Below, piece after piece: positions 1-64,000 of a stretch of DNA of 64,000 nucleotides. The stretch's first letter is position 1; each line of letters opens with the position of its first letter. Where the stretch lies: positions 124,001 through 188,000 of the forward strand of contig JAUNMR010000002.1 in assembly GCA_030537455.1 (NCBI GenBank). The letters are read 5' to 3'. A program made the position numbers and the translations under genes. Under the pieces are notes generated by a model. The model had not been told where the DNA came from. It saw only the letters and a list, made by a program, of their open reading frames with translations, and made no database searches. The stretch comes from Planctomycetia bacterium (GTDB lineage Bacteria > Planctomycetota > Planctomycetia > Pirellulales > Thermoguttaceae).

Positions 1-393
1 GCGCAATTCTTCGCATTGAACTATGAGTAGACCTCTGCTTCGCGCGGTAGACCTTGCGAGATTACCAATTTCCATAGTTTAATACAAGTTGAACATTAAA
101 ACCGGTTTTTTTACTTATCTTTGTTATTTTACCTTGTGCTTGACTGACGTGTGCGCCTTCCCACAGGCGTCAAAACGTTTCTAGCAACGTAGAAGCAGTT
201 CAAAAGAACTTCTGATTGATTTGTGTGTTTTCAGAGTCATACCGTCTACCATATAAAAGTAACGTCAAAAGGGGACGTGAGCGCGCCTTGGCGATTCTCG
301 TAATTAAGGTAAAATAATGATAAGCGGTTTCAATTCGACCACGCTCATGCGTGCGAAGAACACAACGATTCCAAGTAGAAGGACTTAGCCGAT
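1..393. other. Leading intergenic region
   Basis: No convincing coding sequence was seen on either strand in these 393 bases, and no RNA gene was recognised. The right part contains a plausible promoter for the HAD hydrolase (listed separately). The left end could be the 5' or 3' flank of a gene outside the window. Confidence 0.5.
288..315 (+). promoter_or_regulatory. Candidate sigma-70 promoter of the HAD hydrolase gene
   Basis: TTGGCG at 288-293 and TAAAAT at 310-315 are separated by 16 bases, and the start codon is 79 bases further on. Both boxes differ from consensus, so this is a suggestion only. Confidence 0.35.
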
Positions 394-1074
394 ATGGCAA
401 TTTTGTTTGATATGGACGGCGTGCTGATCGACAGTAATCAGGCGCACCTCGACAGTTGGCGTAAAACCGCGCGTGAAGAGGGCTTTGAGTTTTCTGATGA
501 AATCTTTTGGCAAACCTTCGGAATGACCTCGGAGTCGATAGTTGAAAAGTACTGGAAGAATTGTGAGTCGCTCACGCCTGACCAAGTGGCTGACGTCGTT
601 AGACGAAAGGAAGACGCCTTTCGATATAGTATTGTCGATTATGTAAAGCCGATTGACGGCGCACTGGATTTTCTAGCTTTTCTCGAGGAACATGGCGTCA
701 AAGTTGCGGTGGGTTCTTCTGCTCCGCGTGTCAACGTCGAGTATGTTCTGGATTGGCTCAAAATCGGTTCCTACTTCCATGACGCTGTGGTAGCAGGCGA
801 CCAAGTTCGACGTGGCAAACCGAATCCCGATATCTTCCTAGAAGCGGCAAAAATCTTGGGCGTTGCTCCGGAAACCTGCATTGTAATCGACGATTCTCGT
901 AGTGGCGTCAACGCTGGTAAAAACGCCAATATGACGACCGTCGGTTTCTTCAGTAAAGGACACCGTGTGGAGGAATACCAAAACGCCGACCTGGTCGTGA
1001 GTAACTACGACGAACTTCGTGCTGTTCTGGAAATCGATTCCAACGGAAACGTCGCTCTCAAACCGCACGCGTGA
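394..1074 (+). CDS. HAD superfamily hydrolase, beta-phosphoglucomutase-like
   Basis: This 226-residue protein is a HAD-superfamily phosphatase or phosphomutase of the subfamily with an alpha-helical cap (type IA). Motif I is DMDGVLIDS with the nucleophile Asp6 and acid/base Asp8. A Ser in GSSAPR near residue 110 matches motif II, Lys142 in GKPNP matches motif III, and Asp166-Asp167 in VIDDSRSG match motif IV. The length is normal for the family. An AAGGA at 379-383 lies about 10 bases before the ATG. Family members act on sugar phosphates, phosphoglycolate or similar small phosphoesters. The substrate here cannot be read from the sequence. The next gene, an Hsp70-like ATPase, begins 99 bases downstream and has no obvious functional link. 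Confidence 0.9.
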   Translation: MAILFDMDGVLIDSNQAHLDSWRKTAREEGFEFSDEIFWQTFGMTSESIVEKYWKNCESLTPDQVADVVRRKEDAFRYSIVDYVKPIDGALDFLAFLEEHGVKVAVGSSAPRVNVEYVLDWLKIGSYFHDAVVAGDQVRRGKPNPDIFLEAAKILGVAPETCIVIDDSRSGVNAGKNANMTTVGFFSKGHRVEEYQNADLVVSNYDELRAVLEIDSNGNVALKPHA

Positions 1075-1173
1075 TTTGTCGTTCCTCTGCAAACTTCCAT
1101 TTGCGCCTTTGATTTGAATCGATAGCGTTTACATTCTATCCGCTCCAGAAGCTCGCGACTAACTAGAATCCCG

Positions 1174-3183
1174 ATGATGGAAACACAAGGCAAATTAACA
1201 GACCAAGGTTTAGATTCACCCCAGGACGCCACGCTTGCTCGTTACGCTATCGGTATCGACTTGGGAACGACAAACTGCGAAATTGCTTATATCAAGCTCG
1301 ACGACCAGTCCACAACCACTGCTACGTTGCTTGACGTTCCTCAGTTTGTAGACGACGCCGTCGTCGAATCTCTCCCGTCTTTACCGTCGTTCCTTTACTT
1401 GGGAGACCCACAAGAGCGCCAAGCAAACGATTGGCGCCTGCCCTGGGATAAAGAAGAAAAAGTCGCGACGTCCACGTCGAGTTCGCAAGAGCATAAGCAA
1501 TCCAAGGCTAAACATGGCGTCTTCAAAAAGTTATTCGGTTTGGCTTCATCTAAGACCGATTCCGATAGTCTGGGACTCTCTGATCCAGAGGCATTGTGCC
1601 TTTTAGGAACAATAGCTAAGAAACGCCATGCGCAAGCGCCCAATCGTGTGATTGCCTCCGCTAAATCGTGGTTGACTTGTATTGACGTTGACAAGCGCGC
1701 TGCCTTCTTACCGAAAGCCGCCGCTACGAATGAACCTAAGGCGTCGCCAAAAGAGGTTGCAAAACAACTCCTGAAACGACTTTCCGACGCCTGGAAGTTT
1801 GCCTTTCCAAACGACCCGTTCACTCAGCAACTCGTTGTCGTGACGATTCCTGCCTCGTTCGACGCAAGCGCACGTGAAATCACAAGAGAAGCCGCGCTCG
1901 ACGCCGGATTCAATGAACAAAATCTCATTTTCCTTGAAGAACCACTGGCCGCGCTATATTCTTGGCTCGCCAAAAACGCTACGTCTTGGCGTAAGAAGCT
2001 ACATTTAGACGATATTATTCTCGTTTGTGACGTCGGCGGCGGTACGACTGATTTGACCCTCGTCAAGGTGGAAGAACAAGACGGAAGTCTTGCGCTTAAT
2101 CGAATTGCAATCGGTCGACGTCTCCTACTCGGAGGCGATAATATCGACCTAGCTCTTGCACATCATGCCTCTGGTTTACTGCGCTCACAAGGCGTTGAAC
2201 TGAACCCTTGGCAGTCGACTGCGCTCTTGGCAGAATGCCGCGACGCTAAGGAAACGCTCTTAGATCCGTCGCAAACGCGCGATACTTACAAGATTACCCT
2301 GCAAGGTCGTTCCAGTCGTCTAGTGGGCGAGTCCCTTTCGGTTGATTTCGCTAAAGAAGACGCCGTGAGAATTGCAGTCGACGGGTTTTTCCCAATATGT
2401 TCTGCCGATTCAAAGCCACAAAGGCGTTCGAGAGTCGGTTTGAGAGAAAAAGGTCTACCGTATGAAACAGACCCCGCTATAACCAAGCATATTGCCAGTT
2501 TCCTTGCCGACGCCGGCGTTATGCCGAATTGGGTTCTATTCAACGGCGGCGTCTTTAAGGCGCAAGCGATTACAGAACGACTACAAGAGCAGCTTGGCGT
2601 CTGGACTGATCAGGATCCTCCCAAGAGGCTTGACCAGACGCCTGAGTTGGACTTTGCCGTCGCGACCGGCGCCGCCTATTTCGCGCTTGCAAAAGTCCTG
2701 GGAGGCGTTAAGATTCGCGCCGCTTCCGCTCGTTCCTATTACATTGGAATTGAGAGTAGCGCACCGGCAATCCCCGGCGTGAGCCGCCCGATTAAAGCCT
2801 TGTGTGTCGCCCCGTTTGGAATGGAGGAGGGGGAGCCGTGTACGATCGATTCTGAACCCTTTGAACTGATTCTAGGCGAACAGGCAGAGTTTCGACTGTT
2901 TTGTTCCACCACAAGACCGCACGACGCGCCCGGGGACGTCCTCGATTATTATGACGACGTTCCCGAGGCAAACTGTGATTTACAAGAGACTGCCCCACTG
3001 GTGACTACTTTGACTTCCGAACCTGCCGACGATGCTATTATTGCTCAGGCGCCTGTTGAACCAGAGTTTGCAGTGGTACAATTTAGTTCCATCATAACAG
3101 AGTCTGGCGCTTTGGAGATTTGGTGCGAAGAGACGTCAGGCGCTCGGCGTTGGAAACTGGAATTTAGCGCGCGCGAAGAATAG
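1174..3183 (+). CDS. Hsp70-family (DnaK-like) ATPase with shortened C-terminus
   Basis: This 669-residue protein has the actin-like ATPase fold of Hsp70. The phosphate-1 motif GIDLGTTN is at residues 27-34 and the phosphate-2 motif DVGGGTTD starts at Asp286. IPASFD and FLEEPLAALY, typical of Hsp70 subdomains IB/IIA, lie between them, and an adenosine-type LFNGGVFK motif lies near residue 455. A hydrophilic, Ser/Lys-rich insertion at about residues 105-130 is not part of canonical DnaK. After about residue 520 there is only a short beta-rich acidic tail and no recognisable DnaK substrate-binding domain with helical lid. It is therefore a specialised paralogue and not the housekeeping dnaK. No grpE or dnaJ is adjacent and no CIRCE-like heat-shock repeat was seen upstream. 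Two ATGs occur in tandem at 1174 and 1177. Confidence 0.85.
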   Translation: MMETQGKLTDQGLDSPQDATLARYAIGIDLGTTNCEIAYIKLDDQSTTTATLLDVPQFVDDAVVESLPSLPSFLYLGDPQERQANDWRLPWDKEEKVATSTSSSQEHKQSKAKHGVFKKLFGLASSKTDSDSLGLSDPEALCLLGTIAKKRHAQAPNRVIASAKSWLTCIDVDKRAAFLPKAAATNEPKASPKEVAKQLLKRLSDAWKFAFPNDPFTQQLVVVTIPASFDASAREITREAALDAGFNEQNLIFLEEPLAALYSWLAKNATSWRKKLHLDDIILVCDVGGGTTDLTLVKVEEQDGSLALNRIAIGRRLLLGGDNIDLALAHHASGLLRSQGVELNPWQSTALLAECRDAKETLLDPSQTRDTYKITLQGRSSRLVGESLSVDFAKEDAVRIAVDGFFPICSADSKPQRRSRVGLREKGLPYETDPAITKHIASFLADAGVMPNWVLFNGGVFKAQAITERLQEQLGVWTDQDPPKRLDQTPELDFAVATGAAYFALAKVLGGVKIRAASARSYYIGIESSAPAIPGVSRPIKALCVAPFGMEEGEPCTIDSEPFELILGEQAEFRLFCSTTRPHDAPGDVLDYYDDVPEANCDLQETAPLVTTLTSEPADDAIIAQAPVEPEFAVVQFSSIITESGALEIWCEETSGARRWKLEFSAREE

Positions 3184-3230
3184 CTAGCGCGTTGACGAAT
3201 AACCTTTCAATGCAAAAGGAGAGGACATAT

Positions 3231-3791
3231 ATGAAATACGGTTACGTCATTAACGTAACGGCCCTGGATCGACCCGGTATTGTCGCGGGCGTTAGTTCTG
3301 CGATTGACAAGGTGAAAGGTAACATCGAGTCCTGTAGTCAGACGGTTCTTGACGGGTATTTTACCTTGATTATGACCTTTTCAACGCCTGAGTACTGCGA
3401 GCCGGAAGCGCTCAGGGCGAAGGTTCTAGAAGAAAAGGGCATGGAAAACTGTCAAGCGATCCTTTTCGAAAGCGCCAAAGACGTCAAACAGTCGCTTCCT
3501 TCCGACGTCAACAGCTATGTTATCTCAGCCTTTGGCAAAGATAGCGAAGGTATCGTCGCTCAATTCTCGCGTTACTTGTGTGAGAAACAGATCAATATCA
3601 TCGATCTCTACGGTAATATCACCCAAGACGGCGAATTCGTCTTGATCGGTCAGGTTGAAGTCGATCCGAAGCTTGACTTGAAAGTGATCCAGTACGACTT
3701 GGAAGCGCTCGGCGAGGAAGTTGGCTTTACGGTTCGTATTCAACACAACAAAGTCTTCGTGGCTACCAATCAAATCCGTTTGAATCGATAG
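3231..3791 (+). CDS. Tandem ACT-domain protein (GcvR-like)
   Basis: This 186-residue protein consists of two ACT domains, roughly residues 3-78 and 88-165. Each begins with the classic strand and turn (NVTALDRPGIVAGVSSAI and ISAFGKDSEGIVAQFSRYL). ACT pairs bind amino acids. The arrangement is that of GcvR-type regulators, which lack a DNA-binding domain and act through partners. The ATG at 3231 is preceded by AAAGGAGAGG at 3215-3224, a strong ribosome-binding site, so the in-frame TTG at 3192 and ATG at 3210 are unlikely starts. The gene follows the Hsp70-like gene by 47 bases and may be cotranscribed. The ligand is unknown. Confidence 0.85.
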   Translation: MKYGYVINVTALDRPGIVAGVSSAIDKVKGNIESCSQTVLDGYFTLIMTFSTPEYCEPEALRAKVLEEKGMENCQAILFESAKDVKQSLPSDVNSYVISAFGKDSEGIVAQFSRYLCEKQINIIDLYGNITQDGEFVLIGQVEVDPKLDLKVIQYDLEALGEEVGFTVRIQHNKVFVATNQIRLNR

Positions 3792-3861
3792 GTTCTTTGA
3801 CATTTAACGATTACGAACGTGATACGATACGCATGGTTCTGGTCGACTGTAGGTTTGGCAC

Positions 3862-4296
3862 ATGGAACATTCAAATATAAAACTCGAAGAGCTCCCAGAA
3901 GCGCAACGTCGCCAAATGGAAACGATGCTCGCCGACAAGTTCATCTGCAATTTACTCGGTATCAAATTAACCTCCGTAGGCGAGGGAACGGCAACCGCTG
4001 AGCTGGAAGTGAAAGACATTCACATGAACGGCGTTGGCATTTGCCAAGGCGGCGTTCTTTTTTCTCTGGCTGATTACACGCTCGCCGCCGCTTTTAATCA
4101 TTCCGTTGAGCCTGTTGTGGCGCTGGAAGTTTCGATTTCCTACGTTAAGTCCGTTAAAGGCGGTAAGGTTATTGCCGAGGCGCGCGAGCTGTGCCGTACT
4201 CGTACGACTACTGCCGGCGAGGTTACTGTGCGCGACGAACAGGGGCGCATTCTATGCCTTGCCAAGGGACGAGGATATATCTTGCAACCCCATTAA
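3862..4296 (+). CDS. PaaI-family hotdog-fold thioesterase
   Basis: This 144-residue protein has the hotdog thioesterase pattern of the PaaI/YbgC-related group. A short N-terminal helix (about 1-30) precedes the FICNLLGIKLTSVGEG strand pair, then HMNGVGICQGGVLFSLADYTLA, in which the conserved Gly-Gly and the Asp at the start of the central hotdog helix are present. The C-terminal strands ALEVSISYVKSVKGG follow. Such enzymes hydrolyse acyl-CoA or aryl-CoA thioesters. The length is normal. A perfect TTGACA lies at 3797-3802, but no good -10 box is at the right distance. The neighbours (ACT protein, purH) do not indicate a pathway. Confidence 0.85.
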   Translation: MEHSNIKLEELPEAQRRQMETMLADKFICNLLGIKLTSVGEGTATAELEVKDIHMNGVGICQGGVLFSLADYTLAAAFNHSVEPVVALEVSISYVKSVKGGKVIAEARELCRTRTTTAGEVTVRDEQGRILCLAKGRGYILQPH

Positions 4297-4472
4297 CAAA
4301 CTCACAGTCGTAAGCAGGGGCTTGATTCTTTCCTGTTTACTGAGACAATATGAACCGACTACGTTAGGACGTCGAGTCGACGCTTGCAAAGCGAGACGGA
4401 GCGTTAGTTTCTTCTTTACTATTTGTGCGCTTAGGCGCGTGAGCCTTTTTACTACCAGTGAAAGGATGAAAT

Positions 4473-6038
4473 ATGGATCCTCAGGTTAAACGAGCATTGA
4501 TCAGCGTCAGTGACAAGACCGGTTTGACCGAATTTGCACGTGGTCTCGTTGCCGCGGGCGTGCAACTCTTTAGTACCGGCGGTACCAAGCGCCATCTCGA
4601 AGCTAATGGCGTACCAGTGACAGACGTCTCTGACTATACTGGTTTTCCTGAAATGATGAGCGGTCGTCTCAAGACGCTCCATCCGAAAGTGCACGGAGGA
4701 ATCCTTTGCCGTCGCGACGACCAGAGCGATATGAATTCCGCGGCGGAACATGGTATCGAGCCCTTTGAACTGGTTGTGGTCAATCTTTATCCCTTCGAAG
4801 CGACAATAGCCAAGCCGGACGTCACTGACGCCGAGGCGATTGAAAATATCGATATCGGCGGTCCCACGATGGTGCGCGCCGCCGCGAAGAATCATAAGTT
4901 CGTCGGTATTGTCACGAACGCTTCACAATACGGTCCGACGCTCGAGCAGATCCAACTCAATGGTTCACTGACATTACAGATGCGACGCAGTCTTGCGCGC
5001 GACGCTTTCGCTCACACCGCCTCCTATGACGCGGCTATCGCGCGTTACTTCGCAGAACATGACGGCGAGGCGACGTTCCCCAATACGATTTCCACTGCAA
5101 TGAAGCTTTCCACTGAGCTACGTTATGGCGAGAACCCGCATCAACGCGCCGCGCTGTACGTGGACTCTAAATACACCGGTCCCTCCGCTGTGACTGCGCG
5201 TCAGCTCAATGGTAAAGAACTTTCCTACAATAATCTCTTAGACCTTGACGCAGCGCTTGGTATGGCGCGTTTCTTCAAACGTCCTGCCGTCGCCGTGCTC
5301 AAGCACAACAACCCCTGTGGCGCCGCGACTGCCGACACAATTGCCGAGGCGTTGCGTAAAGGTATGGAAGGGGATCCGCTGAGCGCTTTTGGCTCCATTA
5401 TCGGGCTGAATCGTGTGGTTGACGTCGCCTGCGCAGAATACTTAGCGCAACCTGGTTTGTTCGTCGAGGCTATTATTGCTCCCGCGTATGACCCGAAGGC
5501 GCTGGAAATCCTCACCACCGTTCCGAAGTGGCATGCGAACGTACGCCTGTTGGAATGTGGCTGCGACGTCTTAGAACCCGCTAAGGTCGATTGGGTCGTG
5601 CGTCCTCTCACCGGAGGCGCGCTCCTGCAAGACGCCGATGTGGAAGACGACGACGAATCCGAATGGCGCGTGGTTACCGATAAAGCTCCAACTGAAGAGC
5701 AAATGCGCGATCTGCGTTTTGCCTGGGCAATGACGCGTCACGTCAAATCGAACGCCATTGTCCTGTGTAAGGACGAAATGCTTGTCGGAGTTGGCGCCGG
5801 TCAAATGAGTCGCGTTGATTCCGTTGAAATCTCCGTTAAAAAGGCTGGTGAGCGCGCTGAAGGCTCGGTTCTTGGATCCGACGCATTCTTCCCGTTCGAC
5901 GACGGTATTCGCGCTGCCAAAGGCGTGGTCGCTGTGATTCAACCCGGCGGTTCCAAGCGCGATCAAGAGGTTATCGACGCCTGCAATGAACTGGGCATTG
6001 CGATGATCTTCACCGGTCGTCGTCACTTCAAACACTAA
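4473..6038 (+). CDS. purH: Bifunctional AICAR formyltransferase / IMP cyclohydrolase
   Basis: PurH carries out the last two steps of de novo IMP synthesis: formylation of AICAR from 10-formyl-THF, then ring closure. The 521-residue length is standard. The N-terminal MGS-like cyclohydrolase domain (about 1-150) shows LFSTGGTKRHLE and the RLKTLHPKVHGG signature. The C-terminal transformylase domain shows YGENPHQ, NGKELSYNNLLDLDAA and the catalytic KHNNPCGAA. It ends with the conserved FTGRRHFKH. AAAGGA at 4460-4465 precedes the ATG by seven bases. A rho-independent terminator follows at 6094-6133. purM lies far away at 53 kb, so the purine genes are dispersed. Confidence 0.97.
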   Translation: MDPQVKRALISVSDKTGLTEFARGLVAAGVQLFSTGGTKRHLEANGVPVTDVSDYTGFPEMMSGRLKTLHPKVHGGILCRRDDQSDMNSAAEHGIEPFELVVVNLYPFEATIAKPDVTDAEAIENIDIGGPTMVRAAAKNHKFVGIVTNASQYGPTLEQIQLNGSLTLQMRRSLARDAFAHTASYDAAIARYFAEHDGEATFPNTISTAMKLSTELRYGENPHQRAALYVDSKYTGPSAVTARQLNGKELSYNNLLDLDAALGMARFFKRPAVAVLKHNNPCGAATADTIAEALRKGMEGDPLSAFGSIIGLNRVVDVACAEYLAQPGLFVEAIIAPAYDPKALEILTTVPKWHANVRLLECGCDVLEPAKVDWVVRPLTGGALLQDADVEDDDESEWRVVTDKAPTEEQMRDLRFAWAMTRHVKSNAIVLCKDEMLVGVGAGQMSRVDSVEISVKKAGERAEGSVLGSDAFFPFDDGIRAAKGVVAVIQPGGSKRDQEVIDACNELGIAMIFTGRRHFKH

Positions 6039-6093
6039 TTGAAGTCGCGCCTGATCTTGACGTTTGATTCTTATTAACGTCGGTCTTAATTAT

Positions 6094-6133
6094 CGGAACG
6101 GCGCGTTGTGTGACGCGTCGTTCCGTACTTTTT
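6094..6133 (+). terminator. Rho-independent terminator after purH
   Basis: Arms CGGAACGGCGCGT (6094-6106) and ACGCGTCGTTCCG (6113-6125) pair with a single mismatch around a six-base loop. They are followed within four bases by a run of five T (6129-6133). Confidence 0.85.
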
Positions 6134-6196
6134 GCATGCTTCGTGACTCAGTGATTTCGAGCGTCCAATTGGTCGACTCACGACGAGAATTGCCTC

Positions 6197-8332
6197 ATGA
6201 ATAACAATGCTGTTTCGGACGTCGTTAATCAAACGGCGCGGTTACTGGAATTCCGCGAGGGCGCCTCTAGAGCGTCAGAAGAGCTCACACAACTTGCCGC
6301 GCGTGTGAAAAACCTTGAAGTTCCTCTGGAAATCTTCAATGGCGTTCAGGCTGAACGCGACCTGCATGAGCTTGACCAAATGCTTGGATATTGGTTCAGC
6401 GGTTATACACGTGAGGCCATTGCAGTTTTGCGTGAGACGATCCTTACCGGCGCGCCACGACTTAAACGCCAACTTGCACATGGTTTGTCCGCGTCGATGT
6501 TGGAATTCCTTGCTCTGGAACAGTTGCCACTTGACTCCATTGTCTTTATACGTGAGCGTTTAGCCGTGCGAAGTCTCGAACGCCTGCGTCAGGTTTGTGA
6601 ACGTTCTGAACTCTTTGCCGCCGGCGTTATGTCGGAACAAACGGAACTTGACGTTCTAGAAGAACTTGTGCGTCGCGAAACAGAGCGTTCTGCCGATTCC
6701 CATGATAGGAACGCTATCGCTAGTTCCGACCAAGCGACATTGGATAGTCTGACGAGCGCTGAGCCGAGTTGCGCTAGTCCCGATACGATCTTCTGGGCAA
6801 ACGCCGATGCTCTAGCAGACGCTGTCATTTTTGAATTGTCGCGTCCTTATGAGGGGACGCTTCGTGAAAGCGTGACCGATCTTGCGTCTGCAGATAAGCT
6901 TGGCGCCGCATTAGAACAGGCCGCTGGGGTTGTGGATAAATTCAAGCGGTTTTTTGTTACACGACAAAGTTCTGCCTATGCGCAAATCCAGCAACGTGAA
7001 GAAGAACGCGAGCGTCAACAAGCGCGTCGACGTTTCGAAAATCAGGAACAAGAGCGATTTGACGAACTGGTAAACGGAGTTTTTGAAACCGTCAAGGTTG
7101 GCGCCTTACGTCGGCGTGAGGACATGTTGACTCGACTCGATTTCCTAACGCGGTGCGATAATCCGGCGGCGTTCTTTGCGAGAATTAAAAAATCACCGTT
7201 TTGCCACAAAGTTTTAGAAGAAAAACCTTTCTATTTGGCAGTGCAGTTGCTCCCTAACTTTTTTGTTATGCCCTATAACAATAGGCCGACGCCCCCGGCG
7301 ACGCTCTATTTTTATGTTGCCTCTGATTTCGTTTGGGGCGTGCGCGAAGCGCTCCTAACCTCAACGCCGGCACATTGGAAGAAGTTAAAGGCACGCGCGA
7401 GGGACAGGGGCATGAATCTAACGCCGTTTGGACTCTATGAGCGTACGCGACGACTTTGTTCGCGCACTGAAAAGAGACTTTATGAAAAACTCAATTTGCC
7501 CTATATTCCCGTCGAGTTAAGAGCCGACGCCGCTGAATGGAAGTGGATTGCCCAGGGCGAACCGCAGCTGATTCAACCGCAGGATCTTCAGGGCGACTTG
7601 CACCTGCATACTACCTTTACCGACGGTTCGGCAACGTTGGAGGAAATGGCTAACAATGCGCGAGCGCTCGGACTACATTACATGGCCGCCACCGATCATA
7701 CCCAAAATGTTGCCGTTGCCGGTGGAATGAACGACGTTGAATGTTTGAGATACTGGGAACAGATCGATCAGCTTAATGAGCGCTTAGCAAGCTCGGGTAT
7801 TGATTTTCACGTCCTTAAAGGAATCGAATGCGATATTCTTGAAGCCGGCGGTATGGATCTTAAAGACGAAACCCTTGCCAAAGCCGATTGGGTGATTGCT
7901 AGTATCCACTACGGCAAGCGCCAGTCTCGTGAATTGATTCATCGAAGATATCTTGACGCATTTCGGAATCCATACGTTGACATTATTGCCCACCCGACCG
8001 GAAGAATGATTGGTATCGAACCCAAAATTGACGTAGATATCGAGTTCTTATGTCAAAATGCGGCAAAATATGGCAAGTGTCTGGAACTCAACTGCCAGCC
8101 TAGACGATTGGATCTCGATCGTGACGCGCTCATGCTCGCTAAAGAGTACGGCGTGCCGATTGTGATTTCCACCGATTCGCACAATCCCCAGCATGCTCTG
8201 TATTTGAACTTTGGCGTTTATCAAGCGCAACGCGCAGGTCTGGTTGCAAGCGACGTTCTCAACACCCTTGACTATCAACAGTTTGTCGAACGACGCCGTC
8301 AAGTTAAAGCTCAAATGAACCTTCACAATTGA
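6197..8332 (+). CDS. PolX-like protein: degenerate polymerase-beta core plus intact PHP domain
   Basis: This 711-residue protein has the order of bacterial family-X polymerases: an N-terminal helical region in the place of the HhH domain (about 1-165), palm-like region (about 290-445), and C-terminal PHP domain (466-711). The PHP metal ligands look complete: HLH at 469-471, then ATDHT, GIECDIL, ASIHYGK, IAHPTGR and ISTDSH. The palm is altered. GSxRR is GALRR (302-306), and the usual DxD is RLD with Arg313 in place of the first Asp and only Asp315 kept. The strand that carries the third Asp (as in VDFR) reads NFFVMP. The FTGS dNTP-binding motif is LTSTP. A charged, low-complexity insert of about 110 residues separates the helical region from the palm. 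I infer loss of polymerase activity with a retained PHP nuclease or phosphatase. It sits between purH and an envelope gene, with no repair operon. Confidence 0.85.
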   Translation: MNNNAVSDVVNQTARLLEFREGASRASEELTQLAARVKNLEVPLEIFNGVQAERDLHELDQMLGYWFSGYTREAIAVLRETILTGAPRLKRQLAHGLSASMLEFLALEQLPLDSIVFIRERLAVRSLERLRQVCERSELFAAGVMSEQTELDVLEELVRRETERSADSHDRNAIASSDQATLDSLTSAEPSCASPDTIFWANADALADAVIFELSRPYEGTLRESVTDLASADKLGAALEQAAGVVDKFKRFFVTRQSSAYAQIQQREEERERQQARRRFENQEQERFDELVNGVFETVKVGALRRREDMLTRLDFLTRCDNPAAFFARIKKSPFCHKVLEEKPFYLAVQLLPNFFVMPYNNRPTPPATLYFYVASDFVWGVREALLTSTPAHWKKLKARARDRGMNLTPFGLYERTRRLCSRTEKRLYEKLNLPYIPVELRADAAEWKWIAQGEPQLIQPQDLQGDLHLHTTFTDGSATLEEMANNARALGLHYMAATDHTQNVAVAGGMNDVECLRYWEQIDQLNERLASSGIDFHVLKGIECDILEAGGMDLKDETLAKADWVIASIHYGKRQSRELIHRRYLDAFRNPYVDIIAHPTGRMIGIEPKIDVDIEFLCQNAAKYGKCLELNCQPRRLDLDRDALMLAKEYGVPIVISTDSHNPQHALYLNFGVYQAQRAGLVASDVLNTLDYQQFVERRRQVKAQMNLHN

Positions 8333-8357
8333 CCAAACTCGACGGAAAAGGTATAAT
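8329..8357 (+). promoter_or_regulatory. Sigma-70 promoter of the O-antigen-ligase-like gene
   Basis: TTGACC at 8329-8334 and TATAAT at 8352-8357 are separated by exactly 17 bases. The -35 box overlaps the stop codon of the preceding PolX-like gene. Transcription would begin near 8364, giving a leader of about 140 bases. Confidence 0.75.
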
Positions 8358-8504
8358 ATAGCTCCCAGAAGTTAGGACAACTTGTTATGAAATGACTTCG
8401 TTGTGTCAATGGTTGTTACAACGCGCGTCCCTTGTTCACCGCAGTGACGATGTGATTGGAATCGCTCGTACTTTTCCTCGACCCTCGTTTTGCACGTTAT
8501 ATCC

Positions 8505-11500
8505 ATGCAGACAGCTAATCGAATCCTTACTTATCTCGGACGCCTTTGCGTTATTTTGACTATAGTTTTTGGTCCGTTGCGCAATGCTGGACTTGATCCT
8601 GTTGCGGAACGATACCTGATTCTCTTGTGTATAGCAAGCGGCGTTTTGGCGTTGGGGGCATTGTGGACCACGACGAAACGAACGCGACAGATGAACTCTT
8701 ACAAAGGCGCTCTTTTAGCGTCGATTCCACTGATACTCGCTCTGGCTTTGTCTGTCCTGCAATTCATTCCTCTGCCGTACAACGTCGTTGCAAAGCTGTC
8801 GCCACGCGTGCCTGAGCTTAATCATGCGCTCACGCCGCCGAATATCGGTTACGACACAATTCATTCCCTCCCTACTTCCGTGGAAATCGACGAAGATTTT
8901 TCTTCTGACCATGATGGTGAAAACGATACTGAAGGCGACAGAGCGCTGGAGATGATCGAACGCCTTGAACAGGTAAAGGATCGTCTCTCCGAAAGCGAGG
9001 CGCTTAAACAGACGCGTATTTTGGGGGAACAAGCGTTTCCTTATGAGGATGATAGCGCATATGACGTAGAAACGGCGATGATTATCGACGCACTCGTGGA
9101 AAATGAATTTCTACCGGAAGCGCAACGCAATCGTGTCGCAGTCTGGGGACATACGATTAGTCTGTATCCATTAGCGTCGCGCGAGATGTTCATGCGCATG
9201 TGGGCGGGTTTTATACTCTTCCTTGCCGCCTCTTTGCTCTTCAATACTAATGCCTCGCGTCGGTTCCTCTTTATTGTGGCGGCTTTGGTCGGTCTGTGCT
9301 ATTCGCTGTTGTGTCTTTCGTTACGCGCAAATTCAGGTCTTCTGAATCTTAAAATCTTTGACTACTGGTTGCTTTCCAAGGCCAAGATCGCCGGCTACGG
9401 GACATTTGTTGACCGCAACGCCGCCGGTGGCTATCTTGTCTTAACCTTAGGCGCTTGTGTCTATTTGGCTAGTATAGAGTTCCTTGGGACGGTCTTCCGT
9501 TTGCAAAGAGAGGTTAAAGAACGTAAAAAGGAAGAAAAAGAAGCGCGTGAATCTGGATACGACAAACCGATTCATTCGAAGTGGAAGGTACTGTTAGGCG
9601 ACTTCTTTTACCTTTTCAATCGTCGATTTATACTTTGGCTCTTTGTCATGGGCGTGATCGTCGCCGCGATCTTTGCCTCATATTCTCGCGGCGCCTCTTG
9701 TACCGCTGTTCTTGTCTTTTTACTCGGTACTTTGTTGTTATGCCTTAGAAAAGAAGCGCGAAAATATTGGTTGGCGTTTTTGCTCGTGGCTCTGATCGCC
9801 GGCGGGGCGATTGTGGCGGTTAATCTGCATGAACATGTTGACGCACGTATGGCGACGATTGTGGAAACTGATGATAACGGCGACGCCTTCATTCAAGCCA
9901 ATGGTCGCTTTGACAACTGGCGCGGCGCGCTACACACTTCGCGCGACTATTTATGGTTCGGCGCCGGTCTCAACGCTTATCCCGTGGCGAATTACGCTAA
10001 CGACGTTGCCACAAAGCAGAATCGCTATTACCATATGGCAGAAAACGTCTTTATCCAAACCCTTGTCGAATTTGGGATTATTGGGCTGACGCTACTGACG
10101 ACCGAATATCTTTTGCTATTCTGGCTCATTGGTAAATTCTGTTTTGGAAACCATAGCTTGGAAACCTATGCCTTTGCTTCCGCTGGCGTTGTGATCGTTG
10201 TGGGACAGCTGGTAGCTGCTAATTTCGACTTCGGCAACTATTTCCCTGCCAATCTCATGCTCTTTGCAGCGCTTATTGGCGCGTCGTTGGGACGTCAGAA
10301 TCGTCGACGTTGGGATATGTTAAAACAGGCTTTGAGCAATCGTAAATTACGTTCAAACGCCAATGAACAGATGCGTCGCCTAGCGCTAATGGAACGCGTT
10401 GGCGCGATTGTCACTACTTTGATTTTACTTGTGACTCTCTTAGGAACTCATTGGGTTTTACAAGAGTCTGACGATCTGATTACGCGCGAGAATTTACTAT
10501 CCGATTCCGTCTTCGCCGAAGACGAGCTTCCCTATGCCAAGACCACGGACGTTGAAAAGCGAATTAAAGCGTTCCAGAAATACGTCTCCAAACGCGACGA
10601 TTCCTTTGAAGTACGATATACTTTGGGAGAATTGGAAACGTTGAGATTTAGATTGCATCGTCGTGACGAAATGCTAGCTCGACGACCTGATACCGATCCC
10701 AAGTTGCTTTGGGCTCAAACGACGCTCGACTCCTCTCTGGAAATCCTCCTAAAGTACCAGGGTATCGGGTTTGAAGTGCCGTCCTTGCGCATTCGTGGGA
10801 ACGAATTGATTCAGTCAGTCGCTCCTGAGCTAATGAAGAATTTCTTGGCGGCGAGGCGTATTTGCCCTATGAAGCCGATGATCTATCCCAAAATCAACGG
10901 CGTCGCTCCGCTTGCGACTATGTTACGCTGGCCTGACAATCGAAATCTAATTGAATTAAACGCACGACGCTCTGCCTCACTAGCGCCTTATAGTTCGCAG
11001 TTGCTCTATATCAACGGTTACTACTTGAGCAACGTCAAATCGACGTCCTTGCAGAATCAGTTCTGGCAAAAGACCGTGGAGTATGATCCGCGTCAGGCGG
11101 AGTCGGTCGCAATTGCGCTTGCCGCTCAGACCCCTCAAAATAAAGTCGTTGACGCCATAGTGGACGTTATGCCGAATAATCCATATGTTCTCTGTCGACT
11201 TATTCGTCAGTATGCTCAATGGAAGCAAACGACGTTGTACAGAGGGATCCTTGCCAAGGGCGAGGAGGTCTTTAGTGTTCAACCCCAGGACGCGCAAGAC
11301 GCTAAGTACTGTTTTTATGCGGGCAACTATTTCAAAGCGCTCGAGGAATTCGACCGCGCCGACGATTTTTACGCGCGCGCCTATGAGCTTGAACCAGACG
11401 TCTCCGACTTCTTTTTTGCTCGAATTCGTATGATGTGCCAAAACTCTAAGGTCATGAACAAAGACCAAGAGTGTTATGATCTGCTCATGGCATACAAAAA

Positions 11501-11723
11501 CAGTGGCGCGAAAAAGAACTTGTGGCTCTGTGATAAGTACCTCGAGGACGTAGAAAAAAATCTCAAACGTTCTCAAGCGCGTAGCGAGGCGCTCTTGCGC
11601 ATCCAAAGGGAACGCGAACAAGACGAACGGATTCGCAATCGTGTGTATGGAGAAAAAGAAAGCGACCAGGCGCCGTCTTCCGACAACGCCGACGACTTGC
11701 AAGAGGAAAATGATGAATTATAA
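8505..11723 (+). CDS. O-antigen ligase/polymerase (Wzy/WaaL) family membrane protein with TPR-like tail
   Basis: This is a protein of about 1072 residues if it starts at the ATG at 8505; an in-frame TTG lies at 8490. The N-terminal half has many hydrophobic segments. It carries the O-antigen ligase family hallmarks: a membrane segment with ASYSRGA, then NGRFDNWRGAL and a large loop with the ENVFIQTLVEFGIIGL pattern before a further membrane helix. An acidic insert of about 120 residues (about 105-225), rich in Glu and Asp, lies between early membrane segments. The last 400 residues are soluble and helical, with TPR-like repeats (for example KYCFYAGNYFKALEEFDRADDFYARAYELEP), and end in a charged coiled-coil. 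The family joins or polymerises lipid-linked sugars at the periplasmic face. No other polysaccharide genes are next to it. Confidence 0.8.
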   Translation: MQTANRILTYLGRLCVILTIVFGPLRNAGLDPVAERYLILLCIASGVLALGALWTTTKRTRQMNSYKGALLASIPLILALALSVLQFIPLPYNVVAKLSPRVPELNHALTPPNIGYDTIHSLPTSVEIDEDFSSDHDGENDTEGDRALEMIERLEQVKDRLSESEALKQTRILGEQAFPYEDDSAYDVETAMIIDALVENEFLPEAQRNRVAVWGHTISLYPLASREMFMRMWAGFILFLAASLLFNTNASRRFLFIVAALVGLCYSLLCLSLRANSGLLNLKIFDYWLLSKAKIAGYGTFVDRNAAGGYLVLTLGACVYLASIEFLGTVFRLQREVKERKKEEKEARESGYDKPIHSKWKVLLGDFFYLFNRRFILWLFVMGVIVAAIFASYSRGASCTAVLVFLLGTLLLCLRKEARKYWLAFLLVALIAGGAIVAVNLHEHVDARMATIVETDDNGDAFIQANGRFDNWRGALHTSRDYLWFGAGLNAYPVANYANDVATKQNRYYHMAENVFIQTLVEFGIIGLTLLTTEYLLLFWLIGKFCFGNHSLETYAFASAGVVIVVGQLVAANFDFGNYFPANLMLFAALIGASLGRQNRRRWDMLKQALSNRKLRSNANEQMRRLALMERVGAIVTTLILLVTLLGTHWVLQESDDLITRENLLSDSVFAEDELPYAKTTDVEKRIKAFQKYVSKRDDSFEVRYTLGELETLRFRLHRRDEMLARRPDTDPKLLWAQTTLDSSLEILLKYQGIGFEVPSLRIRGNELIQSVAPELMKNFLAARRICPMKPMIYPKINGVAPLATMLRWPDNRNLIELNARRSASLAPYSSQLLYINGYYLSNVKSTSLQNQFWQKTVEYDPRQAESVAIALAAQTPQNKVVDAIVDVMPNNPYVLCRLIRQYAQWKQTTLYRGILAKGEEVFSVQPQDAQDAKYCFYAGNYFKALEEFDRADDFYARAYELEPDVSDFFFARIRMMCQNSKVMNKDQECYDLLMAYKNSGAKKNLWLCDKYLEDVEKNLKRSQARSEALLRIQREREQDERIRNRVYGEKESDQAPSSDNADDLQEENDEL

Positions 11724-11802
11724 ACCGTGGCGTTCAACAATGTATCGATCGTTATTTGCAAGACGCTTCGGTTGAGGATTACAGATAATATAGGAATAAT
11801 CT

Positions 11803-12906
11803 ATGAGTAAATCCCAGGTCTTTTGGACTGACTTCCACGCTACTCCGAATGAAAACCTCCTGCAGAAGATGAGAAGACTCATTGAGAGAGCAGGCTTTGC
11901 ACGTTTGCCAATGGACGGTAAATTTGTCGCCATTAAGATTCATTTCGGCGAGAAAGGTAATCTTGCCTTTGTTCGCCCCAACTTTGCACGCGTTCTGGTG
12001 GACGCCACGCGCGAGCATGGCGGTAAGCCATTCCTGACAGACGCCAATACGCTTTACGTTGGAAGTCGTAAAAACGCATTGGATCACCTGGACGTGGCGT
12101 ATTTGAACGGGTTCAATCCCTTCACGCTCGGTTGCCATGTCATTATTGCCGACGGACTCAAGGGAACTGACGAGACGATTGTGCCGGTCAAAGGACAATA
12201 TGTCACCGAAGCTAAAATAGGGCGCGCCATAACCGACGCCGACGTTTTGATTACGCTCACTCATGTGAAAATGCATGAATGCGCGGGGTTGGGGGGCGTC
12301 TTAAAGAATATCGGCATGGGATGTGGTTCCCGCGCTGGTAAAATGGAGATGCATTCCAGTAGCAAGCCCGAGGTTGACCGTAACGAGTGTATTGGATGTC
12401 GCGCCTGCGCCAAAACCTGTGCTCATGACGCCGTGTCGTTCGATGAGAAAGGAAAGGCCTCCATTGACAAATCTAAGTGCGCCGGTTGTGGACGTTGTAT
12501 TGGACGTTGTCCCAAAGACGCCGTTTGTGCTTCCTTCGACGAAAAATTCGAAATCCTCAATAAGAAGATTTGTGAATATTCACTCGCTGTGGTTCAGGGT
12601 CGTCCTCACTTTCACGTGGCGCTCGTTGTCGACGTTTCCCCCTTCTGCGACTGCCATGCCGAAAACGACGTTCCCGTTGTGCCAGACGTCGGTATCTTCG
12701 CCTCTTTTGACCCCATCGCTCTGGATTTGGCATGTGCAAACGCTATCAATGCGCAACCTGTCATACCGAACAGCGCCCTGGCTGACAAACAAACGCATGG
12801 CGATTATTTTACCGCGATGCATCCATCGACTTCCTGGCGCACCATTGTCGAATATGGCGAGGAAATCGGTCTGGGATCTACTGACTATGATCTGATTAAA
12901 ATCTGA
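11803..12906 (+). CDS. DUF362 domain protein with two 4Fe-4S clusters
   Basis: This 367-residue protein has an N-terminal DUF362 domain (about 1-185), including VAIKIHFGEKGN and the VLITLTHVKMHECAGLGGVLKNIGMG segment typical of the family. A double ferredoxin module follows, with CIGCRACAKTC and CAGCGRCIGRC motifs (about residues 198-240), each CxxCxxCxxxC. The C-terminus returns to DUF362-like sequence. The family is common in anaerobes and is presumed to be a redox protein of unknown reaction. AGGA eight bases before the ATG is a fair ribosome-binding site. The gene is 79 bases after the O-antigen-ligase-like gene and may be in the same transcript. Confidence 0.88.
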   Translation: MSKSQVFWTDFHATPNENLLQKMRRLIERAGFARLPMDGKFVAIKIHFGEKGNLAFVRPNFARVLVDATREHGGKPFLTDANTLYVGSRKNALDHLDVAYLNGFNPFTLGCHVIIADGLKGTDETIVPVKGQYVTEAKIGRAITDADVLITLTHVKMHECAGLGGVLKNIGMGCGSRAGKMEMHSSSKPEVDRNECIGCRACAKTCAHDAVSFDEKGKASIDKSKCAGCGRCIGRCPKDAVCASFDEKFEILNKKICEYSLAVVQGRPHFHVALVVDVSPFCDCHAENDVPVVPDVGIFASFDPIALDLACANAINAQPVIPNSALADKQTHGDYFTAMHPSTSWRTIVEYGEEIGLGSTDYDLIKI

Positions 12907-13039
12907 TCGTCGCCGCCTATGCTATCGCTATAAATATAACGCGGAGACTTATGGGACGTTGGAGGTGAGAAGGCGACTTACCATTGTTCTTTGTCCCCCG
13001 ACGTCTCCCGTTCCTTGCGTGACACGCGCCTTCAAGAAG

Positions 13040-13981
13040 ATGACGTCATTCCCTTCGCTCATTGTCGCTGATATCGGTAATTCTCGTGTAAAGTATGCAC
13101 TGTGGAAGAATGTCGCACCGCGCGACCATATTCCAGAGGAGAGCTTTGCCGATCCAACCCCTGATCTTAGTTTAACGAGCGGCTGGCTTGGCGAGATTAC
13201 TAAGAGTCTGACGTCCTCGGCGCGTTGGGTTATTTCAAGCGTTAATCGTGCCAAGACCACGACGCTACTGAATATCGTGGCGTCAACTCGTCCTAACGAC
13301 GTTGTGTGCGTTCTGACGCTCAACGATATTCCAATTGAATGTCAGTATGACTTTCCGGAAAAGTTGGGTATTGATAGAGTTGTCGCCGCATTTGCCGCTG
13401 TGAAACGAGTACCTCCTGGAACGCCCTTTATTGTGGTTGACGTCGGTACGGCGGCGACGGTCGATTACGTCGACTCACACGGCGTCTTTCGCGGGGGCGC
13501 GATTCTTCCCGGCGCGCGACTGGTGGCTGAAGCGTTAAAGGCAAAAACCGACGCCTTGCCATTTGTTGAGCAGTTCGAGTCGACTGCGACCGCCGCGTCT
13601 GCGTCGAGCTTTCAAGAGGCGATCCTCGAGTTTGCGCCGGATTATCCCGCTACGGAAACTCAGAAAGCTATTAGACTTGGCATGGTCTATTCCTTGGTCG
13701 GAGCCGTGACGTCTTTTTATCTCAAGACGAGCGCCGTCATCAAGAAACAACAGGGCGACTACGCCGCGTTGGAACTCGTCTTTGCCGGTGGCGACGCCGC
13801 TTTGACCGAGTTTCACTTTAATAGGTTCTTCGACGATTTAACTTCTGTTTATGGTTTCCAACCAATGAAACCGCGAACAACTGTCATTGACAACCTTGTG
13901 ACAAATGGTTTACACGATTTGACGAAACTCCTAGATCAACGTTGCTTCCATACGCCTGAACGTTTGCATCGAGTCGACTAA
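13040..13981 (+). CDS. coaX: Type III pantothenate kinase
   Basis: CoaX phosphorylates pantothenate in the first step of CoA synthesis and belongs to the ASKHA fold. The 313-residue protein shows the N-terminal phosphate motif VADIGNSRVKYALW, then GIDRVVAAFAA, the catalytic VDVGTAATVDYVD, and FRGGAILPG with a downstream ALPF. An in-frame upstream TTG at 12959 would add 27 residues that do not look like CoaX, so the ATG at 13040 is preferred. The tail of about 50 residues after the last core motif is longer than in compact CoaX proteins. It is followed by recR after 53 bases. Confidence 0.92.
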   Translation: MTSFPSLIVADIGNSRVKYALWKNVAPRDHIPEESFADPTPDLSLTSGWLGEITKSLTSSARWVISSVNRAKTTTLLNIVASTRPNDVVCVLTLNDIPIECQYDFPEKLGIDRVVAAFAAVKRVPPGTPFIVVDVGTAATVDYVDSHGVFRGGAILPGARLVAEALKAKTDALPFVEQFESTATAASASSFQEAILEFAPDYPATETQKAIRLGMVYSLVGAVTSFYLKTSAVIKKQQGDYAALELVFAGGDAALTEFHFNRFFDDLTSVYGFQPMKPRTTVIDNLVTNGLHDLTKLLDQRCFHTPERLHRVD

Positions 13982-14034
13982 GTGATTACCGTTTCATTCT
14001 TATTAACTGATTATATTTGACGAAGTTTTTAATC

Positions 14035-14637
14035 ATGACAGAGTTAACTGAGTCTGTTGTTCAGACAATGAAAGAGTTTGAAAAATTACCCGGGATCGGC
14101 AAAAAATCGGCTGAGCGGATTGTGTATCATCTCCTCAAGCTCTCCAAACCGGAGGCGCTCGCATTGTCTGACGCAATTCGCCACATGAAAGAAAAGGTGC
14201 GATACTGCAAATGTTGTTTCAACTTGGCAGAAAACGAATTGTGTGACGTTTGTAGCGATCCAAACCGTGATTCCTCTCTCCTATGCGTCGTTGAGCAACC
14301 TCGTGACCTGATTGCCTTGGAAAATACGGGACGTTTCCGTGGACTCTATCACGTCCTTTTGGGACGCGTTTCGCCACTTGACGACGTCAATCCGGATCAG
14401 TTAACCATCGACGCCTTGGTAGAACGCGTTAGAAGCGGTAATTTTAAAGAAATTATCATGGCGACTAATCCCACTGTGGAGGGCGACGGTACCGCCTTGA
14501 CGATTATTAACCGCTTGGCTGATACGCCCGTGAAAATTACAAGATTGGCCCGAGGTATCACAACGGGCAGTACCCTAGAATTTGCCAATAATGAGATGTT
14601 GACCGACGCTATTCAAGGACGTCAGCAATTTGAATAA
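14035..14637 (+). CDS. recR: Recombination mediator protein RecR
   Basis: RecR works with RecF/RecO in loading RecA at gaps. The 200-residue length is standard. In order it shows the HhH motif LPGIGKKSAERIVYHLL, the four-cysteine zinc finger CKCCFNL...CDVC, the Toprim segment beginning LCVVEQPRDLIALENTGRF with GLYHVLLGRVSPL, and the C-terminal Walker-B-like ARGITTGSTLEFAN. An in-frame TTG at 14017 is a poorer start than the ATG at 14035. recA follows in the same direction, so two recombination genes lie side by side, but a promoter-like sequence separates them. Confidence 0.96.
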   Translation: MTELTESVVQTMKEFEKLPGIGKKSAERIVYHLLKLSKPEALALSDAIRHMKEKVRYCKCCFNLAENELCDVCSDPNRDSSLLCVVEQPRDLIALENTGRFRGLYHVLLGRVSPLDDVNPDQLTIDALVERVRSGNFKEIIMATNPTVEGDGTALTIINRLADTPVKITRLARGITTGSTLEFANNEMLTDAIQGRQQFE

Positions 14638-14728
14638 TAATAAAACTTACTGATCTAATATGTCACGGATTTTTACCTGACGTGCTTGGTTGAGCGTTCG
14701 CGACGACCAAAAAATGTTTCGCACACGC

Positions 14729-14758
14729 TTGACGTCGTAGGGCGTTTGTGTTTTAAAT
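14729..14758 (+). promoter_or_regulatory. Candidate promoter of recA
   Basis: TTGACG at 14729-14734 and TTAAAT at 14753-14758 are spaced by 18 bases. The predicted leader before the chosen recA start is about 140 bases. I saw no clear LexA-type palindrome here. Confidence 0.35.
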
Positions 14759-14902
14759 TGTATATATTTTGACGTCGCACTGGCGTGGCGTCTTCGCTTC
14801 ACGCTTGCAATATTCGAGCAAAGTGTGACGTTTTTGTTGTTTCACAAAAGAAGTCCGAATGATTCCGGATGGACTTTGGTCTCGTGTGCCAAGGGTATGA
14901 AT

Positions 14903-16024
14903 ATGGCCAAAAAGGCAGCTGACTCAGACGCAAAAGCTACAAAGAAGTCGAAAATACAAGAGCTCTATGAACGCAATCCTGGTTTGAGGGTCGCGGTTGA
15001 TCAGATTGAGAAACTATACGGTCAAGGCGCCATTATGCCTCTTGGTCTTGATCAGGCGCCGGGTCTGGAAGGTATTTCAACGGGCTGTTTGTCTCTTGAT
15101 ATCGCCCTGGGCGGACACGGTATTCCTCGCGGGCGTATTGTGGAAATCTTCGGACCGGAATCCAGCGGTAAAACAACATTAACGCTTCACATCGTCGCAC
15201 AGGCTCAAAAGGGCGGCGGCGTAGCGGCTTTTATCGACGCGGAACATGCGTTCGATCCCAGCTGGGCAAAGCGTATTGGCGTGGAGTTGGAATCCCTACT
15301 GGTCAGTCAACCGAGTAGCGGTGAAGAAGCAATGCGCATTGCAGAAATGCTTGTGCAGTCAAATTCCGTTGATATCATCGTCGTCGACTCCGTCGCGGCG
15401 CTTGTGCCGGAGAAGGAACTGCAGGGCGAAATCGGAGATCAATTCGTTGGTCTGCAAGCGCGCCTTATGAGCCAATCCCTACGTAAACTCACCGGCGCAA
15501 TTGCCAAGAGCAAGACGACCGTCATTTTCATTAATCAGATTCGTGAAAAGATCGGCGTCATGTTTGGCTCGCCTGAAACGACCCCTGGCGGTAAGGCTTT
15601 GAAATTCTACAGCTCATGCCGAATTGATATCCGCCGCATTGGTCAACTGAAAGAGGGGGAAGAAGTCGTCGGTCAACGCGTTAAAGCGAAAATCGTTAAA
15701 AACAAAGTCGCGCCCCCGTTCCGCGTTGCTGAATTCGATATGATGCACGCCAATGGCATTAGCTATGAGGGCGATTTGCTCGACCTGGCCATCATGTATA
15801 AACTTATCACGAAATCTGGCTCGTGGTTCCGCTACGGCGACCAACAGTTGGCACAAGGACGTGAAAAGGCTCGCGCGTATTTGCAACAGAATGCTGAATT
15901 CCGAAACATGTTGCAAGAGCAGGTGATGGCAATCGTTGAGTCACAAGGTCAAGAGGACGTTCCCGTGCCACAAGAGGAGGAAGAGTCGGGAGATTACGAA
16001 GAATTAGAAGAAGAACAAGCCTAA
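14903..16024 (+). CDS. recA: Recombinase RecA
   Basis: RecA is the strand-exchange ATPase of homologous recombination and the SOS co-protease. The Walker A motif GPESSGKTT, the [12 protein letters not shown] Walker B region, the [21 protein letters not shown] loop L2 segment and the C-terminal WFRYGD are all present. The protein is 373 residues from the ATG at 14903, where AAGGG at 14891-14895 is seven bases upstream. An ATG at 14897 and a GTG at 14825 are possible but less likely starts. The last 25 residues are very acidic (EEEE-rich), as in other RecA C-termini that modulate DNA binding. A strong terminator follows. Confidence 0.97.
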
Positions 16025-16082
16025 GTTTGCGTTCACACGAACTGTTGGATTAGGCTCGTAAACATTGCGATACAATAACTAA

Positions 16083-16132
16083 GAGCGCTACTGGACTCAG
16101 ACTATGTCTGTTTTTCAGTAGCGTTCTTTTTT
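16083..16132 (+). terminator. Rho-independent terminator after recA
   Basis: The arm AGAGCGCTACTG (16083-16093 region) pairs with CAGTAGCGTTCT (16116-16126 region) with one G-T type mismatch. A small inner CAGAC/GTCTG hairpin lies in the loop, and TTTTTT follows at 16127-16132. Confidence 0.85.
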
Positions 16133-16386
16133 CATGCGAACCTGAAACTATGTTATCGCGAAGCGATCAGGAGAGCTTCCTGTAATCTGAACGCAGACAG
16201 GAAACACAAAGCGCTTAAGAAAATAAGGCTGAATGTATCGCGTCTATCGTTTACCTGTCTTGTACTCACTTTAGTGATTAGTTAGAATATGGTAAGCGTG
16301 TATGTTACAACCGACGTCCATTTAGAGAAGTCCATGTAAGTTCACGTTTTACAAGGCTATCGTTTTTTTATACATCAGGAGCAGAC
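16133..16386. other. Intergenic region before the heparinase-like gene
   Basis: Together with the terminator this gap is 362 bases. It contains no ORF of note. A short palindrome ATCGCGAAGCGAT lies near 16154, and a promoter candidate is at 16260-16288. Otherwise nothing was recognised. Confidence 0.5.
16260..16288 (+). promoter_or_regulatory. Candidate promoter with palindromic spacer, heparinase-like gene
   Basis: TTGTAC (16260-16265) and TAGAAT (16283-16288) are 17 bases apart. The spacer holds the inverted repeat TCACT-TT-AGTGA (16266-16277), placed where a repressor could block RNA polymerase. The operator role is inference. Confidence 0.4.
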
Positions 16387-18384
16387 ATGTCGAATCAAGT
16401 CTTTCGAAGCGCCTTCTTGTTAGCTCTTTCAGGGTTGCTTTTGACGTTAGACGCGTGTGGCGCTGAGCATGAAGCGACGCCCGCGCACAATGACTTTGTG
16501 GCTGTGGAGCGCGAACAAGTAGTGGATGCGCTTGCAAACAAGTCTAATTCGGCGTTATTACTCGTGGACGACGATGCAATAGAGTGTGCGCGGCATAAAA
16601 TCGATTCTGATCCTAAATGGAAGCTTTACTACGACGCGCTCAAACTCAACGCGGAGGACTCGTCGAATAAGCCTCCAGTGGAGCGCCAGCTAACCGGGCG
16701 ACGACTCCTGTCTGTCTCGCGCGAGGCGTTAAGTCGCATTTCCAAATGGTCTTTCTTGTATCGCATGACAGGTCAAGAGCAATATGCAAAACGCGTTGAG
16801 ACCGAAATGGTTGCTATTGCGAACTTTGAAAACTGGAATCCCTCGCACTTCCTTGACGTCGCTGAAATGACCGTCGCTATGGCGATCGGCTATGACGTAT
16901 GCAAAGAGCAGTTTTCGAAAGATAATCGTGATTTGATTTACGAGTCTATCCGTGATAAAGGCGTTCAGGAGGCTTATAACTTTAAGCGTGGTTGGAAGCG
17001 CAATACCGCGAACTGGAACCAGGTCTGTTGGTGCGGCGCGCTTTATGGCGCGTTAGCTCTGTATGACGACGCCCAATCCGACGGTGATAAAGAGTTACTG
17101 ATCGACGTGATAACCGAAGCTGTTAACGGCGTCACGTGGAGTATGTCTTCGTATGAGCCGGATGGGAATTACACCGAGGGACCAGGTTACTGGGCCTACG
17201 GCACCGGCTTTAATACGCTCCTACTAGACGCGCTCCGTTCTTATTTTGGTCAGGATTTCGGTCGTTCCGACTCCAAGGGATTCTTAGCTTCGATCAACTA
17301 CTTTGAACACGTTTTCGGCGCTACGGGTTTGGCATATAATTACCCCGATTCCGGCGGGGGGAAGATGTTTGAACCAGTCGCTTTCTGGTATGAACGTAAG
17401 TTTAATGATCCCCAACTTTTGTTTAATGAGTACACGCTTTTGAATCAGGCGTACTTTTGGCAAACGGACAAGTCGAAACTTGAATCTCAGTTTGGCGTGA
17501 GATCGTACAGTTCGCTGGTACGTGATCGTCTTGCCGTTTGCGCCCTAGTGTGGGGCGCTCAGGCAGACGCTTCGAACAATGGCCCGCGCGTTACGCCTAA
17601 GGAACTTGGGTATATTGGCATAGGTAATCAAGAATGCTGTGTGGCGCTTTTTCGCACGCGCTGGACGTCCGACGCCGCCTATCTTGGTATTAAATGTGGC
17701 GCGCCGCGTTCGCCCCACGGACATCTCGATGAAGGCGGGTTCGTTTATGACGATCGTGGCGTTCGTTGGATTTGCGAACTTGGTCCGGAATCCTACCATT
17801 CGATTGAGTCGCGTGGAATGAATCTTTGGGCAATGAATCAGAATTCAGATCGGTGGAAGATACTGCGATATAACAACTACGGACATAGTGTTCCTACGAT
17901 TAACGACGCTCCCCAACTCGTTGACGGTCGCGCCTCATTTATTGAAACGCAGATCGGCGACGCGCAGAAGCCTTCCTTTGCTTATATTGACCTTACGCCG
18001 GTCTATCGAAATGATCTAAAGAAGGCGACGCGACGCGCCACGCTCATGCCCAATGGCGATTTGATTATCGAAGACTGCTTTGAGACCTTCCAAGATAAAG
18101 GCGCCAAAGTGGAACGACGCTTTATTGCCTCCGCTAATGCGGAAACTATCGACGGTGGCGTACTTTTGACTCAGAAAACTCCCGGAACTGAAAACTTGCT
18201 TTTCAAAACCGTGACGACCGATGCGTCGACGCCAGTTCAATGGAGCGTAGCGCCGTGTCAATCTGACAAAGAGTTCGATTCGCCCAATCCCGGCGTCATG
18301 ACGCTCTTAGAGACTTCTGAGTTAGCGCCAAACGCTTCCGCTACCTATCGTACTGTCTTTAAATCGGTAGATGAGCGACCGTGA
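16387..18384 (+). CDS. Heparinase II/III-family polysaccharide lyase, exported
   Basis: This 665-residue protein starts with a hydrophobic signal (about 1-24) that ends LTLDAC, a possible but imperfect lipobox with Asp at -2. An alpha/alpha-toroid-like region (about 100-380) contains the NWNQVCWCGALYGALALYDD and PDGNYTEGPGYWAYGTGF patterns of heparinase II/III relatives. A beta-sandwich region follows, with APRSPHGHLDEGGFVYDDRG and its Tyr/His residues characteristic of the family. These lyases cleave uronic-acid-containing polysaccharides by beta-elimination. The exact polymer cannot be predicted. The AGGAG ribosome-binding site is six bases before the ATG. The gene stands alone, without a sulfatase or transporter beside it, so it is not in a typical polysaccharide locus. 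Confidence 0.85.
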   Translation: MSNQVFRSAFLLALSGLLLTLDACGAEHEATPAHNDFVAVEREQVVDALANKSNSALLLVDDDAIECARHKIDSDPKWKLYYDALKLNAEDSSNKPPVERQLTGRRLLSVSREALSRISKWSFLYRMTGQEQYAKRVETEMVAIANFENWNPSHFLDVAEMTVAMAIGYDVCKEQFSKDNRDLIYESIRDKGVQEAYNFKRGWKRNTANWNQVCWCGALYGALALYDDAQSDGDKELLIDVITEAVNGVTWSMSSYEPDGNYTEGPGYWAYGTGFNTLLLDALRSYFGQDFGRSDSKGFLASINYFEHVFGATGLAYNYPDSGGGKMFEPVAFWYERKFNDPQLLFNEYTLLNQAYFWQTDKSKLESQFGVRSYSSLVRDRLAVCALVWGAQADASNNGPRVTPKELGYIGIGNQECCVALFRTRWTSDAAYLGIKCGAPRSPHGHLDEGGFVYDDRGVRWICELGPESYHSIESRGMNLWAMNQNSDRWKILRYNNYGHSVPTINDAPQLVDGRASFIETQIGDAQKPSFAYIDLTPVYRNDLKKATRRATLMPNGDLIIEDCFETFQDKGAKVERRFIASANAETIDGGVLLTQKTPGTENLLFKTVTTDASTPVQWSVAPCQSDKEFDSPNPGVMTLLETSELAPNASATYRTVFKSVDERP

Positions 18385-18447
18385 AATGTTTACTTAGAAT
18401 GACGTTACTTCGCGCAAGAAGGAACCTGCTATAATTTGGAGAATTAA

Positions 18448-18711
18448 ATGAACTATTCGTATAAGACGTCTGGAACCTGTTCGAAGGAGATTCGATTTTC
18501 TCTTGAAGACGGGCGTTTGCATAACGTGTCCTTTCTCGGAGGTTGCAATGGCAATCTTCAGGGCATTGGAAAACTGGTAGAGGGACAGTTGGCGTCGGAA
18601 GTGGTCAATCGTTTGGAGGGAATTTCCTGTGCGGGTCGCCCGACTTCCTGTCCTGATCAATTGGCTCAAGCGATTCGACAAGCGCTTGCAAACGAGAAAT
18701 CAACGCTCTAA
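18448..18711 (+). CDS. TSCPD domain-containing small protein
   Basis: This 87-residue protein matches the stand-alone TSCPD family (TIGR03905-like). It has YKTSGTCSKEIRF near the start, FLGGCNGNLQGI in the middle, and C-AGRPTSCPDQLAQAI with the name-giving T-S-C-P-D residues. The same domain is found at the C-terminus of vitamin-B12-dependent ribonucleotide reductases, where its cysteines may bind metal. The function of the free form is unknown. GGAG lies six bases before the ATG. A TATAAT at 18430-18435 is so close to the start that a transcript from it would be almost leaderless, which conflicts with use of that GGAG. Confidence 0.88.
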   Translation: MNYSYKTSGTCSKEIRFSLEDGRLHNVSFLGGCNGNLQGIGKLVEGQLASEVVNRLEGISCAGRPTSCPDQLAQAIRQALANEKSTL

Positions 18712-18758
18712 ACGGTCTATCCCCCTGATTGATCACAATTTGAACCAAAGAGGTAAAG

Positions 18759-19154
18759 ATGCAACGCGTACTAGACTTTTTAAAGACGTGCCAGACTTAT
18801 TTCCTGGCGACCTGTGACGCCGACAGCCAGCCGCACGTTCGACCGTTTGGGACGATTGACGTCTTTGACGGCAAACTCTGTTTTCAGACTGGACGCTCCA
18901 AACCGACTTCCAAGCAAATCCACGACAATCCCAAGGTTGAGTTGTGCGCCTACGACGGCGCCAAGTGGCTTCGTCTGAGCGCTTCAGCCGTTGAAGAACC
19001 GCGTATTGCCGCGCAGGAGCAAATGCTTGAAGCCTACCCTGAACTCAAAGCGCTTTACGCGCCGGGAGATGGAAATACTGAAATCTTTAAACTTGAAGAC
19101 TGTGTTGCTACCTTTTACTCTTTCAGCGAACCGCCCATGACGATTCGCTTCTAG
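18759..19154 (+). CDS. Pyridoxamine 5'-phosphate oxidase-like flavin-binding protein
   Basis: This 131-residue protein is a split-barrel member of the PNPOx-like superfamily. It has FLATCDADSQPHVRPFGTI near the N-terminus, then GKLCFQTGRSKPTSKQI and NPKVELCAYDGAKWLRLSA, as in small FMN- or F420-binding pyridoxamine-oxidase-like proteins. The usual reaction is redox chemistry on unknown substrates. It is too short and diverged to be PdxH. AAAGAGGT just upstream is a strong ribosome-binding site. It follows the TSCPD gene by 47 bases, so the two are probably cotranscribed. Confidence 0.88.
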   Translation: MQRVLDFLKTCQTYFLATCDADSQPHVRPFGTIDVFDGKLCFQTGRSKPTSKQIHDNPKVELCAYDGAKWLRLSASAVEEPRIAAQEQMLEAYPELKALYAPGDGNTEIFKLEDCVATFYSFSEPPMTIRF

Positions 19155-19254
19155 AGCGGTTCGTTTCAAACTATGTGATTGAATTACGCTTGCAAGGTTA
19201 TTGATTCCATTATCGATAGCCTTGCATTTTCACTTTAATATATGACTTGGCGTC

Positions 19255-20346
19255 TTACGCCCGATCAAGGCGAGAGAGTCGGCGCAATTGGTCAACCCCA
19301 AAAAAGCTCAGTGCGCACACTATTTCCGATAATATCTGTGTGATTCTTTGACAAAGAGAAACAATAGTTGCCAATGCTTCTGGAGCCAACGCCATATCGC
19401 TATTCGCCGGCATAGCTAATAGCATAGCCAGGTACGTTGTAAGTAATGTCGAAAGCACAGCCTCGCGAATGCCTAGTCCGCCGGGCGCAATTGGAATGGC
19501 GAATCCAAGCGTGGTCGCAAGCGCGGTGGTGACAACAAGTCGAACTATGGTAGTGAGATTCAGAGGCGTGGGCGTTATTCCAACTCCCCAAAGGGTTGCC
19601 CAAAGGGAAAGACCCATAAAGAGCCACAGGATCGACATGAGCGCTACGCCAAGTAGAAAAGACTTGCAATTGAGCGCTTTGAGTTGATCTTGGAATGTTG
19701 GGTCATTGGCGTTTACGCGTAAGATGCGTAACAGGCGCGTAAACACTGGCGGGTAGAGTGGAACGAGAGAACATAGCGCCACGCCAAGCGCCAAGAGCGC
19801 CCAAACGTGTTGCGCGTGGAAGTAAAAAAAAGTTAAGATTCCGGCAAGAAAGGCGCCGGTTCCAACCATCATTAGCGTTTCATAGAAGACGCAGGCGACC
19901 GCAACGGAAGCGCGCGCCCCTTTATCGGAGACTATGCCGGTACGAATGACCACGACCATGGCTTTACCGGGAATGTATTTCCCTAACTGACTGTAGTAAA
20001 ACGCTTTGACGCCTTCGTAAAACGACGTTTTCTGTCCGAGCCAGCGTAACGTAAGACTCCAGAATATTGCCGAAGCAAGGTAGGCGGTAAGATAAAACAA
20101 TCCAGAGGCAACAAGCCAGTGAAAGCGTGGGTTCCAATGGTACGTTTGAATCTCTCGCCAGTTCTTTTGCAGTTGCCAACCTAGCCAAAGGACGACGAGT
20201 ACAAGTATCAGAAATTTACAAATCTTAATGACAAGTTTAACACTTCTCTTAGGCGTTTTTGTGGACGACGGCTCTAAAGACGATTCATCGTTAGTCGACG
20301 GCATAACGTCATTGAGCGAGAGATCTTGTTGGGTGGGAGCGGACAT
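19255..20346 (-). CDS. Lysylphosphatidylglycerol synthase TM-region/UPF0104 family membrane protein
   Basis: This 363-residue protein has a hydrophilic N-terminus of about 35 residues, then about eight to nine membrane segments. It contains family patterns such as YYSQLGKYIPGKAMVVVIRTGI and IAPGGLGIREAVL, the latter being the conserved P-x-G-GLGxRE motif of the LPG_synthase_TM/YbhN family. Members transport or flip lipids, or occur fused to MprF synthases; no synthetase domain is present here. It is the last gene of a minus-strand run after an acyltransferase (35-base gap), which agrees with a role in membrane-lipid handling. This functional link is inference. Confidence 0.85.
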   Translation of the reverse strand: MSAPTQQDLSLNDVMPSTNDESSLEPSSTKTPKRSVKLVIKICKFLILVLVVLWLGWQLQKNWREIQTYHWNPRFHWLVASGLFYLTAYLASAIFWSLTLRWLGQKTSFYEGVKAFYYSQLGKYIPGKAMVVVIRTGIVSDKGARASVAVACVFYETLMMVGTGAFLAGILTFFYFHAQHVWALLALGVALCSLVPLYPPVFTRLLRILRVNANDPTFQDQLKALNCKSFLLGVALMSILWLFMGLSLWATLWGVGITPTPLNLTTIVRLVVTTALATTLGFAIPIAPGGLGIREAVLSTLLTTYLAMLLAMPANSDMALAPEALATIVSLCQRITQILSEIVCALSFFGVDQLRRLSRLDRA

Positions 20347-20381
20347 ATCAATATTATCGACATATGGGGGATGTGAACGCC

Positions 20382-21020
20382 TTAGCGGTTCTCTATTTGG
20401 TCGCGAAAGTTTTTCAAAGCCAAAACGCTTTCGCGCGTTCGCACGAGGAATGCGTCTTTGGATTCATTTTTTTCAAACCAAATTGGCGCGCCGAAGAGTA
20501 CGCGCGAAAGCATTGGAGCCGGTAAAAGCACGCCCTTGGGTAAAATCCTGTTCATATTGTCCAGGTAAATAGGGATAATTTCTAGTTCCGGCTTCTTTTT
20601 GACCAAATAGTACACGCCGCTCTTGAATTCAGCGACCACGCCAGTGGTGGAGCGACTGCCTTCGGGAAAGATGATAATGGAGTACTTATCGCCCATTTCA
20701 TCTAACATATGATAGAGCGGGTTGTTACGCTTAGAAACATTCTCGCGATCCACAAGAATGACGTTTAAGACTTTAATCGCAAGAAATCGCCGAATCGGAC
20801 CGCCCATCCAATAATCTTTGGCGGCGACAAGTCGAGTGTTTTTACGTATTTCCGACGGAAGAGCCGCCCAAATAACGACTCCGTCGAGATGACTGGTGTG
20901 ATTGGCGATATAAACGCGCTGGCAGGTTTCGTCAGGTCGACATCCGATCCACCGTACGGACGCCCCGCTTACGAATTTTGTTAAAATTATCAGGATATTT
21001 TTAACAAGCCAACTGAGCAT
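20382..21020 (-). CDS. 1-acyl-sn-glycerol-3-phosphate acyltransferase (PlsC-like)
   Basis: This 212-residue membrane-associated acyltransferase has the catalytic HX4D motif as NHTSHLDG (about residues 40-47) and the substrate-binding FPEGSRSTTG motif (about 118-127). A hydrophobic N-terminal segment anchors it to the membrane. The family transfers acyl groups to lysophosphatidic acid in phospholipid synthesis. The gene lies 56 bases after a sugar-isomerase-like gene and 35 before an LPG-flippase-like gene on the same strand. The substrate has not been shown, and related enzymes act on ornithine lipids or others, so no gene symbol is given. Confidence 0.88.
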   Translation of the reverse strand: MLSWLVKNILIILTKFVSGASVRWIGCRPDETCQRVYIANHTSHLDGVVIWAALPSEIRKNTRLVAAKDYWMGGPIRRFLAIKVLNVILVDRENVSKRNNPLYHMLDEMGDKYSIIIFPEGSRSTTGVVAEFKSGVYYLVKKKPELEIIPIYLDNMNRILPKGVLLPAPMLSRVLFGAPIWFEKNESKDAFLVRTRESVLALKNFRDQIENR

Positions 21021-21076
21021 CGGAGTGTCTCGCCATAAATAGCTCTTCCGCCAATTGAAACGTCTTACTGACGCGC

Positions 21077-21853
21077 TTACAGAATACTTTCGACTAACAG
21101 TCTCATTTTTCGAAGTTCACTGTCTTGATCGATATTGGGCAAAGGCGCCAAATCGATACACAGTGCGCGCGAGTAACCTTGTCTGTTTAGTTGCGCAACT
21201 AAACGATTGTATTCTAGTTCGCCTTGACCGATTTGAACTTGGAACTTCTTAGAGGTTGTGTCGCGCAGATGAACGTGAGAGACATATGGAATGATACTCT
21301 CATAGTCCACGGGCGGTTTGTGTCCATAGATGAAGTGGGACGGATCGAGCGCCACGGTTAGACCGTGCAGGGAACCACAGAGACTTTGAATCGAATCGAT
21401 CGTTCCGGCGATGGTATTAGCTTCAGTGAGAGCAGCAACGCTCACGCCAACGCGATTCGCCAATTGCGCCATCTGCCGAAAACGCTCATATTCCTCATTA
21501 TATGGGGAACCCTGGACGGATGATTTGACTACGACCACGCCTATACGTAACGCTTGGCAAAGTTGTAACGCAGCGACGAACTTACTAGCGTATTGAGGCG
21601 ATTGCGGCGCATAATCTAAGAAAAGCGAAATCGGGGAGATTTGACGGCTTGTCAGACACATACGCGACGCCCTCGTCAAATCTTGCGCAATCCATTCGGG
21701 ATGCAGATCATTTGCGCCGTCTCCAATCGCTATTTCACTGCAGGTAAAATCAAGATCTGCTAATCTTTGCAGCGCTTTGACGAAGGGAATGTCTGGAAAG
21801 CAACGAGTCGAAACGGCGACAAACAACGCTATGGCTCCCACGGTATGGTACAT
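21077..21853 (-). CDS. Sugar phosphate isomerase/epimerase-like TIM barrel
   Basis: This 258-residue protein belongs to the xylose-isomerase-like TIM-barrel family. ALQRLADLDFTCSEIAIGDG at the N-terminus, ALTEANTIAGTIDSIQSLCG, LTVALDPSHFIYGH and HVHLRDTTSKKFQVQIGQGEL carry the usual metal-ligand residues (Glu, Asp-x-Ser-His, His-x-His). The reaction in this family is isomerisation or epimerisation of sugars or inosose. The first residues (MYHTVGAIALFVAVSTR) are unusually hydrophobic but include the first barrel strand. A TTG at 21865 is an alternative start. It is the first gene of the run with the acyltransferase and flippase-like genes. Confidence 0.8.
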   Translation of the reverse strand: MYHTVGAIALFVAVSTRCFPDIPFVKALQRLADLDFTCSEIAIGDGANDLHPEWIAQDLTRASRMCLTSRQISPISLFLDYAPQSPQYASKFVAALQLCQALRIGVVVVKSSVQGSPYNEEYERFRQMAQLANRVGVSVAALTEANTIAGTIDSIQSLCGSLHGLTVALDPSHFIYGHKPPVDYESIIPYVSHVHLRDTTSKKFQVQIGQGELEYNRLVAQLNRQGYSRALCIDLAPLPNIDQDSELRKMRLLVESIL

Positions 21854-22022
21854 ACATAGGCGCAAAGCGACTAACGCCTTAATCGCTACGCGCCTGTTGT
21901 GTAACTAACAGAACAATCGACGCCACGCATTTTAGCACGAGTTGTTAACGCCGTCAAGTATTTAGCGCAACGAACAAACGCTGAAACATGTGGAGTCGAG
22001 TCAAGTCACGTTTTCATAAACG

Positions 22023-24506
22023 TTAGTGTTCACGAATGATTACTAAGCGGTCAATAAAGACTTTCTGGACTTCCCCAGGGCGTTTCGGAGGCGCGAACCA
22101 AGCGTACTGAGAAGTGCGCAAGGGTAGAGATCCAAGGTCAATACAGACGTAGTCGCTACCGTTAATCTGCTCGACAGTCACAGAGCGATGAGTAACGCCT
22201 TTCTTCTCTTTTTCGTCGTAAACGCCGAGCGTCATTGCGGGACCGTCCTTTGCAGTCGCTTCGCAACGCACGTATGCATAGACATGATAGACGGGCTCTT
22301 CGTCGTTACGTTCGCCAGTCGGTTCCAGACTGTTTAAGAAAGAAGCGATCGACCATGCGGTCGCCCATTCAAAGTGATTGCCCGGCATCATGACAGCGCG
22401 CTTATTGGACGCGCTGGGGTCTTCTGCAAGGAAGGTCCAGTCATTGAATCGCGACTTCGTGAAATCATACTCTTGCAGGTCAATCCAAGATTTATTCGAG
22501 ATTCCTTCACATTCCTTGGGAACGGACGCTTCGGCGGTTTGGTAATCTTCATACCGCTGAATGAATTCTTCTTTGAATTGCTTGAATTGTTCTGGTGAAT
22601 CCGATTCGCGTGAACGCGTCAGACCGAATTTATCTAACTTACGCACAAAGGCACGCGCCGCTTCCAGTGGATCTTCCGGTCCAAGGAATTCAATGTCGCG
22701 CAGTTGGCATTCGAGTTTTGCGTGCCGATACTCTTGTAGCCAGACCAGATCGAGAGGAATCTGCTCACGACTCACCTTGTCACAGAGTCCCTTGTATTTT
22801 TCAGGATTCTCTTTTTCCAAACGTTCTGCTATTTCAGACGCCTGACGTTGCAAACGCGTGACATGAGAGAGCGTGTAAACGTCCATCCAGTCGCCGGCAG
22901 AGCGTCTATAGATCGAAAGATAGTAGTTCTTACTCACTACCGCTTCAATCAAGGCGTCGAAGTATTCACGGTAGATCGGGACGAGTTCAGGCGCGTAATA
23001 GCCTGCGACGAATTCGTCGCGTAGCGCTTTCGGGTCAAGACTAGGATCCCAAAGGAGCTTAGAGACAACCCAGTTACGAAGTTGGACAAAATCGCCCGTC
23101 TCGCACTGATAATCGCCCTGTTCAAAGAAGCCAATCACATTGTGATTGATGTAAAAATTAATGTTCGGCGCAAGAACGTGATAGTTCGGGAATGGAAGAA
23201 GATAGAGCGCGAAGTCGGTAGCATAATCCCAAACGAAGAGATTGTCTGCCAATTTACTCCAACCGACAAGGTCGTCGCGGAACGTACTATTGGCGTCGGA
23301 GTCAAGAGGCTGACCAAAGGAGCATTCGATTGAACAAAGACGAATAACGACATTATGACGCGGACGCAACGTCTTAGGCGGTTTACGCGTGTACTGGTAC
23401 GCAAGCGTTTCCACATATAAGTCGGGAAATTCGTCTTCTAACGCTTCTGCAACCTTGTTAACGCCACGCAGTAGAGAGGCGGCGTGCGAGCCTTCTTCTT
23501 CGTCAATTGCACGGCATTTTTCACATGTACAGTAGCCGTGCCAGTCGTTTTGGCTGATAGAAAGGAAAGAGGCGTTCGGATTTTTACGCAACGCTTCACG
23601 CGCATTTTTCGTAAGTTCCTCGAGCATTTCGTCATTTGAGAAACACAGTTGCGCTCCGGAAGCGTGAATTTGTTCCGGCTTTAATTGTTCAACCAGTTTG
23701 CGGTAAGTATCGCTAGAACCACTCCATCCGGGAACACCGACTTTTCTGACGCCGTCAATTTCCGAGAACCAGTCCGGGTGATCGAGGAAGTATTTCTCCG
23801 GGGGAATTAACGGGTAGGAGGAGTGGACGAAGTATTGGAAAACATGATGATCGCCGAACTCGGGGGGTATTGGCTCGCCGCTTCCATTACAACGCATACG
23901 CGCCGCAAAGGGACTCTTGCGCGCGTCACGGTAGTAGGATTCCCGATAGATCAGTTTCGGAGCGTAGTAGACGTTCAAATCATCCGCGATTGACAGTTCC
24001 GGCGTGTGCGGAATGGTCGATTCGGTTGAGGTCCACCATCGGCATCCGAGTTGAGATTCAAGGAATTCGTAAACGGCATAGAGGGCGCCACGTTTGACGG
24101 AGCCGCTCAAAACGACCGAAGAGCCAACGCTCTTGACAATTATACCGTCGTAACCGATTTCTGCTTCAGGCTTTTCGCCGAGTACGGCTTTGGTGAGCTC
24201 GCTCGGGCCAATGAGAAAAAAGCGACCTGAGGTAACGGTTTCACACAGATCAGAGCCTTCTATAGTTGTTTCTGAGACGATCGGCAGTTTAGCGTCGGAG
24301 ACTTCTTCAAAGAACGTCTGAAGCTCTTGTGCAGCGGCGCTTTGCATTGCGCTAGGCTCTGCGGGCACGACGATCACATAAGGGGATTGACCGCCGGAGG
24401 CAACGGTAATTTCGCCCGCGGAAACCGAGGACGTTACATAAAACGCAGTGGCGAGCAAGGCGACGCCAAGCGCTATGTTTGTAAGGTGGTATTTAAGGCA
24501 CGTCAT
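22023..24506 (-). CDS. Exported DUF4838 domain protein, alpha-glucuronidase-like N-terminus
   Basis: This protein of 827 residues starts with a signal peptide (about 1-31). A small N-terminal alpha/beta domain resembling the N-domain of GH67/GH20-type glycosidases follows (about 32-160, with SAAAQELQTFFEEVSDAKLP and a VYEFLESQLGCRWWT motif). DUF4838 then covers about 240-510, including LSISQNDWHGYCTCEKC and the histidine/cysteine-rich region. The rest forms a carbohydrate-binding-like beta sandwich. The domain is frequent in Bacteroidetes and Planctomycetes and is presumed to act on polysaccharides, but no activity is proven. The ATG at 24506 opens directly on the signal peptide; the ATG at 24551 would add 15 hydrophilic residues. 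It follows the S41 protease gene by 128 bases. Confidence 0.82.
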   Translation of the reverse strand: MTCLKYHLTNIALGVALLATAFYVTSSVSAGEITVASGGQSPYVIVVPAEPSAMQSAAAQELQTFFEEVSDAKLPIVSETTIEGSDLCETVTSGRFFLIGPSELTKAVLGEKPEAEIGYDGIIVKSVGSSVVLSGSVKRGALYAVYEFLESQLGCRWWTSTESTIPHTPELSIADDLNVYYAPKLIYRESYYRDARKSPFAARMRCNGSGEPIPPEFGDHHVFQYFVHSSYPLIPPEKYFLDHPDWFSEIDGVRKVGVPGWSGSSDTYRKLVEQLKPEQIHASGAQLCFSNDEMLEELTKNAREALRKNPNASFLSISQNDWHGYCTCEKCRAIDEEEGSHAASLLRGVNKVAEALEDEFPDLYVETLAYQYTRKPPKTLRPRHNVVIRLCSIECSFGQPLDSDANSTFRDDLVGWSKLADNLFVWDYATDFALYLLPFPNYHVLAPNINFYINHNVIGFFEQGDYQCETGDFVQLRNWVVSKLLWDPSLDPKALRDEFVAGYYAPELVPIYREYFDALIEAVVSKNYYLSIYRRSAGDWMDVYTLSHVTRLQRQASEIAERLEKENPEKYKGLCDKVSREQIPLDLVWLQEYRHAKLECQLRDIEFLGPEDPLEAARAFVRKLDKFGLTRSRESDSPEQFKQFKEEFIQRYEDYQTAEASVPKECEGISNKSWIDLQEYDFTKSRFNDWTFLAEDPSASNKRAVMMPGNHFEWATAWSIASFLNSLEPTGERNDEEPVYHVYAYVRCEATAKDGPAMTLGVYDEKEKKGVTHRSVTVEQINGSDYVCIDLGSLPLRTSQYAWFAPPKRPGEVQKVFIDRLVIIREH

Positions 24507-24634
24507 GGTTGAATCCGGTATGCTAGAGTTGAGATTATGTCGTTCTACCATAAGGCGGAACGACGTGCGAAAGAAGCGCGCTATGCGCAGGACGTCATCA
24601 AATGCGGTTCAATGAGAACTATGTCGGCGAAGAC

Positions 24635-26365
24635 CTAGAGTCGATTCCGTTCGTTGTGTTCGAATGCGCTTGGGGACGCTATGGAATCGTCCGCAGGGAG
24701 TTCGAGCAGGTAATCGATCGCCTTATCCAGTTGAGGATCGAAATACGGCGCGCGTCCTCGAGGGGTAAATATACCATTTTCGAGTAAGGGGACTGCGTTC
24801 GCATTAGTGGAAGCCTCTGCATCAACGACTGGTTCCTCGTCCGAGGTAGCGTTGGCGTCGTCTACTTCGCCCGAATTGTTTGTGGACTCGGCTGAATCGG
24901 GTTGATTAGACGTCGCGCCACTATTGTGAATGAAGGTTTGGAGAGAGTCCAAATCAAAACCAAGTTCAGCGGCGGCTTCCATTTTGTCCGAGGTAGGAGC
25001 CTCGAACAGACGCTTGAGCAACGAATTAGTCTGTGCGGTAATAAAGGCATAGGCACGTGCGTCGAGCGCAGACGCTTCGGTAGTGGAGACGCGAACCGCG
25101 CGAACCCAGTGATAATAGAAGTAGTCAATCTGACTAATCGGAACTTCAAACCCGGGATCTGGCGACACGCCCCATTCGTCCTCAGGTTTAGCGTCTTTTT
25201 GACGATGAATCGGTTTGCCGGACGGGCGCCAGAAGGACGCGGTCGTCATGCGTAACGTTCCGGCGTTACAGGGTAGATCGTAAATACCTTGAATTGTGCC
25301 TTTACCATAGGAGCGAACGCCGATAAGTTTTGCCGCGCCGGCGTCTTGAAGCGCTGCGGAGACGATTTCAGAGGCGCTCGCGCTATCGTGGTCAATGAGA
25401 ATGGCGACCTGAAAACGCTTCCCTTTCTTGGAGTGCGCTACATATCGGTTTGTCACGCCTTTACGATTTCGCGTTTCAACGATCGGCGAGCCGTCGGCGA
25501 GGAGTTCTTCACAGATGGCAATCGCGTTGGGAAGGAACCCGCCGGGATTACCGCGAAAATCTAAGATTATTTTTTGGACTCCTTCATGCTGCAATTGAGC
25601 GAGCGCGTCATGCGTCTGTTGCGCGGTGGAGTCGACGAATTGTTCAATGGCGACATAACCAATTGAGGGAGCGTCTTTGAGGGTAAAGATCCATTTGCCA
25701 TTGGCGTCGAGGCGATCGCCTGACACCACGTCCTGTTGTATAACGTCGCGCGTGACAACGACTTCGCTTAGGTTGGAATCTTCTGTAATATCAGCGGTTG
25801 TGTTGTCAGTTTGGGTTACGACGTTTGCTACGGAAGCGTCGTTTGGCGATGTGGAAAGACCAGCGACATAAGAAGAAATCGTTGAGCGTGGGCGAATTGT
25901 CAGTGTGACAGACGTCTTCTCGGGTCCGCGGAGTTTATCGGTGAGTTCGAAGAGGGACAATTGCGACGTCGGCTGACCGTCGACCGCAACGATGCGATCG
26001 CCAAGTTTCAGACCCGCTTTGTCAGCAGGCGAGTCGCGCAGAACCACAAAGTAAAATTCTCCAGAGTTTGCGTCCTTAACAAAGGATCTCATCCCAACGC
26101 CGGCAAATTGCCCCTGCAGTTCGCGTTTATAGTCGGTCTGTTCGCTCGGAGGAAGATAGGCTGTGTAGGGCGAGTCGCCTACCGCTTCTGTCATGCCGGC
26201 GATGGCTCCTTCCAGGAGTGTCTCGCGCGACGGCGCCGATAAAGCGTTCTTCTCTAATTCACGCTCGACGTTACGCACGATCTGCTCTTGTAATGACGTT
26301 TTACTCGCTATAAAGAGCGAAACGACTATAACGACGACGAAACAATAAACGTTTCTAACTGGCAT
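24635..26365 (-). CDS. S41-family C-terminal-processing serine protease with PDZ domain
   Basis: This 576-residue exported protease has an N-terminal membrane anchor (about 5-20), a PDZ domain (about 90-155; GVGMRSFV, SPADKAGLKLGDRIVAVDG) and a catalytic domain. The S41 Ser/Lys dyad is in DHDSASASEIVSAAL and RSYGKGTIQ, and the preceding strand has LDFRGNPGGFLPNAI. A segment between the PDZ and catalytic parts is about 50 residues longer than usual (Thr/Asp-rich). The C-terminal 140 residues form an acidic, low-complexity tail. Ctp proteases trim cell-envelope proteins. The tail is unusual for the family. Nothing upstream within about 1.2 kb on this strand is an intact gene. Confidence 0.9.
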   Translation of the reverse strand: MPVRNVYCFVVVIVVSLFIASKTSLQEQIVRNVERELEKNALSAPSRETLLEGAIAGMTEAVGDSPYTAYLPPSEQTDYKRELQGQFAGVGMRSFVKDANSGEFYFVVLRDSPADKAGLKLGDRIVAVDGQPTSQLSLFELTDKLRGPEKTSVTLTIRPRSTISSYVAGLSTSPNDASVANVVTQTDNTTADITEDSNLSEVVVTRDVIQQDVVSGDRLDANGKWIFTLKDAPSIGYVAIEQFVDSTAQQTHDALAQLQHEGVQKIILDFRGNPGGFLPNAIAICEELLADGSPIVETRNRKGVTNRYVAHSKKGKRFQVAILIDHDSASASEIVSAALQDAGAAKLIGVRSYGKGTIQGIYDLPCNAGTLRMTTASFWRPSGKPIHRQKDAKPEDEWGVSPDPGFEVPISQIDYFYYHWVRAVRVSTTEASALDARAYAFITAQTNSLLKRLFEAPTSDKMEAAAELGFDLDSLQTFIHNSGATSNQPDSAESTNNSGEVDDANATSDEEPVVDAEASTNANAVPLLENGIFTPRGRAPYFDPQLDKAIDYLLELPADDSIASPSAFEHNERNRL

Positions 26366-27160
26366 CTGCTCGTAAACCGCGCGTATGCGCTAATTGTTTA
26401 GGATGGTAAGGAAACGAGCGACGTCTAGTTGGACGCGCGCTCAACCGCGACTGGAATGCAAGGGCTTTCCAGATGGAACAAAACGTTCTCACGCGTAAAT
26501 TAGCATATCTATAAATATACACGCCTGGGTTGAAAATACAAGGAAACCAAATATCTTCAGCCTCATTAAATGCGGGAGCGCCAGAACTGCTACTCGAAAG
26601 AATGAGGTTGCTCTTGTTCAGACGTTGGCGTTGACCTTGGGTTGTTAAAACAGAACGAATGAGCAGTCTGTGTGCTTTAGCTCGGACAGCTTGTCCTATA
26701 TAGTGACCTCGAAATATAAAGTTCGAAAGAGAGGATTAGACGCACGGTATGGTCTAACTCTCAATCTTTTAGGAATGATCAAGGACTTTCCCCGGAAAGG
26801 GAACAGAGTTCCTTCACGGTTCAGTCCAAGTGATCTCCTTTTCTTTCTCATAAAGGGTCTTCCCGTCCCACAGAGGAGCATTTAGAAACTCCTGCACACA
26901 TTCGTTCGAGTCTTCTACTTTGTGCCTCTACTGATAACCCTCAAAGACGTATGAGTTCGAAGTCCCATCCTAATAATCGAGGACAAGGTAATGAAGGGGA
27001 CGCTTCTACCATCCTTGTATGAAATATTTCTTTTCGCGGTATATATAATACATTTCAGCGCCGTAGTACAGGTTGTCAACGAATTCCTTAACATTTCCGT
27101 TGAGCATTGCGGCGTCCCCTTGAAATATTTCTTGTAGCGATTGCGCATTGCTCTGGTCAA
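26366..27160. other. Gene-poor interval between S41 protease and XRE remnant
   Basis: No intact gene is supported. Short open frames exist on both strands but have no recognisable domain, good start signal or coding-like composition. On the minus strand at 27006-27197 a 63-codon frame (LKRYLIDQSNAQSLQEIFQG onward) resembles a helical fragment and could be a remnant of a gene once downstream of the XRE regulator. I cannot name it. Small inverted repeats lie near 26785-26815 (TTTCC-cc-GGAAA and GGAAC-aga-GTTCC). Confidence 0.4.
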
Positions 27161-27408
27161 TTAAGTAGCGTTTGAGCGTGCATAATCCCTGTCGCATGTG
27201 TGATAATGCAACACAGGTTTGCCGCTTTTATCGAGATTGCGTTCCCTATGATAAGCTATCTCAAGAATGGGATAATGGTCTTTATTATCATTCTCCCACT
27301 GTTAACTCGGCTCTTGGTAACCCTGAGCTGAGAAGCAAGCTCATCCATGCTTAAACCCTTCTTGGTTTTAAGTTCTTTAACTCTTGCACTAAAGTATCGA
27401 TTACTCAT
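27161..27408 (-). pseudogene. XRE-family HTH regulator remnant, one-base frameshift
   Basis: From an ATG at 27408 with GAGGT at 27413-27417 as ribosome-binding site, the frame encodes an N-terminal XRE/Cro-type helix-turn-helix. It has SARVKELKTKKGLSMDELA followed by QLRVTKSRVNS. The frame then runs out at a TAG at 27256 (50 codons). Shifting by one base at 27298 restores the typical WEN of this family and a continuation (about 45 further codons to 27161). The likely ancestral reading is VNSWEN, lost by deletion of one T. The rest is short for a functional regulator. A minus-strand TTGACA (27461-27466) and an inverted GTGCA/TGCAC repeat lie upstream. A sequencing error rather than a true pseudogene is possible. 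Confidence 0.55.
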
Positions 27409-27584
27409 GTATGACCTCGTTTGTTTCGTGCATTTTTATCGCACTCTGCACATTTGTCTTTGTCAAGCGCCTATCGTATAAATTTTCACTATAGTTGATC
27501 TAGCTTGACGCCTTATGCCATTTTTGCCATGATATACCTTGTAATTAGACATAAGAGAGAGACTAAAAAGACAGAGGCGTTACA

Positions 27585-28451
27585 ATGACGGATAATTACA
27601 TACCGGGCGTGTGTGAGACTTTGGCGACGCTTAGGCGAACCCAACCTTTGGTACATTCGATAACGAACTACGTTACCGTGAACGATTGCGCTAACATTCT
27701 CATAGCGTTTGGCGCCTCGCCCATTATGGCGGATGAGCCTGATGAAATGGCGGAGATCGTGTCGATTAGTTCTGGCGTTAATATTAATCTTGGCACGTTA
27801 AACCGTCGTACAATTGAGGCGATGCATTGTGCGTGCCAAAGCGCGAGCGAGCGTGGACTGACATTGACGCTCGATCCGGTTGGCGTCGGCGCCTCGTCCT
27901 TGCGTTATAACACGGCTTTGGAACTGCTGAAGAAATATCGCTTTACTGCAATTCGCGGTAATATGTCAGAGCTCATGACGCTGTCGCGCGGCGTCAGTGG
28001 CGGGCAGGGCGTTGACGCCTCTGAGAACGATTTAGTGAGCGAAGCGACGATCGCTGACCGTGCTCGTTATTTACGCGATCTTGCGCAAACCACTCACGCT
28101 ACAGTCGTTGCTTCAGGCGCTATCGATTTAGCCACCGATGGCGTCGATTTATACGGGGTGTATAATGGCTGCGCAAGTATGGCGCAAATCTCTGGTTCCG
28201 GATGCATGCTCACAGCCGTTCTAAACGCCTTCCTCGCTTCTGAGCGTTTGACGGGTTCACCCCTGTCTGATCTTTTGACGGTCACGTATGCAACGAGCGC
28301 CTATGGCGTTTGCGGTGAATTGGCAGACGAATATGTCAAGAGCTCCAATCTTGGTTCTGGCTCTTTGAGAGTTGCGCTAATTGACGCGGCGTCTAATCTG
28401 ACTAGCGATCGTCTCATGGGCAAGTGTATAATTCAAAGGCTCAGTTTTTGA
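27585..28451 (+). CDS. thiM: Hydroxyethylthiazole kinase
   Basis: ThiM phosphorylates 4-methyl-5-(2-hydroxyethyl)thiazole in thiamine salvage. The 288-residue protein has the family pattern VHSITNYVTVNDCANI, then GASPIMADEPDEM, LDPVGVGASSLR, IRGNMSE and the C-terminal GSGCMLTAVLNAFL with the catalytic Gly-Ser-Gly-Cys. No thiD or thiE is adjacent, and no TPP-riboswitch core was found upstream. AGAGG lies eight bases before the ATG. The gene is isolated, so salvage would depend on genes elsewhere. Confidence 0.93.
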   Translation: MTDNYIPGVCETLATLRRTQPLVHSITNYVTVNDCANILIAFGASPIMADEPDEMAEIVSISSGVNINLGTLNRRTIEAMHCACQSASERGLTLTLDPVGVGASSLRYNTALELLKKYRFTAIRGNMSELMTLSRGVSGGQGVDASENDLVSEATIADRARYLRDLAQTTHATVVASGAIDLATDGVDLYGVYNGCASMAQISGSGCMLTAVLNAFLASERLTGSPLSDLLTVTYATSAYGVCGELADEYVKSSNLGSGSLRVALIDAASNLTSDRLMGKCIIQRLSF

Positions 28452-28614
28452 TTTCACTTGTGCAATGCACTATGTGACGTCGTCAGATGACGCGGTGGTT
28501 CGTATGTTAGGGTTGACCTTGTACAATCTTTTGGTTCAATCTTTTGCGCAAGGCTTTAAAAGGTTTTGGTTTAGGGGTGCGCTTTGCCCGCCATATGAAA
28601 TAACGAGGGGCTTT

Positions 28615-30741
28615 ATGACAAAAATGCATAAGAATTTACACAGAGCGTGGGGAGCGTCTAAGATGCAAGAACGGCGACTTTGCTTGGCGGCGTTTAGTTT
28701 GTTCTGTTTGACCATTGGTTTGGCACAAGCCCTGGCGTATTCACAGGAATTACAGACCGCACAGATTCAGAGTGTTCCGTCTGTAGCAGACGACGGTAAC
28801 GAGGGAATGAACGAGCAGCCCCTGGTACTGGTACTTTCTCCGCCTGTCTTTGAGTCAGCTCTACAGTCGTGGTTTGAATTTCGCCAGGCTCAAGGGTATG
28901 AGATTATGTATTTACCCCTTGCGCGAACCAATAGCGACGGTTCACGCGACATGAGTATTCAAGAGACGCCGGTCGCAACTCCCGAGGAGATTCGCGAAAA
29001 GATCCGAAAAGTTGCGCAACAGCGTGAAATTGCCGCCATTATGCTTGTGGGGGACGGCGCGCCCGTCGAAGACGCGCCGTATATGTGGCGAGACGTCGTC
29101 CCCGCGCCACGTGTGGCGGCAAGGGTTGTTCAGGTCTTTGGTTCCGAACCGCTCTTGGCCAGCGACGGTTATTATGCCGACCTCAATGAAGACGGCGTTC
29201 CTGACTTGCCCATCGGGCGCTTGCCCGTGGAAACGCCTGAGCAGTTGCGCGAGGTGATTGAAAAGATCATTCGCTACGAGACCGATTCGCCCGTCGGAAA
29301 CTGGACGCGACGTATTAATATTATTTCCGGACCGAATGGTCTGGACTTGCGCGTGATCGGAAGCTCTCCGGAGACTACGTTTGATCAGCCTGGCAAACCC
29401 AGCGGGTTAGGAATGTTAGTTGACGCGGTTGTGGAAAAAGCCGCTAGGAAACTGTTTTCGGAGTATTTGCCACAGGAGTTCTCAACGTCCCTCACGCAAT
29501 TCTCCACTCAAAGCGTTTTTTGTCCGTATCCTCCTGATTTTGAAGATACTGTTGTAGAAAGACTTAACGAGGGTTCGCTCTTTACGATTTACGCCGGGCA
29601 TGGTCGTGTCTTCGGACTTGACCGATACGTTGCGCCCAATGGCAAGGATTATGGAATATTAGAAATCAACGACTGCCAGCGATTGGATTGTCCCAGAATG
29701 TCGCCGATAGCGCTCTTCTTCGCCTGTTACGCCGGCGCTTACGACGCTAAATGGCGTTCTTTAGGCGAAGAACTACTGCTTACGCCTGACGGTCCGGTTG
29801 CGGTTCTGGCGGCGAGTCGGCGTACCGCTCCTTATGGCATGTGCGTGCTGGGCGCGTCCATGATGGACGTGGCTTTTAATAGTAGCTATGTCAATGAGGA
29901 CGAGTCTATCTATTCGCGCACATTGGGCGAACTTATTTTTCGCGCTCAGAATTTAGCGGCGTACACTAACGATTCGAGTCCCGCTGATTCGAAGAATGAC
30001 GATCTTACCGACGAGTCGTCTCTATCCGAGGAAATAGAGTTCGATGAGTTGACAGAAGAAGTTGATTCAGAAAAACTTGGACAGTGGCGAGGTCATAATG
30101 CTCGGAAACCACAACGTACCAATCGAGATTATGTCGGCGGGCATTTAGATTGGATTAACGAACGTTTGCAACGTAGTTTACGCGAAGAAGATAAACGGCG
30201 AGAGAACGATTCGTTTCGACAATTCCTTGATCAAACCGCAAAGATCTTTGATCCAACGGCCAATCGCCTGGATGAACAGATCATGGATCATATCGCAGAG
30301 TTTAATCTTTTGGGCGACCCACTGTTGCAAATTAAATTTCCGACCAGGATTGATTTTGAGGCGCCCGACGTCGCATATTCGACTAAGACAATCCAGATAC
30401 AAGGCGAAATACCGATCGAAGACCAGGCAGAGGCCTATGTACAAGTTGAGCTTTTACTTGCCGATTTTCGATCGACCGTCCAAAAAGGGAAGCGCGAGCG
30501 TGTCTTTGCCGAATCGGAAGAGGCGCGCGAGGAGTACAATACGACCTATCGAAAAGCCAACGATTTCGTTGTCGACGCCATGCGCGCTAAGACGGAGAAC
30601 GGTCGTTTTACTACTGAAATCATGGTTCCGCAAGACTTTTCAGGCGAATGCGTTTTAAGAGTCGCCGCGGTTGACGGACGGCGCTATTATATCGGTTCGC
30701 GTAAGATCTTGGTACGCCCCCATAGAGGCAATGGTTCGTAA
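28615..30741 (+). CDS. Exported C25-type (gingipain-like) cysteine peptidase
   Basis: This is a protein of 708 residues from the ATG at 28615, which has CGAGGGG (28604-28610) just upstream. ATG 28465 would place 50 unlikely residues before it. The signal peptide is LCLAAFSLFCLTIGLAQALA. The catalytic region (about 65-450) follows peptidase C25: a VGDGAP strand, DLPIGRLPV, then YAGHGR with His329 and FFACYAGAY with Cys371, the expected His-Cys dyad. After this come an acidic segment (about 470-500), a coiled stretch, and a C-terminal beta-sandwich-like region (about 575-708) that could be a non-catalytic domain. No secretion tag such as a Por sorting domain was seen. Substrates are unknown. 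Confidence 0.82.
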   Translation: MTKMHKNLHRAWGASKMQERRLCLAAFSLFCLTIGLAQALAYSQELQTAQIQSVPSVADDGNEGMNEQPLVLVLSPPVFESALQSWFEFRQAQGYEIMYLPLARTNSDGSRDMSIQETPVATPEEIREKIRKVAQQREIAAIMLVGDGAPVEDAPYMWRDVVPAPRVAARVVQVFGSEPLLASDGYYADLNEDGVPDLPIGRLPVETPEQLREVIEKIIRYETDSPVGNWTRRINIISGPNGLDLRVIGSSPETTFDQPGKPSGLGMLVDAVVEKAARKLFSEYLPQEFSTSLTQFSTQSVFCPYPPDFEDTVVERLNEGSLFTIYAGHGRVFGLDRYVAPNGKDYGILEINDCQRLDCPRMSPIALFFACYAGAYDAKWRSLGEELLLTPDGPVAVLAASRRTAPYGMCVLGASMMDVAFNSSYVNEDESIYSRTLGELIFRAQNLAAYTNDSSPADSKNDDLTDESSLSEEIEFDELTEEVDSEKLGQWRGHNARKPQRTNRDYVGGHLDWINERLQRSLREEDKRRENDSFRQFLDQTAKIFDPTANRLDEQIMDHIAEFNLLGDPLLQIKFPTRIDFEAPDVAYSTKTIQIQGEIPIEDQAEAYVQVELLLADFRSTVQKGKRERVFAESEEAREEYNTTYRKANDFVVDAMRAKTENGRFTTEIMVPQDFSGECVLRVAAVDGRRYYIGSRKILVRPHRGNGS

Positions 30742-30790
30742 GATAGCGACGTGTGGCGTTCCACGAGCGAAGTCGTTTAACGATATGGAA

Positions 30791-30833
30791 AAGGGACGCA
30801 ATCGATATTCAAGTTGAATCGATTGCGTCCCTT
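30791..30833. terminator. Strong bidirectional terminator between convergent genes
   Basis: Arms AAGGGACGCAATCGAT (30791-30806) and ATCGATTGCGTCCCTT (30818-30833) pair perfectly over 16 bases. They extend further through TTCAA/TTGAA with a two-base bulge. It lies between the stop codons of the C25-type peptidase (+) and the giant surface protein (-) and can serve both. Confidence 0.8.
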
Positions 30834-30870
30834 ATTCATTTGAGTTAGAGTATTTGAACTTTTACGACAA

Positions 30871-33800
30871 TTAGTCGAGGTTTTCCCAATCCTCAAAAGA
30901 CCAGTGGCTCAGTTCGTCAAAGACCGCGTCTGAGACGTCGTTGTAGGCGTATTGTATGGTCTTCCATTCCGAACGCTCGCCCTGCGAGTCGCGTACGCGC
31001 AGACGGAATTCATAGAACTGTTCAGCGTCAATACCACGCGCTAAGTGTTCAGTGTTTTGAACAAAAGTAGCGTACGACCAGGTCGTTTGCCAGGACTGCC
31101 CTTGATCGTTTGAGCGTCGATATTGGATTTCGTATTGTTCTGCTTCCTCAATCGCACTCCATGTGAGCGTTAACTGGCGCAGTAGCGCGTCATAGTTGCC
31201 TGCTACGAAAGACTCAGGCGTTGCCAGTGTCGGCGTGTGTTCGTAAGTTAAATAGCTCCATTCGGAGCACGCGCCATTGGAGTTGACAGCGCGCAGACGG
31301 AACCCATAGAAGCTGTCTTCGTGGACGTAAACAGCGGTTCGGTGGGTAAGAGAGGTGACTTCTGCACGCGTCCATTCGTTGCGCCAGGTTACGCCGTGAT
31401 CGTCGCTACGTCGATACTGTACCTCATATTGAGTAGCATTATCGACTGCGTCCCATGACAGTTGTAACGTAAGGTTTTGGTAATCGTAATCGTAGGCGAT
31501 AAAGTTCAGGGGCGCGTCGAGTTCAACTTTTGATTCCAGAACGCCCTGAAGCGGCAATGAATAAGCGAGAGCGCCGACGTCGTCGTAAACGTAGGCGTAG
31601 ATTTGGTATTCATAGATCGACGTAGGCTCAATACCACGCGCCTGCCACGAAATTGTCGTGCCCGTGGAAATCGATACGTCCTCGGAAACTTCAATTGAAT
31701 CAGCGAGTTTCCAGTCTTGACCATCCACGCGATAATACACAAGGAATCCGTCTTCGTTATTTGAACTGTCAAGCCAACTTAATAGGACGGAACCGTCTTC
31801 CAGGTCGCCGAAGACCAGGTCGGTTGGCGTCGCGAGTGAAGTTGCCTGAACCGTTGACGTCGTCGTGGTCTCAACGGGCTCGTTGTTCACGGTAACGCGA
31901 ACTTTGAGGTAGCAGTTGACGTCGTCGCTCGTGGGCGTGTATTCCCACTCGTTGGCGTTAGTAATCTCCGTCTCTTCTTGGTTTGCGTTCACGCGCAACC
32001 ACTGTACAGTCACGCCGTCGACGTCTGCGAGCGACATGTTGTCCAACGTACCGGAGGCAGTAAGCGTTTTACCTACCAGGATGGGCTCGTCGAGTGTGAT
32101 CGTTAGGGTTGGCGTGGCGTCGGCGACCCCGTGAAAGGTTCCAACCAGGGGGGATGATTCCAACTCCACTCCGTCAGCGGAAAGCTTGTAAGAGCAAACC
32201 TTGAAGTCGTACACCTGACTAGGATCAAGACCATAAGCGGTTCGAGTGATCGTTGTTCCGGTCGACGCCGAAGTGGTAGCGTCGGAAGGAATGGAAGAGG
32301 CAAAGAGCCATTCGCCGCCGTTAATGCGATAATAGACTTTAAAGCCCAGTTCGTCTTGAGAACCGTCGACCCAACTCATTTGGAGACGACCATTTTTATA
32401 AACGCCGAAGGTCAAATTTGACGGCGCCGACGGACGCTCTTGGGAGTAACCGGCGATGAATTCAATCGTTTGTTCATCCGTAGTGTGAGCGATACATACG
32501 TCGGTGGCAAGGTCTTGACCGGTGAAAGTATATGCCGAGCCGTTGTCGACGTCCTGACCGTCACTGTGCCACTGATAACTCGTTGCAGAGGATTGCGATA
32601 CGTCAACTGTACCGGCAAAGCCCTGGGGTAAATAGACATAGCTGAGCGTTGTGGTCCAAGGCGCTAATGCGCTCAATGCTGTATTAACAGAGACGTCGAG
32701 CGTTTCGAGGTTATTGGAGTAGCAATTGAGCGTGGTCAGTTCCCAAGAATCGGATACGTCTAAGGATTGTAGCGCGTTGTTGGAAACGTCAAGATAAATG
32801 AGACTGAGGTTATTAGAAAGATCCAATTCGCCCAGGCTGTTCGATTGGCAATTCAACGATTCCAAACAGAACAGATTGGAGACGTCCAAAGTCTCAAGTT
32901 GATTGTTGGCAACGTTTACAATCGTAGTAGTAAACGATTGTAATTCGACTTGGTCGATTCGATTGTCGTTGACGACCACGCGCGTTAATTTAGAGCAATC
33001 AATCAAATCAAGGTCGCCAACCAGATCGTAGTTCGACCAGGAGATCTGCGTAACGCGATATTTACCGTCGAACTGGCTCCACGTAAGCCCTTTGAAATCT
33101 TCCAGAAAGTCGGGCGAATAGTCGTCGCCCGCTATTTTGACGCCATTCTTAACGCCGTTTTCATCGGTCAGCTCGAGGAATCGTTTAATGCAATTCCAAT
33201 CCTCAGTAGCGTAACCGTTTGGAACATAGTCGTTAGCGTTCGTCCAAACAGCAACATTAACTGCTCGCGACGGCTCCGTCTCTTCTATGTTTGAGCCGAT
33301 AGCGACTACGCGATAGAGCGTTTCGCCATTATAGGGGGAGTTATCTAACGCCTTAACAGTCCAACTGGTATTGGTTGTTGAAGAAACAACATTAGTCCAG
33401 CCGAGACGATTGGAACCGGCATTGACCAGTGCATAGATCCGGAAACGTGAGTCGTCGGATTCCCAGGAAATTGTGTCGCCATATTGGGCGCGGTACACGC
33501 CAATCTCAGAGTACGTACGAAGATTCGTTGCACGAACGCGATAATTATATTCATGACCGGCAGATACGGTCGAGTCGACAAAGGAATTATTGGAGACGTC
33601 AGTTGCAACGACCTGCCAGAGCGCTTCGCCGCTGCGCAGTTCCTCTGTGACGTCATAGCGTTCCACGGTATATGTGGCGTCGCTAGAAGTTTGCGACGCA
33701 GCTTCCCATGACAGAACAACGCTTTTACCAACAGTCGACGCGACAAGGTTTTCTGGCGCAGGGGAGCCGAATGTATCGGCATAATTATAGTCAACTTGGT

Positions 33801-34875
33801 AGCCGAGGTCTTCCAACACGCCAAGCGTCATCGAGGTAATTGTCACCTCAATATTCGTCGGAATAGCGTAACTCATTCCGTCGCGCTCATTTAGATAAAG
33901 GTAGTAGGAGGCGAGTATGAAGCTCGGGTGGGCGCCGTAGGATCCGGTAGCGGTATAGGTCTCCATTAAGAAGCTGTTTGGTTCGCTGTCTTGTGACGTA
34001 AAATACTCTGGGAAAGAGTTATAGTACTGTTGTACGCCCTTTTCGCCGTAATAGCGATAATAGGTCGAGCCGGATTCAAAGACGTCGTTGAGGTCGAATG
34101 GCGTCGTCGTTACCGTTTCAATCAGACCGGTAGTGTTGAAATGCGTAACGTTGTAGCCTAGAGCGTGGGCGATTTCATGAAGCGCGGTATTATAGAATAC
34201 GCGTTGAACCGTCGCGCTCGGATTAGAGACGAAATACTTCTCATTGAAGATCAATGAGCCAGTTGCCGCCAGTCCCGTGCCTCCGTCGCGGTAATATCCG
34301 TCGTTGAGTGCGGAACCGAGTGTTTTGGTTGTGGAGAATGAATCGCTGAAACCGAAGTAGAGAAAAAGATCGTCCACTTCGAGATCGGTTGAGCCGTCGA
34401 CCTCAAATGGGTACACAATATCTTCAGCTCCGACCGTGATAATCTCTTCCCATTTCGAGAGCGCCTGATTCCACAGTTCTATATAGACAGGGTCGGGAAC
34501 CTCGCAGTAATCGTAGTTGGAATAATACGAAATACCGTTTTGCCCCAGTACGCGAACATTGCCGCTTACTAGTGTTTCGTAATCGATATCAAACCCGATT
34601 TCTATGTTATCGGCGTCCTCATTGACGTCATTCGTAGAATCGGTTTGGGCATTTGAAGCGTCGTCAATTGTATCCAGCGCGATAGGTTGGGAGACGTTTA
34701 TGTTCTCACTGGCGACGGCGACCGGGACACAGGAGTAACGCGTTAGGATTGTGTCTGCAAAGGAAACAGGCGTGACGCTTAATAGTAGTCGATCTTCTAA
34801 CGTCTCTAACGACATGCGTTTTAGAGAACGTTGGTTTTTCTGTTCACGAGCAAATAGGGGGAGGGAAATACGCAT
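30871..34875 (-). CDS. Giant exported LEDRLLLS protein: zinc metallopeptidase, LRR and Fn3 segments
   Basis: This protein of 1334 residues has the planctomycete N-terminal motif LEDRLLLS at residues 26-33. A metallopeptidase-like region (about 90-370) follows, with the zinc motif HEIAHALGYN (His233, Glu234, His237) and a further His at 245. This motif resembles metzincin or leishmanolysin-like enzymes, but the third ligand is not at the classic HExxHxxGxxH distance. Fibronectin type III-like segments come next, with a block of bacterial leucine-rich repeats (about 590-740; LETLDVSNLF, NALQSLDVSDS, NNLETLDVSVN). Several more Fn3-like domains run to the end (FYEFRLRVRDSQGERSEW). No dockerin or membrane anchor was seen. 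It is probably secreted or cell-surface. Peptidase activity is inference. A TTG at 34905 is the only alternative start. Confidence 0.8.
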   Translation of the reverse strand: MRISLPLFAREQKNQRSLKRMSLETLEDRLLLSVTPVSFADTILTRYSCVPVAVASENINVSQPIALDTIDDASNAQTDSTNDVNEDADNIEIGFDIDYETLVSGNVRVLGQNGISYYSNYDYCEVPDPVYIELWNQALSKWEEIITVGAEDIVYPFEVDGSTDLEVDDLFLYFGFSDSFSTTKTLGSALNDGYYRDGGTGLAATGSLIFNEKYFVSNPSATVQRVFYNTALHEIAHALGYNVTHFNTTGLIETVTTTPFDLNDVFESGSTYYRYYGEKGVQQYYNSFPEYFTSQDSEPNSFLMETYTATGSYGAHPSFILASYYLYLNERDGMSYAIPTNIEVTITSMTLGVLEDLGYQVDYNYADTFGSPAPENLVASTVGKSVVLSWEAASQTSSDATYTVERYDVTEELRSGEALWQVVATDVSNNSFVDSTVSAGHEYNYRVRATNLRTYSEIGVYRAQYGDTISWESDDSRFRIYALVNAGSNRLGWTNVVSSTTNTSWTVKALDNSPYNGETLYRVVAIGSNIEETEPSRAVNVAVWTNANDYVPNGYATEDWNCIKRFLELTDENGVKNGVKIAGDDYSPDFLEDFKGLTWSQFDGKYRVTQISWSNYDLVGDLDLIDCSKLTRVVVNDNRIDQVELQSFTTTIVNVANNQLETLDVSNLFCLESLNCQSNSLGELDLSNNLSLIYLDVSNNALQSLDVSDSWELTTLNCYSNNLETLDVSVNTALSALAPWTTTLSYVYLPQGFAGTVDVSQSSATSYQWHSDGQDVDNGSAYTFTGQDLATDVCIAHTTDEQTIEFIAGYSQERPSAPSNLTFGVYKNGRLQMSWVDGSQDELGFKVYYRINGGEWLFASSIPSDATTSASTGTTITRTAYGLDPSQVYDFKVCSYKLSADGVELESSPLVGTFHGVADATPTLTITLDEPILVGKTLTASGTLDNMSLADVDGVTVQWLRVNANQEETEITNANEWEYTPTSDDVNCYLKVRVTVNNEPVETTTTSTVQATSLATPTDLVFGDLEDGSVLLSWLDSSNNEDGFLVYYRVDGQDWKLADSIEVSEDVSISTGTTISWQARGIEPTSIYEYQIYAYVYDDVGALAYSLPLQGVLESKVELDAPLNFIAYDYDYQNLTLQLSWDAVDNATQYEVQYRRSDDHGVTWRNEWTRAEVTSLTHRTAVYVHEDSFYGFRLRAVNSNGACSEWSYLTYEHTPTLATPESFVAGNYDALLRQLTLTWSAIEEAEQYEIQYRRSNDQGQSWQTTWSYATFVQNTEHLARGIDAEQFYEFRLRVRDSQGERSEWKTIQYAYNDVSDAVFDELSHWSFEDWENLD

Positions 34876-34958
34876 CGGAGCGACTTTCTGGGGGAGAAGG
34901 GGCAACGCTAGAAACTGAACGGTTTCCGAGCAATGATTTAGGTCACGGCTTTGCGTTA

Positions 34959-35627
34959 CTAATCTCGACTACGAGTGGCGGAAAGCAGGTAGTACAGGAA
35001 GACTGCGACGCTAGAGAGCATTGCGGCGACGTAAGTTAACGCAGCGGCGCTCAAGACGCCTTTGACGATTGGCGCGTCTTTAGCGGGGACAAAACCAAGC
35101 GAGCCAAGCAGTTTCTTGGCGCGCGAACTGGCGTCGTATTCTACCGGTAGGTTGATGATTTGGAAGAGCGCGACCATGCCGAAGGCCGCTACGCCTGCAA
35201 GGAGGAGACCTGTGATCTGGAGCGCCGCGCCCGCTACGATCAGCGCCATCGCGGAATTACTACCGAGCGAGGCGAGTGGAACCGCCATTTGACGCAGTAC
35301 CATAAGCTTATAATGCGACGCGTCTTGGATCGCATGACCTGCCTCATGTGCGGCGACGCCAACTGACGCCAGGTTGTGACCGCTATAAGAATTTTCACTC
35401 AAACGTAAAACTTTGGCGCGAGGGTCGTAATGATCCGTGAGGCTACCTGCGATACGTTCAATCTGAACTGATTGAAGCCCAGCGGAGTCAAGAATGGCGC
35501 GCGCCGCCTGGTAACCGGTATATTGGCAGGGCGCCTTTTGCGCTTTGGCATAGCGACTCTTCAAGATAGCCTGTGCATACATTGCTAGTAGCGCGGGCGG
35601 AACGACGAAAATTAAATATGTTAGCAT
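34959..35627 (-). CDS. YugP-type membrane zinc metallopeptidase
   Basis: This 222-residue protein has the HEXXH-type motif AAHEAGHAIQ (about residues 90-99). It sits between an N-terminal hydrophobic segment and two or three C-terminal membrane segments, the layout of the putative membrane protease family Zn_peptidase_2 (YugP). The segment VEYDASSRAKKLL near residue 165 carries an additional conserved Asp/Glu group seen in the family. The role of YugP proteins is not established; membrane-protein quality control is often suggested. The gene is on the minus strand after the giant surface protein and before comEA, with 79 bases to the latter. Confidence 0.87.
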   Translation of the reverse strand: MLTYLIFVVPPALLAMYAQAILKSRYAKAQKAPCQYTGYQAARAILDSAGLQSVQIERIAGSLTDHYDPRAKVLRLSENSYSGHNLASVGVAAHEAGHAIQDASHYKLMVLRQMAVPLASLGSNSAMALIVAGAALQITGLLLAGVAAFGMVALFQIINLPVEYDASSRAKKLLGSLGFVPAKDAPIVKGVLSAAALTYVAAMLSSVAVFLYYLLSATRSRD

Positions 35628-35706
35628 TCCTTATAACGCCTTGAATTCAGGGGTGATGGGTTTTATTCCTTTGAATCAGACATAACATCTGATTGCGTTT
35701 TGACTT

Positions 35707-36159
35707 TTAATCTGAGTTCGAGTCGGAATATTCCGTGGCTTGAACGCGAAGGTAAGGGGCAATGACGTCTAGTGTTTTAACGCCGATTCCACGTACGTTT
35801 AAAAGGTCGCTGACTTCATTAAAATCTCCATTTTCCTCGCGGTATTCAATTATTCGTCCTGCTAGCGTCGGTCCAATTCGAGGAAGCAGTTTTAGGTCGG
35901 CGCTAGTCGCTTCGTTCAGATCAATCCAAAAAACATAGGGTTCCGGTTTGTATTGTGCATCTGGATTGCCGGTCTCTACGTCGATGTAATATTGGGTGAT
36001 ATTAAGCGGCGCGGAAGCTGACTGTATTCTCAACATACAGAACAGCGCTAATGCAAAGCATAACGTAAAACGGAGCGTGTCGCGCCTGTCATGCGACCAT
36101 TCACGCGCTCTTTTACGCTCGCGCTCTAATTCCTCGAGTTCATTAGTCGACGACGTCAT
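35707..36159 (-). CDS. ComEA-like helix-hairpin-helix protein
   Basis: This 150-residue protein has a single membrane segment (about 28-45) and a C-terminal double HhH region. The pattern WIDLNEATSADLKLLPRIGPTLAGRIIEYR and NVRGIGVKTLDVIAPYL is typical of the ComEA/SLBB-associated HhH1 fold that binds double-stranded DNA. The region between is an acidic linker. In competent bacteria ComEA receives DNA in the periplasm. Here no comEC or comF is adjacent, so DNA uptake is only suggested. Topology (N-in, HhH outside) fits ComEA. Confidence 0.85.
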   Translation of the reverse strand: MTSSTNELEELERERKRAREWSHDRRDTLRFTLCFALALFCMLRIQSASAPLNITQYYIDVETGNPDAQYKPEPYVFWIDLNEATSADLKLLPRIGPTLAGRIIEYREENGDFNEVSDLLNVRGIGVKTLDVIAPYLRVQATEYSDSNSD

Positions 36160-36210
36160 ATCTTTAAGCAGAGTTAATACGTCGGAGTTCCGAGCGAAGT
36201 GGATAGCCGA

Positions 36211-37341
36211 TTATTCCAGAACTGCCAAAACGTCGTCTCGTGCGACATTTTTCACATTGACGACCTCGCCCAACGCGACAGGTAGAATGAAATTCAACTG
36301 TCCAAAAGACGCTTTTTTATCTGAACCCATAAGTTCGACTAATCTTTCGGGTTTAGTTGCGTCGGAATCACCAAATGAGCGCCCGAGGTCGCCCAGTTCC
36401 GTTGGAAGGTTAAGCGCCTTGCCCAGACTGATTTGACGATCAATCCATGCCTGATCAATTTGAGCAAATCGTTCATCGCCCTTATCACCCAGGCGTTTAG
36501 CCAAGCGCGCCGCCAGAATCGAACCGACTTCTACGCCGTAACCGTGAGGAATTGCGCCGTAACCAAGCGTCGTTTCAATTGCATGACCAAAGGTGTGACC
36601 GTAGTTTAGAAGCGCGCGTAATCCAGAAGTTTCACGCTCGTCTTCCGAGACGATCTTTCCTTTAATCTGGCAACAACGTGCGATAATAGTCGCCAGGGTT
36701 TCCGAGTCGCGTGAATTAATTTGAGAGACGTTCTGTTCGAGGATATCAAAGAACTCACGATCCAAAGACGCGCCGTATTTTACCACCTCGCACAGTCCTG
36801 AACGATATTGGTCGTCGGATAACGTGCCCAGTACCTTAGGATCAATCAGAACTCCACAGGGTTGGTGAAAGGCTCCGACCATGTTCTTACCGCCTGGCAT
36901 ATCGATCGCGGTTTTACCGCCGACAGAACTGTCCACTTGTGCCAGTAGCGTAGTGGGGATCTGATAATAACGAATTCCACGAGCGTATGTCGCCGCCACG
37001 AAACCGGTGAGATCGCCTACCACGCCCCCGCCGAGCGCTATTGCTACGCTGTGCCGATCCGCGCCGACGGCGAGAAATTGCTCCCAAAGAGAGTAGGCGA
37101 CGTCTATCGATTTACTTTCCTCGCCCGCGGGAATCACGAACTCGTCTAACTCCACGCCACGATCCACAAGAGCCGTACAGACGCGTTCGCCGTAGTACGA
37201 TTCCACCATGTCGTCAACAACCAGTAGCGCCCGAGAGACTCCTCCCAGTGACGCTATAGCCACTCCGGCACGATCCAATGCCTCGGACTCTATCTCGATA
37301 TCATAGCTACGTTCGTTCAGATCGATATTAAGCGAGATCAT
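36211..37341 (-). CDS. aroB: 3-Dehydroquinate synthase
   Basis: AroB makes 3-dehydroquinate from DAHP, the second step of the shikimate pathway, using NAD and a divalent metal. The 376-residue protein shows the NAD-binding ALGGGVVGDLTGF and ATYARGIRYYQIPTTLLAQVDSSVGGKTAID, the substrate- and metal-binding KNMVGAFHQP, EVVKYG, and LNYGHTFGHAIE. The start is the ATG at 37341 with AGGA six bases upstream; a TTG at 37353 is less likely. The length is close to the family norm. It is divergent from fliO, with a shared promoter region. Confidence 0.95.
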   Translation of the reverse strand: MISLNIDLNERSYDIEIESEALDRAGVAIASLGGVSRALLVVDDMVESYYGERVCTALVDRGVELDEFVIPAGEESKSIDVAYSLWEQFLAVGADRHSVAIALGGGVVGDLTGFVAATYARGIRYYQIPTTLLAQVDSSVGGKTAIDMPGGKNMVGAFHQPCGVLIDPKVLGTLSDDQYRSGLCEVVKYGASLDREFFDILEQNVSQINSRDSETLATIIARCCQIKGKIVSEDERETSGLRALLNYGHTFGHAIETTLGYGAIPHGYGVEVGSILAARLAKRLGDKGDERFAQIDQAWIDRQISLGKALNLPTELGDLGRSFGDSDATKPERLVELMGSDKKASFGQLNFILPVALGEVVNVKNVARDDVLAVLE

Positions 37342-37396
37342 CTTCGTCCTCAATTTACACTAACTGTCAACGACCTTGTCCTGTGGGAACGTAGTA

Positions 37397-37425
37397 ATTA
37401 TAGCGATTGTGACGATTGTCTGCAA
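37397..37425 (-). promoter_or_regulatory. Candidate promoter of aroB (minus strand)
   Basis: On the minus strand TTGCAG (37425-37420) and TATAAT (37402-37397) are separated by 17 bases. Transcription would begin near 37390, about 50 bases before the aroB start. Confidence 0.5.
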
Positions 37426-37516
37426 GGGAGAATAGGATTAACTCTGGTCAAGACAAGGAAAAGGAACCATGTGTATTTCCTGTAACCTACGCGACTCTAT
37501 TCCTTCTATTTGCACT

Positions 37517-37554
37517 GGTCAATTATTTGGATAAACGTTATAATCGTTATAATC
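37517..37554 (+). promoter_or_regulatory. Candidate promoter of fliO with doubled -10 box
   Basis: TGGTCA (37517-37522), a 17-base spacer and TATAAT (37540-37545) form a promoter candidate for fliO. A second TATAAT follows at 37549-37554 in the direct repeat CGTTATAAT, and a third partial copy CGTTATAAG lies near 37573. No sigma-54 or sigma-28 box was seen. Confidence 0.4.
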
Positions 37555-37612
37555 ACGGTGCGATTACCCTCCGTTATAAGCGTATTACTCCTCATTTAAG
37601 GCGATAGACGCG

Positions 37613-38233
37613 ATGTATGGACGCCCAATTAACCGACGGCAAACTCTTTTCACGAGTGACCGTCTCATTACAATCCTCCTTCTTGCGCTTGCAATGTCCT
37701 GTGGCGTTGTTTGTTTTGCAAGAACTAGCCAAGACGATAGACAAGAGAGCGTTGCAAGTGAAGGCGCCGACGCGCCGACGCAAGATTCCGGTTCATTCGA
37801 CGCGATCGCCCAGGAAATACCGTCCGACAATACCTCCGTCACGAATGAGGAACGATCGACTCCGACTACGTATGGAAAAACCCCAATCAGTAGTAAATCA
37901 GAGACTTCTAACGTCAAGCTTGCGACAAACGGACGGCACGGTACGAGTTCTAGTATCTTACAGTCCTTCAGCGCTTTAGCGATTATTCTGGGAGTCATCG
38001 TCGTTTTGGGAGTACTGACCAAACGAATGTCGTCCAATCCTTCGAGAAGTTCTAAGAATATTGAAACGCTGGATCAGACGGTTCTCGATCGAAAGTGGCG
38101 TCTTCACACAATACGTTGGGGTACGCGCGTTCTTCTCATTGCCACGGGGGGCGATTCATGCGTGAAACTTGCGGAAGTCTCTGACCAAGCTGAAATAGAC
38201 GAGTTACTAAAAACACGGTTAAACTCGAAATAA
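37613..38233 (+). CDS. fliO: Flagellar export component FliO
   Basis: This 206-residue protein has an N-terminal hydrophobic segment (about 19-36), a long polar linker and one more membrane helix (about 122-138). A short basic-to-mixed cytoplasmic domain (about 145-206; TLDQTVLDRKWRLHTIRWGTRVLL) matches the FliO/MopB-type domain. FliO assists assembly of FliP in the export gate. The sequence is weakly conserved in general, and the identification rests mainly on topology and on position before fliP and fliQ. It is 26 bases before the fliP start. Confidence 0.8.
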   Translation: MYGRPINRRQTLFTSDRLITILLLALAMSCGVVCFARTSQDDRQESVASEGADAPTQDSGSFDAIAQEIPSDNTSVTNEERSTPTTYGKTPISSKSETSNVKLATNGRHGTSSSILQSFSALAIILGVIVVLGVLTKRMSSNPSRSSKNIETLDQTVLDRKWRLHTIRWGTRVLLIATGGDSCVKLAEVSDQAEIDELLKTRLNSK

Positions 38234-38259
38234 TAGCGCAACGTTAGGAATTGAATGAG

Positions 38260-39384
38260 ATGAGAATTGTCCAAGAGCAAAAGCCTAACCGTCGTAGAGT
38301 CCCCGGTGACGTGAAACGCCCTGGCGTTGTGCGGATGTGTAGACAGGACGGCACAAACCGTTTGTCGTGTAAATACAGACTATTTGAGCGTTTGTTAGTA
38401 ACGTTAAAGGTTTTTTTAACGTTACTCGCTGTTGTTTTGGTTAATTTCGCCAGTTGCGTCAATGCTCAGGACTCAACTGCTAACCGCGTTTATCCCCAGC
38501 GAAACGTACAGGGAGTCGCCACTATTGGCGCCGGCGCGGTTGAAGAGGAAGCCTCGCAAAGTTATCCCGATCTCGACGCCGCTCAGACTGAATTCGACGA
38601 CGCTTTTCCTTCGACCGTGTTCATTGCGGAAGAAATACAGAATCCAACCGCGCCGTCTCAGGATCTGCTTTCTCCCGCTACTGGGCGTGCGCAATGGGAC
38701 GCTATTGCCAATCTTCCCGGTCATTTGCTCTCTCCCCAAGGTTTTACTGGCTCTCTTTCTGGCATTTTAATCGTCTCGATCTTTACCGTAGCGCCGGCTA
38801 TTCTTCTCATGACAACCTCCTACGCGAGAATATCCGTTGTGTTGGGAATGTTGCGCCAGGGGCTTGGGGTGGGGCAGATTCCATCAAATCAAGTTCTAAC
38901 CGCCTTGGCGGTGTTTCTTTCCGCTTTGATTATGACGCCAACTTGGTCTGTAATTTATCGTGAAGCGGTGGCGCCCTATGCTTCGGGCGAACTCACGGCG
39001 CGCCAAGCGTTCGACGTGGGTCAGGCGCCTTTGCGCGAGTTTATGTGGAAGCAGATCGAGCGTTCCGGTAATGTCGAGACGATTGACGTCTTTATGGCGC
39101 ACATACCCAACGCTGAGCCGCCACAGTATTTTGAGGACGTGCCCTGGCGTGCGTTAGCGCCGGCGTTTCTTCTGAGCGAACTCAAGACGGCCTTTTTGAT
39201 CGGATTTCAAATCCTCTTACCCTTTTTGATCATTGATCTCGTTGTCTCAGCCGTTTTGGTTTCCACTGGCATGATGATGTTGCCCCCGGCAATGGTTTCC
39301 TTGCCTTTCAAGGTTGCGCTTTTTGTCTTAGCAGACGGATGGACGCTGGTGGTTAAATCACTTTTGGCGAGTTTTAATCTTTAG
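38260..39384 (+). CDS. fliP: Flagellar type III export gate protein FliP, N-terminally extended
   Basis: FliP forms the core ring of the flagellar export gate. The C-terminal 220 residues are classic FliP: TVAPAILLMTTSYARISVVL, LRQGLGVGQIPSNQVLTALA, ALAPAFLLSELKTAFLIGFQ, and the final TGMMMLPPAMVSLPFKVALF. Before this lie about 155 residues that ordinary FliP lacks: a basic N-terminal stretch, a hydrophobic segment (about 46-72) and an Asp/Pro/Glu-rich linker. AGGA lies ten bases before the ATG at 38260. An in-frame TTG at 38251 would add three residues. fliQ follows by 55 bases. Confidence 0.95.
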   Translation: MRIVQEQKPNRRRVPGDVKRPGVVRMCRQDGTNRLSCKYRLFERLLVTLKVFLTLLAVVLVNFASCVNAQDSTANRVYPQRNVQGVATIGAGAVEEEASQSYPDLDAAQTEFDDAFPSTVFIAEEIQNPTAPSQDLLSPATGRAQWDAIANLPGHLLSPQGFTGSLSGILIVSIFTVAPAILLMTTSYARISVVLGMLRQGLGVGQIPSNQVLTALAVFLSALIMTPTWSVIYREAVAPYASGELTARQAFDVGQAPLREFMWKQIERSGNVETIDVFMAHIPNAEPPQYFEDVPWRALAPAFLLSELKTAFLIGFQILLPFLIIDLVVSAVLVSTGMMMLPPAMVSLPFKVALFVLADGWTLVVKSLLASFNL

Positions 39385-39439
39385 CACGCCTGTGGTTTTG
39401 AAAGGTCTGATGTTCAAAGAGATACCGTGAGGGGCAGAA

Positions 39440-39721
39440 GTGGAACTAGAATCTATTGTTAATCTGACGCGTCAGGCTTTACATTTAGCCTTTGTGCTTG
39501 GCGGTCCGCTTTTGTTCGTCGGCGCGCTAGTCGGCTTGATCGTAGGCGTCTTACAAGCTGCGACTCAGATACAAGACCAGACCATAGCTTTCGTGATAAA
39601 GTTGATTGTCATGCTGATGGTATTTGCGCTCACTCTTCCCTGGGCGACGTCGAAAACTGTCGAGTATACGCGCAGTCTCTTCGAGAATTTACCGGAGTCT
39701 GTGACTGTTACTCTGGAATAA
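39440..39721 (+). CDS. fliQ: Flagellar type III export gate protein FliQ
   Basis: This 93-residue protein starts with GTG and GAGGGG about six bases before it. Two membrane helices (about 18-40 and 50-72) are separated by the short QAATQIQDQTIAFVIK segment typical of FliQ. FliQ joins FliP and FliR in the export gate. The gene order fliO-fliP-fliQ is conventional, but no fliR, flhB or flhA follows; a tRNA/rRNA methyltransferase gene comes next. Confidence 0.95.
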   Translation: MELESIVNLTRQALHLAFVLGGPLLFVGALVGLIVGVLQAATQIQDQTIAFVIKLIVMLMVFALTLPWATSKTVEYTRSLFENLPESVTVTLE

Positions 39722-39814
39722 ATGCGTTATAATTAACAACACGTGCGTACTTAGCGACGCATGGGACGAAAGAGTCTCTTTCGCGAATAGTTTTAGAACA
39801 ATTCCGGTTATCAC

Positions 39815-40738
39815 ATGTTTGCGACGATCGTTAGCGTCAATAATCCCCGAGTCAAGAGCGCCACGCAGTTGCGCGAAAGTCGTATACGCCGTCAACGGGG
39901 GCTGTTTTTAATCGACGGTTTGCGCGAGGCGACTCGTGCATGGCGTTGCGGCTTTCGGTTTGACTCGCTATTTTGGGACGCCGGTTCTAGCGCAGTTGCA
40001 GATCAACGTCCCGACGTTTTTCAGACGTTGAGCGCTACCGGGCGTGATCCGGCGCGTATTCAGGAAATTGTCGAGCTGACCGCGCAATGTGAAGCGCGAG
40101 GCGTTCATGTGATTCCACTACGAACCGACGCCTTTACGAAAATCGGTTTCGGCGACCGGAACGAAGGCGTGATCGCCGTGGCACATACGCAGACCACCGA
40201 ACTGTCGCAACTGGAGACTGTTTTAAACGAGCGTTCAAAGGATTCCGGACAAGCCCCGTTGTTAGGGGTGATCGAGGGCGTTGAAAAACCAGGTAATGTC
40301 GGCGCTATTATTCGTAGTGGCGACGGCGCTGGAATTCACGCGCTCCTGATCGCTACGGAACGCTTTGACGTCTTTAACCCCAACGTCATTCGTGCAAGTT
40401 TAGGCGCGATCTTTCATATGCCAATTGTTGTGGACTCCTCTGAGAACATTGTGGCGTGGTTGCGACGATACAAAGTACAACGCGCCACTGCGTTGTGCGA
40501 CGAGGCGTTACAATTTCACCAACTCGATTACCGCAGACCTACTGCTATTATTTTAGGCAGCGAAGCGTATGGCCTCACCGACCTTTGGGCGCAAGAGACC
40601 AGTGAAGACAAGCAATTCGACTTATTGAAAAAAATCCGATTGCCAATGCTGGGAATCGCCGATAGTTTAAACGTGTCGAACGCCGCAGCGGTCTTGTTCT
40701 ATCAAGCGCGTTGTGCGCGAGATTACCATATGAAGTGA
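39815..40738 (+). CDS. TrmH-family (SpoU) RNA 2'-O-methyltransferase
   Basis: This 307-residue protein has a small N-terminal RNA-binding domain (FLIDGLREATRAW) and a C-terminal SPOUT domain. The knot motifs are GVEKPGNVGAIIRSGDGAGI, ILGSEAYGLTDLW and IRLPMLGIADSLNVSNAAAVLFYQ, all carrying the expected Asn, Gly and Ser residues. The family transfers methyl from SAM to ribose 2'-OH in tRNA or rRNA. The length is at the upper end, and the exact target base is not evident. The coiled-coil zinc-ribbon gene starts 59 bases later. Confidence 0.93.
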   Translation: MFATIVSVNNPRVKSATQLRESRIRRQRGLFLIDGLREATRAWRCGFRFDSLFWDAGSSAVADQRPDVFQTLSATGRDPARIQEIVELTAQCEARGVHVIPLRTDAFTKIGFGDRNEGVIAVAHTQTTELSQLETVLNERSKDSGQAPLLGVIEGVEKPGNVGAIIRSGDGAGIHALLIATERFDVFNPNVIRASLGAIFHMPIVVDSSENIVAWLRRYKVQRATALCDEALQFHQLDYRRPTAIILGSEAYGLTDLWAQETSEDKQFDLLKKIRLPMLGIADSLNVSNAAAVLFYQARCARDYHMK

Positions 40739-40797
40739 CGCATTGCGATTTTAACCGCTCCCTTGCGCCTCTCCGAAGTTTTCCTGGGTCGTTTACT

Positions 40798-41520
40798 ATG
40801 GATAAAAAAGAACTTGCCACGCTTATCGATTCGTTGTTTCGCTTGTGTCGCCAGTCGACTGAGCTGAGTTACCGAATCGACAAAGGACGGCGTATGTGCT
40901 TAGTCAAGCGTCAGAATGCGGTGATTGTCTATGAGCGAGTAAAGGACCTGCAGGCGAAGATTCAGGCGTTACAGGTCGAAATCCAAGGGAAAGACCGACA
41001 AACGCAAGAGGTTGAAGCACAACTGAAATTGCGCGCTGAACAACAAGATCAAACTCGATCCCAGCGTGAATACGATACGATTCAGTTGCAGATCGAGATG
41101 GATAAGAAAAAGTTCGATCGATTGTCGGAAGAGACCTTAACCGCATTGGAGACGTTGGATCGATTTCAAGCCGAGGTGAAAGAACAGACACTGATTTTTC
41201 AGAAAGCGCGTCAGGCGTTCGAGCAAGAAAAGGCGAGCTTCACACAGTTGGAACAGCAACTTACGTCCGAATTGAAGACGGCTCAACAGAAACTTGCCGA
41301 ACAAGAGAAGGGACTTCCTCGACAATTGATCGCCCACTATGAACTTGCGCGTAGAACCTATCACGGTGAAGACGCGTTTGCTACGATACAAGACGAACAG
41401 TATTGTAGCGGATGTAATTGTTCCTTACCGCCTCAGACGATTGCCCAAGTACAAGTGAGCGCGGCAGGATCTTGTCCACGCTGTCGAAGATTACTTTATA
41501 ATCCCAGGGCATTGCGTTGA
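40798..41520 (+). CDS. Coiled-coil protein with C-terminal C4 zinc ribbon
   Basis: This 240-residue protein has a long helical coiled-coil (about 25-185; Gln/Glu/Lys-rich, with a break near residues 95-110) and a C-terminal zinc ribbon CSGCN...CPRC (about 205-235). This arrangement matches the CT398-like/zf-RING_7 family, whose function in Chlamydiae and related lineages is linked to sigma-54 or export but is not settled here. An ATG at 40711 is an alternative start that would overlap the methyltransferase gene; the ATG at 40798 begins directly at the helix. The YchF-like gene follows by 81 bases. Confidence 0.82.
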   Translation: MDKKELATLIDSLFRLCRQSTELSYRIDKGRRMCLVKRQNAVIVYERVKDLQAKIQALQVEIQGKDRQTQEVEAQLKLRAEQQDQTRSQREYDTIQLQIEMDKKKFDRLSEETLTALETLDRFQAEVKEQTLIFQKARQAFEQEKASFTQLEQQLTSELKTAQQKLAEQEKGLPRQLIAHYELARRTYHGEDAFATIQDEQYCSGCNCSLPPQTIAQVQVSAAGSCPRCRRLLYNPRALR

Positions 41521-41601
41521 ACTCCAGCGTTGGGGTCGCGTCTCGCCTGGGATGTGTTTGCTATGTGCATTTACGTCGATTTGACGTTTAAGAGTGAAAT
41601 A

Positions 41602-42636
41602 ATGAAAATTGGTTTAGTTGGTTATTCCGGTTGCGGTAAAAGTTCCCTATTTCAGTGGCTCAGTGGCGTTATGCCAGATCCAAGCGCCGTCAACTCCGCA
41701 CAGTCTGCAATGGCGACGATTCCCGAACCGAGAATACCGAAGCTCTGCGAGATCTACAAACCCAAGAAGATCACCTACGCCGCTATGGAGATCGTTGACG
41801 TCCCTGGACTGAATCGCGACCATGTCGGCAACGTGACGAAGTTGGGAAGACTGCGTGAAGCGGATTATCTTGTCTGTGTGATTCCTGCTTTTTCCGGCGC
41901 CAAAGTCGATCAGGAAATGCAGTCTTTTGTCGAAGACATGATTCTCGCCGATCTGGAAATTGTGACCAATCGTCTGGAGAAACTTGCCGAACAAATCAAA
42001 AAACGCCTGCAACGCGACGACCAAGAGAAACTTGAGATTGAACGCGAAGCGCTTGAACTCATACGCGAAAGACTCGAAAGCGGTCGTCCGCTTCTGGCGG
42101 AAGAGATGTCAGAAGAACATTATCATGCCACGCGTTCCTTTCGATTCCTGACCGAGAAGAGACGTATGATCTTTGTCAACACCGGGGACGACGAAACCGA
42201 TTTCCAACAGTATGAAAAATTCGGAACCGAGCAGGAGCCGTTAATTGCGGCGTCCGTCGGTCTGGAATTGGAACTGGAAAAAATGTCGTCTGAGGAGGCG
42301 CAGGCATTCTGCGACGAAATGGGACTCAAGCGAGTAGGACGCGATAAGGTCGCCCGTTTTATCATGGACGCCTCCGGTCAGATGGTCTTTTTGACCGCCG
42401 GAGAAAAGGAAGTCAGAAGTTGGCTCACTAGTAAGAACAGCACGGCGCTTGAGGCGGCCGGGCGTATTCATTCCGACTTCATTAAGAAATTCATTCGTTG
42501 TGAAGTCATGGCGTGCGACGACCTCGTGAGATTAGGCAGTGAAAGAGAGGTCAAAGCCGCCGGTCTAAATCACCGTGAAACCAAGGAGTATATTGTTAAA
42601 GAGGGAGACGTGATGTACTTCCTAATTGGACAGTGA
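41602..42636 (+). CDS. YchF/OLA1-like GTP-binding protein with TGS domain
   Basis: This 344-residue protein resembles YchF but is not the canonical version. The P-loop is GYSGCGKSS (residues 7-15) rather than the usual NVGKST. DVPGLNRDHVG carries switch II. The middle is a helical coiled segment (about 115-200). The C-terminus has a TGS-like domain (FIRCEVMACDDLVRLGSEREVKAAG...VKEGDVMYFLI), matching YchF. Nucleotide-binding specificity cannot be inferred. It is somewhat shorter than YchF, and the helical part differs. The ATG at 41602 is chosen because the P-loop starts there; 41530 would add 24 residues. Confidence 0.82.
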   Translation: MKIGLVGYSGCGKSSLFQWLSGVMPDPSAVNSAQSAMATIPEPRIPKLCEIYKPKKITYAAMEIVDVPGLNRDHVGNVTKLGRLREADYLVCVIPAFSGAKVDQEMQSFVEDMILADLEIVTNRLEKLAEQIKKRLQRDDQEKLEIEREALELIRERLESGRPLLAEEMSEEHYHATRSFRFLTEKRRMIFVNTGDDETDFQQYEKFGTEQEPLIAASVGLELELEKMSSEEAQAFCDEMGLKRVGRDKVARFIMDASGQMVFLTAGEKEVRSWLTSKNSTALEAAGRIHSDFIKKFIRCEVMACDDLVRLGSEREVKAAGLNHRETKEYIVKEGDVMYFLIGQ

Positions 42637-42761
42637 TTCCTTTGTTAGAATAACTTCGTTATGTGCGCGTTATGCGTCAAGTGCGCCTGATGATTATGGA
42701 CAACGTCGTGTGACGCAAGTCGATCACGACTATTTTTAAACAACTTCTCGTTTTCAATATC

Positions 42762-43889
42762 ATGAGCGACGTTACTATTTTGGAACCGCGAACACGTGCT
42801 GAAAAGAAACGTGTATTACTCTACCCTTGGGAAATCTATAAGAACGATCCTTACTGGATTCCGCCGATACTGTTGCAGGACAAGGGGCTACTTGGCTTTG
42901 CGTCTGATCCCTTCTATGACGTCAATCGCATACAGACTTTCTATGCGATGCGTAATGGCGAAATGGTTGGTCGTATCGCCGCAATTCTGAACCAAGGCCA
43001 TCTGGATCGTTATCACGACGGCGTCGGGTTCTTTGGCTTTTTTGAGGCGATTGACGATCAAAACGTTGCCAACGCGCTCTTTGACGCCGCTAAGGATTGG
43101 CTCAAGTCTCAGGGCGTTGTCACAATGCGCGGTCCCATGAACCCCTCTATGAATCACACCGTTGGACTACTGATCGACGGTTTCGACGCCTCGCCGTTCT
43201 TTATGATGACGTACAATCCCCCGTACTATCAAAAGCTTGTTGAAAATTACGGGTTCGAGAAGGCGCAAGATATGTATTCATTCTGGGGAAAAATCGACAT
43301 GCTCCCTAAAATCCGTAAGCGTTTCCTGCATACGGCCGAAGCGATTCAAGAGCGATTTAACGTTACCGTGAGACCCCTGAATAAAAGACGTTTTCGCGAC
43401 GACTATGAGATGTTCCTGGACGTCTACAATCGTTCTCTGACAAACACTTGGGGCTTTGTTCCCATGTCGGAACGCGAGATCAAGCAAACCGCGTCGTCAC
43501 TGAAACTTTTAATGATTCCCGAATTGGCGCTAGCCGCGGAAATCGACGGCAAGCCTGTCGGCGCGACGTTCTGTTTGCCAGACTATAATCCGCGTATTAA
43601 GGCGATTAACGGTCGACTCTTCCCATTTGGCTTCTTGAAACTTCTTAGAAAACGTGAAGAGGCGATTAAACGTATCCGCGTTATCAGCACCAACGTTTTG
43701 CCAGAATATCAAATGTCTGGTTTGGGCTTAGTTTTGCTTAATGCGATTGTTCCCAAAGCCGTGGAATGCGGCGTGCAAGAAGCTGAATTCTCCTGGGTGT
43801 TGGAATCTAACCAATTCTCTCGAGGCAGTCTCGAAAAGGGAGGCGCTATTTGTAATAAGACATATCGAGTCTACGACAAGAGTCTCTAA
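42762..43889 (+). CDS. GNAT-like acyltransferase family protein, tandem copy 1
   Basis: This 375-residue protein is paralogous to the next gene. Segments shared by the two include FYDV/FFEHG with the GVGFFGFFEAIDD-type motif, the LLIDGFDASPFFMMTYNPPYYQ block and a C-terminal VLPEYQMSGLGLVLL motif reminiscent of the GNAT acetyl-CoA-binding loop (R/Q-x-x-G-x-G/A). I infer an acyl-CoA N-acyltransferase fold (two GNAT-like halves). No product is known to me. No clear ribosome-binding site precedes the ATG. It is separated from the YchF-like gene by 125 bases. Confidence 0.72.
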   Translation: MSDVTILEPRTRAEKKRVLLYPWEIYKNDPYWIPPILLQDKGLLGFASDPFYDVNRIQTFYAMRNGEMVGRIAAILNQGHLDRYHDGVGFFGFFEAIDDQNVANALFDAAKDWLKSQGVVTMRGPMNPSMNHTVGLLIDGFDASPFFMMTYNPPYYQKLVENYGFEKAQDMYSFWGKIDMLPKIRKRFLHTAEAIQERFNVTVRPLNKRRFRDDYEMFLDVYNRSLTNTWGFVPMSEREIKQTASSLKLLMIPELALAAEIDGKPVGATFCLPDYNPRIKAINGRLFPFGFLKLLRKREEAIKRIRVISTNVLPEYQMSGLGLVLLNAIVPKAVECGVQEAEFSWVLESNQFSRGSLEKGGAICNKTYRVYDKSL

Positions 43890-44053
43890 AACGTTTCACA
43901 CTAGGTATTTTCACGACTTTAAGACAGCGACAAAAGCGTGACGTCTAGTGCGACTGGAACATGTGAACGGGAAAAGAGTTCCCTATCACACGACGTCTTG
44001 TGACTTTCCTCGGTCAAAAGATGCAAGAGACTTACGTCATGCGTTAGATACAC

Positions 44054-45190
44054 ATGGATATTATTAAAGTACAAAACGCTCGAGAACGAGAGTTATTCAT
44101 ACGTCTGCCCCATACAATCTACCAGAACGATACCAACTGGACGCCTCAGTTTGACTTCTTGATTCGAGAAAAACTTGATCGCAAAAAGAATCCTTTTTTC
44201 GAGCACGGCTGGGCGCAGGAATTGCTCGCTGTGGAGAACGGTCAACCTGTTGGTAGATTACTCGTGTCCGATGACGAACGATTCAATCAGGAAAATAATG
44301 CCAATTATGGCATGTTCGGTTTCTTTGAGTGCGTTGACGACCATAAAGTTGCCAATGCTCTGTTTGACGAGGGCGTGCGTATCCTAAAAGTGGAGCGTAA
44401 GCGCGACGTTGTCTTCGGACCGGTTGAGTTCTCTACAAATTACGAATACGGTCTGCTTATCGACGGCTTTGATTCCCCCGCGAAGGTGATGATGTCCTAT
44501 AATCCGCCCTATTACCAAAGCCTTATAGAGGGATGGGGATGGGAAAAAAATAGAGATCTCTTCTCCTGGTGGTTTGATCGTTCCGCGTTATTTGCTGATA
44601 ATTGGAGACCGATTGTTGAGAGACTGCGCGATCGTTATCAGTTTACGGTGCGTCCCTTTTCACTTAAAGACTTCAAAGGCGACGTCAGTCGTTGCATGCA
44701 AGTGTATGACCATATTCGCTCCGAATGGTGGTGGGGAAGTGTTTCGCTCACTGATGCGGAAATCAAACAATACGCGCAGATGTTGCATCAGATTGCATTC
44801 CCAGAAATGGTACTGATTGCCGAATCCTCCGATGGAAAACCGATCGGTTTTTCCATAACGATCCCAGACCTCAATGAGGCGGCCAAGCCATTGAACGGTA
44901 AAACCTCTTGGTTTGGCATTCCATTTTTGGGGTTGCTCAGACTTAAGAGTCGATTAAAGCGCGTTAAGGGCGCCAGATTGATTGTCCTGTGTGTCCTGCC
45001 GGAATACCGTCGAAAGGGCGTTGCTGAGAATTTAATTGTCAATACGTTTGATTTCGGCTATTACAAGATGAAGTATGAGAACGCAGAACTTGGGTGGACG
45101 GACGAGTACAACGACAAAATCTCACATGTCCTTGAACGTGTTGGCGCTCGTCGGTTCAAAAAATATCGTGTGTATCAGAAGAATATCTGA
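44054..45190 (+). CDS. GNAT-like acyltransferase family protein, tandem copy 2
   Basis: This 378-residue protein is paralogous to copy 1. It has the parallel blocks MFGFFECVDDHKVANALFD, LLIDGFDSPAKVMMSYNPPY and a CoA-loop-like VLPEYRRKGVAENLIV with Arg-Arg-Lys-Gly. The two copies are similar throughout but clearly diverged, so the duplication is old. Copy 2 has the better acetyl-CoA motif. A terminator at 45267-45298 ends the transcript. Function is unknown; amide or amine acylation is an inference. Confidence 0.72.
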   Translation: MDIIKVQNARERELFIRLPHTIYQNDTNWTPQFDFLIREKLDRKKNPFFEHGWAQELLAVENGQPVGRLLVSDDERFNQENNANYGMFGFFECVDDHKVANALFDEGVRILKVERKRDVVFGPVEFSTNYEYGLLIDGFDSPAKVMMSYNPPYYQSLIEGWGWEKNRDLFSWWFDRSALFADNWRPIVERLRDRYQFTVRPFSLKDFKGDVSRCMQVYDHIRSEWWWGSVSLTDAEIKQYAQMLHQIAFPEMVLIAESSDGKPIGFSITIPDLNEAAKPLNGKTSWFGIPFLGLLRLKSRLKRVKGARLIVLCVLPEYRRKGVAENLIVNTFDFGYYKMKYENAELGWTDEYNDKISHVLERVGARRFKKYRVYQKNI

Positions 45191-45266
45191 CGCATGAGAC
45201 GTTCAATGGCAATGCATTCTTTCCGCTTGGAAGCGTCTACAGCCTTGAGCGAGTCGTAGTAAGACC

Positions 45267-45298
45267 AAGGGTAATGGTTTATGCTATTGCCCTTTTTT
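45267..45298 (+). terminator. Rho-independent terminator after the GNAT-like pair
   Basis: Arms AAGGGTAAT (45267-45275) and ATTGCCCTT (45286-45294) pair with one G-T type mismatch around ten bases. A T-run continues to 45298. Confidence 0.8.
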
Positions 45299-45321
45299 CA
45301 TCGAAATTTTTTCACGGAGAA

Positions 45322-45351
45322 TTGACGCGCTAAGGCGCCGACTGATATAAT
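45322..45351 (+). promoter_or_regulatory. Sigma-70 promoter of the sugar isomerase-oxidoreductase pair
   Basis: TTGACG (45322-45327), an 18-base spacer and TATAAT (45346-45351) precede a leader of about 140 bases. Its position right after a terminator makes it a real transcription start candidate. Confidence 0.75.
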
Positions 45352-45375
45352 AGACTTGGTCAAGTCCACAGTTTT

Positions 45376-45418
45376 GCACATAATCTCGGATTGTTGGCGT
45401 GGAGCTTCGATTATGTGC
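45376..45418 (+). promoter_or_regulatory. Leader hairpin with 10-base perfect stem
   Basis: GCACATAATC (45376-45385) and GATTATGTGC (45409-45418) are a perfect 10-base inverted repeat with a 23-base loop. It lies in the predicted 5' leader about 80 bases before the start codon and has no following T-run, so it is not a simple terminator. It could be an operator or an RNA control element. Confidence 0.55.
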
Positions 45419-45496
45419 CTATTTGCATAAAGCGCTCTGGTAGCGACAATATAACTTTTGGCGTGAATCTGACCGTAGTCGAGCATTGAGGAAAAT

Positions 45497-46324
45497 ATGG
45501 GTAAAATAGGTCTAGGGTTAAACTTAGAAGCGGTACGAACCTCGCACAAGTCTTTTGAACAGGGCGTTCAATTTGCGGCTGAACTTGGCTACGAATATGT
45601 CGAGCCGATGGTGCATTGGGGACGCGAATTATTGAGCGAAGCGCGATATTTTCACAGCGTTTCAATGCTCGACGATCCCTATCGCGTACGCGATTGCGTG
45701 GAACGGCACGGTCTTAAAATCTCCGCCTTTTCCTCTCACAGCCAGCTTTCCAAGCCGGAAATTGCCGTTGAATACCTCAAACAGGCCGCGCGATTTGCCA
45801 AAGAGGCTGGCGCTCCTATTATCAATACTCACGAAGGACACAAGCAAACCTGGACCACAGCTGAGGAGGATTTTGTCCTCATCAAGTATTCCATTATGGA
45901 AGCGGTCAAAGTTTGCGAACGTCGAGGCATTACTTTAGGTCTGGAGACACATCAGACTTATTCACTGAGTATTGACGGATATGACAGGATTCTGTCATTA
46001 GTCGACTCCCCATGGATTGGCGCGAATTTCGACACTGGCAACGCCTATTTGGGCGGTTTAGATCCCTGCCAGTGGCTGGAGCATGTGAAGGATCGCGTGG
46101 TTCATTTACACGCCAAAGACATTTCCCAACAGCAGTCCGACGCGGAGCGTGGAAAAGTCATGGGCACTGCGGTCGGTTGCGCATGTGGCGACGGCGTCGT
46201 CGACTGGGAAAAGGTCGTCTATATTTTACGCCAAGCGCCCAGAGACGTAGTTATGAGCGTGGAATGCGGCTCTATGGATCAGGCGGCGCGTTCTATCGAT
46301 TATTTACGTAAACTCTTGGGATAA
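45497..46324 (+). CDS. Sugar phosphate isomerase/epimerase-like TIM barrel
   Basis: This 275-residue xylose-isomerase-like barrel has LGYEYVEPMVHWGRELL, APIINTHEGHKQTWTTAEED, ITLGLETHQTYSLS, IGANFDTGNAYLGGLDP and VVHLHAKDIS, which contain the metal-binding Glu, Asp, His-x-Lys and Glu residues (the last in MSVECGSMD). GAGGA is five bases before the ATG. It starts a two-gene unit with the next Gfo/Idh/MocA oxidoreductase, a pairing common in planctomycete and Bacteroidetes sugar loci. The sugar is not deducible. Confidence 0.88.
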   Translation: MGKIGLGLNLEAVRTSHKSFEQGVQFAAELGYEYVEPMVHWGRELLSEARYFHSVSMLDDPYRVRDCVERHGLKISAFSSHSQLSKPEIAVEYLKQAARFAKEAGAPIINTHEGHKQTWTTAEEDFVLIKYSIMEAVKVCERRGITLGLETHQTYSLSIDGYDRILSLVDSPWIGANFDTGNAYLGGLDPCQWLEHVKDRVVHLHAKDISQQQSDAERGKVMGTAVGCACGDGVVDWEKVVYILRQAPRDVVMSVECGSMDQAARSIDYLRKLLG

Positions 46325-46414
46325 GTCCCGGTTGAAAAGCGCTTCGTTGAGAGATTCGCTTGATTCGGTTTCATTTTTAATTCTTCGCTTCCTGGCGAGA
46401 GAGAGCGTTTAACT

Positions 46415-47734
46415 ATGACAGTAAAAAAACAATACGCAAGACGTGAATTTCTACGGTATGCGTCCGTAGCGACCCTCACTGGCGTTATGGCGCCGGTGAT
46501 TATTCCACGTAGCGCCTTAGCCGACGAGCAACGACCTGGCGCCAATGAGAGAATCGGAATCGCTGGTATTGGCGTGGGACGTCGAGGCGGCGAGATCTTT
46601 AGAAGCGCCGCTAAACATCCGAAGGCACAGGCGATTTGTGTCGCTGACCTATGGAAATCCCGAGCGGAACAAGTCGCAAAGGACACTGGGTGCGACGCCG
46701 CCTATCAGGATTATCATAAAGTTCTTGAGAGAAAAGACGTCGACGCCATTATGACCGCAACGCCAGAGCATTGGCGCGGCTTGGTCTGTATCAACGCATG
46801 TCTAGCTGGCAAACATATTTACGGTGAAAAACCGATCACCTTGACCATCAATGAGGGTAAATTGATGGAAAAGGCGGCGCGACGCAATAATATCGTCTTC
46901 CAAACTGGTAGCCAACAGCGTTCGCAACGTGAGAATCACCTCGGCTGTGAGTTCATTCGCAATGGCGGTCTTGGCAAAATCAAAGAGATTATCGCCGCGA
47001 ACTATCAGAGCCCATGGTTGTGCGACTTACCGGCACAAACCGCCCCTGCCGACCTTGACTGGGAAACCTGGTGTGGTCCAACGCCCGTTGTTCCCTATAA
47101 TATCGATCTGTTCACCCCGCGTGCAAAGCCTGGTTGGCTCTCTTTCCGTCCCTATTCCGGCGGGGAAATGACCGGGTGGGGAACGCACGGAATCGACCAG
47201 ATCCAATGCGCGCTGGGTATGGATCTTACTATGCCAACGGAATTCCTCGTCGAAGAAGGAGCCAGTAAGTTGATTCCACCCGTCTACTCCAAGGCGGAAT
47301 CCGCCGATCGTGGAAATGAAATTTGTGGCAATCCGAAACTGGCCTTCCAATATGCCAATGGTATTCGAGTGAGACTCGGCGACGCTAACTGGGGCGGCGC
47401 TATCTTCGTGGGAGAGAATGGCAAAATGGAAATCTTCCGCGGTAATCTCAAGTCGAACCCGCCCGAAATGGCGGAAGAAGTCCTCAAGAAGGAATACACG
47501 ACCAATGGTCACATTGACAATTGGCTCAATTGCATTCAGACCGGCGAGCGACCGATTTCCGATATCGCTATCGGTCGTCGAAGCGCCGCAATTTGTCATA
47601 TCCTCAATATCACGCGCTATTTAGGACGCTCCCTTAAATGGGATCCCGAGAAAGAGGTGTTTATCGACGATGATGAAGCGAATACCTATCTGTCCAGAGA
47701 AGCGCGTAAAGGATACGAATTACCCGAAGTTTGA
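46415..47734 (+). CDS. Gfo/Idh/MocA-family oxidoreductase with Tat signal
   Basis: This 439-residue NAD(P)-dependent sugar dehydrogenase-like protein has a twin-arginine signal (ARREFLRYASVATLTG, about residues 8-23), a Rossmann fold beginning IGIAGIGVGRRG, the EKPITLT active-site Lys (GEKP) near residue 138, and a C-terminal alpha/beta domain. A Tat signal implies folded export, as in many planctomycete Gfo/Idh proteins, whose cofactor may be tightly bound. It follows the isomerase by 90 bases and probably works with it on the same sugar. A strong terminator follows. Confidence 0.9.
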   Translation: MTVKKQYARREFLRYASVATLTGVMAPVIIPRSALADEQRPGANERIGIAGIGVGRRGGEIFRSAAKHPKAQAICVADLWKSRAEQVAKDTGCDAAYQDYHKVLERKDVDAIMTATPEHWRGLVCINACLAGKHIYGEKPITLTINEGKLMEKAARRNNIVFQTGSQQRSQRENHLGCEFIRNGGLGKIKEIIAANYQSPWLCDLPAQTAPADLDWETWCGPTPVVPYNIDLFTPRAKPGWLSFRPYSGGEMTGWGTHGIDQIQCALGMDLTMPTEFLVEEGASKLIPPVYSKAESADRGNEICGNPKLAFQYANGIRVRLGDANWGGAIFVGENGKMEIFRGNLKSNPPEMAEEVLKKEYTTNGHIDNWLNCIQTGERPISDIAIGRRSAAICHILNITRYLGRSLKWDPEKEVFIDDDEANTYLSREARKGYELPEV

Positions 47735-47819
47735 TCCTTACCGCTGCAAACTTCGAACGTGCGTTTGAGCGTTGGTATGACAAAGGAAGCGATTTGAAAA
47801 CTTCCTTGACAAAAAAGTT

Positions 47820-47869
47820 AGGCGTTAGCAGGCTCTCTCCCACAAGAATAACCTGCTAACGCCTTGTTT
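47820..47869 (+). terminator. Rho-independent terminator after the oxidoreductase gene
   Basis: AGGCGTTAGCAGG (47820-47832) and CCTGCTAACGCCT (47852-47864) form a perfect 13-base stem with a 19-base loop, followed by TGTTTT. Confidence 0.85.
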
Positions 47870-47959
47870 TAGTTGGTCTTACTGTGATAAGACAGTACAT
47901 GCTTGACGTTTCGATTGCCAAGTCGATTGAAAGATTTGGCGTCTGCTCCGACGAAAACG

Positions 47960-49192
47960 TTATAACCCTTTCTTTTGTAAGAGTTCTCGATACAATTTGA
48001 CGTGTCGTTCGATCATGGCGTCAAGGGAAAAGTTCTCCTTAGTCCAGGCGTGAGCATTAGCGCTCCAACTCTCCATGAGCGAGGAGTTTGAGGGATTCAG
48101 AAGGCGTAACGTCTCTCGTGATAAAGCCGTGCGACGACGTGTGGCGTCGTAATCATACTCAGGTATGAGAGAACCGTTGTAATTCGGGACAACCAGATCG
48201 CGATTACCTGGAATATCAGAGGCGACCACGGGAACGCCGTGTGCCATCGCTTCCAGAATCGAATTTGATTGGCCTTCGTACGCGCTACAATTCCAAACAA
48301 GGTCAAACGCTTTCATGAAGCGTGAAGTATTGCTCTGTTCCCCTAAAAAGATAACGCGATCTTTGAGCTGTAAGTCTTCCCGATAACGCAGTAATCGTTC
48401 TCTTTCCGGACCGTCGCCGATTACGATTAGATAGAAATTCATTAGGGCAAATTTCAACTGGTCGGCGGTCCATAGCGCGTCCTCAATACGTTTTTGTGGC
48501 CAAAATCTTGCGATAAGTCCAATGAGATAGGGCTCTTCTGACGCCTGTGTCGTCTCGGTGATATCCATCTGATCAAAGAGTAGTCCCTTTTCCGTAACCT
48601 TATGACGTCGTGAATTTAGGGGTAGTCCAAGTTCTTCAAGCAGGCGTCGTTTATTCTCTTTTCGCTCTTGTGGCGTCACCCACGGAGGCGTTTGTACTGC
48701 ATTGGGTATAACGTGGAATTTTGTTTCCGGCAAACCGCGTCCAGTATAGAAGTCGACGATTCCGCTACTGTTTACGATATAGGCGTCGGTTCGTTTAGAG
48801 AGTTTGGCGTCGATCCAACCGTGTAAGGCGCCTTTCCAAGGATCGACACAGCGTTCGCCACAGATTACCACGGGCGTTTTGCACGCAAAAGCCGCTTGGC
48901 GTCCATAGGAATTCGCGGCAAATAACCAAGTGTGAACGACGTCCGGCTTGAAGCGACGAATTAAACTCTTGAGACGGTGGTAACCGCTGAGCGATATTTT
49001 GTGACCTTTATCAATAAAGGAGATTGGGACGCCTGCCGCTTCTAAATCTTCTTTGTATGGTCCAAGACGCGTAAGGACGGCAACGTGGGGCTGAAATTCG
49101 TCCGGAGGCAAACCCTTTGCCAGCAAGGTCATTTGCTTCTCTGCGCCACAACGATCCAGCGTAGGGATAACAAACAGAACACGGCGTCGCAT
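47960..49192 (-). CDS. GT4-family glycosyltransferase
   Basis: This 410-residue GT-B protein starts with the N-terminal RVLFVIPTLDRCGAEKQMTLLA loop. The C-terminal domain has the E-x7-E signature YEGQSNSILEAM and GVPVVASDIPGNRDLV. The GLIARFWPQKRIEDAL segment is the typical start of the nucleotide-sugar domain. It would transfer a sugar from an activated donor in polysaccharide or lipid-linked oligosaccharide synthesis. No polysaccharide cluster is adjacent. An insertion (about residues 205-225) before the C-terminal domain is slightly longer than in many relatives. The gene lies downstream of the lipoprotein gene, with a terminator between. Confidence 0.9.
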   Translation of the reverse strand: MRRRVLFVIPTLDRCGAEKQMTLLAKGLPPDEFQPHVAVLTRLGPYKEDLEAAGVPISFIDKGHKISLSGYHRLKSLIRRFKPDVVHTWLFAANSYGRQAAFACKTPVVICGERCVDPWKGALHGWIDAKLSKRTDAYIVNSSGIVDFYTGRGLPETKFHVIPNAVQTPPWVTPQERKENKRRLLEELGLPLNSRRHKVTEKGLLFDQMDITETTQASEEPYLIGLIARFWPQKRIEDALWTADQLKFALMNFYLIVIGDGPERERLLRYREDLQLKDRVIFLGEQSNTSRFMKAFDLVWNCSAYEGQSNSILEAMAHGVPVVASDIPGNRDLVVPNYNGSLIPEYDYDATRRRTALSRETLRLLNPSNSSLMESWSANAHAWTKENFSLDAMIERHVKLYRELLQKKGL

Positions 49193-49222
49193 GATATCGT
49201 CTTTCTAAAGCGGAATTTAACA

Positions 49223-49270
49223 ACGCCGCGCCCAAAAGGTCGATATATGTTCGGCTTTTTGGCGCGGCGT
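49223..49270 (-). terminator. Terminator hairpin between lipoprotein and GT4 genes
   Basis: ACGCCGCGCCCAAAA (49223-49237) and TTTTTGGCGCGGCGT (49256-49270) pair over 15 bases with one mismatch. On the minus strand it follows the lipoprotein gene and precedes the glycosyltransferase gene. Confidence 0.8.
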
Positions 49271-49309
49271 AATAACGGCTTTCAAGATGTAAGATATGTT
49301 TCTATATCG

Positions 49310-51316
49310 TTACTCTTGCGTCCCTTCGGATTCTTCTACAGTAGCGGCGTCAGCGACAGGTTCAGCTACAGGTTCCGTGTCGACTTTTTCTTCAGCCGGG
49401 ACTTCTTCTGAACTGACCGCGTTGCCAGCGTCGTCGGCTGGCGCTTCATTGGACGGGGAAGCCTCTTGCGCGTCGTCTTCTGGCGCAACGCCATAAATGA
49501 AAGTCGCCAAACGTTTAGCAAGCTCTTCGCTATCGTCGCAAGGCAGGTTCAGGAGATTATCCAGGAAGGTAACCGCAAGAACACGATCTCCGAAAGTAGC
49601 GGTCGGTTTCTCGGGATTGAACGTAAGCGCTTCCGGTTTCGTCCATTCAATCGCATTCTCTTCGGAGACACAGGCAATGGCAATGGTCGCGGCAGGATCC
49701 TCAAGATTCTGCAATTTCAGCCCGTCGGGGTAACGACCGAACGGCGTCTCGGGGGACGTAAAGACCTGGAATTGAGTCTTATTCATGAGCGCGGGATCTG
49801 CGGAAGACCGATAGATGGCCGGCATTTTATCAAGCAGTTTGATATTCGTATCACTGTTCCAAGGCTCGTCAAGTTTGAACTGTTTGTAGAGTTCCTCAAA
49901 CTGACCGCCAAAAGTCGGCAGGAGCGCTACGCGCCAACTCAGTAGCGGGGCGCCGTTAGCGTCGCAAATCGCGTGTGGGTAAGTTTTGTTAGCGCTTACG
50001 TAACGCTTGAACGCATTGTTGATTTGAGCTAAAGCGCCCGACAACGCCGCATACTTCGATTCAATTTCCGAGTTCTGGCGTACGTCGTTGATGGTCTGGA
50101 AGGTTTTCTTAAAGAAGCCTAATCTCTCTTCGGAGTTTTGAATAACGCCGGTAAGCGTCTGATCTTGGGGATCGAAACGAACCGATTTCAACATGGCGAT
50201 GATCAAGTTCAAATCGGAGAGACCGTTTGCGTCAGCGTTTTCAGGAACTTTCTTTTGCGCAGTCTCTAAACTATCGAGCGTTTGCATAATCATACCGCTG
50301 ATTGCTTTACGCATGGCGTCGACGCCTTCTTTCGTCTTCGTATTAACGTTCAGCGTGATGAGATTACTATCGGTCTTGGAAATATCGACGAGGAATTGGA
50401 ACGCCTCTACATTTTTACTCATCGCTTCGTGAAGATCTTGGGTGACCGGGAAGGGCGGGCGAATCTGTAGAACGTTGGGGAACTCAGCGTCGTAGTCAAA
50501 TTGGAACGCCATAGCGACGTTCGTCATGTCAATGCGGGCGATGCGTTGCGCTGCGACGCCACGCTGATCTCCGGTCAATTCGCTTGCAAATTGCTCAAAA
50601 GCGCTCGACGGACCCGACATAAAGAGTATCGAGTTAGAGGTGGGACAGCACACGCCGCCCATACAGTGTTCCACTTTGCCGAGGAGCTGACCAGATTCGT
50701 CAAGCGGGAGCAGGAGGGAATCTTCATTGACGGTGAAGGTTAGTGAACCAAAAGACGCCTCTTTGACCTTGGAAGCGTCAACGTCCTTAAAGATTTCTTC
50801 AACCACAGACTTCTGATCGACCGGCGTTTCACAGACAATATAGACCACTTCAGCGTCTAGAGGGAAATTTTCCTGCAGAACGCTTGAGGTCTTTGCGTCA
50901 AGGAGTTGAACTGGCGCCATGCCTTTACTGTAAAGCGCCATATCGGCATTGACAAGGAGTTTCGGATCAGGCAGTTGTAAGGAGGTTGTGGCAAAGTAGG
51001 TTAACGCGTCTTCGCCTCCTTCTGTGGCGCGTAACGCTTTTGCGTCAATGGATTGGATATAGTAAGCGCCTGGGTAAACATATTCCGTCGGCAAAGCGTT
51101 TTTAGCGCCAAGCGCGTTGAGTTTGTCAGCGGGAAGCGAGCGGATTTCCGTGGAGAACATCGGCGCTGTGGGACCCTCTTGTACCTCCGTTTGTTCCTCG
51201 CCGGGTTCGCGTTTTGATTCGTGACAACCCGTCATGACGCATTGACCACAAATCAAAAGCGCTAGCATGAAGAAGGAAATAATACCGCGTCGTTTATACG
51301 ATAATGAACTCGACAT
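49310..51316 (-). CDS. Lipoprotein with DUF1559-like segment
   Basis: This protein of 668 residues has a lipoprotein signal (LALLICGQCVMTGC, lipobox with Cys31). Residues 60-420 form an unassigned alpha/beta region. A DUF1559-like segment (about 420-590; AFKRYVSANKTYPH, GAPLLSWRVALLPTF and FKLDEPWNSDTN) follows. This last pattern is the planctomycete motif usually found C-terminal to a type IV pilin-like start, which is missing here. The tail (about 610-668) is acidic and low complexity. The ATG at 51316 has AAAGGA eight bases upstream. The function is unknown; surface attachment is only suggested by the family. Confidence 0.75.
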   Translation of the reverse strand: MSSSLSYKRRGIISFFMLALLICGQCVMTGCHESKREPGEEQTEVQEGPTAPMFSTEIRSLPADKLNALGAKNALPTEYVYPGAYYIQSIDAKALRATEGGEDALTYFATTSLQLPDPKLLVNADMALYSKGMAPVQLLDAKTSSVLQENFPLDAEVVYIVCETPVDQKSVVEEIFKDVDASKVKEASFGSLTFTVNEDSLLLPLDESGQLLGKVEHCMGGVCCPTSNSILFMSGPSSAFEQFASELTGDQRGVAAQRIARIDMTNVAMAFQFDYDAEFPNVLQIRPPFPVTQDLHEAMSKNVEAFQFLVDISKTDSNLITLNVNTKTKEGVDAMRKAISGMIMQTLDSLETAQKKVPENADANGLSDLNLIIAMLKSVRFDPQDQTLTGVIQNSEERLGFFKKTFQTINDVRQNSEIESKYAALSGALAQINNAFKRYVSANKTYPHAICDANGAPLLSWRVALLPTFGGQFEELYKQFKLDEPWNSDTNIKLLDKMPAIYRSSADPALMNKTQFQVFTSPETPFGRYPDGLKLQNLEDPAATIAIACVSEENAIEWTKPEALTFNPEKPTATFGDRVLAVTFLDNLLNLPCDDSEELAKRLATFIYGVAPEDDAQEASPSNEAPADDAGNAVSSEEVPAEEKVDTEPVAEPVADAATVEESEGTQE

Positions 51317-51422
51317 GGAGTCAATCCTTTCAAGAGTTATGAATGCATGGCGACTAAGGCGGCTGAATTCCAACTTTGCGCCAATGGATAATTCGTTCTT
51401 TATGAAATCAGAATAAACATAG

Positions 51423-51463
51423 TAAGCGCGTTGCTAAGACTATTTAGAAGAACGCTTACTGTT
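51423..51463 (-). terminator. Hairpin overlapping the end of rsmG
   Basis: AGTAAGCGCGTT and AACGCTTACT (around 51423-51463) pair with a two-base bulge. The stop codon of rsmG lies within the loop. The T-run on the minus strand is weak, so termination is only likely. Confidence 0.4.
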
Positions 51464-52657
51464 AGAATTGCGGAAATTACCGCGCGACGGCTTGGAAGCT
51501 TTTGACTCCGATTGACCGTATCTTTCACGAAATTCACGTTTCTTCCCGGTCCACCCCTTGGGCGGCTTGCCATTGGCACGTGCGTGAATTCCAGAAGGAG
51601 CAGACGACGCAGCGCTGTCGCCTAAGCCCTTAGCACGGTGTGAGGAGGTTCGTGTGCCCTGGCTAGCTCGACCCTGACCTGCTTTTCCAGAACGACCTTG
51701 CAAACGCGAACTGCCTGAGCGATCGCCGCTATGACCTCGACCTTGACGGCGTGGCGCGGTCTGGGGCTTGATCTGGTCATATTCATGTTCTTCTTCACGG
51801 AAGGGAACGCCTTTTTTGAGATCCTCTGCGCGTTGTTGCAAATCTTCGAATAAGTCCTTACGGCAGATTTGAAGAATCACGCTATTGTGGTCGTCGCCTG
51901 GCAGGGAGTATTCGTCCAGTTTACGCAACGCCAATGTATTGAACATGTTATAATGTCGCGCCTCGCCTCGTTCGTCAACCCAGTGCGGTCCTTTGACCAG
52001 GAGCATCCGGTGGAATGAATTCCAGCTATTCGCTAGCATGAGAAGCAGGTAGCGGATTCGACCGACAGCACGGATAGTGAGGGTATGAAAGCGATGATTT
52101 GTCAAAAGGTCTTCCGCTTTAGCGTACCAGACGTTTACGTCCAGACCGAGATTCTCCGCCATATCGCCGAGCGCTGTCGCCTTTTTTCCGGTCGCTTCAC
52201 ACAGATCGATTTTGACGTCGGGTCGTAAAATTGCCACAAGCATACCGGGCGCGCCGCCACCGGAGCCAACGTCGAGCACACGTTCGCCAGATTGGAGGAG
52301 ACTTGCAAGGCGAACCGCGTCATATAAATCGCGCGAAACGAACTTGTCATAGGTCGTATGACGCGTGAGATTCAGGCGTTCATTCCATGTCCAGAGAAGT
52401 TCGCAATATTTTTCCACCAGTGCAACCTTCTCCTCCGGGAGAACAATCTGATACTTCGCCAAGGCTTCAGCAAGAGTGGCAGACCCTTCGGTCTGTTCCG
52501 CGTCAGCAGGTTCAGACTCTTCGTTGGATGTAACCGCTTGCTCAGACGAAAGGGTAGAGTCGTCGTCCGCTGGCTTCCCATTCTTAGGATTAGCGGGGGC
52601 GATGGGTTCTATACTTTCGAGCGAGTCTTTTGGCGACGTGTCGTCGTTGTATGTCAT
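51440..52657 (-). CDS. rsmG: 16S rRNA G527 N7-methyltransferase with long disordered tails
   Basis: The catalytic core (about residues 75-265) is clearly RsmG. It has LLWTWNERLNLTRHTTYD, then the SAM motif VLDVGSGGGAPGMLVAILRP, DLCEATGKKATALGDMAENLGLDV and VRAVGRIRYLL. It modifies G527 in 16S rRNA. RsmG proteins are usually near 210 residues; this one has 405. The N-terminal 75 residues are acidic and rich in Glu, Asp and Ala. The C-terminal 115 residues are basic, with Gly/Arg/Ser-rich repeats (RRQGRGHSGDR, GRSGKAGQGR, KREFRERYG). Both tails are predicted to be disordered. It has a -10-like TATAAT upstream on the minus strand (52801-52796). Confidence 0.9.
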   Translation of the reverse strand: MTYNDDTSPKDSLESIEPIAPANPKNGKPADDDSTLSSEQAVTSNEESEPADAEQTEGSATLAEALAKYQIVLPEEKVALVEKYCELLWTWNERLNLTRHTTYDKFVSRDLYDAVRLASLLQSGERVLDVGSGGGAPGMLVAILRPDVKIDLCEATGKKATALGDMAENLGLDVNVWYAKAEDLLTNHRFHTLTIRAVGRIRYLLLMLANSWNSFHRMLLVKGPHWVDERGEARHYNMFNTLALRKLDEYSLPGDDHNSVILQICRKDLFEDLQQRAEDLKKGVPFREEEHEYDQIKPQTAPRRQGRGHSGDRSGSSRLQGRSGKAGQGRASQGTRTSSHRAKGLGDSAASSAPSGIHARANGKPPKGWTGKKREFRERYGQSESKASKPSRGNFRNSNSKRSSK

Positions 52658-53042
52658 TGATTAGATTCTCACGGTTGTTGGATAGGGAATATGGAGTTAT
52701 ACGTCAGTGATTGAACTGATGCGCAACGCGAGACGTCGTCGGCTCGTTGACGCTTTAACTCTTACCTTTCAAAACGTCTGACGCTAATTTGTATTATTAT
52801 AGCGCTTTTTGAGATCTTGTTGTAGAGACCTAGACTTATTTTTTGCCTATCCAATCCCAGTAGAAGCACGTGAAAACTCGCTACAATTCCTTGACGAGCG
52901 CCACGCGCTAATTATAATCGTGGTAAGGTAGAGCGGCGTTCAGGGTAATTACGAGTTTCGCCAGAAGATAGGCGTTGTTGAACCGTTATTTCTGTGAACC
53001 GCTCTTTTCAAAGACCCTAATATCAGCTAGCGAGCGCTCTTA
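52658..53042. other. Divergent intergenic region, rsmG and purM
   Basis: These 385 bases hold the minus-strand -10 candidate of rsmG and the purM promoter. The predicted purM leader can form AGAGCGG/CCGCTCT hairpins (about 52931-53014) and has two GAACCG repeats. No riboswitch known to me (purine, PRPP, ZTP) was matched, and no coding sequence is supported. Confidence 0.6.
52891..52918 (+). promoter_or_regulatory. Sigma-70 promoter of purM with palindromic spacer
   Basis: TTGACG (52891-52896) and TATAAT (52913-52918) are 16 bases apart. The spacer includes the palindrome AGCGC-cac-GCGCT (52897-52909), which could be an operator. The leader before the ATG is about 118 bases. Confidence 0.75.
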
Positions 53043-54089
53043 ATGGAAAAAGCGACTTATAAAAGTTCAGGCGTTGATCTAGATATTTACGCGGAGTCGA
53101 TGGCACGTTTGCCGAAACTCGTTTCAAGAACCTTCTCACCACGCGTTATGCGTCTCGACGGCGGGTTTGCCGGACTCTTTCAGCTAAATGGTTTGACTGC
53201 GCCGGGCGGTGAAAAGCGTCAATACGACGACCCTGTGCTGGTGAGTTGTACCGATGGCGTCGGCACAAAAATTAAAATTGCCTGTATGACCAGTCGTCAC
53301 GATACCGTCGGGATCGACTTGGTTGCCATGAGCGTTAACGACGCCATTTGCTGCGGTGCGGAACCGCTCTTCTTTCTGGACTATGTCGCCTCGCCCAAAG
53401 ACGATCCCGACCTGCTCGAAGCGCTCGTCTCGGGTATTGTTAAAGGTTGCGAAGAGGTCGGATGCGCGCTCATTGGCGGCGAAACCGCCATCTTGCCCGC
53501 GATGTATAACCAGGGGGAATACGACCTCGCTGGCTTCTGTGTCGGCGTTGCGGAGCGTAGTAAGATCATCGACGGAAAGTCGATTTGTGACGACGACGTC
53601 CTCATTGGCGTTGCGTCAAGTGGTTGTCATTCCAACGGTTATTCGTTGGCGCGACGTGTTGTCTTTGAAATCGCCGGTTTGAATCCCGACGACTTTGTTC
53701 CCGAGTTGGGCAAGACCGTCGCTGACGAATTGCTGACCCCCACGCGACTCTACGTCAAACCGGTTTTGGCGCTTCTGAAGCAATTTGGCGCCAATGAAGG
53801 AATACGTGGGATTGCACATATTACCGGCGGCGGTTTGGTGGAAAATCTCTCGCGCATCCTACCGGAAGGTTTGACCGCTCAGATTGAGCCGCGCTCCTGG
53901 ACGATTCCGCCCGTCTTTGCTTGGTTGCAGCGACTCGGCGCTATTGACGACGATGAAATGGAACGCGTCTTCAATATGGGGCTTGGACTGGTTCTGGTCG
54001 TTAAACCTGAGGTTGCGCACGACGTCAGGGCTGAACTGACTCGCATGCAACTTGATAATTGGGTCGTCGGCGCCATTGCCAAGAAATGA
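53043..54089 (+). CDS. purM: Phosphoribosylformylglycinamidine cyclo-ligase
   Basis: PurM closes the imidazole ring in purine synthesis (FGAM to AIR, ATP-dependent). The 348-residue length is standard. Characteristic segments are YKSSGVDLDIYAE at the N-terminus, DGVGTKIKIA, MSVNDAICCGAEPLFFLDY, GGETAILPAMY, YDLAGFCVG, SGCHSNGYSLAR and HITGGGLVENLSRILPEG. It carries its own promoter and is apart from purH, so the purine pathway is not one operon here. Confidence 0.97.
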   Translation: MEKATYKSSGVDLDIYAESMARLPKLVSRTFSPRVMRLDGGFAGLFQLNGLTAPGGEKRQYDDPVLVSCTDGVGTKIKIACMTSRHDTVGIDLVAMSVNDAICCGAEPLFFLDYVASPKDDPDLLEALVSGIVKGCEEVGCALIGGETAILPAMYNQGEYDLAGFCVGVAERSKIIDGKSICDDDVLIGVASSGCHSNGYSLARRVVFEIAGLNPDDFVPELGKTVADELLTPTRLYVKPVLALLKQFGANEGIRGIAHITGGGLVENLSRILPEGLTAQIEPRSWTIPPVFAWLQRLGAIDDDEMERVFNMGLGLVLVVKPEVAHDVRAELTRMQLDNWVVGAIAKK

Positions 54090-54416
54090 GTTGTTGATTG
54101 ACCTTTCAAATCTATAATGACTTTTGACGTTAGACGTCCTAGCGTTAAATCACACTCGTCTAGTTTAACTGCTAGATTTACACGTGACGCCGTGATTCTG
54201 GAATGTACACGACGTCACGATTTCTTCATAGAGCCACTCGTTTTTTCTGCCTCTGTTTGACTAGTAAAATAATATTGAAGCGGTTATACTGAGGCTACCA
54301 GAAATTGAAGCGCCTCGATTTCAAGTCTCTCCAGTTCGAGCTTGATGCAAAAATCGCAGATCGTTTTTGGGACGCTGATTCCTGGCGCCTACGATTGATC
54401 AATTACCAAGTGACAA
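54090..54416. other. Intergenic region after purM
   Basis: These 327 bases contain no ORF with coding features. A TTGACT near 54258 is followed by AT-rich sequence without a good -10 box at 17 bases. No strong terminator was identified. I see nothing else of note. Confidence 0.5.
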
Positions 54417-56504
54417 ATGGTGCGCGACATGTCAGATTTCTATAATAACAATCATACTTCTTCCCATCAGAACTCTGGCGGTCAGGGCGGTATGCCTGTG
54501 AGATACCGAACTTTTGGGTGCCCAGTCTGCTCAATGTTATTATCGGTTACGCGCGAACAGATGGGAACAAAGATAAGATGTCCGGATTGTGAGAGAGAAA
54601 TCATCGTACCGACCTACCTTGATTTCGACCATCCCACCGACGAGGAAATCAGGCGAGAGAGACTTGACCGACAAGAGCGTGATCAGCTTTATTCGCCAAT
54701 GCGCAATCCGAATCGGGTAGGACTTGATTTGGATTCCGACTCGATTTACGGCATTGGGGACGAGAACTCCACGCAGCGAGCGAAGCAAGAGAAATTAATC
54801 CCCGTCCATTGTCGCATTTGCGAAACCCTCATGTACGTAAAGCCGGAACAAGTGGGGCAGACCATTGTATGTCCTGATTGTGGCGCCAAGACGGTGGTGA
54901 CCCAGGCGCTTAAAGAACAGATCGATACGATTGAAACGACTTTTAGTACTCGCGACGTTGGCAGTTACGATTTAGGCGCAGTGCCAGAGGCGCCTTCACA
55001 AACCTTTCAATTGCCCAATGGCAGAATGGTGACGACGAATCCTAATTCGTCTATGAATGGTCAGGTCGCTCCTAGCGCTCCTGAATCGACTTTGACAAGA
55101 GTCTTTAGACAAACAAAGCAGGCAAAGCAGACGCAAGCGTCGAACGCTTCGACTTCTCAAAGCGCGAGGTCACAAGACGTTCCCAACGATTCCAAACCCT
55201 TGCAGACCAACGCTAAACCTCAAAATATTTCGACAAAGCCAAGTCGTTCAACCTCAAGTCCCTCGAACCCAAACGACAAGCAGACTTCGGACGGTTATTG
55301 GGGACAGACGTTTCTGAATCGCGCAAACACCGCGTCACATGAGAGTGCGAAGACTGCGAAAACTCCGTCTGTGAACGCTCAGAAGCAAGTGGGGCGGGCG
55401 CCGTCGCCTAGACCGACAGCAACCGTGAAGGAACAAATGAGCGCCCACAAAGGGAACTCTACCAGACAATCGATGACGCCGCCGCGTCCACAAGCGCCAA
55501 CGTCAAATCAGCAGATGAAGACGTCGTCGGCAGACGCTCCGACTACCGACGGCGAAAGTGGAGTTGTTACTTGGTTTAGTAGTGGCGCAAACGACCGATT
55601 CAATGAGTTTTATAAAGCGTACAAGAGCTACCTCCCGTCATTGGTTTTGCGTAGACGCGGCGAGAATTACGTTTGGGCATATCCGTCCCCCCCGAAGAGA
55701 GCTCCAATGCTCAACGGAACTTTTAAAATGACGAGCGATCCCAATGTACTATGTTGGGGGGCGTTTCTTATGGCGTTCGGAGGTCTTGGCGCATACATAC
55801 TCTCGACGCTTATCATTCCAAGTATAGGACCTGCGTTGCAGAGAGGACCTGCCAGTCTTTCTGCGTCGGTAGACATGGGGATCGGCACGACTTCCTTGTA
55901 TTTCTTGTTTCTACTTTACTTAGTACTCACAGGACGTTATTTTAGGGAAATGTACGATGGAGCTTGTTTAGGCGCTCGTAAGGCTTTACCGACGCCGTCT
56001 GACGGGGGATCTAGTCTCATAATGTCCTTATTACAAGGCTTGTGGACGCTTGGAATTGCTATAACCGCGATGGTTCCCGGTTTGGTGACGCTCGCGATAC
56101 TAGGCGTTTCAAAGGGCGCTAGTTTCTTTGAGCTATGGACCCAACGAGCGGATTCGTTCCATTCTCTGATTCCGATCAGTTTGGCAACGTCGTTTAGTTT
56201 TTGGTTCTTCTTCCCAATCTTTTGGCTTAGCACGCAACAGTCAAGTAGTTTCTTTGCGCCAATCAGCGTCAACGTTTGGAATAGTTTTGCAACGCAAACA
56301 AAGAATTGGATTGCCTTTTACACTATAGTCGGTCTTTTGGGATGGTTGCCTTCCTTTATATGGGGGTTATTCCTTGCCAATAATATTTTCTGGTACGCCA
56401 TGCCGATTTTACTGATCTACTTTACAATACTTCTGGCCTTGACGGTGGGACGTTTGGGGTGGATCATCGACGATGAAATTCGAGAAATGGACTACGACGA
56501 CTAA
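54417..56504 (+). CDS. Membrane protein with two N-terminal zinc ribbons and long linker
   Basis: This 695-residue protein has two copies of the same four-cysteine zinc ribbon. One uses Cys35, Cys38, Cys55 and Cys58, the other Cys132, Cys135, Cys152 and Cys155 (both CxxC-x16-CxxC). They share a conserved body (SVTREQMGTKIRCPDC versus YVKPEQVGQTIVCPDC). These are similar to MJ0042-type or RNA-polymerase-like ribbons. Next comes a Ser/Thr/Pro/Gln-rich linker (about 190-385). The C-terminal part (about 440-690) has about five or six membrane segments. Function is unknown. An ATG at 54429 is a near alternative start; the ribosome-binding site is poor either way. Confidence 0.8.
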   Translation: MVRDMSDFYNNNHTSSHQNSGGQGGMPVRYRTFGCPVCSMLLSVTREQMGTKIRCPDCEREIIVPTYLDFDHPTDEEIRRERLDRQERDQLYSPMRNPNRVGLDLDSDSIYGIGDENSTQRAKQEKLIPVHCRICETLMYVKPEQVGQTIVCPDCGAKTVVTQALKEQIDTIETTFSTRDVGSYDLGAVPEAPSQTFQLPNGRMVTTNPNSSMNGQVAPSAPESTLTRVFRQTKQAKQTQASNASTSQSARSQDVPNDSKPLQTNAKPQNISTKPSRSTSSPSNPNDKQTSDGYWGQTFLNRANTASHESAKTAKTPSVNAQKQVGRAPSPRPTATVKEQMSAHKGNSTRQSMTPPRPQAPTSNQQMKTSSADAPTTDGESGVVTWFSSGANDRFNEFYKAYKSYLPSLVLRRRGENYVWAYPSPPKRAPMLNGTFKMTSDPNVLCWGAFLMAFGGLGAYILSTLIIPSIGPALQRGPASLSASVDMGIGTTSLYFLFLLYLVLTGRYFREMYDGACLGARKALPTPSDGGSSLIMSLLQGLWTLGIAITAMVPGLVTLAILGVSKGASFFELWTQRADSFHSLIPISLATSFSFWFFFPIFWLSTQQSSSFFAPISVNVWNSFATQTKNWIAFYTIVGLLGWLPSFIWGLFLANNIFWYAMPILLIYFTILLALTVGRLGWIIDDEIREMDYDD

Positions 56505-56682
56505 CGTATTCAATTGTCAATGATATTGTTACGTCGGTATCAATGCGTTGAAGAAAGCAATATGCAAGAAAGAGCGTCTTGCCTTGGTGAATCGTAATAT
56601 TTACATGAACGTTTCGCCAAAGGTTGAGTCTACGTCTATACGCCAATACGGACGCGGTATTATTTCAGTGAAGAGGAAACGC

Positions 56683-58311
56683 TCATTCCTCGTTGGCGGG
56701 ACGCTCTTGTGCTTCGCGCGATTCCGGTTGGAGTTCCTGTTTCTCGTTAAAGTTTCTTCGTGAGCGTTGGACAGGGAGTGTTTTACGGAACGTTGCAAGC
56801 GCTTGGAGCGCAATGCAAAGCGAATCTTCGTCTATCGCAGATAACTCTTCAAGATTGTCGATGGAATTGAAGAGTTGATCGACGAGCGCGCAAATTTCTG
56901 CCGCAGCTCTCTTCATTTTTGACGACTGTATTTCCTCAGGCGAGGCTACTATCGTGAGCCAACGGAACAACTTACCATTGACGTAGAGAGACATGTAGGG
57001 GTTGGAGATAGTCGTTTTGGCATTAAAGAACAAAACGTTACTCAAATTATTGTCGCCATACAATTCCCAGATTCGCGCTTTGATGGCAACGAGAAAACGT
57101 TCGATGCGCGTAAGAGTCGGCGTGAGCGTCCCAGACGCATTGGCGGCGCTTTGCTTTAGTCTTGCCACAAGATAACTGAACGCCAGGAGTTTATCGACGC
57201 AACTCGGCGTTCCCCAGTCGACTGGTCGACGTGTTTCTTCCTCTAGAATACGACCGAGCGACCAGGTTTCGCCAAAGGCGTTTTCCCAGGTTTCGTCGGG
57301 ATTTTGGGAATAGTACGCCAATCCGACCGCTACTAAAGTTAGGTCGGCATGACTGGAACATGAATATTTCTCCCACGCGATTAGGTCGTTAACGCTGTAA
57401 TGATTAGAGCCGACGCGCATTTCGTAATCGCGTGTCACACGTGCGAAGGCGAGCGCTGCGAGTAGTTCGCCACGCTGTGACTGAAAGCCGGCGCCGACTG
57501 TCGGAATGACGTGATCGTTAGATTCACGCAGGAGCTGACGGTTTGCGCAGGGTTTATTCCAACACAACGCGCCCAGGGCGTAGATCGACTCTAACGCCGG
57601 ACTTTTGCTAAGTTGGTCGGCTGTGACGGCTTGGGTATTGGAAATCAAGAAGGTTTCTTCAACCCCGCCCACGAGCGAGTAACGCAAAACGCGACCGGGA
57701 GTGGAACGTTCCAACGCGAGTGTTGGCGTTGTGAAGCGTGCTAAGAGCGCGTCAATGCGTTCTGCCAATTCAGAATCGTTTTGCGGTATGCTAAGTTCCG
57801 GCAACCTTCGCTCTTGTGTAGTAAACTGCGGTTCATTTAGTACTGGGATATTATCGAAGCGCGAGTCGCCAATGGGAATCGACGACATGACGTCGCCAAG
57901 GATGCGAATGTTCGTACCGTCCGCCTGCGTTATGTTATTAACGACATTGGAATTGAGTATGGGATTCGACGTGATTGTGCCAGGCGGTGGATTGAACGCG
58001 TTCACTCCGGAAAGATCCATGCCATAGCCAAAGGAGCCGTCCATACCGTGGAGATTGGCGTCAAATGAGTTGGGCATGCCCTGAATCATCATTGGCATGC
58101 CGTTGTCAAAGTAGGGCGTTCCGTTGCCGAAGTCATTCGCTGGATAGACAAACTGCGCAAACGCGACTGGAACGCAACCGAGTGAAAAGAGAAGGAGCGC
58201 ACAGCACAGGGGAATGGCGTAATGACGCTTGGGGGAGCGTTGCTGTGAGGGAGGAAACGCATTGCTCAGTCCATTACGGACGTTATGCCAATTAGTCGAC
58301 GGCTTGTCCAT
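56683..58311 (-). CDS. Exported hypothetical protein
   Basis: I do not recognise the family. The 542-residue protein begins with a polar stretch and a signal peptide (about 32-57; PLCCALLLFSLGCVPVAFAQ). The next part (about 58-170) is Asn/Gly/Met-rich. Then comes a helical domain (about 190-500) with spaced Trp, Cys and His (for example YSVNDLIAWEKYSCSSHADLT) resembling a helical-toroid fold of cyclase or prenyltransferase type; the fold is inference. The ATG at 58311 is chosen because a longer frame back to 58518 crosses two terminator-like hairpins (58444-58540). It may have its own promoter. Confidence 0.6.
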   Translation of the reverse strand: MDKPSTNWHNVRNGLSNAFPPSQQRSPKRHYAIPLCCALLLFSLGCVPVAFAQFVYPANDFGNGTPYFDNGMPMMIQGMPNSFDANLHGMDGSFGYGMDLSGVNAFNPPPGTITSNPILNSNVVNNITQADGTNIRILGDVMSSIPIGDSRFDNIPVLNEPQFTTQERRLPELSIPQNDSELAERIDALLARFTTPTLALERSTPGRVLRYSLVGGVEETFLISNTQAVTADQLSKSPALESIYALGALCWNKPCANRQLLRESNDHVIPTVGAGFQSQRGELLAALAFARVTRDYEMRVGSNHYSVNDLIAWEKYSCSSHADLTLVAVGLAYYSQNPDETWENAFGETWSLGRILEEETRRPVDWGTPSCVDKLLAFSYLVARLKQSAANASGTLTPTLTRIERFLVAIKARIWELYGDNNLSNVLFFNAKTTISNPYMSLYVNGKLFRWLTIVASPEEIQSSKMKRAAAEICALVDQLFNSIDNLEELSAIDEDSLCIALQALATFRKTLPVQRSRRNFNEKQELQPESREAQERPANEE

Positions 58312-58443
58312 GAGACTTCTCTTGACTCCACGAACTAACAACGCGTATAGCGCGCCTGATTTAAAAACGTCTGAACTACTGATGACCTTAGGGACGCTCC
58401 TGTGACTTTGCGAATTTTCCCCAGTTTTGTCAAGCTCAAAGAT

Positions 58444-58540
58444 AAAAAAGCGTCTGTTGACGCTCTGCAGCGCACCGACAGACGGTTCGTAGCTAAAGTA
58501 AAAACAGACGTCGTTCAAGAGGACGGCGTCTGTTTTAAAC
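58444..58540 (-). terminator. Tandem terminators after nrdG
   Basis: On the minus strand two hairpins follow nrdG. The first has AAAACAGACG/CGTCTGTTTT arms (58536-58527 with 58510-58501) and an adjacent T-run. The second has CGTCTGT/ACAGACG arms (58484-58478 with 58457-58451) and six T at 58449-58444. Both stems contain the same seven-base sequence. Confidence 0.8.
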
Positions 58541-58565
58541 GTAGGGTAGAGTAACGTATCTGCTT

Positions 58566-59099
58566 TTACTTCAGAAGAGCCGCGTTAGACGGCATATGCG
58601 TCAATTCAGTCAGAACCACGGGCGTTTTCGCTTGCAACGACGGCTTAACCGCGATAATCCGTTGATTGGAGGAACCCGTAAACTTAAGCTTCCAGTCGCG
58701 TAATTCTTGAACAAACGGTCCGTCGACAAGAACGTCCATACGTTCGAGCAGAGAGCGCCAATCTGGATTATCGGACTCAATTAATTCTTCCCAGAGGTAC
58801 CCGGTGTAGGTAATAAGGTTTAAGTTTCTCTGGAGAATTTGGTCGGCGAGAGGAATCAGTTCATGCGCTTGCATAAAGGGTTCGCCGCCGCTAAAAGTCA
58901 CGCCGTCGAGTAGCGGATCGGAATCGATCTCCTTTAGGACGTCCTCAATGGAGACTTCATACCCGCCTAGAGGGTCGTGGGTTTGAGGGTTATGACAACC
59001 GGGACAAGCGCGCGGACAGCCCTGGAGAAAGAGCGCATAGCGCAGACCTGGACCGTCCACGATGGAGTCGGCGATGCGACCTGCTATTCGCAAAGTCAT
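58566..59099 (-). CDS. nrdG: Anaerobic ribonucleotide reductase-activating protein
   Basis: NrdG is the radical-SAM activase that installs the glycyl radical in NrdD. The 177-residue protein has the cluster motif CPRACPGC (CxxxCxxC, about residues 28-35), then FSGGEP as a glycine-rich SAM element. It overlaps the nrdD stop by four bases (ATGA), so it is probably translationally coupled. The final hydrophilic part is slightly longer than in small NrdG proteins. It ends before tandem terminators. Confidence 0.94.
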   Translation of the reverse strand: MTLRIAGRIADSIVDGPGLRYALFLQGCPRACPGCHNPQTHDPLGGYEVSIEDVLKEIDSDPLLDGVTFSGGEPFMQAHELIPLADQILQRNLNLITYTGYLWEELIESDNPDWRSLLERMDVLVDGPFVQELRDWKLKFTGSSNQRIIAVKPSLQAKTPVVLTELTHMPSNAALLK

Positions 59100-61561
59100 T
59101 CAGTGAAGTCCTCCGAGCCGACGTGATTGTGGCATTCACAGGAGCAGTCGTTAGCGCCTTCGACCTGGTGATTCACGCGGTCGCGCACTTCCGCGCGTTT
59201 GGCGTCATTGAAGCGATCGAGCGTGCCGACTAGGTAACCAGTGATACGACGCACGCGTTCGAACGGCGCGTCGACCGTTTCTTTACGCCCGCATTTAGGG
59301 CAGGTATCGCCGTCAATTACGCCGAGGAAGCCGCATTGTGGGTCGGAATCGATCGGGTGATTGATAGCGCCGTATCCGACGCCGGCTTTGCGCATGGCAT
59401 GCACGATCTTTTCGAAGGCGTCGAGGTTTTGCGTAGTATCGCCGTCCAATTCAACGTAGGTAATGTGACCGGCGTTAGTGAGCGCGTGATAGGGCGCTTC
59501 CAATTGGATCTTCTTCCAAGCGGGCAGATTGAAATAGACCGGGATATGGAAGCTATTGGTGTAGTATTCGCGGTCAGTGACGCCTTCGATTTTCCCGAAG
59601 CGCTCACGATCAATACGAACGAAACGACCAGAAAGTCCTTCCGCCGGAGTAGCCAGTAGCGAGAAGTTCAGTCGTGTCTTACGCGCGAGGTTATCGAGGT
59701 AGTTGCGCATAAAGGACACGATTTCCAAACCAAGGTTTTGGGCCTTGTCGCTCTCGCCATGGTGGACGCCGATGAGCGCTTTGAGCGTTTCCGCCAGACC
59801 AATGAACCCGACAGAAAGCGTGCCATGCTTGAGCGCTTCGCCGACCTCGTCTTCCGGACCGAGTTTTTCGCTGTCGAGCCATACGCCCTGTCCCATGAGG
59901 AACGGGAAGTTCTTGACTTTCCGTTGAGATTGAACGCGGAAGCGTTCCAGGAGTTGGTCGACGACCAGATCCATTTTGCGTTCGAGTTCTTCGAAGAAGA
60001 AGTTCATATTGCCGTGGGCGCGCAACGCGATACGAGGCAGATTAATCGAGGTGAAGCTGAGATTACCGCGGGAATTGGTGATCTCGCGTTCCGGGTCGTG
60101 AATATTGCCAATCACGCGCGTACGGCAACCCATGTAGGCGATTTCCGTTTCCGGATGACCTTCTTTGTAGTATTGAAGGTTGAACGGAGCGTCTTGGAAC
60201 GCGAAGTTCGGGAAGAGGCGCTTTGAGCTAACGCGGCACGCCAGTTTGAAGAGGTCGTAATTCGGTTCCCCTGGCGCGACGTTGACGCCTTCTTTAACGC
60301 GAAAGATATGAATCGGGAAGATCGGGGTTTCGCCCGCGCCAAGACCCGCTTCGTGAGCGAGTAAGACGTTCTTGACGACCATACGACCTTCCGGAGACAC
60401 GTCCATACCGTAGTTAATAGAGGAGAAGGGCGTTTGCGCGCCGGCGCGACTGTGCATTGTGTTGAGATTATGCACCAGCGCTTCCATCGCCTGGTAGGTT
60501 GCACGATCGGTCTCTTGGCGAGCCTGCTCCAGCGCTTCAAGTTGAATCTCTTGAAGCAGTTCGCGATCAAGTTTTTCGGCGCGCGGAGCGCTCGGTTCCG
60601 TGAACGCTTGACCCAGGCGCGCGAGAATCGCGTCATTTTCCGCTTGAATGAACTCTTCGTAGTGTTCCAGACGCAGATCATGACCGGCGTCGAAGAGTTC
60701 GCGATGGATCTCTTTGATCGTTTCACTGAGCGACGCGCTATGATTGCGCGTTAGGAACTGAATACCCTTGACGACGTTATTACGATAGAGCTTGCGGAAG
60801 GTCTTAATGACGCCCGGGGCGAGACCATAGTCGAAGTTCACGATCGACTGACCGCCGTGCTGGTCGTTTTGGTTCGACTGAATCGCAATACACGCCAGGG
60901 CGGCATAGGACTGAATATCGTTCGGTTCGCGCAAGACGCCATGACCGGTGCTGAAACCGCCTTTGAACAGACGCAGTAGGTCGATTTGACAACATGTAGT
61001 CGTCATGGAGTAGAAGTCGAGGTCATGGATATGGATATCGCCGTCGCGATGTGCAGCAGAGTGCTCCGGCTTCAGTAGGAAGTTATGGAAGAACTCTTTG
61101 GCGCCTTCGGAGCCGTATTTGAGCATTTGTCCCATCGCGGTGTCGCCGTTTACGTTGGCGTTCTCGCGCTTGACGTCGCTGGTCTTGGAGTCCTTGAAGG
61201 TAATATCGCCATAGGTCTTCATGAGGCGGGTGTTGGTTTCGCGAATACGCGTACGTTCCGCACGATAGGCGATATAGTTACGCGCGGTGCGCACGTGACC
61301 GTTTTCCATGAGGGTCGCTTCCACGAGATCTTGAACCGTTTCAACGTCCGGATCGATCAGACCTTGTTCGATCAGGCGCGCGACGACCTTATCTGCCAAT
61401 TCGGCGATATATTCATTCGACTGAGGCTGACCGGTGGCGGCAAATGCTTTTTGAATGGCCGCGCCGATTTTTGCCGATACAAAAGGAGCGCGACGACCGT
61501 CTCGTTTCACGATGTATTTGATTTGATCCATTTGTTCAGACGGATATTTAGTCTTGATCAT
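59096..61561 (-). CDS. nrdD: Anaerobic ribonucleoside-triphosphate reductase
   Basis: NrdD reduces ribonucleoside triphosphates to dNTPs under anaerobic conditions, using a glycyl radical. The 821-residue protein begins with an ATP-cone (KYIVKRDGRRAPFVSAKIG). Its catalytic middle has a HIHDLDFYSMTTTCCQ-type motif and NSRGNLSFTSINLPR. Its C-terminus has the zinc-site CGFLGV...CPKCG and the glycyl radical motif RITGYLVG with Gly775. An unusual Cys/His-rich tail (CSCECHNH) follows. The ATG at 61561 has AAGAGG nine bases before it. It forms an operon with nrdG, and dcd precedes it, suggesting joint dNTP supply. Confidence 0.95.
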   Translation of the reverse strand: MIKTKYPSEQMDQIKYIVKRDGRRAPFVSAKIGAAIQKAFAATGQPQSNEYIAELADKVVARLIEQGLIDPDVETVQDLVEATLMENGHVRTARNYIAYRAERTRIRETNTRLMKTYGDITFKDSKTSDVKRENANVNGDTAMGQMLKYGSEGAKEFFHNFLLKPEHSAAHRDGDIHIHDLDFYSMTTTCCQIDLLRLFKGGFSTGHGVLREPNDIQSYAALACIAIQSNQNDQHGGQSIVNFDYGLAPGVIKTFRKLYRNNVVKGIQFLTRNHSASLSETIKEIHRELFDAGHDLRLEHYEEFIQAENDAILARLGQAFTEPSAPRAEKLDRELLQEIQLEALEQARQETDRATYQAMEALVHNLNTMHSRAGAQTPFSSINYGMDVSPEGRMVVKNVLLAHEAGLGAGETPIFPIHIFRVKEGVNVAPGEPNYDLFKLACRVSSKRLFPNFAFQDAPFNLQYYKEGHPETEIAYMGCRTRVIGNIHDPEREITNSRGNLSFTSINLPRIALRAHGNMNFFFEELERKMDLVVDQLLERFRVQSQRKVKNFPFLMGQGVWLDSEKLGPEDEVGEALKHGTLSVGFIGLAETLKALIGVHHGESDKAQNLGLEIVSFMRNYLDNLARKTRLNFSLLATPAEGLSGRFVRIDRERFGKIEGVTDREYYTNSFHIPVYFNLPAWKKIQLEAPYHALTNAGHITYVELDGDTTQNLDAFEKIVHAMRKAGVGYGAINHPIDSDPQCGFLGVIDGDTCPKCGRKETVDAPFERVRRITGYLVGTLDRFNDAKRAEVRDRVNHQVEGANDCSCECHNHVGSEDFTE

Positions 61562-61668
61562 TCGAACCAGCCTCTTGGGATATAAGGGCGAGCTTGTTTG
61601 CACAAGCGTCGATAGTTATTTAGATGAAAGCGTAGATAAGCGACGCATAATTAAATGCGCCTGGAAAA

Positions 61669-62211
61669 TTACTGAGCGCGTTTAGCGTTCTTCAGGAAAT
61701 CCAAGTACATCATACTTGGTTGCACACCGGTGTTATTTTGGTATTTCCCGCTAGTGTAAGGCTCAAAATCGCCTTGTATCGTGTGATAATAGATTTGGCA
61801 AATCTCCACGAAGGGGTAGATACGAATCGGCTCAATGCAGTGCAGTTCAAGCGTCCAGTATCCACGAAAGCCGACGTCGCCAAATCCCGCCGTGATGTGA
61901 ATCGACAATCCCAGACGACCGATGGAAGAACGTCCTTCCAGCATGGGAACAAAGTTCTTAGTCTCGGTGAATTCCAGGGTGCGACCCAGGTAAACCCGAC
62001 CGGGCTCAAGCGTCAGACCCGACTCGGGAATCTTCACGACGTGATATGAATTCTCCTTCTTCATATCGAGCTCTTCTTCATCGTAAACGAGCATTTCGTC
62101 GAAGAGTCGCAGATTATAGCTATTGGGATTGAGGCGTTCGCGATCATACGGCGTTATGACGATATTGCCACGTGCGATTTCGCGTTCAATCTCGAGACCC
62201 GATAAAATCAT
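61669..62211 (-). CDS. dcd: dCTP deaminase
   Basis: Dcd converts dCTP to dUTP (some versions also hydrolyse it to dUMP), an early step towards dTTP. The 180-residue protein has NPNSYNLRL, LEGRSSIGRLGL with the Arg-Ser-Ser core, and HITAGFGDVGFRGYWTLEL, where the Glu of the last block is catalytic. The ATG at 62211 has AAGGA seven bases upstream; the GTG at 62217 is less likely. nrdD follows 107 bases downstream on the same strand. Confidence 0.93.
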   Translation of the reverse strand: MILSGLEIEREIARGNIVITPYDRERLNPNSYNLRLFDEMLVYDEEELDMKKENSYHVVKIPESGLTLEPGRVYLGRTLEFTETKNFVPMLEGRSSIGRLGLSIHITAGFGDVGFRGYWTLELHCIEPIRIYPFVEICQIYYHTIQGDFEPYTSGKYQNNTGVQPSMMYLDFLKNAKRAQ

Positions 62212-62406
62212 CGCCACTTCCTTGTTGGTTAAGACCGGTCATACTGACGTGAGTTGAGACGTCATATAGCATGCAACTGATATAACGCTTTCACGTCAAA
62301 ATAATGCTACAATCGGCATTTTTGTCATGAAACGTTTAACCATTTCCGCGAAAACTTGAGGCGTCCAGGTCAAACGTGTGCGCGGTGGTGACGTCAGGCG
62401 CAATTT

Positions 62407-62455
62407 CGGTCGTACGACCGTAACGCTTGTAGCGGTTATGATCTGGCTACGACCG
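62407..62455. promoter_or_regulatory. 14-base palindrome with an extra half-site
   Basis: CGGTCGTACGACCG (62407-62420) is a perfect palindrome. A third ACGACCG half-site occurs at 62449-62455, 35 bases after the start of the right half. The pattern looks like a transcription-factor operator, but no adjacent regulator gene was found. Confidence 0.5.
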
Positions 62456-62717
62456 TCATTTCACCGTCCTAAAGGCGTTAATTCTCGTCTTTTGAACGTC
62501 ACTCTTATCGACGATTTTCCATATATATGTAACTTTTTTCTGAAAAAACTACGTATATAGCGTCTCATCGAAGCACAGCCAGATTCTAACAGATAAACTG
62601 GGCTTGTAAAGTCACTTTTTTCTCAAGGGTTTTAGCGTGTGTCGATTTGAAAAAGTTTAATGGACTTGCGTATGAATCGCTAAAGTACGTACAATCTCGG
62701 TAGCGTTTACACCAGAG

Positions 62718-62747
62718 TTTCTTGACCAAGAAAAGTTATTTTTTTTT
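62718..62747 (+). terminator. Short AT-rich terminator-like hairpin
   Basis: TTTCTT and AAGAAA (62718-62733) form a six-base stem with a GACC loop, followed by nine T at 62739-62747. It might end a transcript entering from the left, but the stem is weak. Confidence 0.35.
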
Positions 62748-62827
62748 CCTGGACGGGGTAATGAGCTTTTTTTAATAAGCTAAAGCGCTGATAGTATAAC
62801 ATATCGATAATAGTACAACGCAATTTG

Positions 62828-62897
62828 GTCTTTGCCTTTTGGGGTCTCGGCATAGGTTAACACAAATGAGAAATGGCAAAGACGTCCCAGTTTTTTT
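62828..62897 (+). ncRNA. Possible small RNA end: hairpin plus T-run
   Basis: GTCTTTGCC (62828-62836) and GGCAAAGAC (62875-62883) pair perfectly, with a loop of 38 bases. Seven T follow at 62891-62897. This looks like the 3' end of a short non-coding transcript, possibly from a TTGCGT-N18-TACAAT promoter near 62666-62695. There is no similarity known to me, so this is low confidence. Confidence 0.25.
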
Positions 62898-62957
62898 ACA
62901 AGTATCGTTTTCAAGTCTATATCGAAACACTACGTATAACCGGGGTGAATTATTTGT

Positions 62958-62985
62958 TTGACGCCGGGTCTGGAACTGGTATAAT
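62958..62985 (+). promoter_or_regulatory. Sigma-70 promoter of pepF
   Basis: TTGACG (62958-62963) and TATAAT (62980-62985) are 16 bases apart. The leader of about 96 bases has a GCTTTCGCG/CGCGAAGC hairpin around 62997-63030. Confidence 0.8.
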
Positions 62986-63087
62986 AGTCTCCGCTGGCTT
63001 TCGCGAGGTCTATATGCTCCGCGCGAAGCGCTTGAATTTATAACTGAACGCGTTGCGCGTCGACCCGACGCGAACCGGGGAGATAGT

Positions 63088-64000
63088 ATGGAATCGGAAT
63101 TAAAAAGACGCTCAGAAGTTGCGCAAGAGGACACATGGGACTTGACGCGCATCTACAAATCGGATCAGAAGTGGCGCGACGATTTTGGCGATTGGAAGAA
63201 ATTTGCTGAACGTATTACTGACTACGACGGCAAACTCACTGACGTCGACACAATAATTGAGTTCTTTAAGTACGAAGAGGATCTCGACCGCGAAGGCGAT
63301 AAACTTGGGACTTACGTCTTTCTCAAATCGACCGAGGATTTGTCCAACGCGACCTATCAGGAGATGCAAAGCGAGTTCAGTCTCGCGGCGAGCCAAATTG
63401 GGGAGAGCGCGAGCTTTGTGCGACCGCAACTGCTCGCTAATGCCGAAGTATGGCAGAACGAGCTGACCGGTCGTCTCCAACCATGGCGCGTGAAGCTCGA
63501 ACGTATTCTGCGTTTGAAGCCGCATACTCTCTCCGAGAGCGAAGAACGCTTGATCGCGTCTGTTTCCGACGTGGCGGATACTCCTTCCAAGGCGTTCCGA
63601 CTACTCAGCGACGTTGAAACGAAGTTCGAGTCGGTGAATGATGAAGACGGCGTCGCGCGACCGCTCACCAACGAAACGCTACAGCTTTTCCTGCATTCGG
63701 GCAATCGTACGATCCGAAAAGAGGCGTTTGACAAGTTCTATGCGCAATACGAGGCGCGCCAGAATACCTTTGCCGCGTTACTGGAAGGTTCGATTCGCAA
63801 GGACGTATTCTATGCGAAGACGCGTGGATTTGAAACTTCGCTACAGGCTGCGATGTTCCAAGAGGAAGTGTCGCAAAGCGTTTACGTCAATTTAATCGAA
63901 GTCATTCGCGAATCGTTGCCGAGCCTCTATCGCTACTACGAATTGCGTCGTAAGTTGATGAAACTCGACCAGATCCATTTTTATGACGTCTACGTGCCGA
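63088..64000 (+). CDS. pepF: Oligoendopeptidase F (M3B), truncated by the window end
   Basis: The frame from the ATG at 63088 stays open to the end of the window (304 codons), so the 3' part, including the HEXXH zinc site, is missing. The visible N-terminal portion is helical and matches oligoendopeptidase F. It begins with EDTWDLTRIYKSDQKW, then DGKLTD and EEDLDREGDKLGTYVFL, RFVRPQLLA-like ASFVRPQLLAN and LQPWRVKLERILRLKPHTLSE, as in the PepF/M3B family. It cleaves oligopeptides in the cytoplasm. GGGGAG (63077-63082) precedes the ATG by about five bases. A promoter is at 62958-62985. Confidence 0.9.
   Translation, partial: MESELKRRSEVAQEDTWDLTRIYKSDQKWRDDFGDWKKFAERITDYDGKLTDVDTIIEFFKYEEDLDREGDKLGTYVFLKSTEDLSNATYQEMQSEFSLAASQIGESASFVRPQLLANAEVWQNELTGRLQPWRVKLERILRLKPHTLSESEERLIASVSDVADTPSKAFRLLSDVETKFESVNDEDGVARPLTNETLQLFLHSGNRTIRKEAFDKFYAQYEARQNTFAALLEGSIRKDVFYAKTRGFETSLQAAMFQEEVSQSVYVNLIEVIRESLPSLYRYYELRRKLMKLDQIHFYDVYVP

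What the first reader, a model, noticed from the sequence alone, without database searches (positions are those of the whole stretch)
6197..8332. PolX-like protein with an apparently dead polymerase core and intact PHP domain
The PHP metal ligands look complete (HLH 469-471 and the following Asp, Glu and His motifs). The palm has lost its first Asp (Arg313 in RLD), the third Asp (FFVMP in place of VDFR-like) and the FTGS dNTP motif. A 110-residue insert follows the helical region. Family X polymerases with PHP domains are known (B. subtilis PolX). A version that keeps the nuclease but drops the polymerase would be a repurposed enzyme, perhaps a stand-alone phosphoesterase.
Basis: partly seen in the sequence, partly recalled or inferred. 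Interest (0 to 1): 0.7.

Follow-up and report, generated by a model that had tools for sequence, protein, structure and literature searches.

The report
Polymerase-dead PolX with intact nuclease
In one group of gut bacteria, a DNA-repair enzyme that normally both builds and trims DNA ends has lost the parts needed to build DNA but kept its trimming domain intact; polymerase-dead enzymes of this type are already known, but this lineage has rebuilt the dead half further than the studied ones.

Summary
Window 6197-8332 encodes a 711-aa PolX homologue from a ruminant-gut Thermoguttaceae genus (Planctomycetota). Its PHP domain keeps all nine metal ligands. Its palm keeps one of three catalytic Asp: first -> Arg313, second kept (Asp315), third -> Tyr371 in LYFYV. 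FTGS is LTST. All 15 assembled copies in the genus lack the first and third Asp; all 36 canonical relatives from the same family and order have them. Altered copies occur in three more genera of the family.

The damage exceeds the active site: all three HhH motifs and the lyase-domain FRxRAYRxAA motif are gone. The '110-residue insert' is two inserts around a kept palm helix. A third, of 13 residues, sits in the hairpin before the lost third Asp and has a conserved P-x-N-x-R-x-T-P motif. AlphaFold2 still gives a PolX fold (pLDDT 89.9), and dN/dS is about 0.1-0.3 throughout.

The class is known: Prostova et al. 2022 described polymerase-dead PolX that act as Mn-dependent 3'-5' exonucleases. This is a new, more remodelled variant. 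Likely a DNA 3'-end nuclease; a retargeted phosphoesterase remains possible.

The parts
6197..8332 (+). Whole gene: noncanonical PolX, 711 aa
   Evidence: ORF; NCBIfam PolX match below cut-off; structure matches T. thermophilus PolX
6197..6490 (+). Residues 1-98: remnant of the 8-kDa lyase domain; FRxRAYRxAA and GIGKDLAEK motifs lost
   Evidence: Alignment with 36 canonical relatives; no Pfam HHH_8 match while canonical relatives match
6491..6682 (+). Residues 99-162: remnant of the next HhH domain; GLGPKKA and GFGAKTE motifs lost
   Evidence: Alignment
6683..6784 (+). Insert A, residues 163-196, acidic, variable, low-confidence in the model
   Evidence: Alignment lengths; pLDDT about 55-60 around 160-180
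6785..6841 (+). Residues 197-215: palm helix shared with canonical PolX, between the two inserts
   Evidence: Alignment; helix 200-215 in the model
6842..7084 (+). Insert B, residues 216-296: two long predicted helices
   Evidence: Alignment lengths; helices 225-252 and 259-292
6926..6955 (+). Conserved GVxxKxKRFF motif inside insert B (residues 244-253)
   Evidence: FF invariant in the 15 genus copies and present in L034
7085..7336 (+). Palm, residues 297-380, fold kept, catalytic triad broken
   Evidence: Alignment; strands in the model
7133..7135 (+). Arg313, in place of the first catalytic Asp
   Evidence: R/Q/K/A in 15 genus copies, D in 36 of 36 canonical
7139..7141 (+). Asp315, second catalytic Asp, kept
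   Evidence: D in 14, E in 1 genus copy
7271..7294 (+). PYNNRPTP motif (residues 359-366) in the 13-residue hairpin insertion before the third catalytic strand
   Evidence: P359, N361, R363, T365, P366 invariant in the nine genus copies aligned in A2
7307..7309 (+). Tyr371, in place of the third catalytic Asp
   Evidence: Y/N/F/T/C in the genus, D in 36 of 36 canonical
7355..7366 (+). LTST (387-390), in place of the FTGS dNTP motif
7337..7576 (+). Residues 381-460: C-terminal polymerase subdomain (Pfam 'thumb') and linker
   Evidence: PF14791 at 388-442
7577..8296 (+). PHP domain, residues 461-700, nine metal ligands kept
   Evidence: PF02811; ligand columns
4473..6038 (+). Neighbour: purH, upstream in all assembled genus loci
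   Evidence: Pfam; synteny
8490..11723 (+). Neighbour: large Wzy_C (O-antigen ligase family) protein downstream
   Evidence: Pfam; synteny

Best explanation
It is a noncanonical PolX. The polymerase half should no longer hold two catalytic metals or a dNTP, so it should not make DNA (shown at sequence level, not by assay). The PHP domain keeps a complete metal site and should be an active Mn-dependent phosphoesterase. The most likely reaction is 3'-5' exonuclease or 3'-end clean-up on DNA, as in Deinococcus noncanonical PolX (inferred from the closest assayed relatives). The dead polymerase body survives as a selected scaffold. Having lost its HhH and lyase-domain DNA grips, it probably engages substrate or a partner through new surfaces: the helical insert with the KRFF motif and the P-x-N-x-R-x-T-P hairpin (inference). 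Ku was not found in the genus, so a role in Ku-dependent end joining is unlikely.
For: Triad and dNTP-site losses in 15 of 15 genus copies against 0 of 36 canonical relatives; nine PHP ligands kept in all complete copies. The nearest assayed enzymes, D. radiodurans and D. gobiensis PolX, are polymerase-dead Mn-dependent 3'-5' exonucleases. PolX fold retained: 3au6 Z 42.8, 2.6 A over 417 residues. Purifying selection in every region. It is the only PolX found in its genome. No Ku in 20 genus genomes.
Against: No activity data. The known DNA grips are lost, the PHP domain is more acidic than in canonical relatives (mean charge -11.5 against -2.5), and a paper title cited in PMC9226535 states that T. 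thermophilus PolX needs both its polymerase core and PHP domain for exonuclease activity.
Confidence: 0.62

Rival explanations
1. The PHP domain has been retargeted to another phosphoester (an RNA 3' end, an oligonucleotide or a small molecule), and the old polymerase body is now only a structural or partner-binding platform.
For: All three HhH motifs and the lyase-domain motif lost; more acidic PHP domain; new conserved motifs in inserts; no Ku in the genus.
Against: The PHP sequence stays closest to PolX PHP among NCBIfam models, 50% mean identity to canonical relatives, and is the most conserved region.
Confidence: 0.28
2. It still polymerises DNA with an unusual metal site.
For: D315 and the palm fold are kept. 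[quoted passage not shown] radiodurans PolX with an AEE triad, and was not found in the later study.
Against: No acidic residue on the third catalytic strand in any genus copy and a non-acidic residue at the first position in all 15; dNTP motif lost.
Confidence: 0.02
3. It is a decaying gene with no function, on its way to the loss seen in other genera of the family.
For: About half of the family genomes have no PolX match, and copies in g50 and g53 are shorter or lack N-terminal parts.
Against: Intact frames in all genus copies, dN/dS about 0.1-0.3, PHP ligands never lost, conserved locus.
Confidence: 0.04

Closest known systems
Noncanonical (altered) PolX, e.g. Deinococcus radiodurans PolX (PDB 2W9M; Prostova et al. 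2022, PMC9226535)
   Same: Domain order and fold; catalytic triad and dNTP motif altered; PHP ligands kept; expected nuclease only.
   Different: D. radiodurans PolX keeps HhH motifs and RAYRxAAR; noncanonical PolX tend to be shorter than canonical ones, whereas this one is longer, with three insertions. Ku association reported for the class is absent here.
Canonical bacterial PolX, e.g. Thermus thermophilus PolX (PDB 3AU2/3AU6) and canonical Thermoguttaceae PolX
   Same: Domain order and predicted fold; PHP domain.
   Different: Triad, GS of GSxRR, YFTGS and Asn, HhH motifs and lyase-domain motif lost; insertions gained.
PolX-like proteins of Actinobacteria (PMC12926913; NCBIfam PRK07945)
   Same: Close PolX-type PHP domain without a working polymerase.
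   Different: There the polymerase domain is physically missing; here it is present and folded.

Membership tests
Noncanonical PolX (Prostova et al. 2022) | PolX with one or more of the three catalytic acids replaced by non-acidic residues | tested here: met
   First and third positions replaced in 15 of 15 genus copies
Noncanonical PolX (Prostova et al. 2022) | PHP nuclease site of nine ligands (HHHEHHEDH) kept | tested here: met
   All nine kept
Noncanonical PolX (Prostova et al. 2022) | No DNA polymerase activity, Mn-dependent 3'-5' exonuclease activity | not testable with these tools
   Needs purified protein
Noncanonical PolX (Prostova et al. 2022) | Well-conserved 8-kDa domain, as in most PolX of that survey (typical, not defining) | tested here: not met
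   FRxRAYRxAA and GIGKDLAEK motifs lost; no HHH_8 match
Canonical PolX (active family X polymerase) | Three catalytic acids and dNTP motif | tested here: not met
PolX-like (Actinobacteria) | Polymerase domain physically absent | tested here: not met
   Palm and thumb folds present in the model

The most novel reading that the evidence does not exclude
A polymerase whose catalytic core was lost within one bacterial family and whose body was then rebuilt, by a long palm hairpin and a helical insert, into a dedicated adaptor that delivers the PHP nuclease to a new substrate or partner.
Probability: 0.2. Interest if true: 0.65.

Novelty: new variant of a known kind. Interest (0 to 1): 0.4.

Why it matters
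It adds a planctomycete lineage of polymerase-dead PolX in which the canonical form is still found in the same family and altered copies in four genera show different degrees of change. That makes it a usable case for asking why the nuclease is kept, and what the dead polymerase body does, once DNA synthesis and the known DNA grips are gone.

Tried and rejected
Acids elsewhere in the palm that could rescue the site: within residues 298-380, the columns acidic in at least 80% of the genus are 309, 315, 321, 322, 328 and 377; only 315 is a triad position, and canonical PolX also has an acid at about 377. A second, canonical PolX in the genome: none found; the two other hits are short PHP-region matches. 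NHEJ link: Ku in 0 of 20 genus and 3 of 119 family genomes. Absence of the gene in five genus genomes: four also lack purH and the fifth has a contig that ends 49 bases after purH, so assembly gaps are the simple explanation. A sliding-clamp or PIP-like reading of the KRFF motif: considered by eye, does not fit the bacterial clamp consensus as I remember it, not tested. A literature search for planctomycete PolX found no paper on these proteins.

Full report
What is there. The ORF at 6197-8332 (+) encodes 711 residues. NCBIfam matches residues 255-697 to PolX at E 7.7e-86, below the curated cut-off. Pfam recognises only the PolB thumb and PHP domains, whereas canonical relatives from the same order also match HHH_8, HHH_5 and the palm model (the palm match falls below its cut-off in one of three). 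AlphaFold2 on a 38-sequence alignment gives mean pLDDT 89.9 and pTM 0.72. The model aligns with T. thermophilus PolX 3au6 at Z 42.8, rmsd 2.6 A over 417 residues. It is therefore a PolX homologue by sequence and predicted fold.

The active sites. I compared 15 copies from the genus (two of them cut off before the PHP domain) with 36 canonical relatives. The canonical set is D-D-D at the triad in every case. GS of GSxRR, the YFTGS motif and the dNTP-site Asn (Trp in all 15) are also changed. The nine PHP ligands are kept in every complete copy of the genus, in eight altered copies from other genera and in all canonical relatives.

Beyond the active site. The lyase-domain FRxRAYRxAA motif and the three HhH motifs (GIGKDLAEK, GLGPKKA, GFGAKTE) are gone in the genus. 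D. radiodurans PolX, a known polymerase-dead enzyme, keeps GLGPKK, GFGAK and RAYRxAAR (alignment). The reported insert is two inserts, about 163-196 and 216-296, around a palm helix that canonical PolX shares. Insert B holds GVxxKxKRFF, with FF invariant in the genus and present in the g44 copy; by eye the g50 copies have a similar basic-hydrophobic stretch (LLDRIRDYL, LLHRLKSFF), which the alignment did not bring into register. A third insertion of 13 residues lies in the hairpin before the third catalytic strand and holds P-[YF]-N-x-R-[PL]-T-P. By position this looks like loop 1 of family X polymerases; that identification is from memory and was not tested.

Distribution. Record titles of relatives name Thermoguttaceae and uncultured planctomycetes, several of them from goat, deer and buffalo rumen, rectum or caecum. 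Fifteen of the 20 genus genomes, the window's own included, have a copy. Four of the other five also lack purH and the last has a contig that ends just after purH, so missing assembly is the simple reading. Other genera of the family carry a canonical PolX, an altered one (g44, g50, g53) or none. A tree of the C-terminal polymerase subdomain and PHP columns, with the palm left out, puts the g1, g44 and g50 copies together (100/99); canonical and altered rows lie on opposite sides of one branch (99/90), with the g53 row on a long branch of unsure place. One loss of polymerase function is the simplest reading; the midpoint root and the long branches limit this. In the genus the gene sits between purH and a Wzy_C protein, and it lies beside purH in g50 too. 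Neither neighbour was seen at the canonical loci examined, which reach only about 1-3 kb to either side.

Selection. Pairwise dN/dS in close pairs of the genus is about 0.1-0.3 in the N-terminal, insert, palm, thumb and PHP regions; in g50 the PHP value falls to 0.04-0.05. The one exception is the aberrant N-terminus of L048/L049 (0.57). The dead half is under purifying selection.

How it most likely works. Polymerisation needs two metals held by the triad (established for the family), so it should be dead. The PHP site is complete and should be an Mn-dependent phosphoesterase. The nearest assayed proteins, D. radiodurans and D. gobiensis PolX, lack polymerase activity and are 3'-5' exonucleases; in D. 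radiodurans the activity was shown to depend on the PHP site. I therefore favour DNA 3'-end trimming (0.62). Loss of DNA grips, a more acidic PHP domain and absence of Ku leave a retargeted phosphoesterase as a serious rival (0.28).

Novelty. Polymerase-dead PolX are 27.5% of prokaryotic PolX in the 2022 survey, and a 2026 survey agrees that the PHP site is kept more often than the polymerase site. The 2022 main text does not mention planctomycetes. What differs here is the loss of the HhH and lyase-domain motifs together with enlargement and new conserved motifs. I rate it a new variant of a known kind, of moderate interest.

Noticed in passing
window 6926-6955 (residues 244-253): GVxxKxKRFF motif, FF invariant in the genus and also present in g44, inside an otherwise variable insert; role unknown.
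   Followed up: partly
L058 1730-3010 (-): g53 copy of 427 aa that lacks the lyase and HhH regions altogether but keeps palm-like, thumb-like and PHP parts; its place in the tree is unsure.
   Followed up: partly
L048 1795-3597, L049 1865-3550: Two g50 copies have an unrelated-looking N-terminus (dN/dS 0.57) but the same purH-side locus and a strongly conserved PHP domain.
   Followed up: partly
window 3862-11723: Gene order thioesterase, purH, PolX, Wzy_C protein is kept in the genus loci long enough to show it.
   Followed up: yes
Family genomes: 59 of 119 family genomes gave no PolX match, while 247 of 296 genomes drawn from the order match the N-terminal PolX model; repeated whole-gene loss in this family seems likely, though some genomes are incomplete.
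   Followed up: no

Follow-up and report, generated by a model that had tools for sequence, protein, structure and literature searches.

Leishmanolysin has a cysteine-rich disulfide framework, holds 66 residues between its second and third zinc-binding histidines, and ends in a cysteine-rich C-terminal part with a GPI anchor. According to PMC8567305, which cites Studholme et al. 2004 on this point, the N-terminal consensus RRLxxExLExRxLLA of planctomycete surface proteins is a known putative signal for export, and the LExR proteins that carry it are likely surface proteins. Both descriptions bear on one gene in the 64,000-nucleotide stretch of planctomycete DNA analysed here, referred to as the window. 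The most probable reading of its product, to which we assign a probability of about 0.78, is a divergent bacterial zinc endopeptidase of the M8 metzincin type, forming part of a large exported, surface-associated protein, in which zinc would be bound through His233, His237 and His316 and additional modules would serve as anchors.

The gene is an open frame of 1334 codons on the minus strand (30871..34875), running from an ATG at 34875 to a stop at 30871. Residues of the 1334-residue product are counted from this ATG, as they were in the sequence-only reading, which named no strand; an in-frame TTG upstream, at 34905, is another possible start. Orthologs are present in 17 genomes of the same genus, and therefore the frame is not a chance one. 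The features of the protein, all on the minus strand, are given here in order. Residues 16-33 (34777..34830) form the LExR-type planctomycete N-terminal motif, a putative export signal ending in LETLEDRLLLS, which was recognised by model NF012209 and by a profile from the bacterium's own genome. The LEDRLLLS string pointed out in the sequence-only reading is indeed there, at residues 26-33. An acidic linker leads to the leishmanolysin-type (M8) metallopeptidase domain, at about residues 90-369 (33769..34608), which is supported by Pfam, profile and fold matches. Two Fn3-like domains at about 370-545 (33241..33768), delimited by Pfam, the alignment of relatives and the predicted model, belong to the conserved core. 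They are followed by a helical cap and a block of leucine-rich repeats (LRRs) at about 546-760 (32596..33240; NCBIfam match and AlphaFold model), a C-terminal array of Ig/Fn3-like domains at about 761-1311 (30943..32595; Pfam, model and Foldseek), and an acidic C-terminal tail at 1313-1334 (30874..30939), a variant of a tail common to several LExR proteins of the genus. The domain borders are approximate, having been taken from Pfam matches and from the secondary structure in two AlphaFold models. The peptidase, LRR and Fn3 parts had all been noticed from the sequence, in that order; the parts are present, and the order needs correction, as two Fn3-like domains precede the LRR block.

The modules beyond the peptidase were recognised with varying strength. 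In the Pfam scan of the window protein, fn3 matched five stretches (E 1.5e-17) and IG_AIR9, an Ig-like domain, reached 29.1 bits at a cut-off of 27.5, and LRR_4 scored 18.7 bits, below its cut-off of 27. The NCBIfam internalin J model NF033187 matched residues 616-752 with an E-value of 5e-12 and 44.9 bits, against a whole-protein cut-off of 1700, and the LRR strands of the AlphaFold model are spaced 20-21 residues apart. The model of the C-terminal part has a mean pLDDT of 80.4 and a pTM of 0.47, and therefore its single domains can be trusted and their arrangement cannot. A Foldseek search with this model returned many Fn3 and Ig chains at query TM values of 0.09-0.18, which are so low that they indicate a common fold type only.

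The assignment of the peptidase domain to M8 is based on profile and structure comparisons. Searched by itself against PDB sequences, alignment A1 (from which L027, L032 and the fragment L034 were excluded out of 18 matches outside the own genome) gave a single weak matrix metalloprotease (MMP) match (E 0.76), so that the wider alignment A2 was required. The A2 profile placed leishmanolysin (1lml) at the top with an E-value of 8.4e-18, aligning both the distal-His block (G..G.H) and the ELM block of the Met-turn, with MMPs next at 3.6e-6. The AlphaFold model of the domain from A2 is confident (pLDDT 87.2, pTM 0.88), except for model residues 232-239, directly past His316, where pLDDT falls below 50. 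Foldseek matched the model to 1lml (E 2.3e-9) and to no other structure with an E-value below 0.001. The VIA-align superposition on 1lml gave a Z-score of 20.9 over 246 residues at 3.3 Å; the next structures shown, MMPs and the MMP-like karilysin, had Z-scores of at most 9.5. Pfam Peptidase_M8 (PF01457, cut-off 21) scored 22.8 bits with the window protein and 27.4 with the domain alone, matching only about 50 residues. It matched all 16 genus members searched at E-values of at most 1, and among nine full-length relatives it scored 15.7-19.8 bits or was unlisted. None of the nine reached the Pfam cut-off, and therefore the family is divergent.

The sequence-only reading had proposed structure prediction of this domain and a comparison with families M8, M10 and M43. 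The predicted structure has the leishmanolysin fold, and the comparison favours M8, for which HExxHxxG with a distal His, the Met-turn, the fold and the above-cut-off PF01457 score all speak. The HExxHxxGxxH pattern of M10 and MMPs, with the third His ten residues past the first, does not occur, because position 243 is Leu, Val or Ile in 18 of 18 close rows of the alignment; likewise, the ligand at 243 expected of M43 (pappalysin) is missing. The M43 model PF05572 was weakly matched by 8 of 16 members (best E-value 0.0035) and was unlisted for the window domain. The domain has one Cys and thus does not possess the cysteine-rich framework of eukaryotic leishmanolysin proper; for this reason we file it as a bacterial M8-like subfamily and not as leishmanolysin itself. 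Many bacterial M8-like rows also have no Cys at all. By its homology and predicted fold, the window protein is classed as a modular protein of surface type that carries a divergent bacterial protease of the M8 type.

The one Cys in question, C124 (34504-34506), is unpaired, stands in a YCxVPD context and is shared by 16 of the 17 close rows covering that position. We considered an MMP-like cysteine switch at C124 and rejected it, since the residue is absent from nearly all distant M8 relatives, is replaced by Ser in L057 and lies at the end of a strand of the predicted catalytic fold. No inhibitory propeptide was recognised in the protein.

The zinc site was judged from an alignment of 44 rows, comprising 18 close rows (the window protein and 17 relatives) and 26 distant ones. 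Of 45 loci, L086 and L088 were excluded from it because they have no HExxH within 250 residues of the match. The only HExxH of the protein is H233-E-I-A-H237 (34165..34179), which is followed by ALGYN and would provide the first two zinc-binding His residues and the catalytic Glu. His233, Glu234, His237, Gly240 and His316 (33928..33930) are invariant in 44 of 44 rows, and column 316 is also invariant in the separate 41-row alignment A2, which additionally excludes L069, L078 and L083. His316 lies 79 residues past His237. Position 334 (33874..33876), that of the Met-turn, is Met in all 18 close rows and in 19 of the 26 distant ones, the remaining seven having Leu. A typical distant row reads HEMGHVLGFGTLW ... 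G..GHW.E ... ELMTG ... EDLGY. The second and third His are 76-82 residues apart within the genus, as against 39-69 in the distant rows, so that the genus has a longer insert.

From the sequence it had been noted that HEIAHALGYN is accompanied by a His at 245 (34141..34143), twelve residues past the first His of the motif, and that the metal site might be either leishmanolysin-like or atypical. The motif and the spacing are as described. An atypical metzincin using His245 as third ligand, through a long HExxHxxGxxxxH spacing, could draw on the presence of this residue in 7 of the 18 close rows; the other 11 close rows have Thr, Arg or Tyr in the column, His occurs there in none of the 26 distant rows, and the block around the invariant His316 aligns with the distal-His block of leishmanolysin. 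We consider the His245 arrangement extremely improbable, and on column conservation we rejected His245 as a ligand. Since His245 varies and His316 does not, the HExxHxxGxxxxH spacing is most likely coincidental, and His316 is most likely the leishmanolysin-type distal His that completes the site. Homology thus settles the question in favour of a predicted divergent M8-type metzincin site and not an atypical one, so that the leishmanolysin-like half of the original suggestion was the apt one.

Based on homology and fold, a mechanism can be proposed. Zinc would be held by His233, His237 and His316, with Glu234 activating the water molecule and Met334 forming the Met-turn. The N-terminal LExR motif would direct export. 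The LRR and Ig/Fn3 modules, perhaps together with the acidic tail, may bind and tether the enzyme to the cell, its substrate or a gut surface, and binding is a plausible role for the LRR and Fn3 domains. We speculate that proteins are cleaved there, most likely to supply peptides or to remodel the surface, and that the substrate is a gut protein derived from feed, microbes or the host. The domain could instead be a proteolytically inactive relative of the fold, kept as a binding or structural part of an adhesin, given that it is divergent and is flanked by domains of binding type. However, none of the putative catalytic and metal-binding residues changes across the 18 close rows, even though identity falls to about 48%. 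Such conservation is unusual in an inactive enzyme, and we regard loss of activity as improbable.

NF012209 matched the N-terminus of the window protein with 18.9 bits in one search, above its cut-off of 17, and with 13.3 bits, below it, in another; the sequence conforms to the RRLxxExLExRxLL consensus of LExR/LEPR-XLL surface proteins, although the score was sub-cut-off in that one scan. The own-genome LExR profile recognised the window N-terminus with an E-value of 2e-9 and gave 28 matches in the own genome at E-values of at most 10. Among the proteins matched by this profile, an acidic C-terminal end recurs, with the consensus [AS]x[LIV]LDExFxxL..DD; several LExR proteins among the window gene (30874-30939) and the loci L102-L105, L150-L165 and L196-L209 share it. 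Some LExR proteins of the own genome are giants: among those fetched, L102, L152, L157 and L159 have about 2900 to 5300 residues, and related genomes encode similarly long ones (L202-L204).

A tail profile built from 12 ends was searched in 19 genomes. It gave 23 checked matches outside the own genome, 18 of them within 15 residues of the stop codon (two of these were already in the profile and three are in frames of 24-50 codons) and five further away. Six tail-bearing frames from other genomes have at least 450 codons and their 5' end on the contig; LExR was found in five (L202, L203, L204, L208 and L209), and the sixth, L206, has the tail with no recognised LExR. A tail model trained solely on other genomes was applied to the own genome, where it ranked 18 LExR ends against 213 control ends, the controls including non-gene frames. 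LExR ends took its first four places, with the window protein in fourth, and made up seven of its top eight rows; 10 of the 18 LExR ends scored no better than controls. The acidic tail is probably a feature that several LExR proteins of this genus share. Of 61 family genomes, 3 had a match, two of which belong to this genus, and the tail looks restricted to it; one genome of the same genus, G017, has no tail match at an E-value of 0.01. The tail is absent from the libraries searched, and no description of it appeared in the partial texts returned by a few word-based paper searches, which constitute weak evidence. Its position leads us to guess that it is a sorting or anchoring signal. We tentatively propose, as a possibility short of an even chance, that the LExR motif and this novel acidic helix tail make up a sorting or anchoring system that would hold large surface proteins, the M8 protease included. 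The tail thus offers a candidate mechanism, open to testing, for the retention of LExR surface proteins in planctomycetes.

Two further peptidase genes adjoin the protease gene. Zn_peptidase_2 (PF04298; 34959..35627, minus strand) lies directly upstream and adjoins the ortholog in 9 of 17 loci, upstream DNA being present in 16. A C25 peptidase (PF01364; 28465..30741, plus strand), the sole C25 match in the own genome, is near the ortholog in 4 of 17. These neighbours, along with the surface-type export motif, would suit a true M8 protease that acts mainly on the cell's own surface proteins, in adhesin maturation or shedding, and not on dietary or host proteins. Neither neighbour is a fixed partner of the ortholog, however, and we consider this specialisation rather unlikely. 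Another secretion system uses a C25 enzyme to process C-terminal signals, and the gingipain-type C25 gene, convergent to the protease gene, is a candidate link to the tail. A DUF4838 protein with a GH67-N-like part, of carbohydrate-enzyme type, is also encoded nearby (22023-24551, minus strand).

The part of the protein beyond the core differs among relatives. In eleven of the 17 close relatives the alignment with the window protein extends into or through the LRR block; in the other six (L052-L056 and L058) it stops at about residue 541, and different sequence follows. Judged by these alignments, LExR, M8 and the two Fn3-like domains constitute the conserved unit, beyond which the chain is exchanged. 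L052 and the window gene share their gene neighbourhood, and the C-terminal exchange there therefore left the gene in place. A peptidase-domain tree of 22 rows was mostly unresolved, too much so for the exchanges to be counted; LRR presence takes three changes on it and is still compatible with a single origin. The six distant M8 proteins that were scanned have PPC, Calx-beta, RTX or W_rich modules, and none has LRRs. The combination of domains in one chain had been called unusual. This applies to the LRRs and not to modules in general, because fusion of M8 to varied, changeable modules is, by these domain matches, common among the distant proteins scanned. No description of the present combination was found in the partial texts that a few word-based searches returned, again weak evidence.

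The peptidase domain found a match in 17 of the 19 same-genus genomes, against none in 40 others of the family or order (60 genomes including the own one); the identity was 48-64%. The 17 close loci of the named genome collection come from Thermoguttaceae or other planctomycete genomes. The titles of eight name a gut site (omasum, rumen, caecum, colon or rectum) in goat, water buffalo or water deer. A further four denote RUG isolates, which are rumen genomes, and the title of L058 gives no sample kind. Among 294 genomes from the phylum, 11 had a Pfam M8 match, compared with 0 of 14 controls. A viral origin was considered and rejected, as viral_contigs contained no relative. The family extends M8 by a divergent bacterial subfamily of gut-associated planctomycetes whose far region is exchangeable.

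The window protein can be compared with four known systems. It shares with class 1 LRR proteins of the internalin J type (NF033187) repeats of about 21 residues, and the repeat unit alone is common to both. With the LExR, LEPR-XLL and Planc_extracel (PF07595) surface proteins of planctomycetes it shares the N-terminal consensus and the large multidomain build; it differs in being sub-threshold in some library searches and in the acidic tail that several such proteins of this genus possess. The bacterial M8-like proteins of Planctomycetota, Rhodobacteraceae, Flagellimonas and others (L067-L094) have the same HExxHxxG, invariant distal His, ELM- or ELL-type Met-turn and E-D-x-G-Y block, whereas they are only 20-28% identical to the window domain in A2 and have a shorter spacing between the second and third His. 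Leishmanolysin (1lml) has in common with the window protein the metzincin fold, HExxHxxG, the distal His in a G..G.H block and the Met-turn. In contrast to leishmanolysin, the window protein is bacterial, has a single Cys in the domain and a longer His-His insert of 79 residues, begins with an LExR N-terminus, and carries an LRR/Fn3 array in place of the cysteine-rich C-terminal part and GPI anchor.
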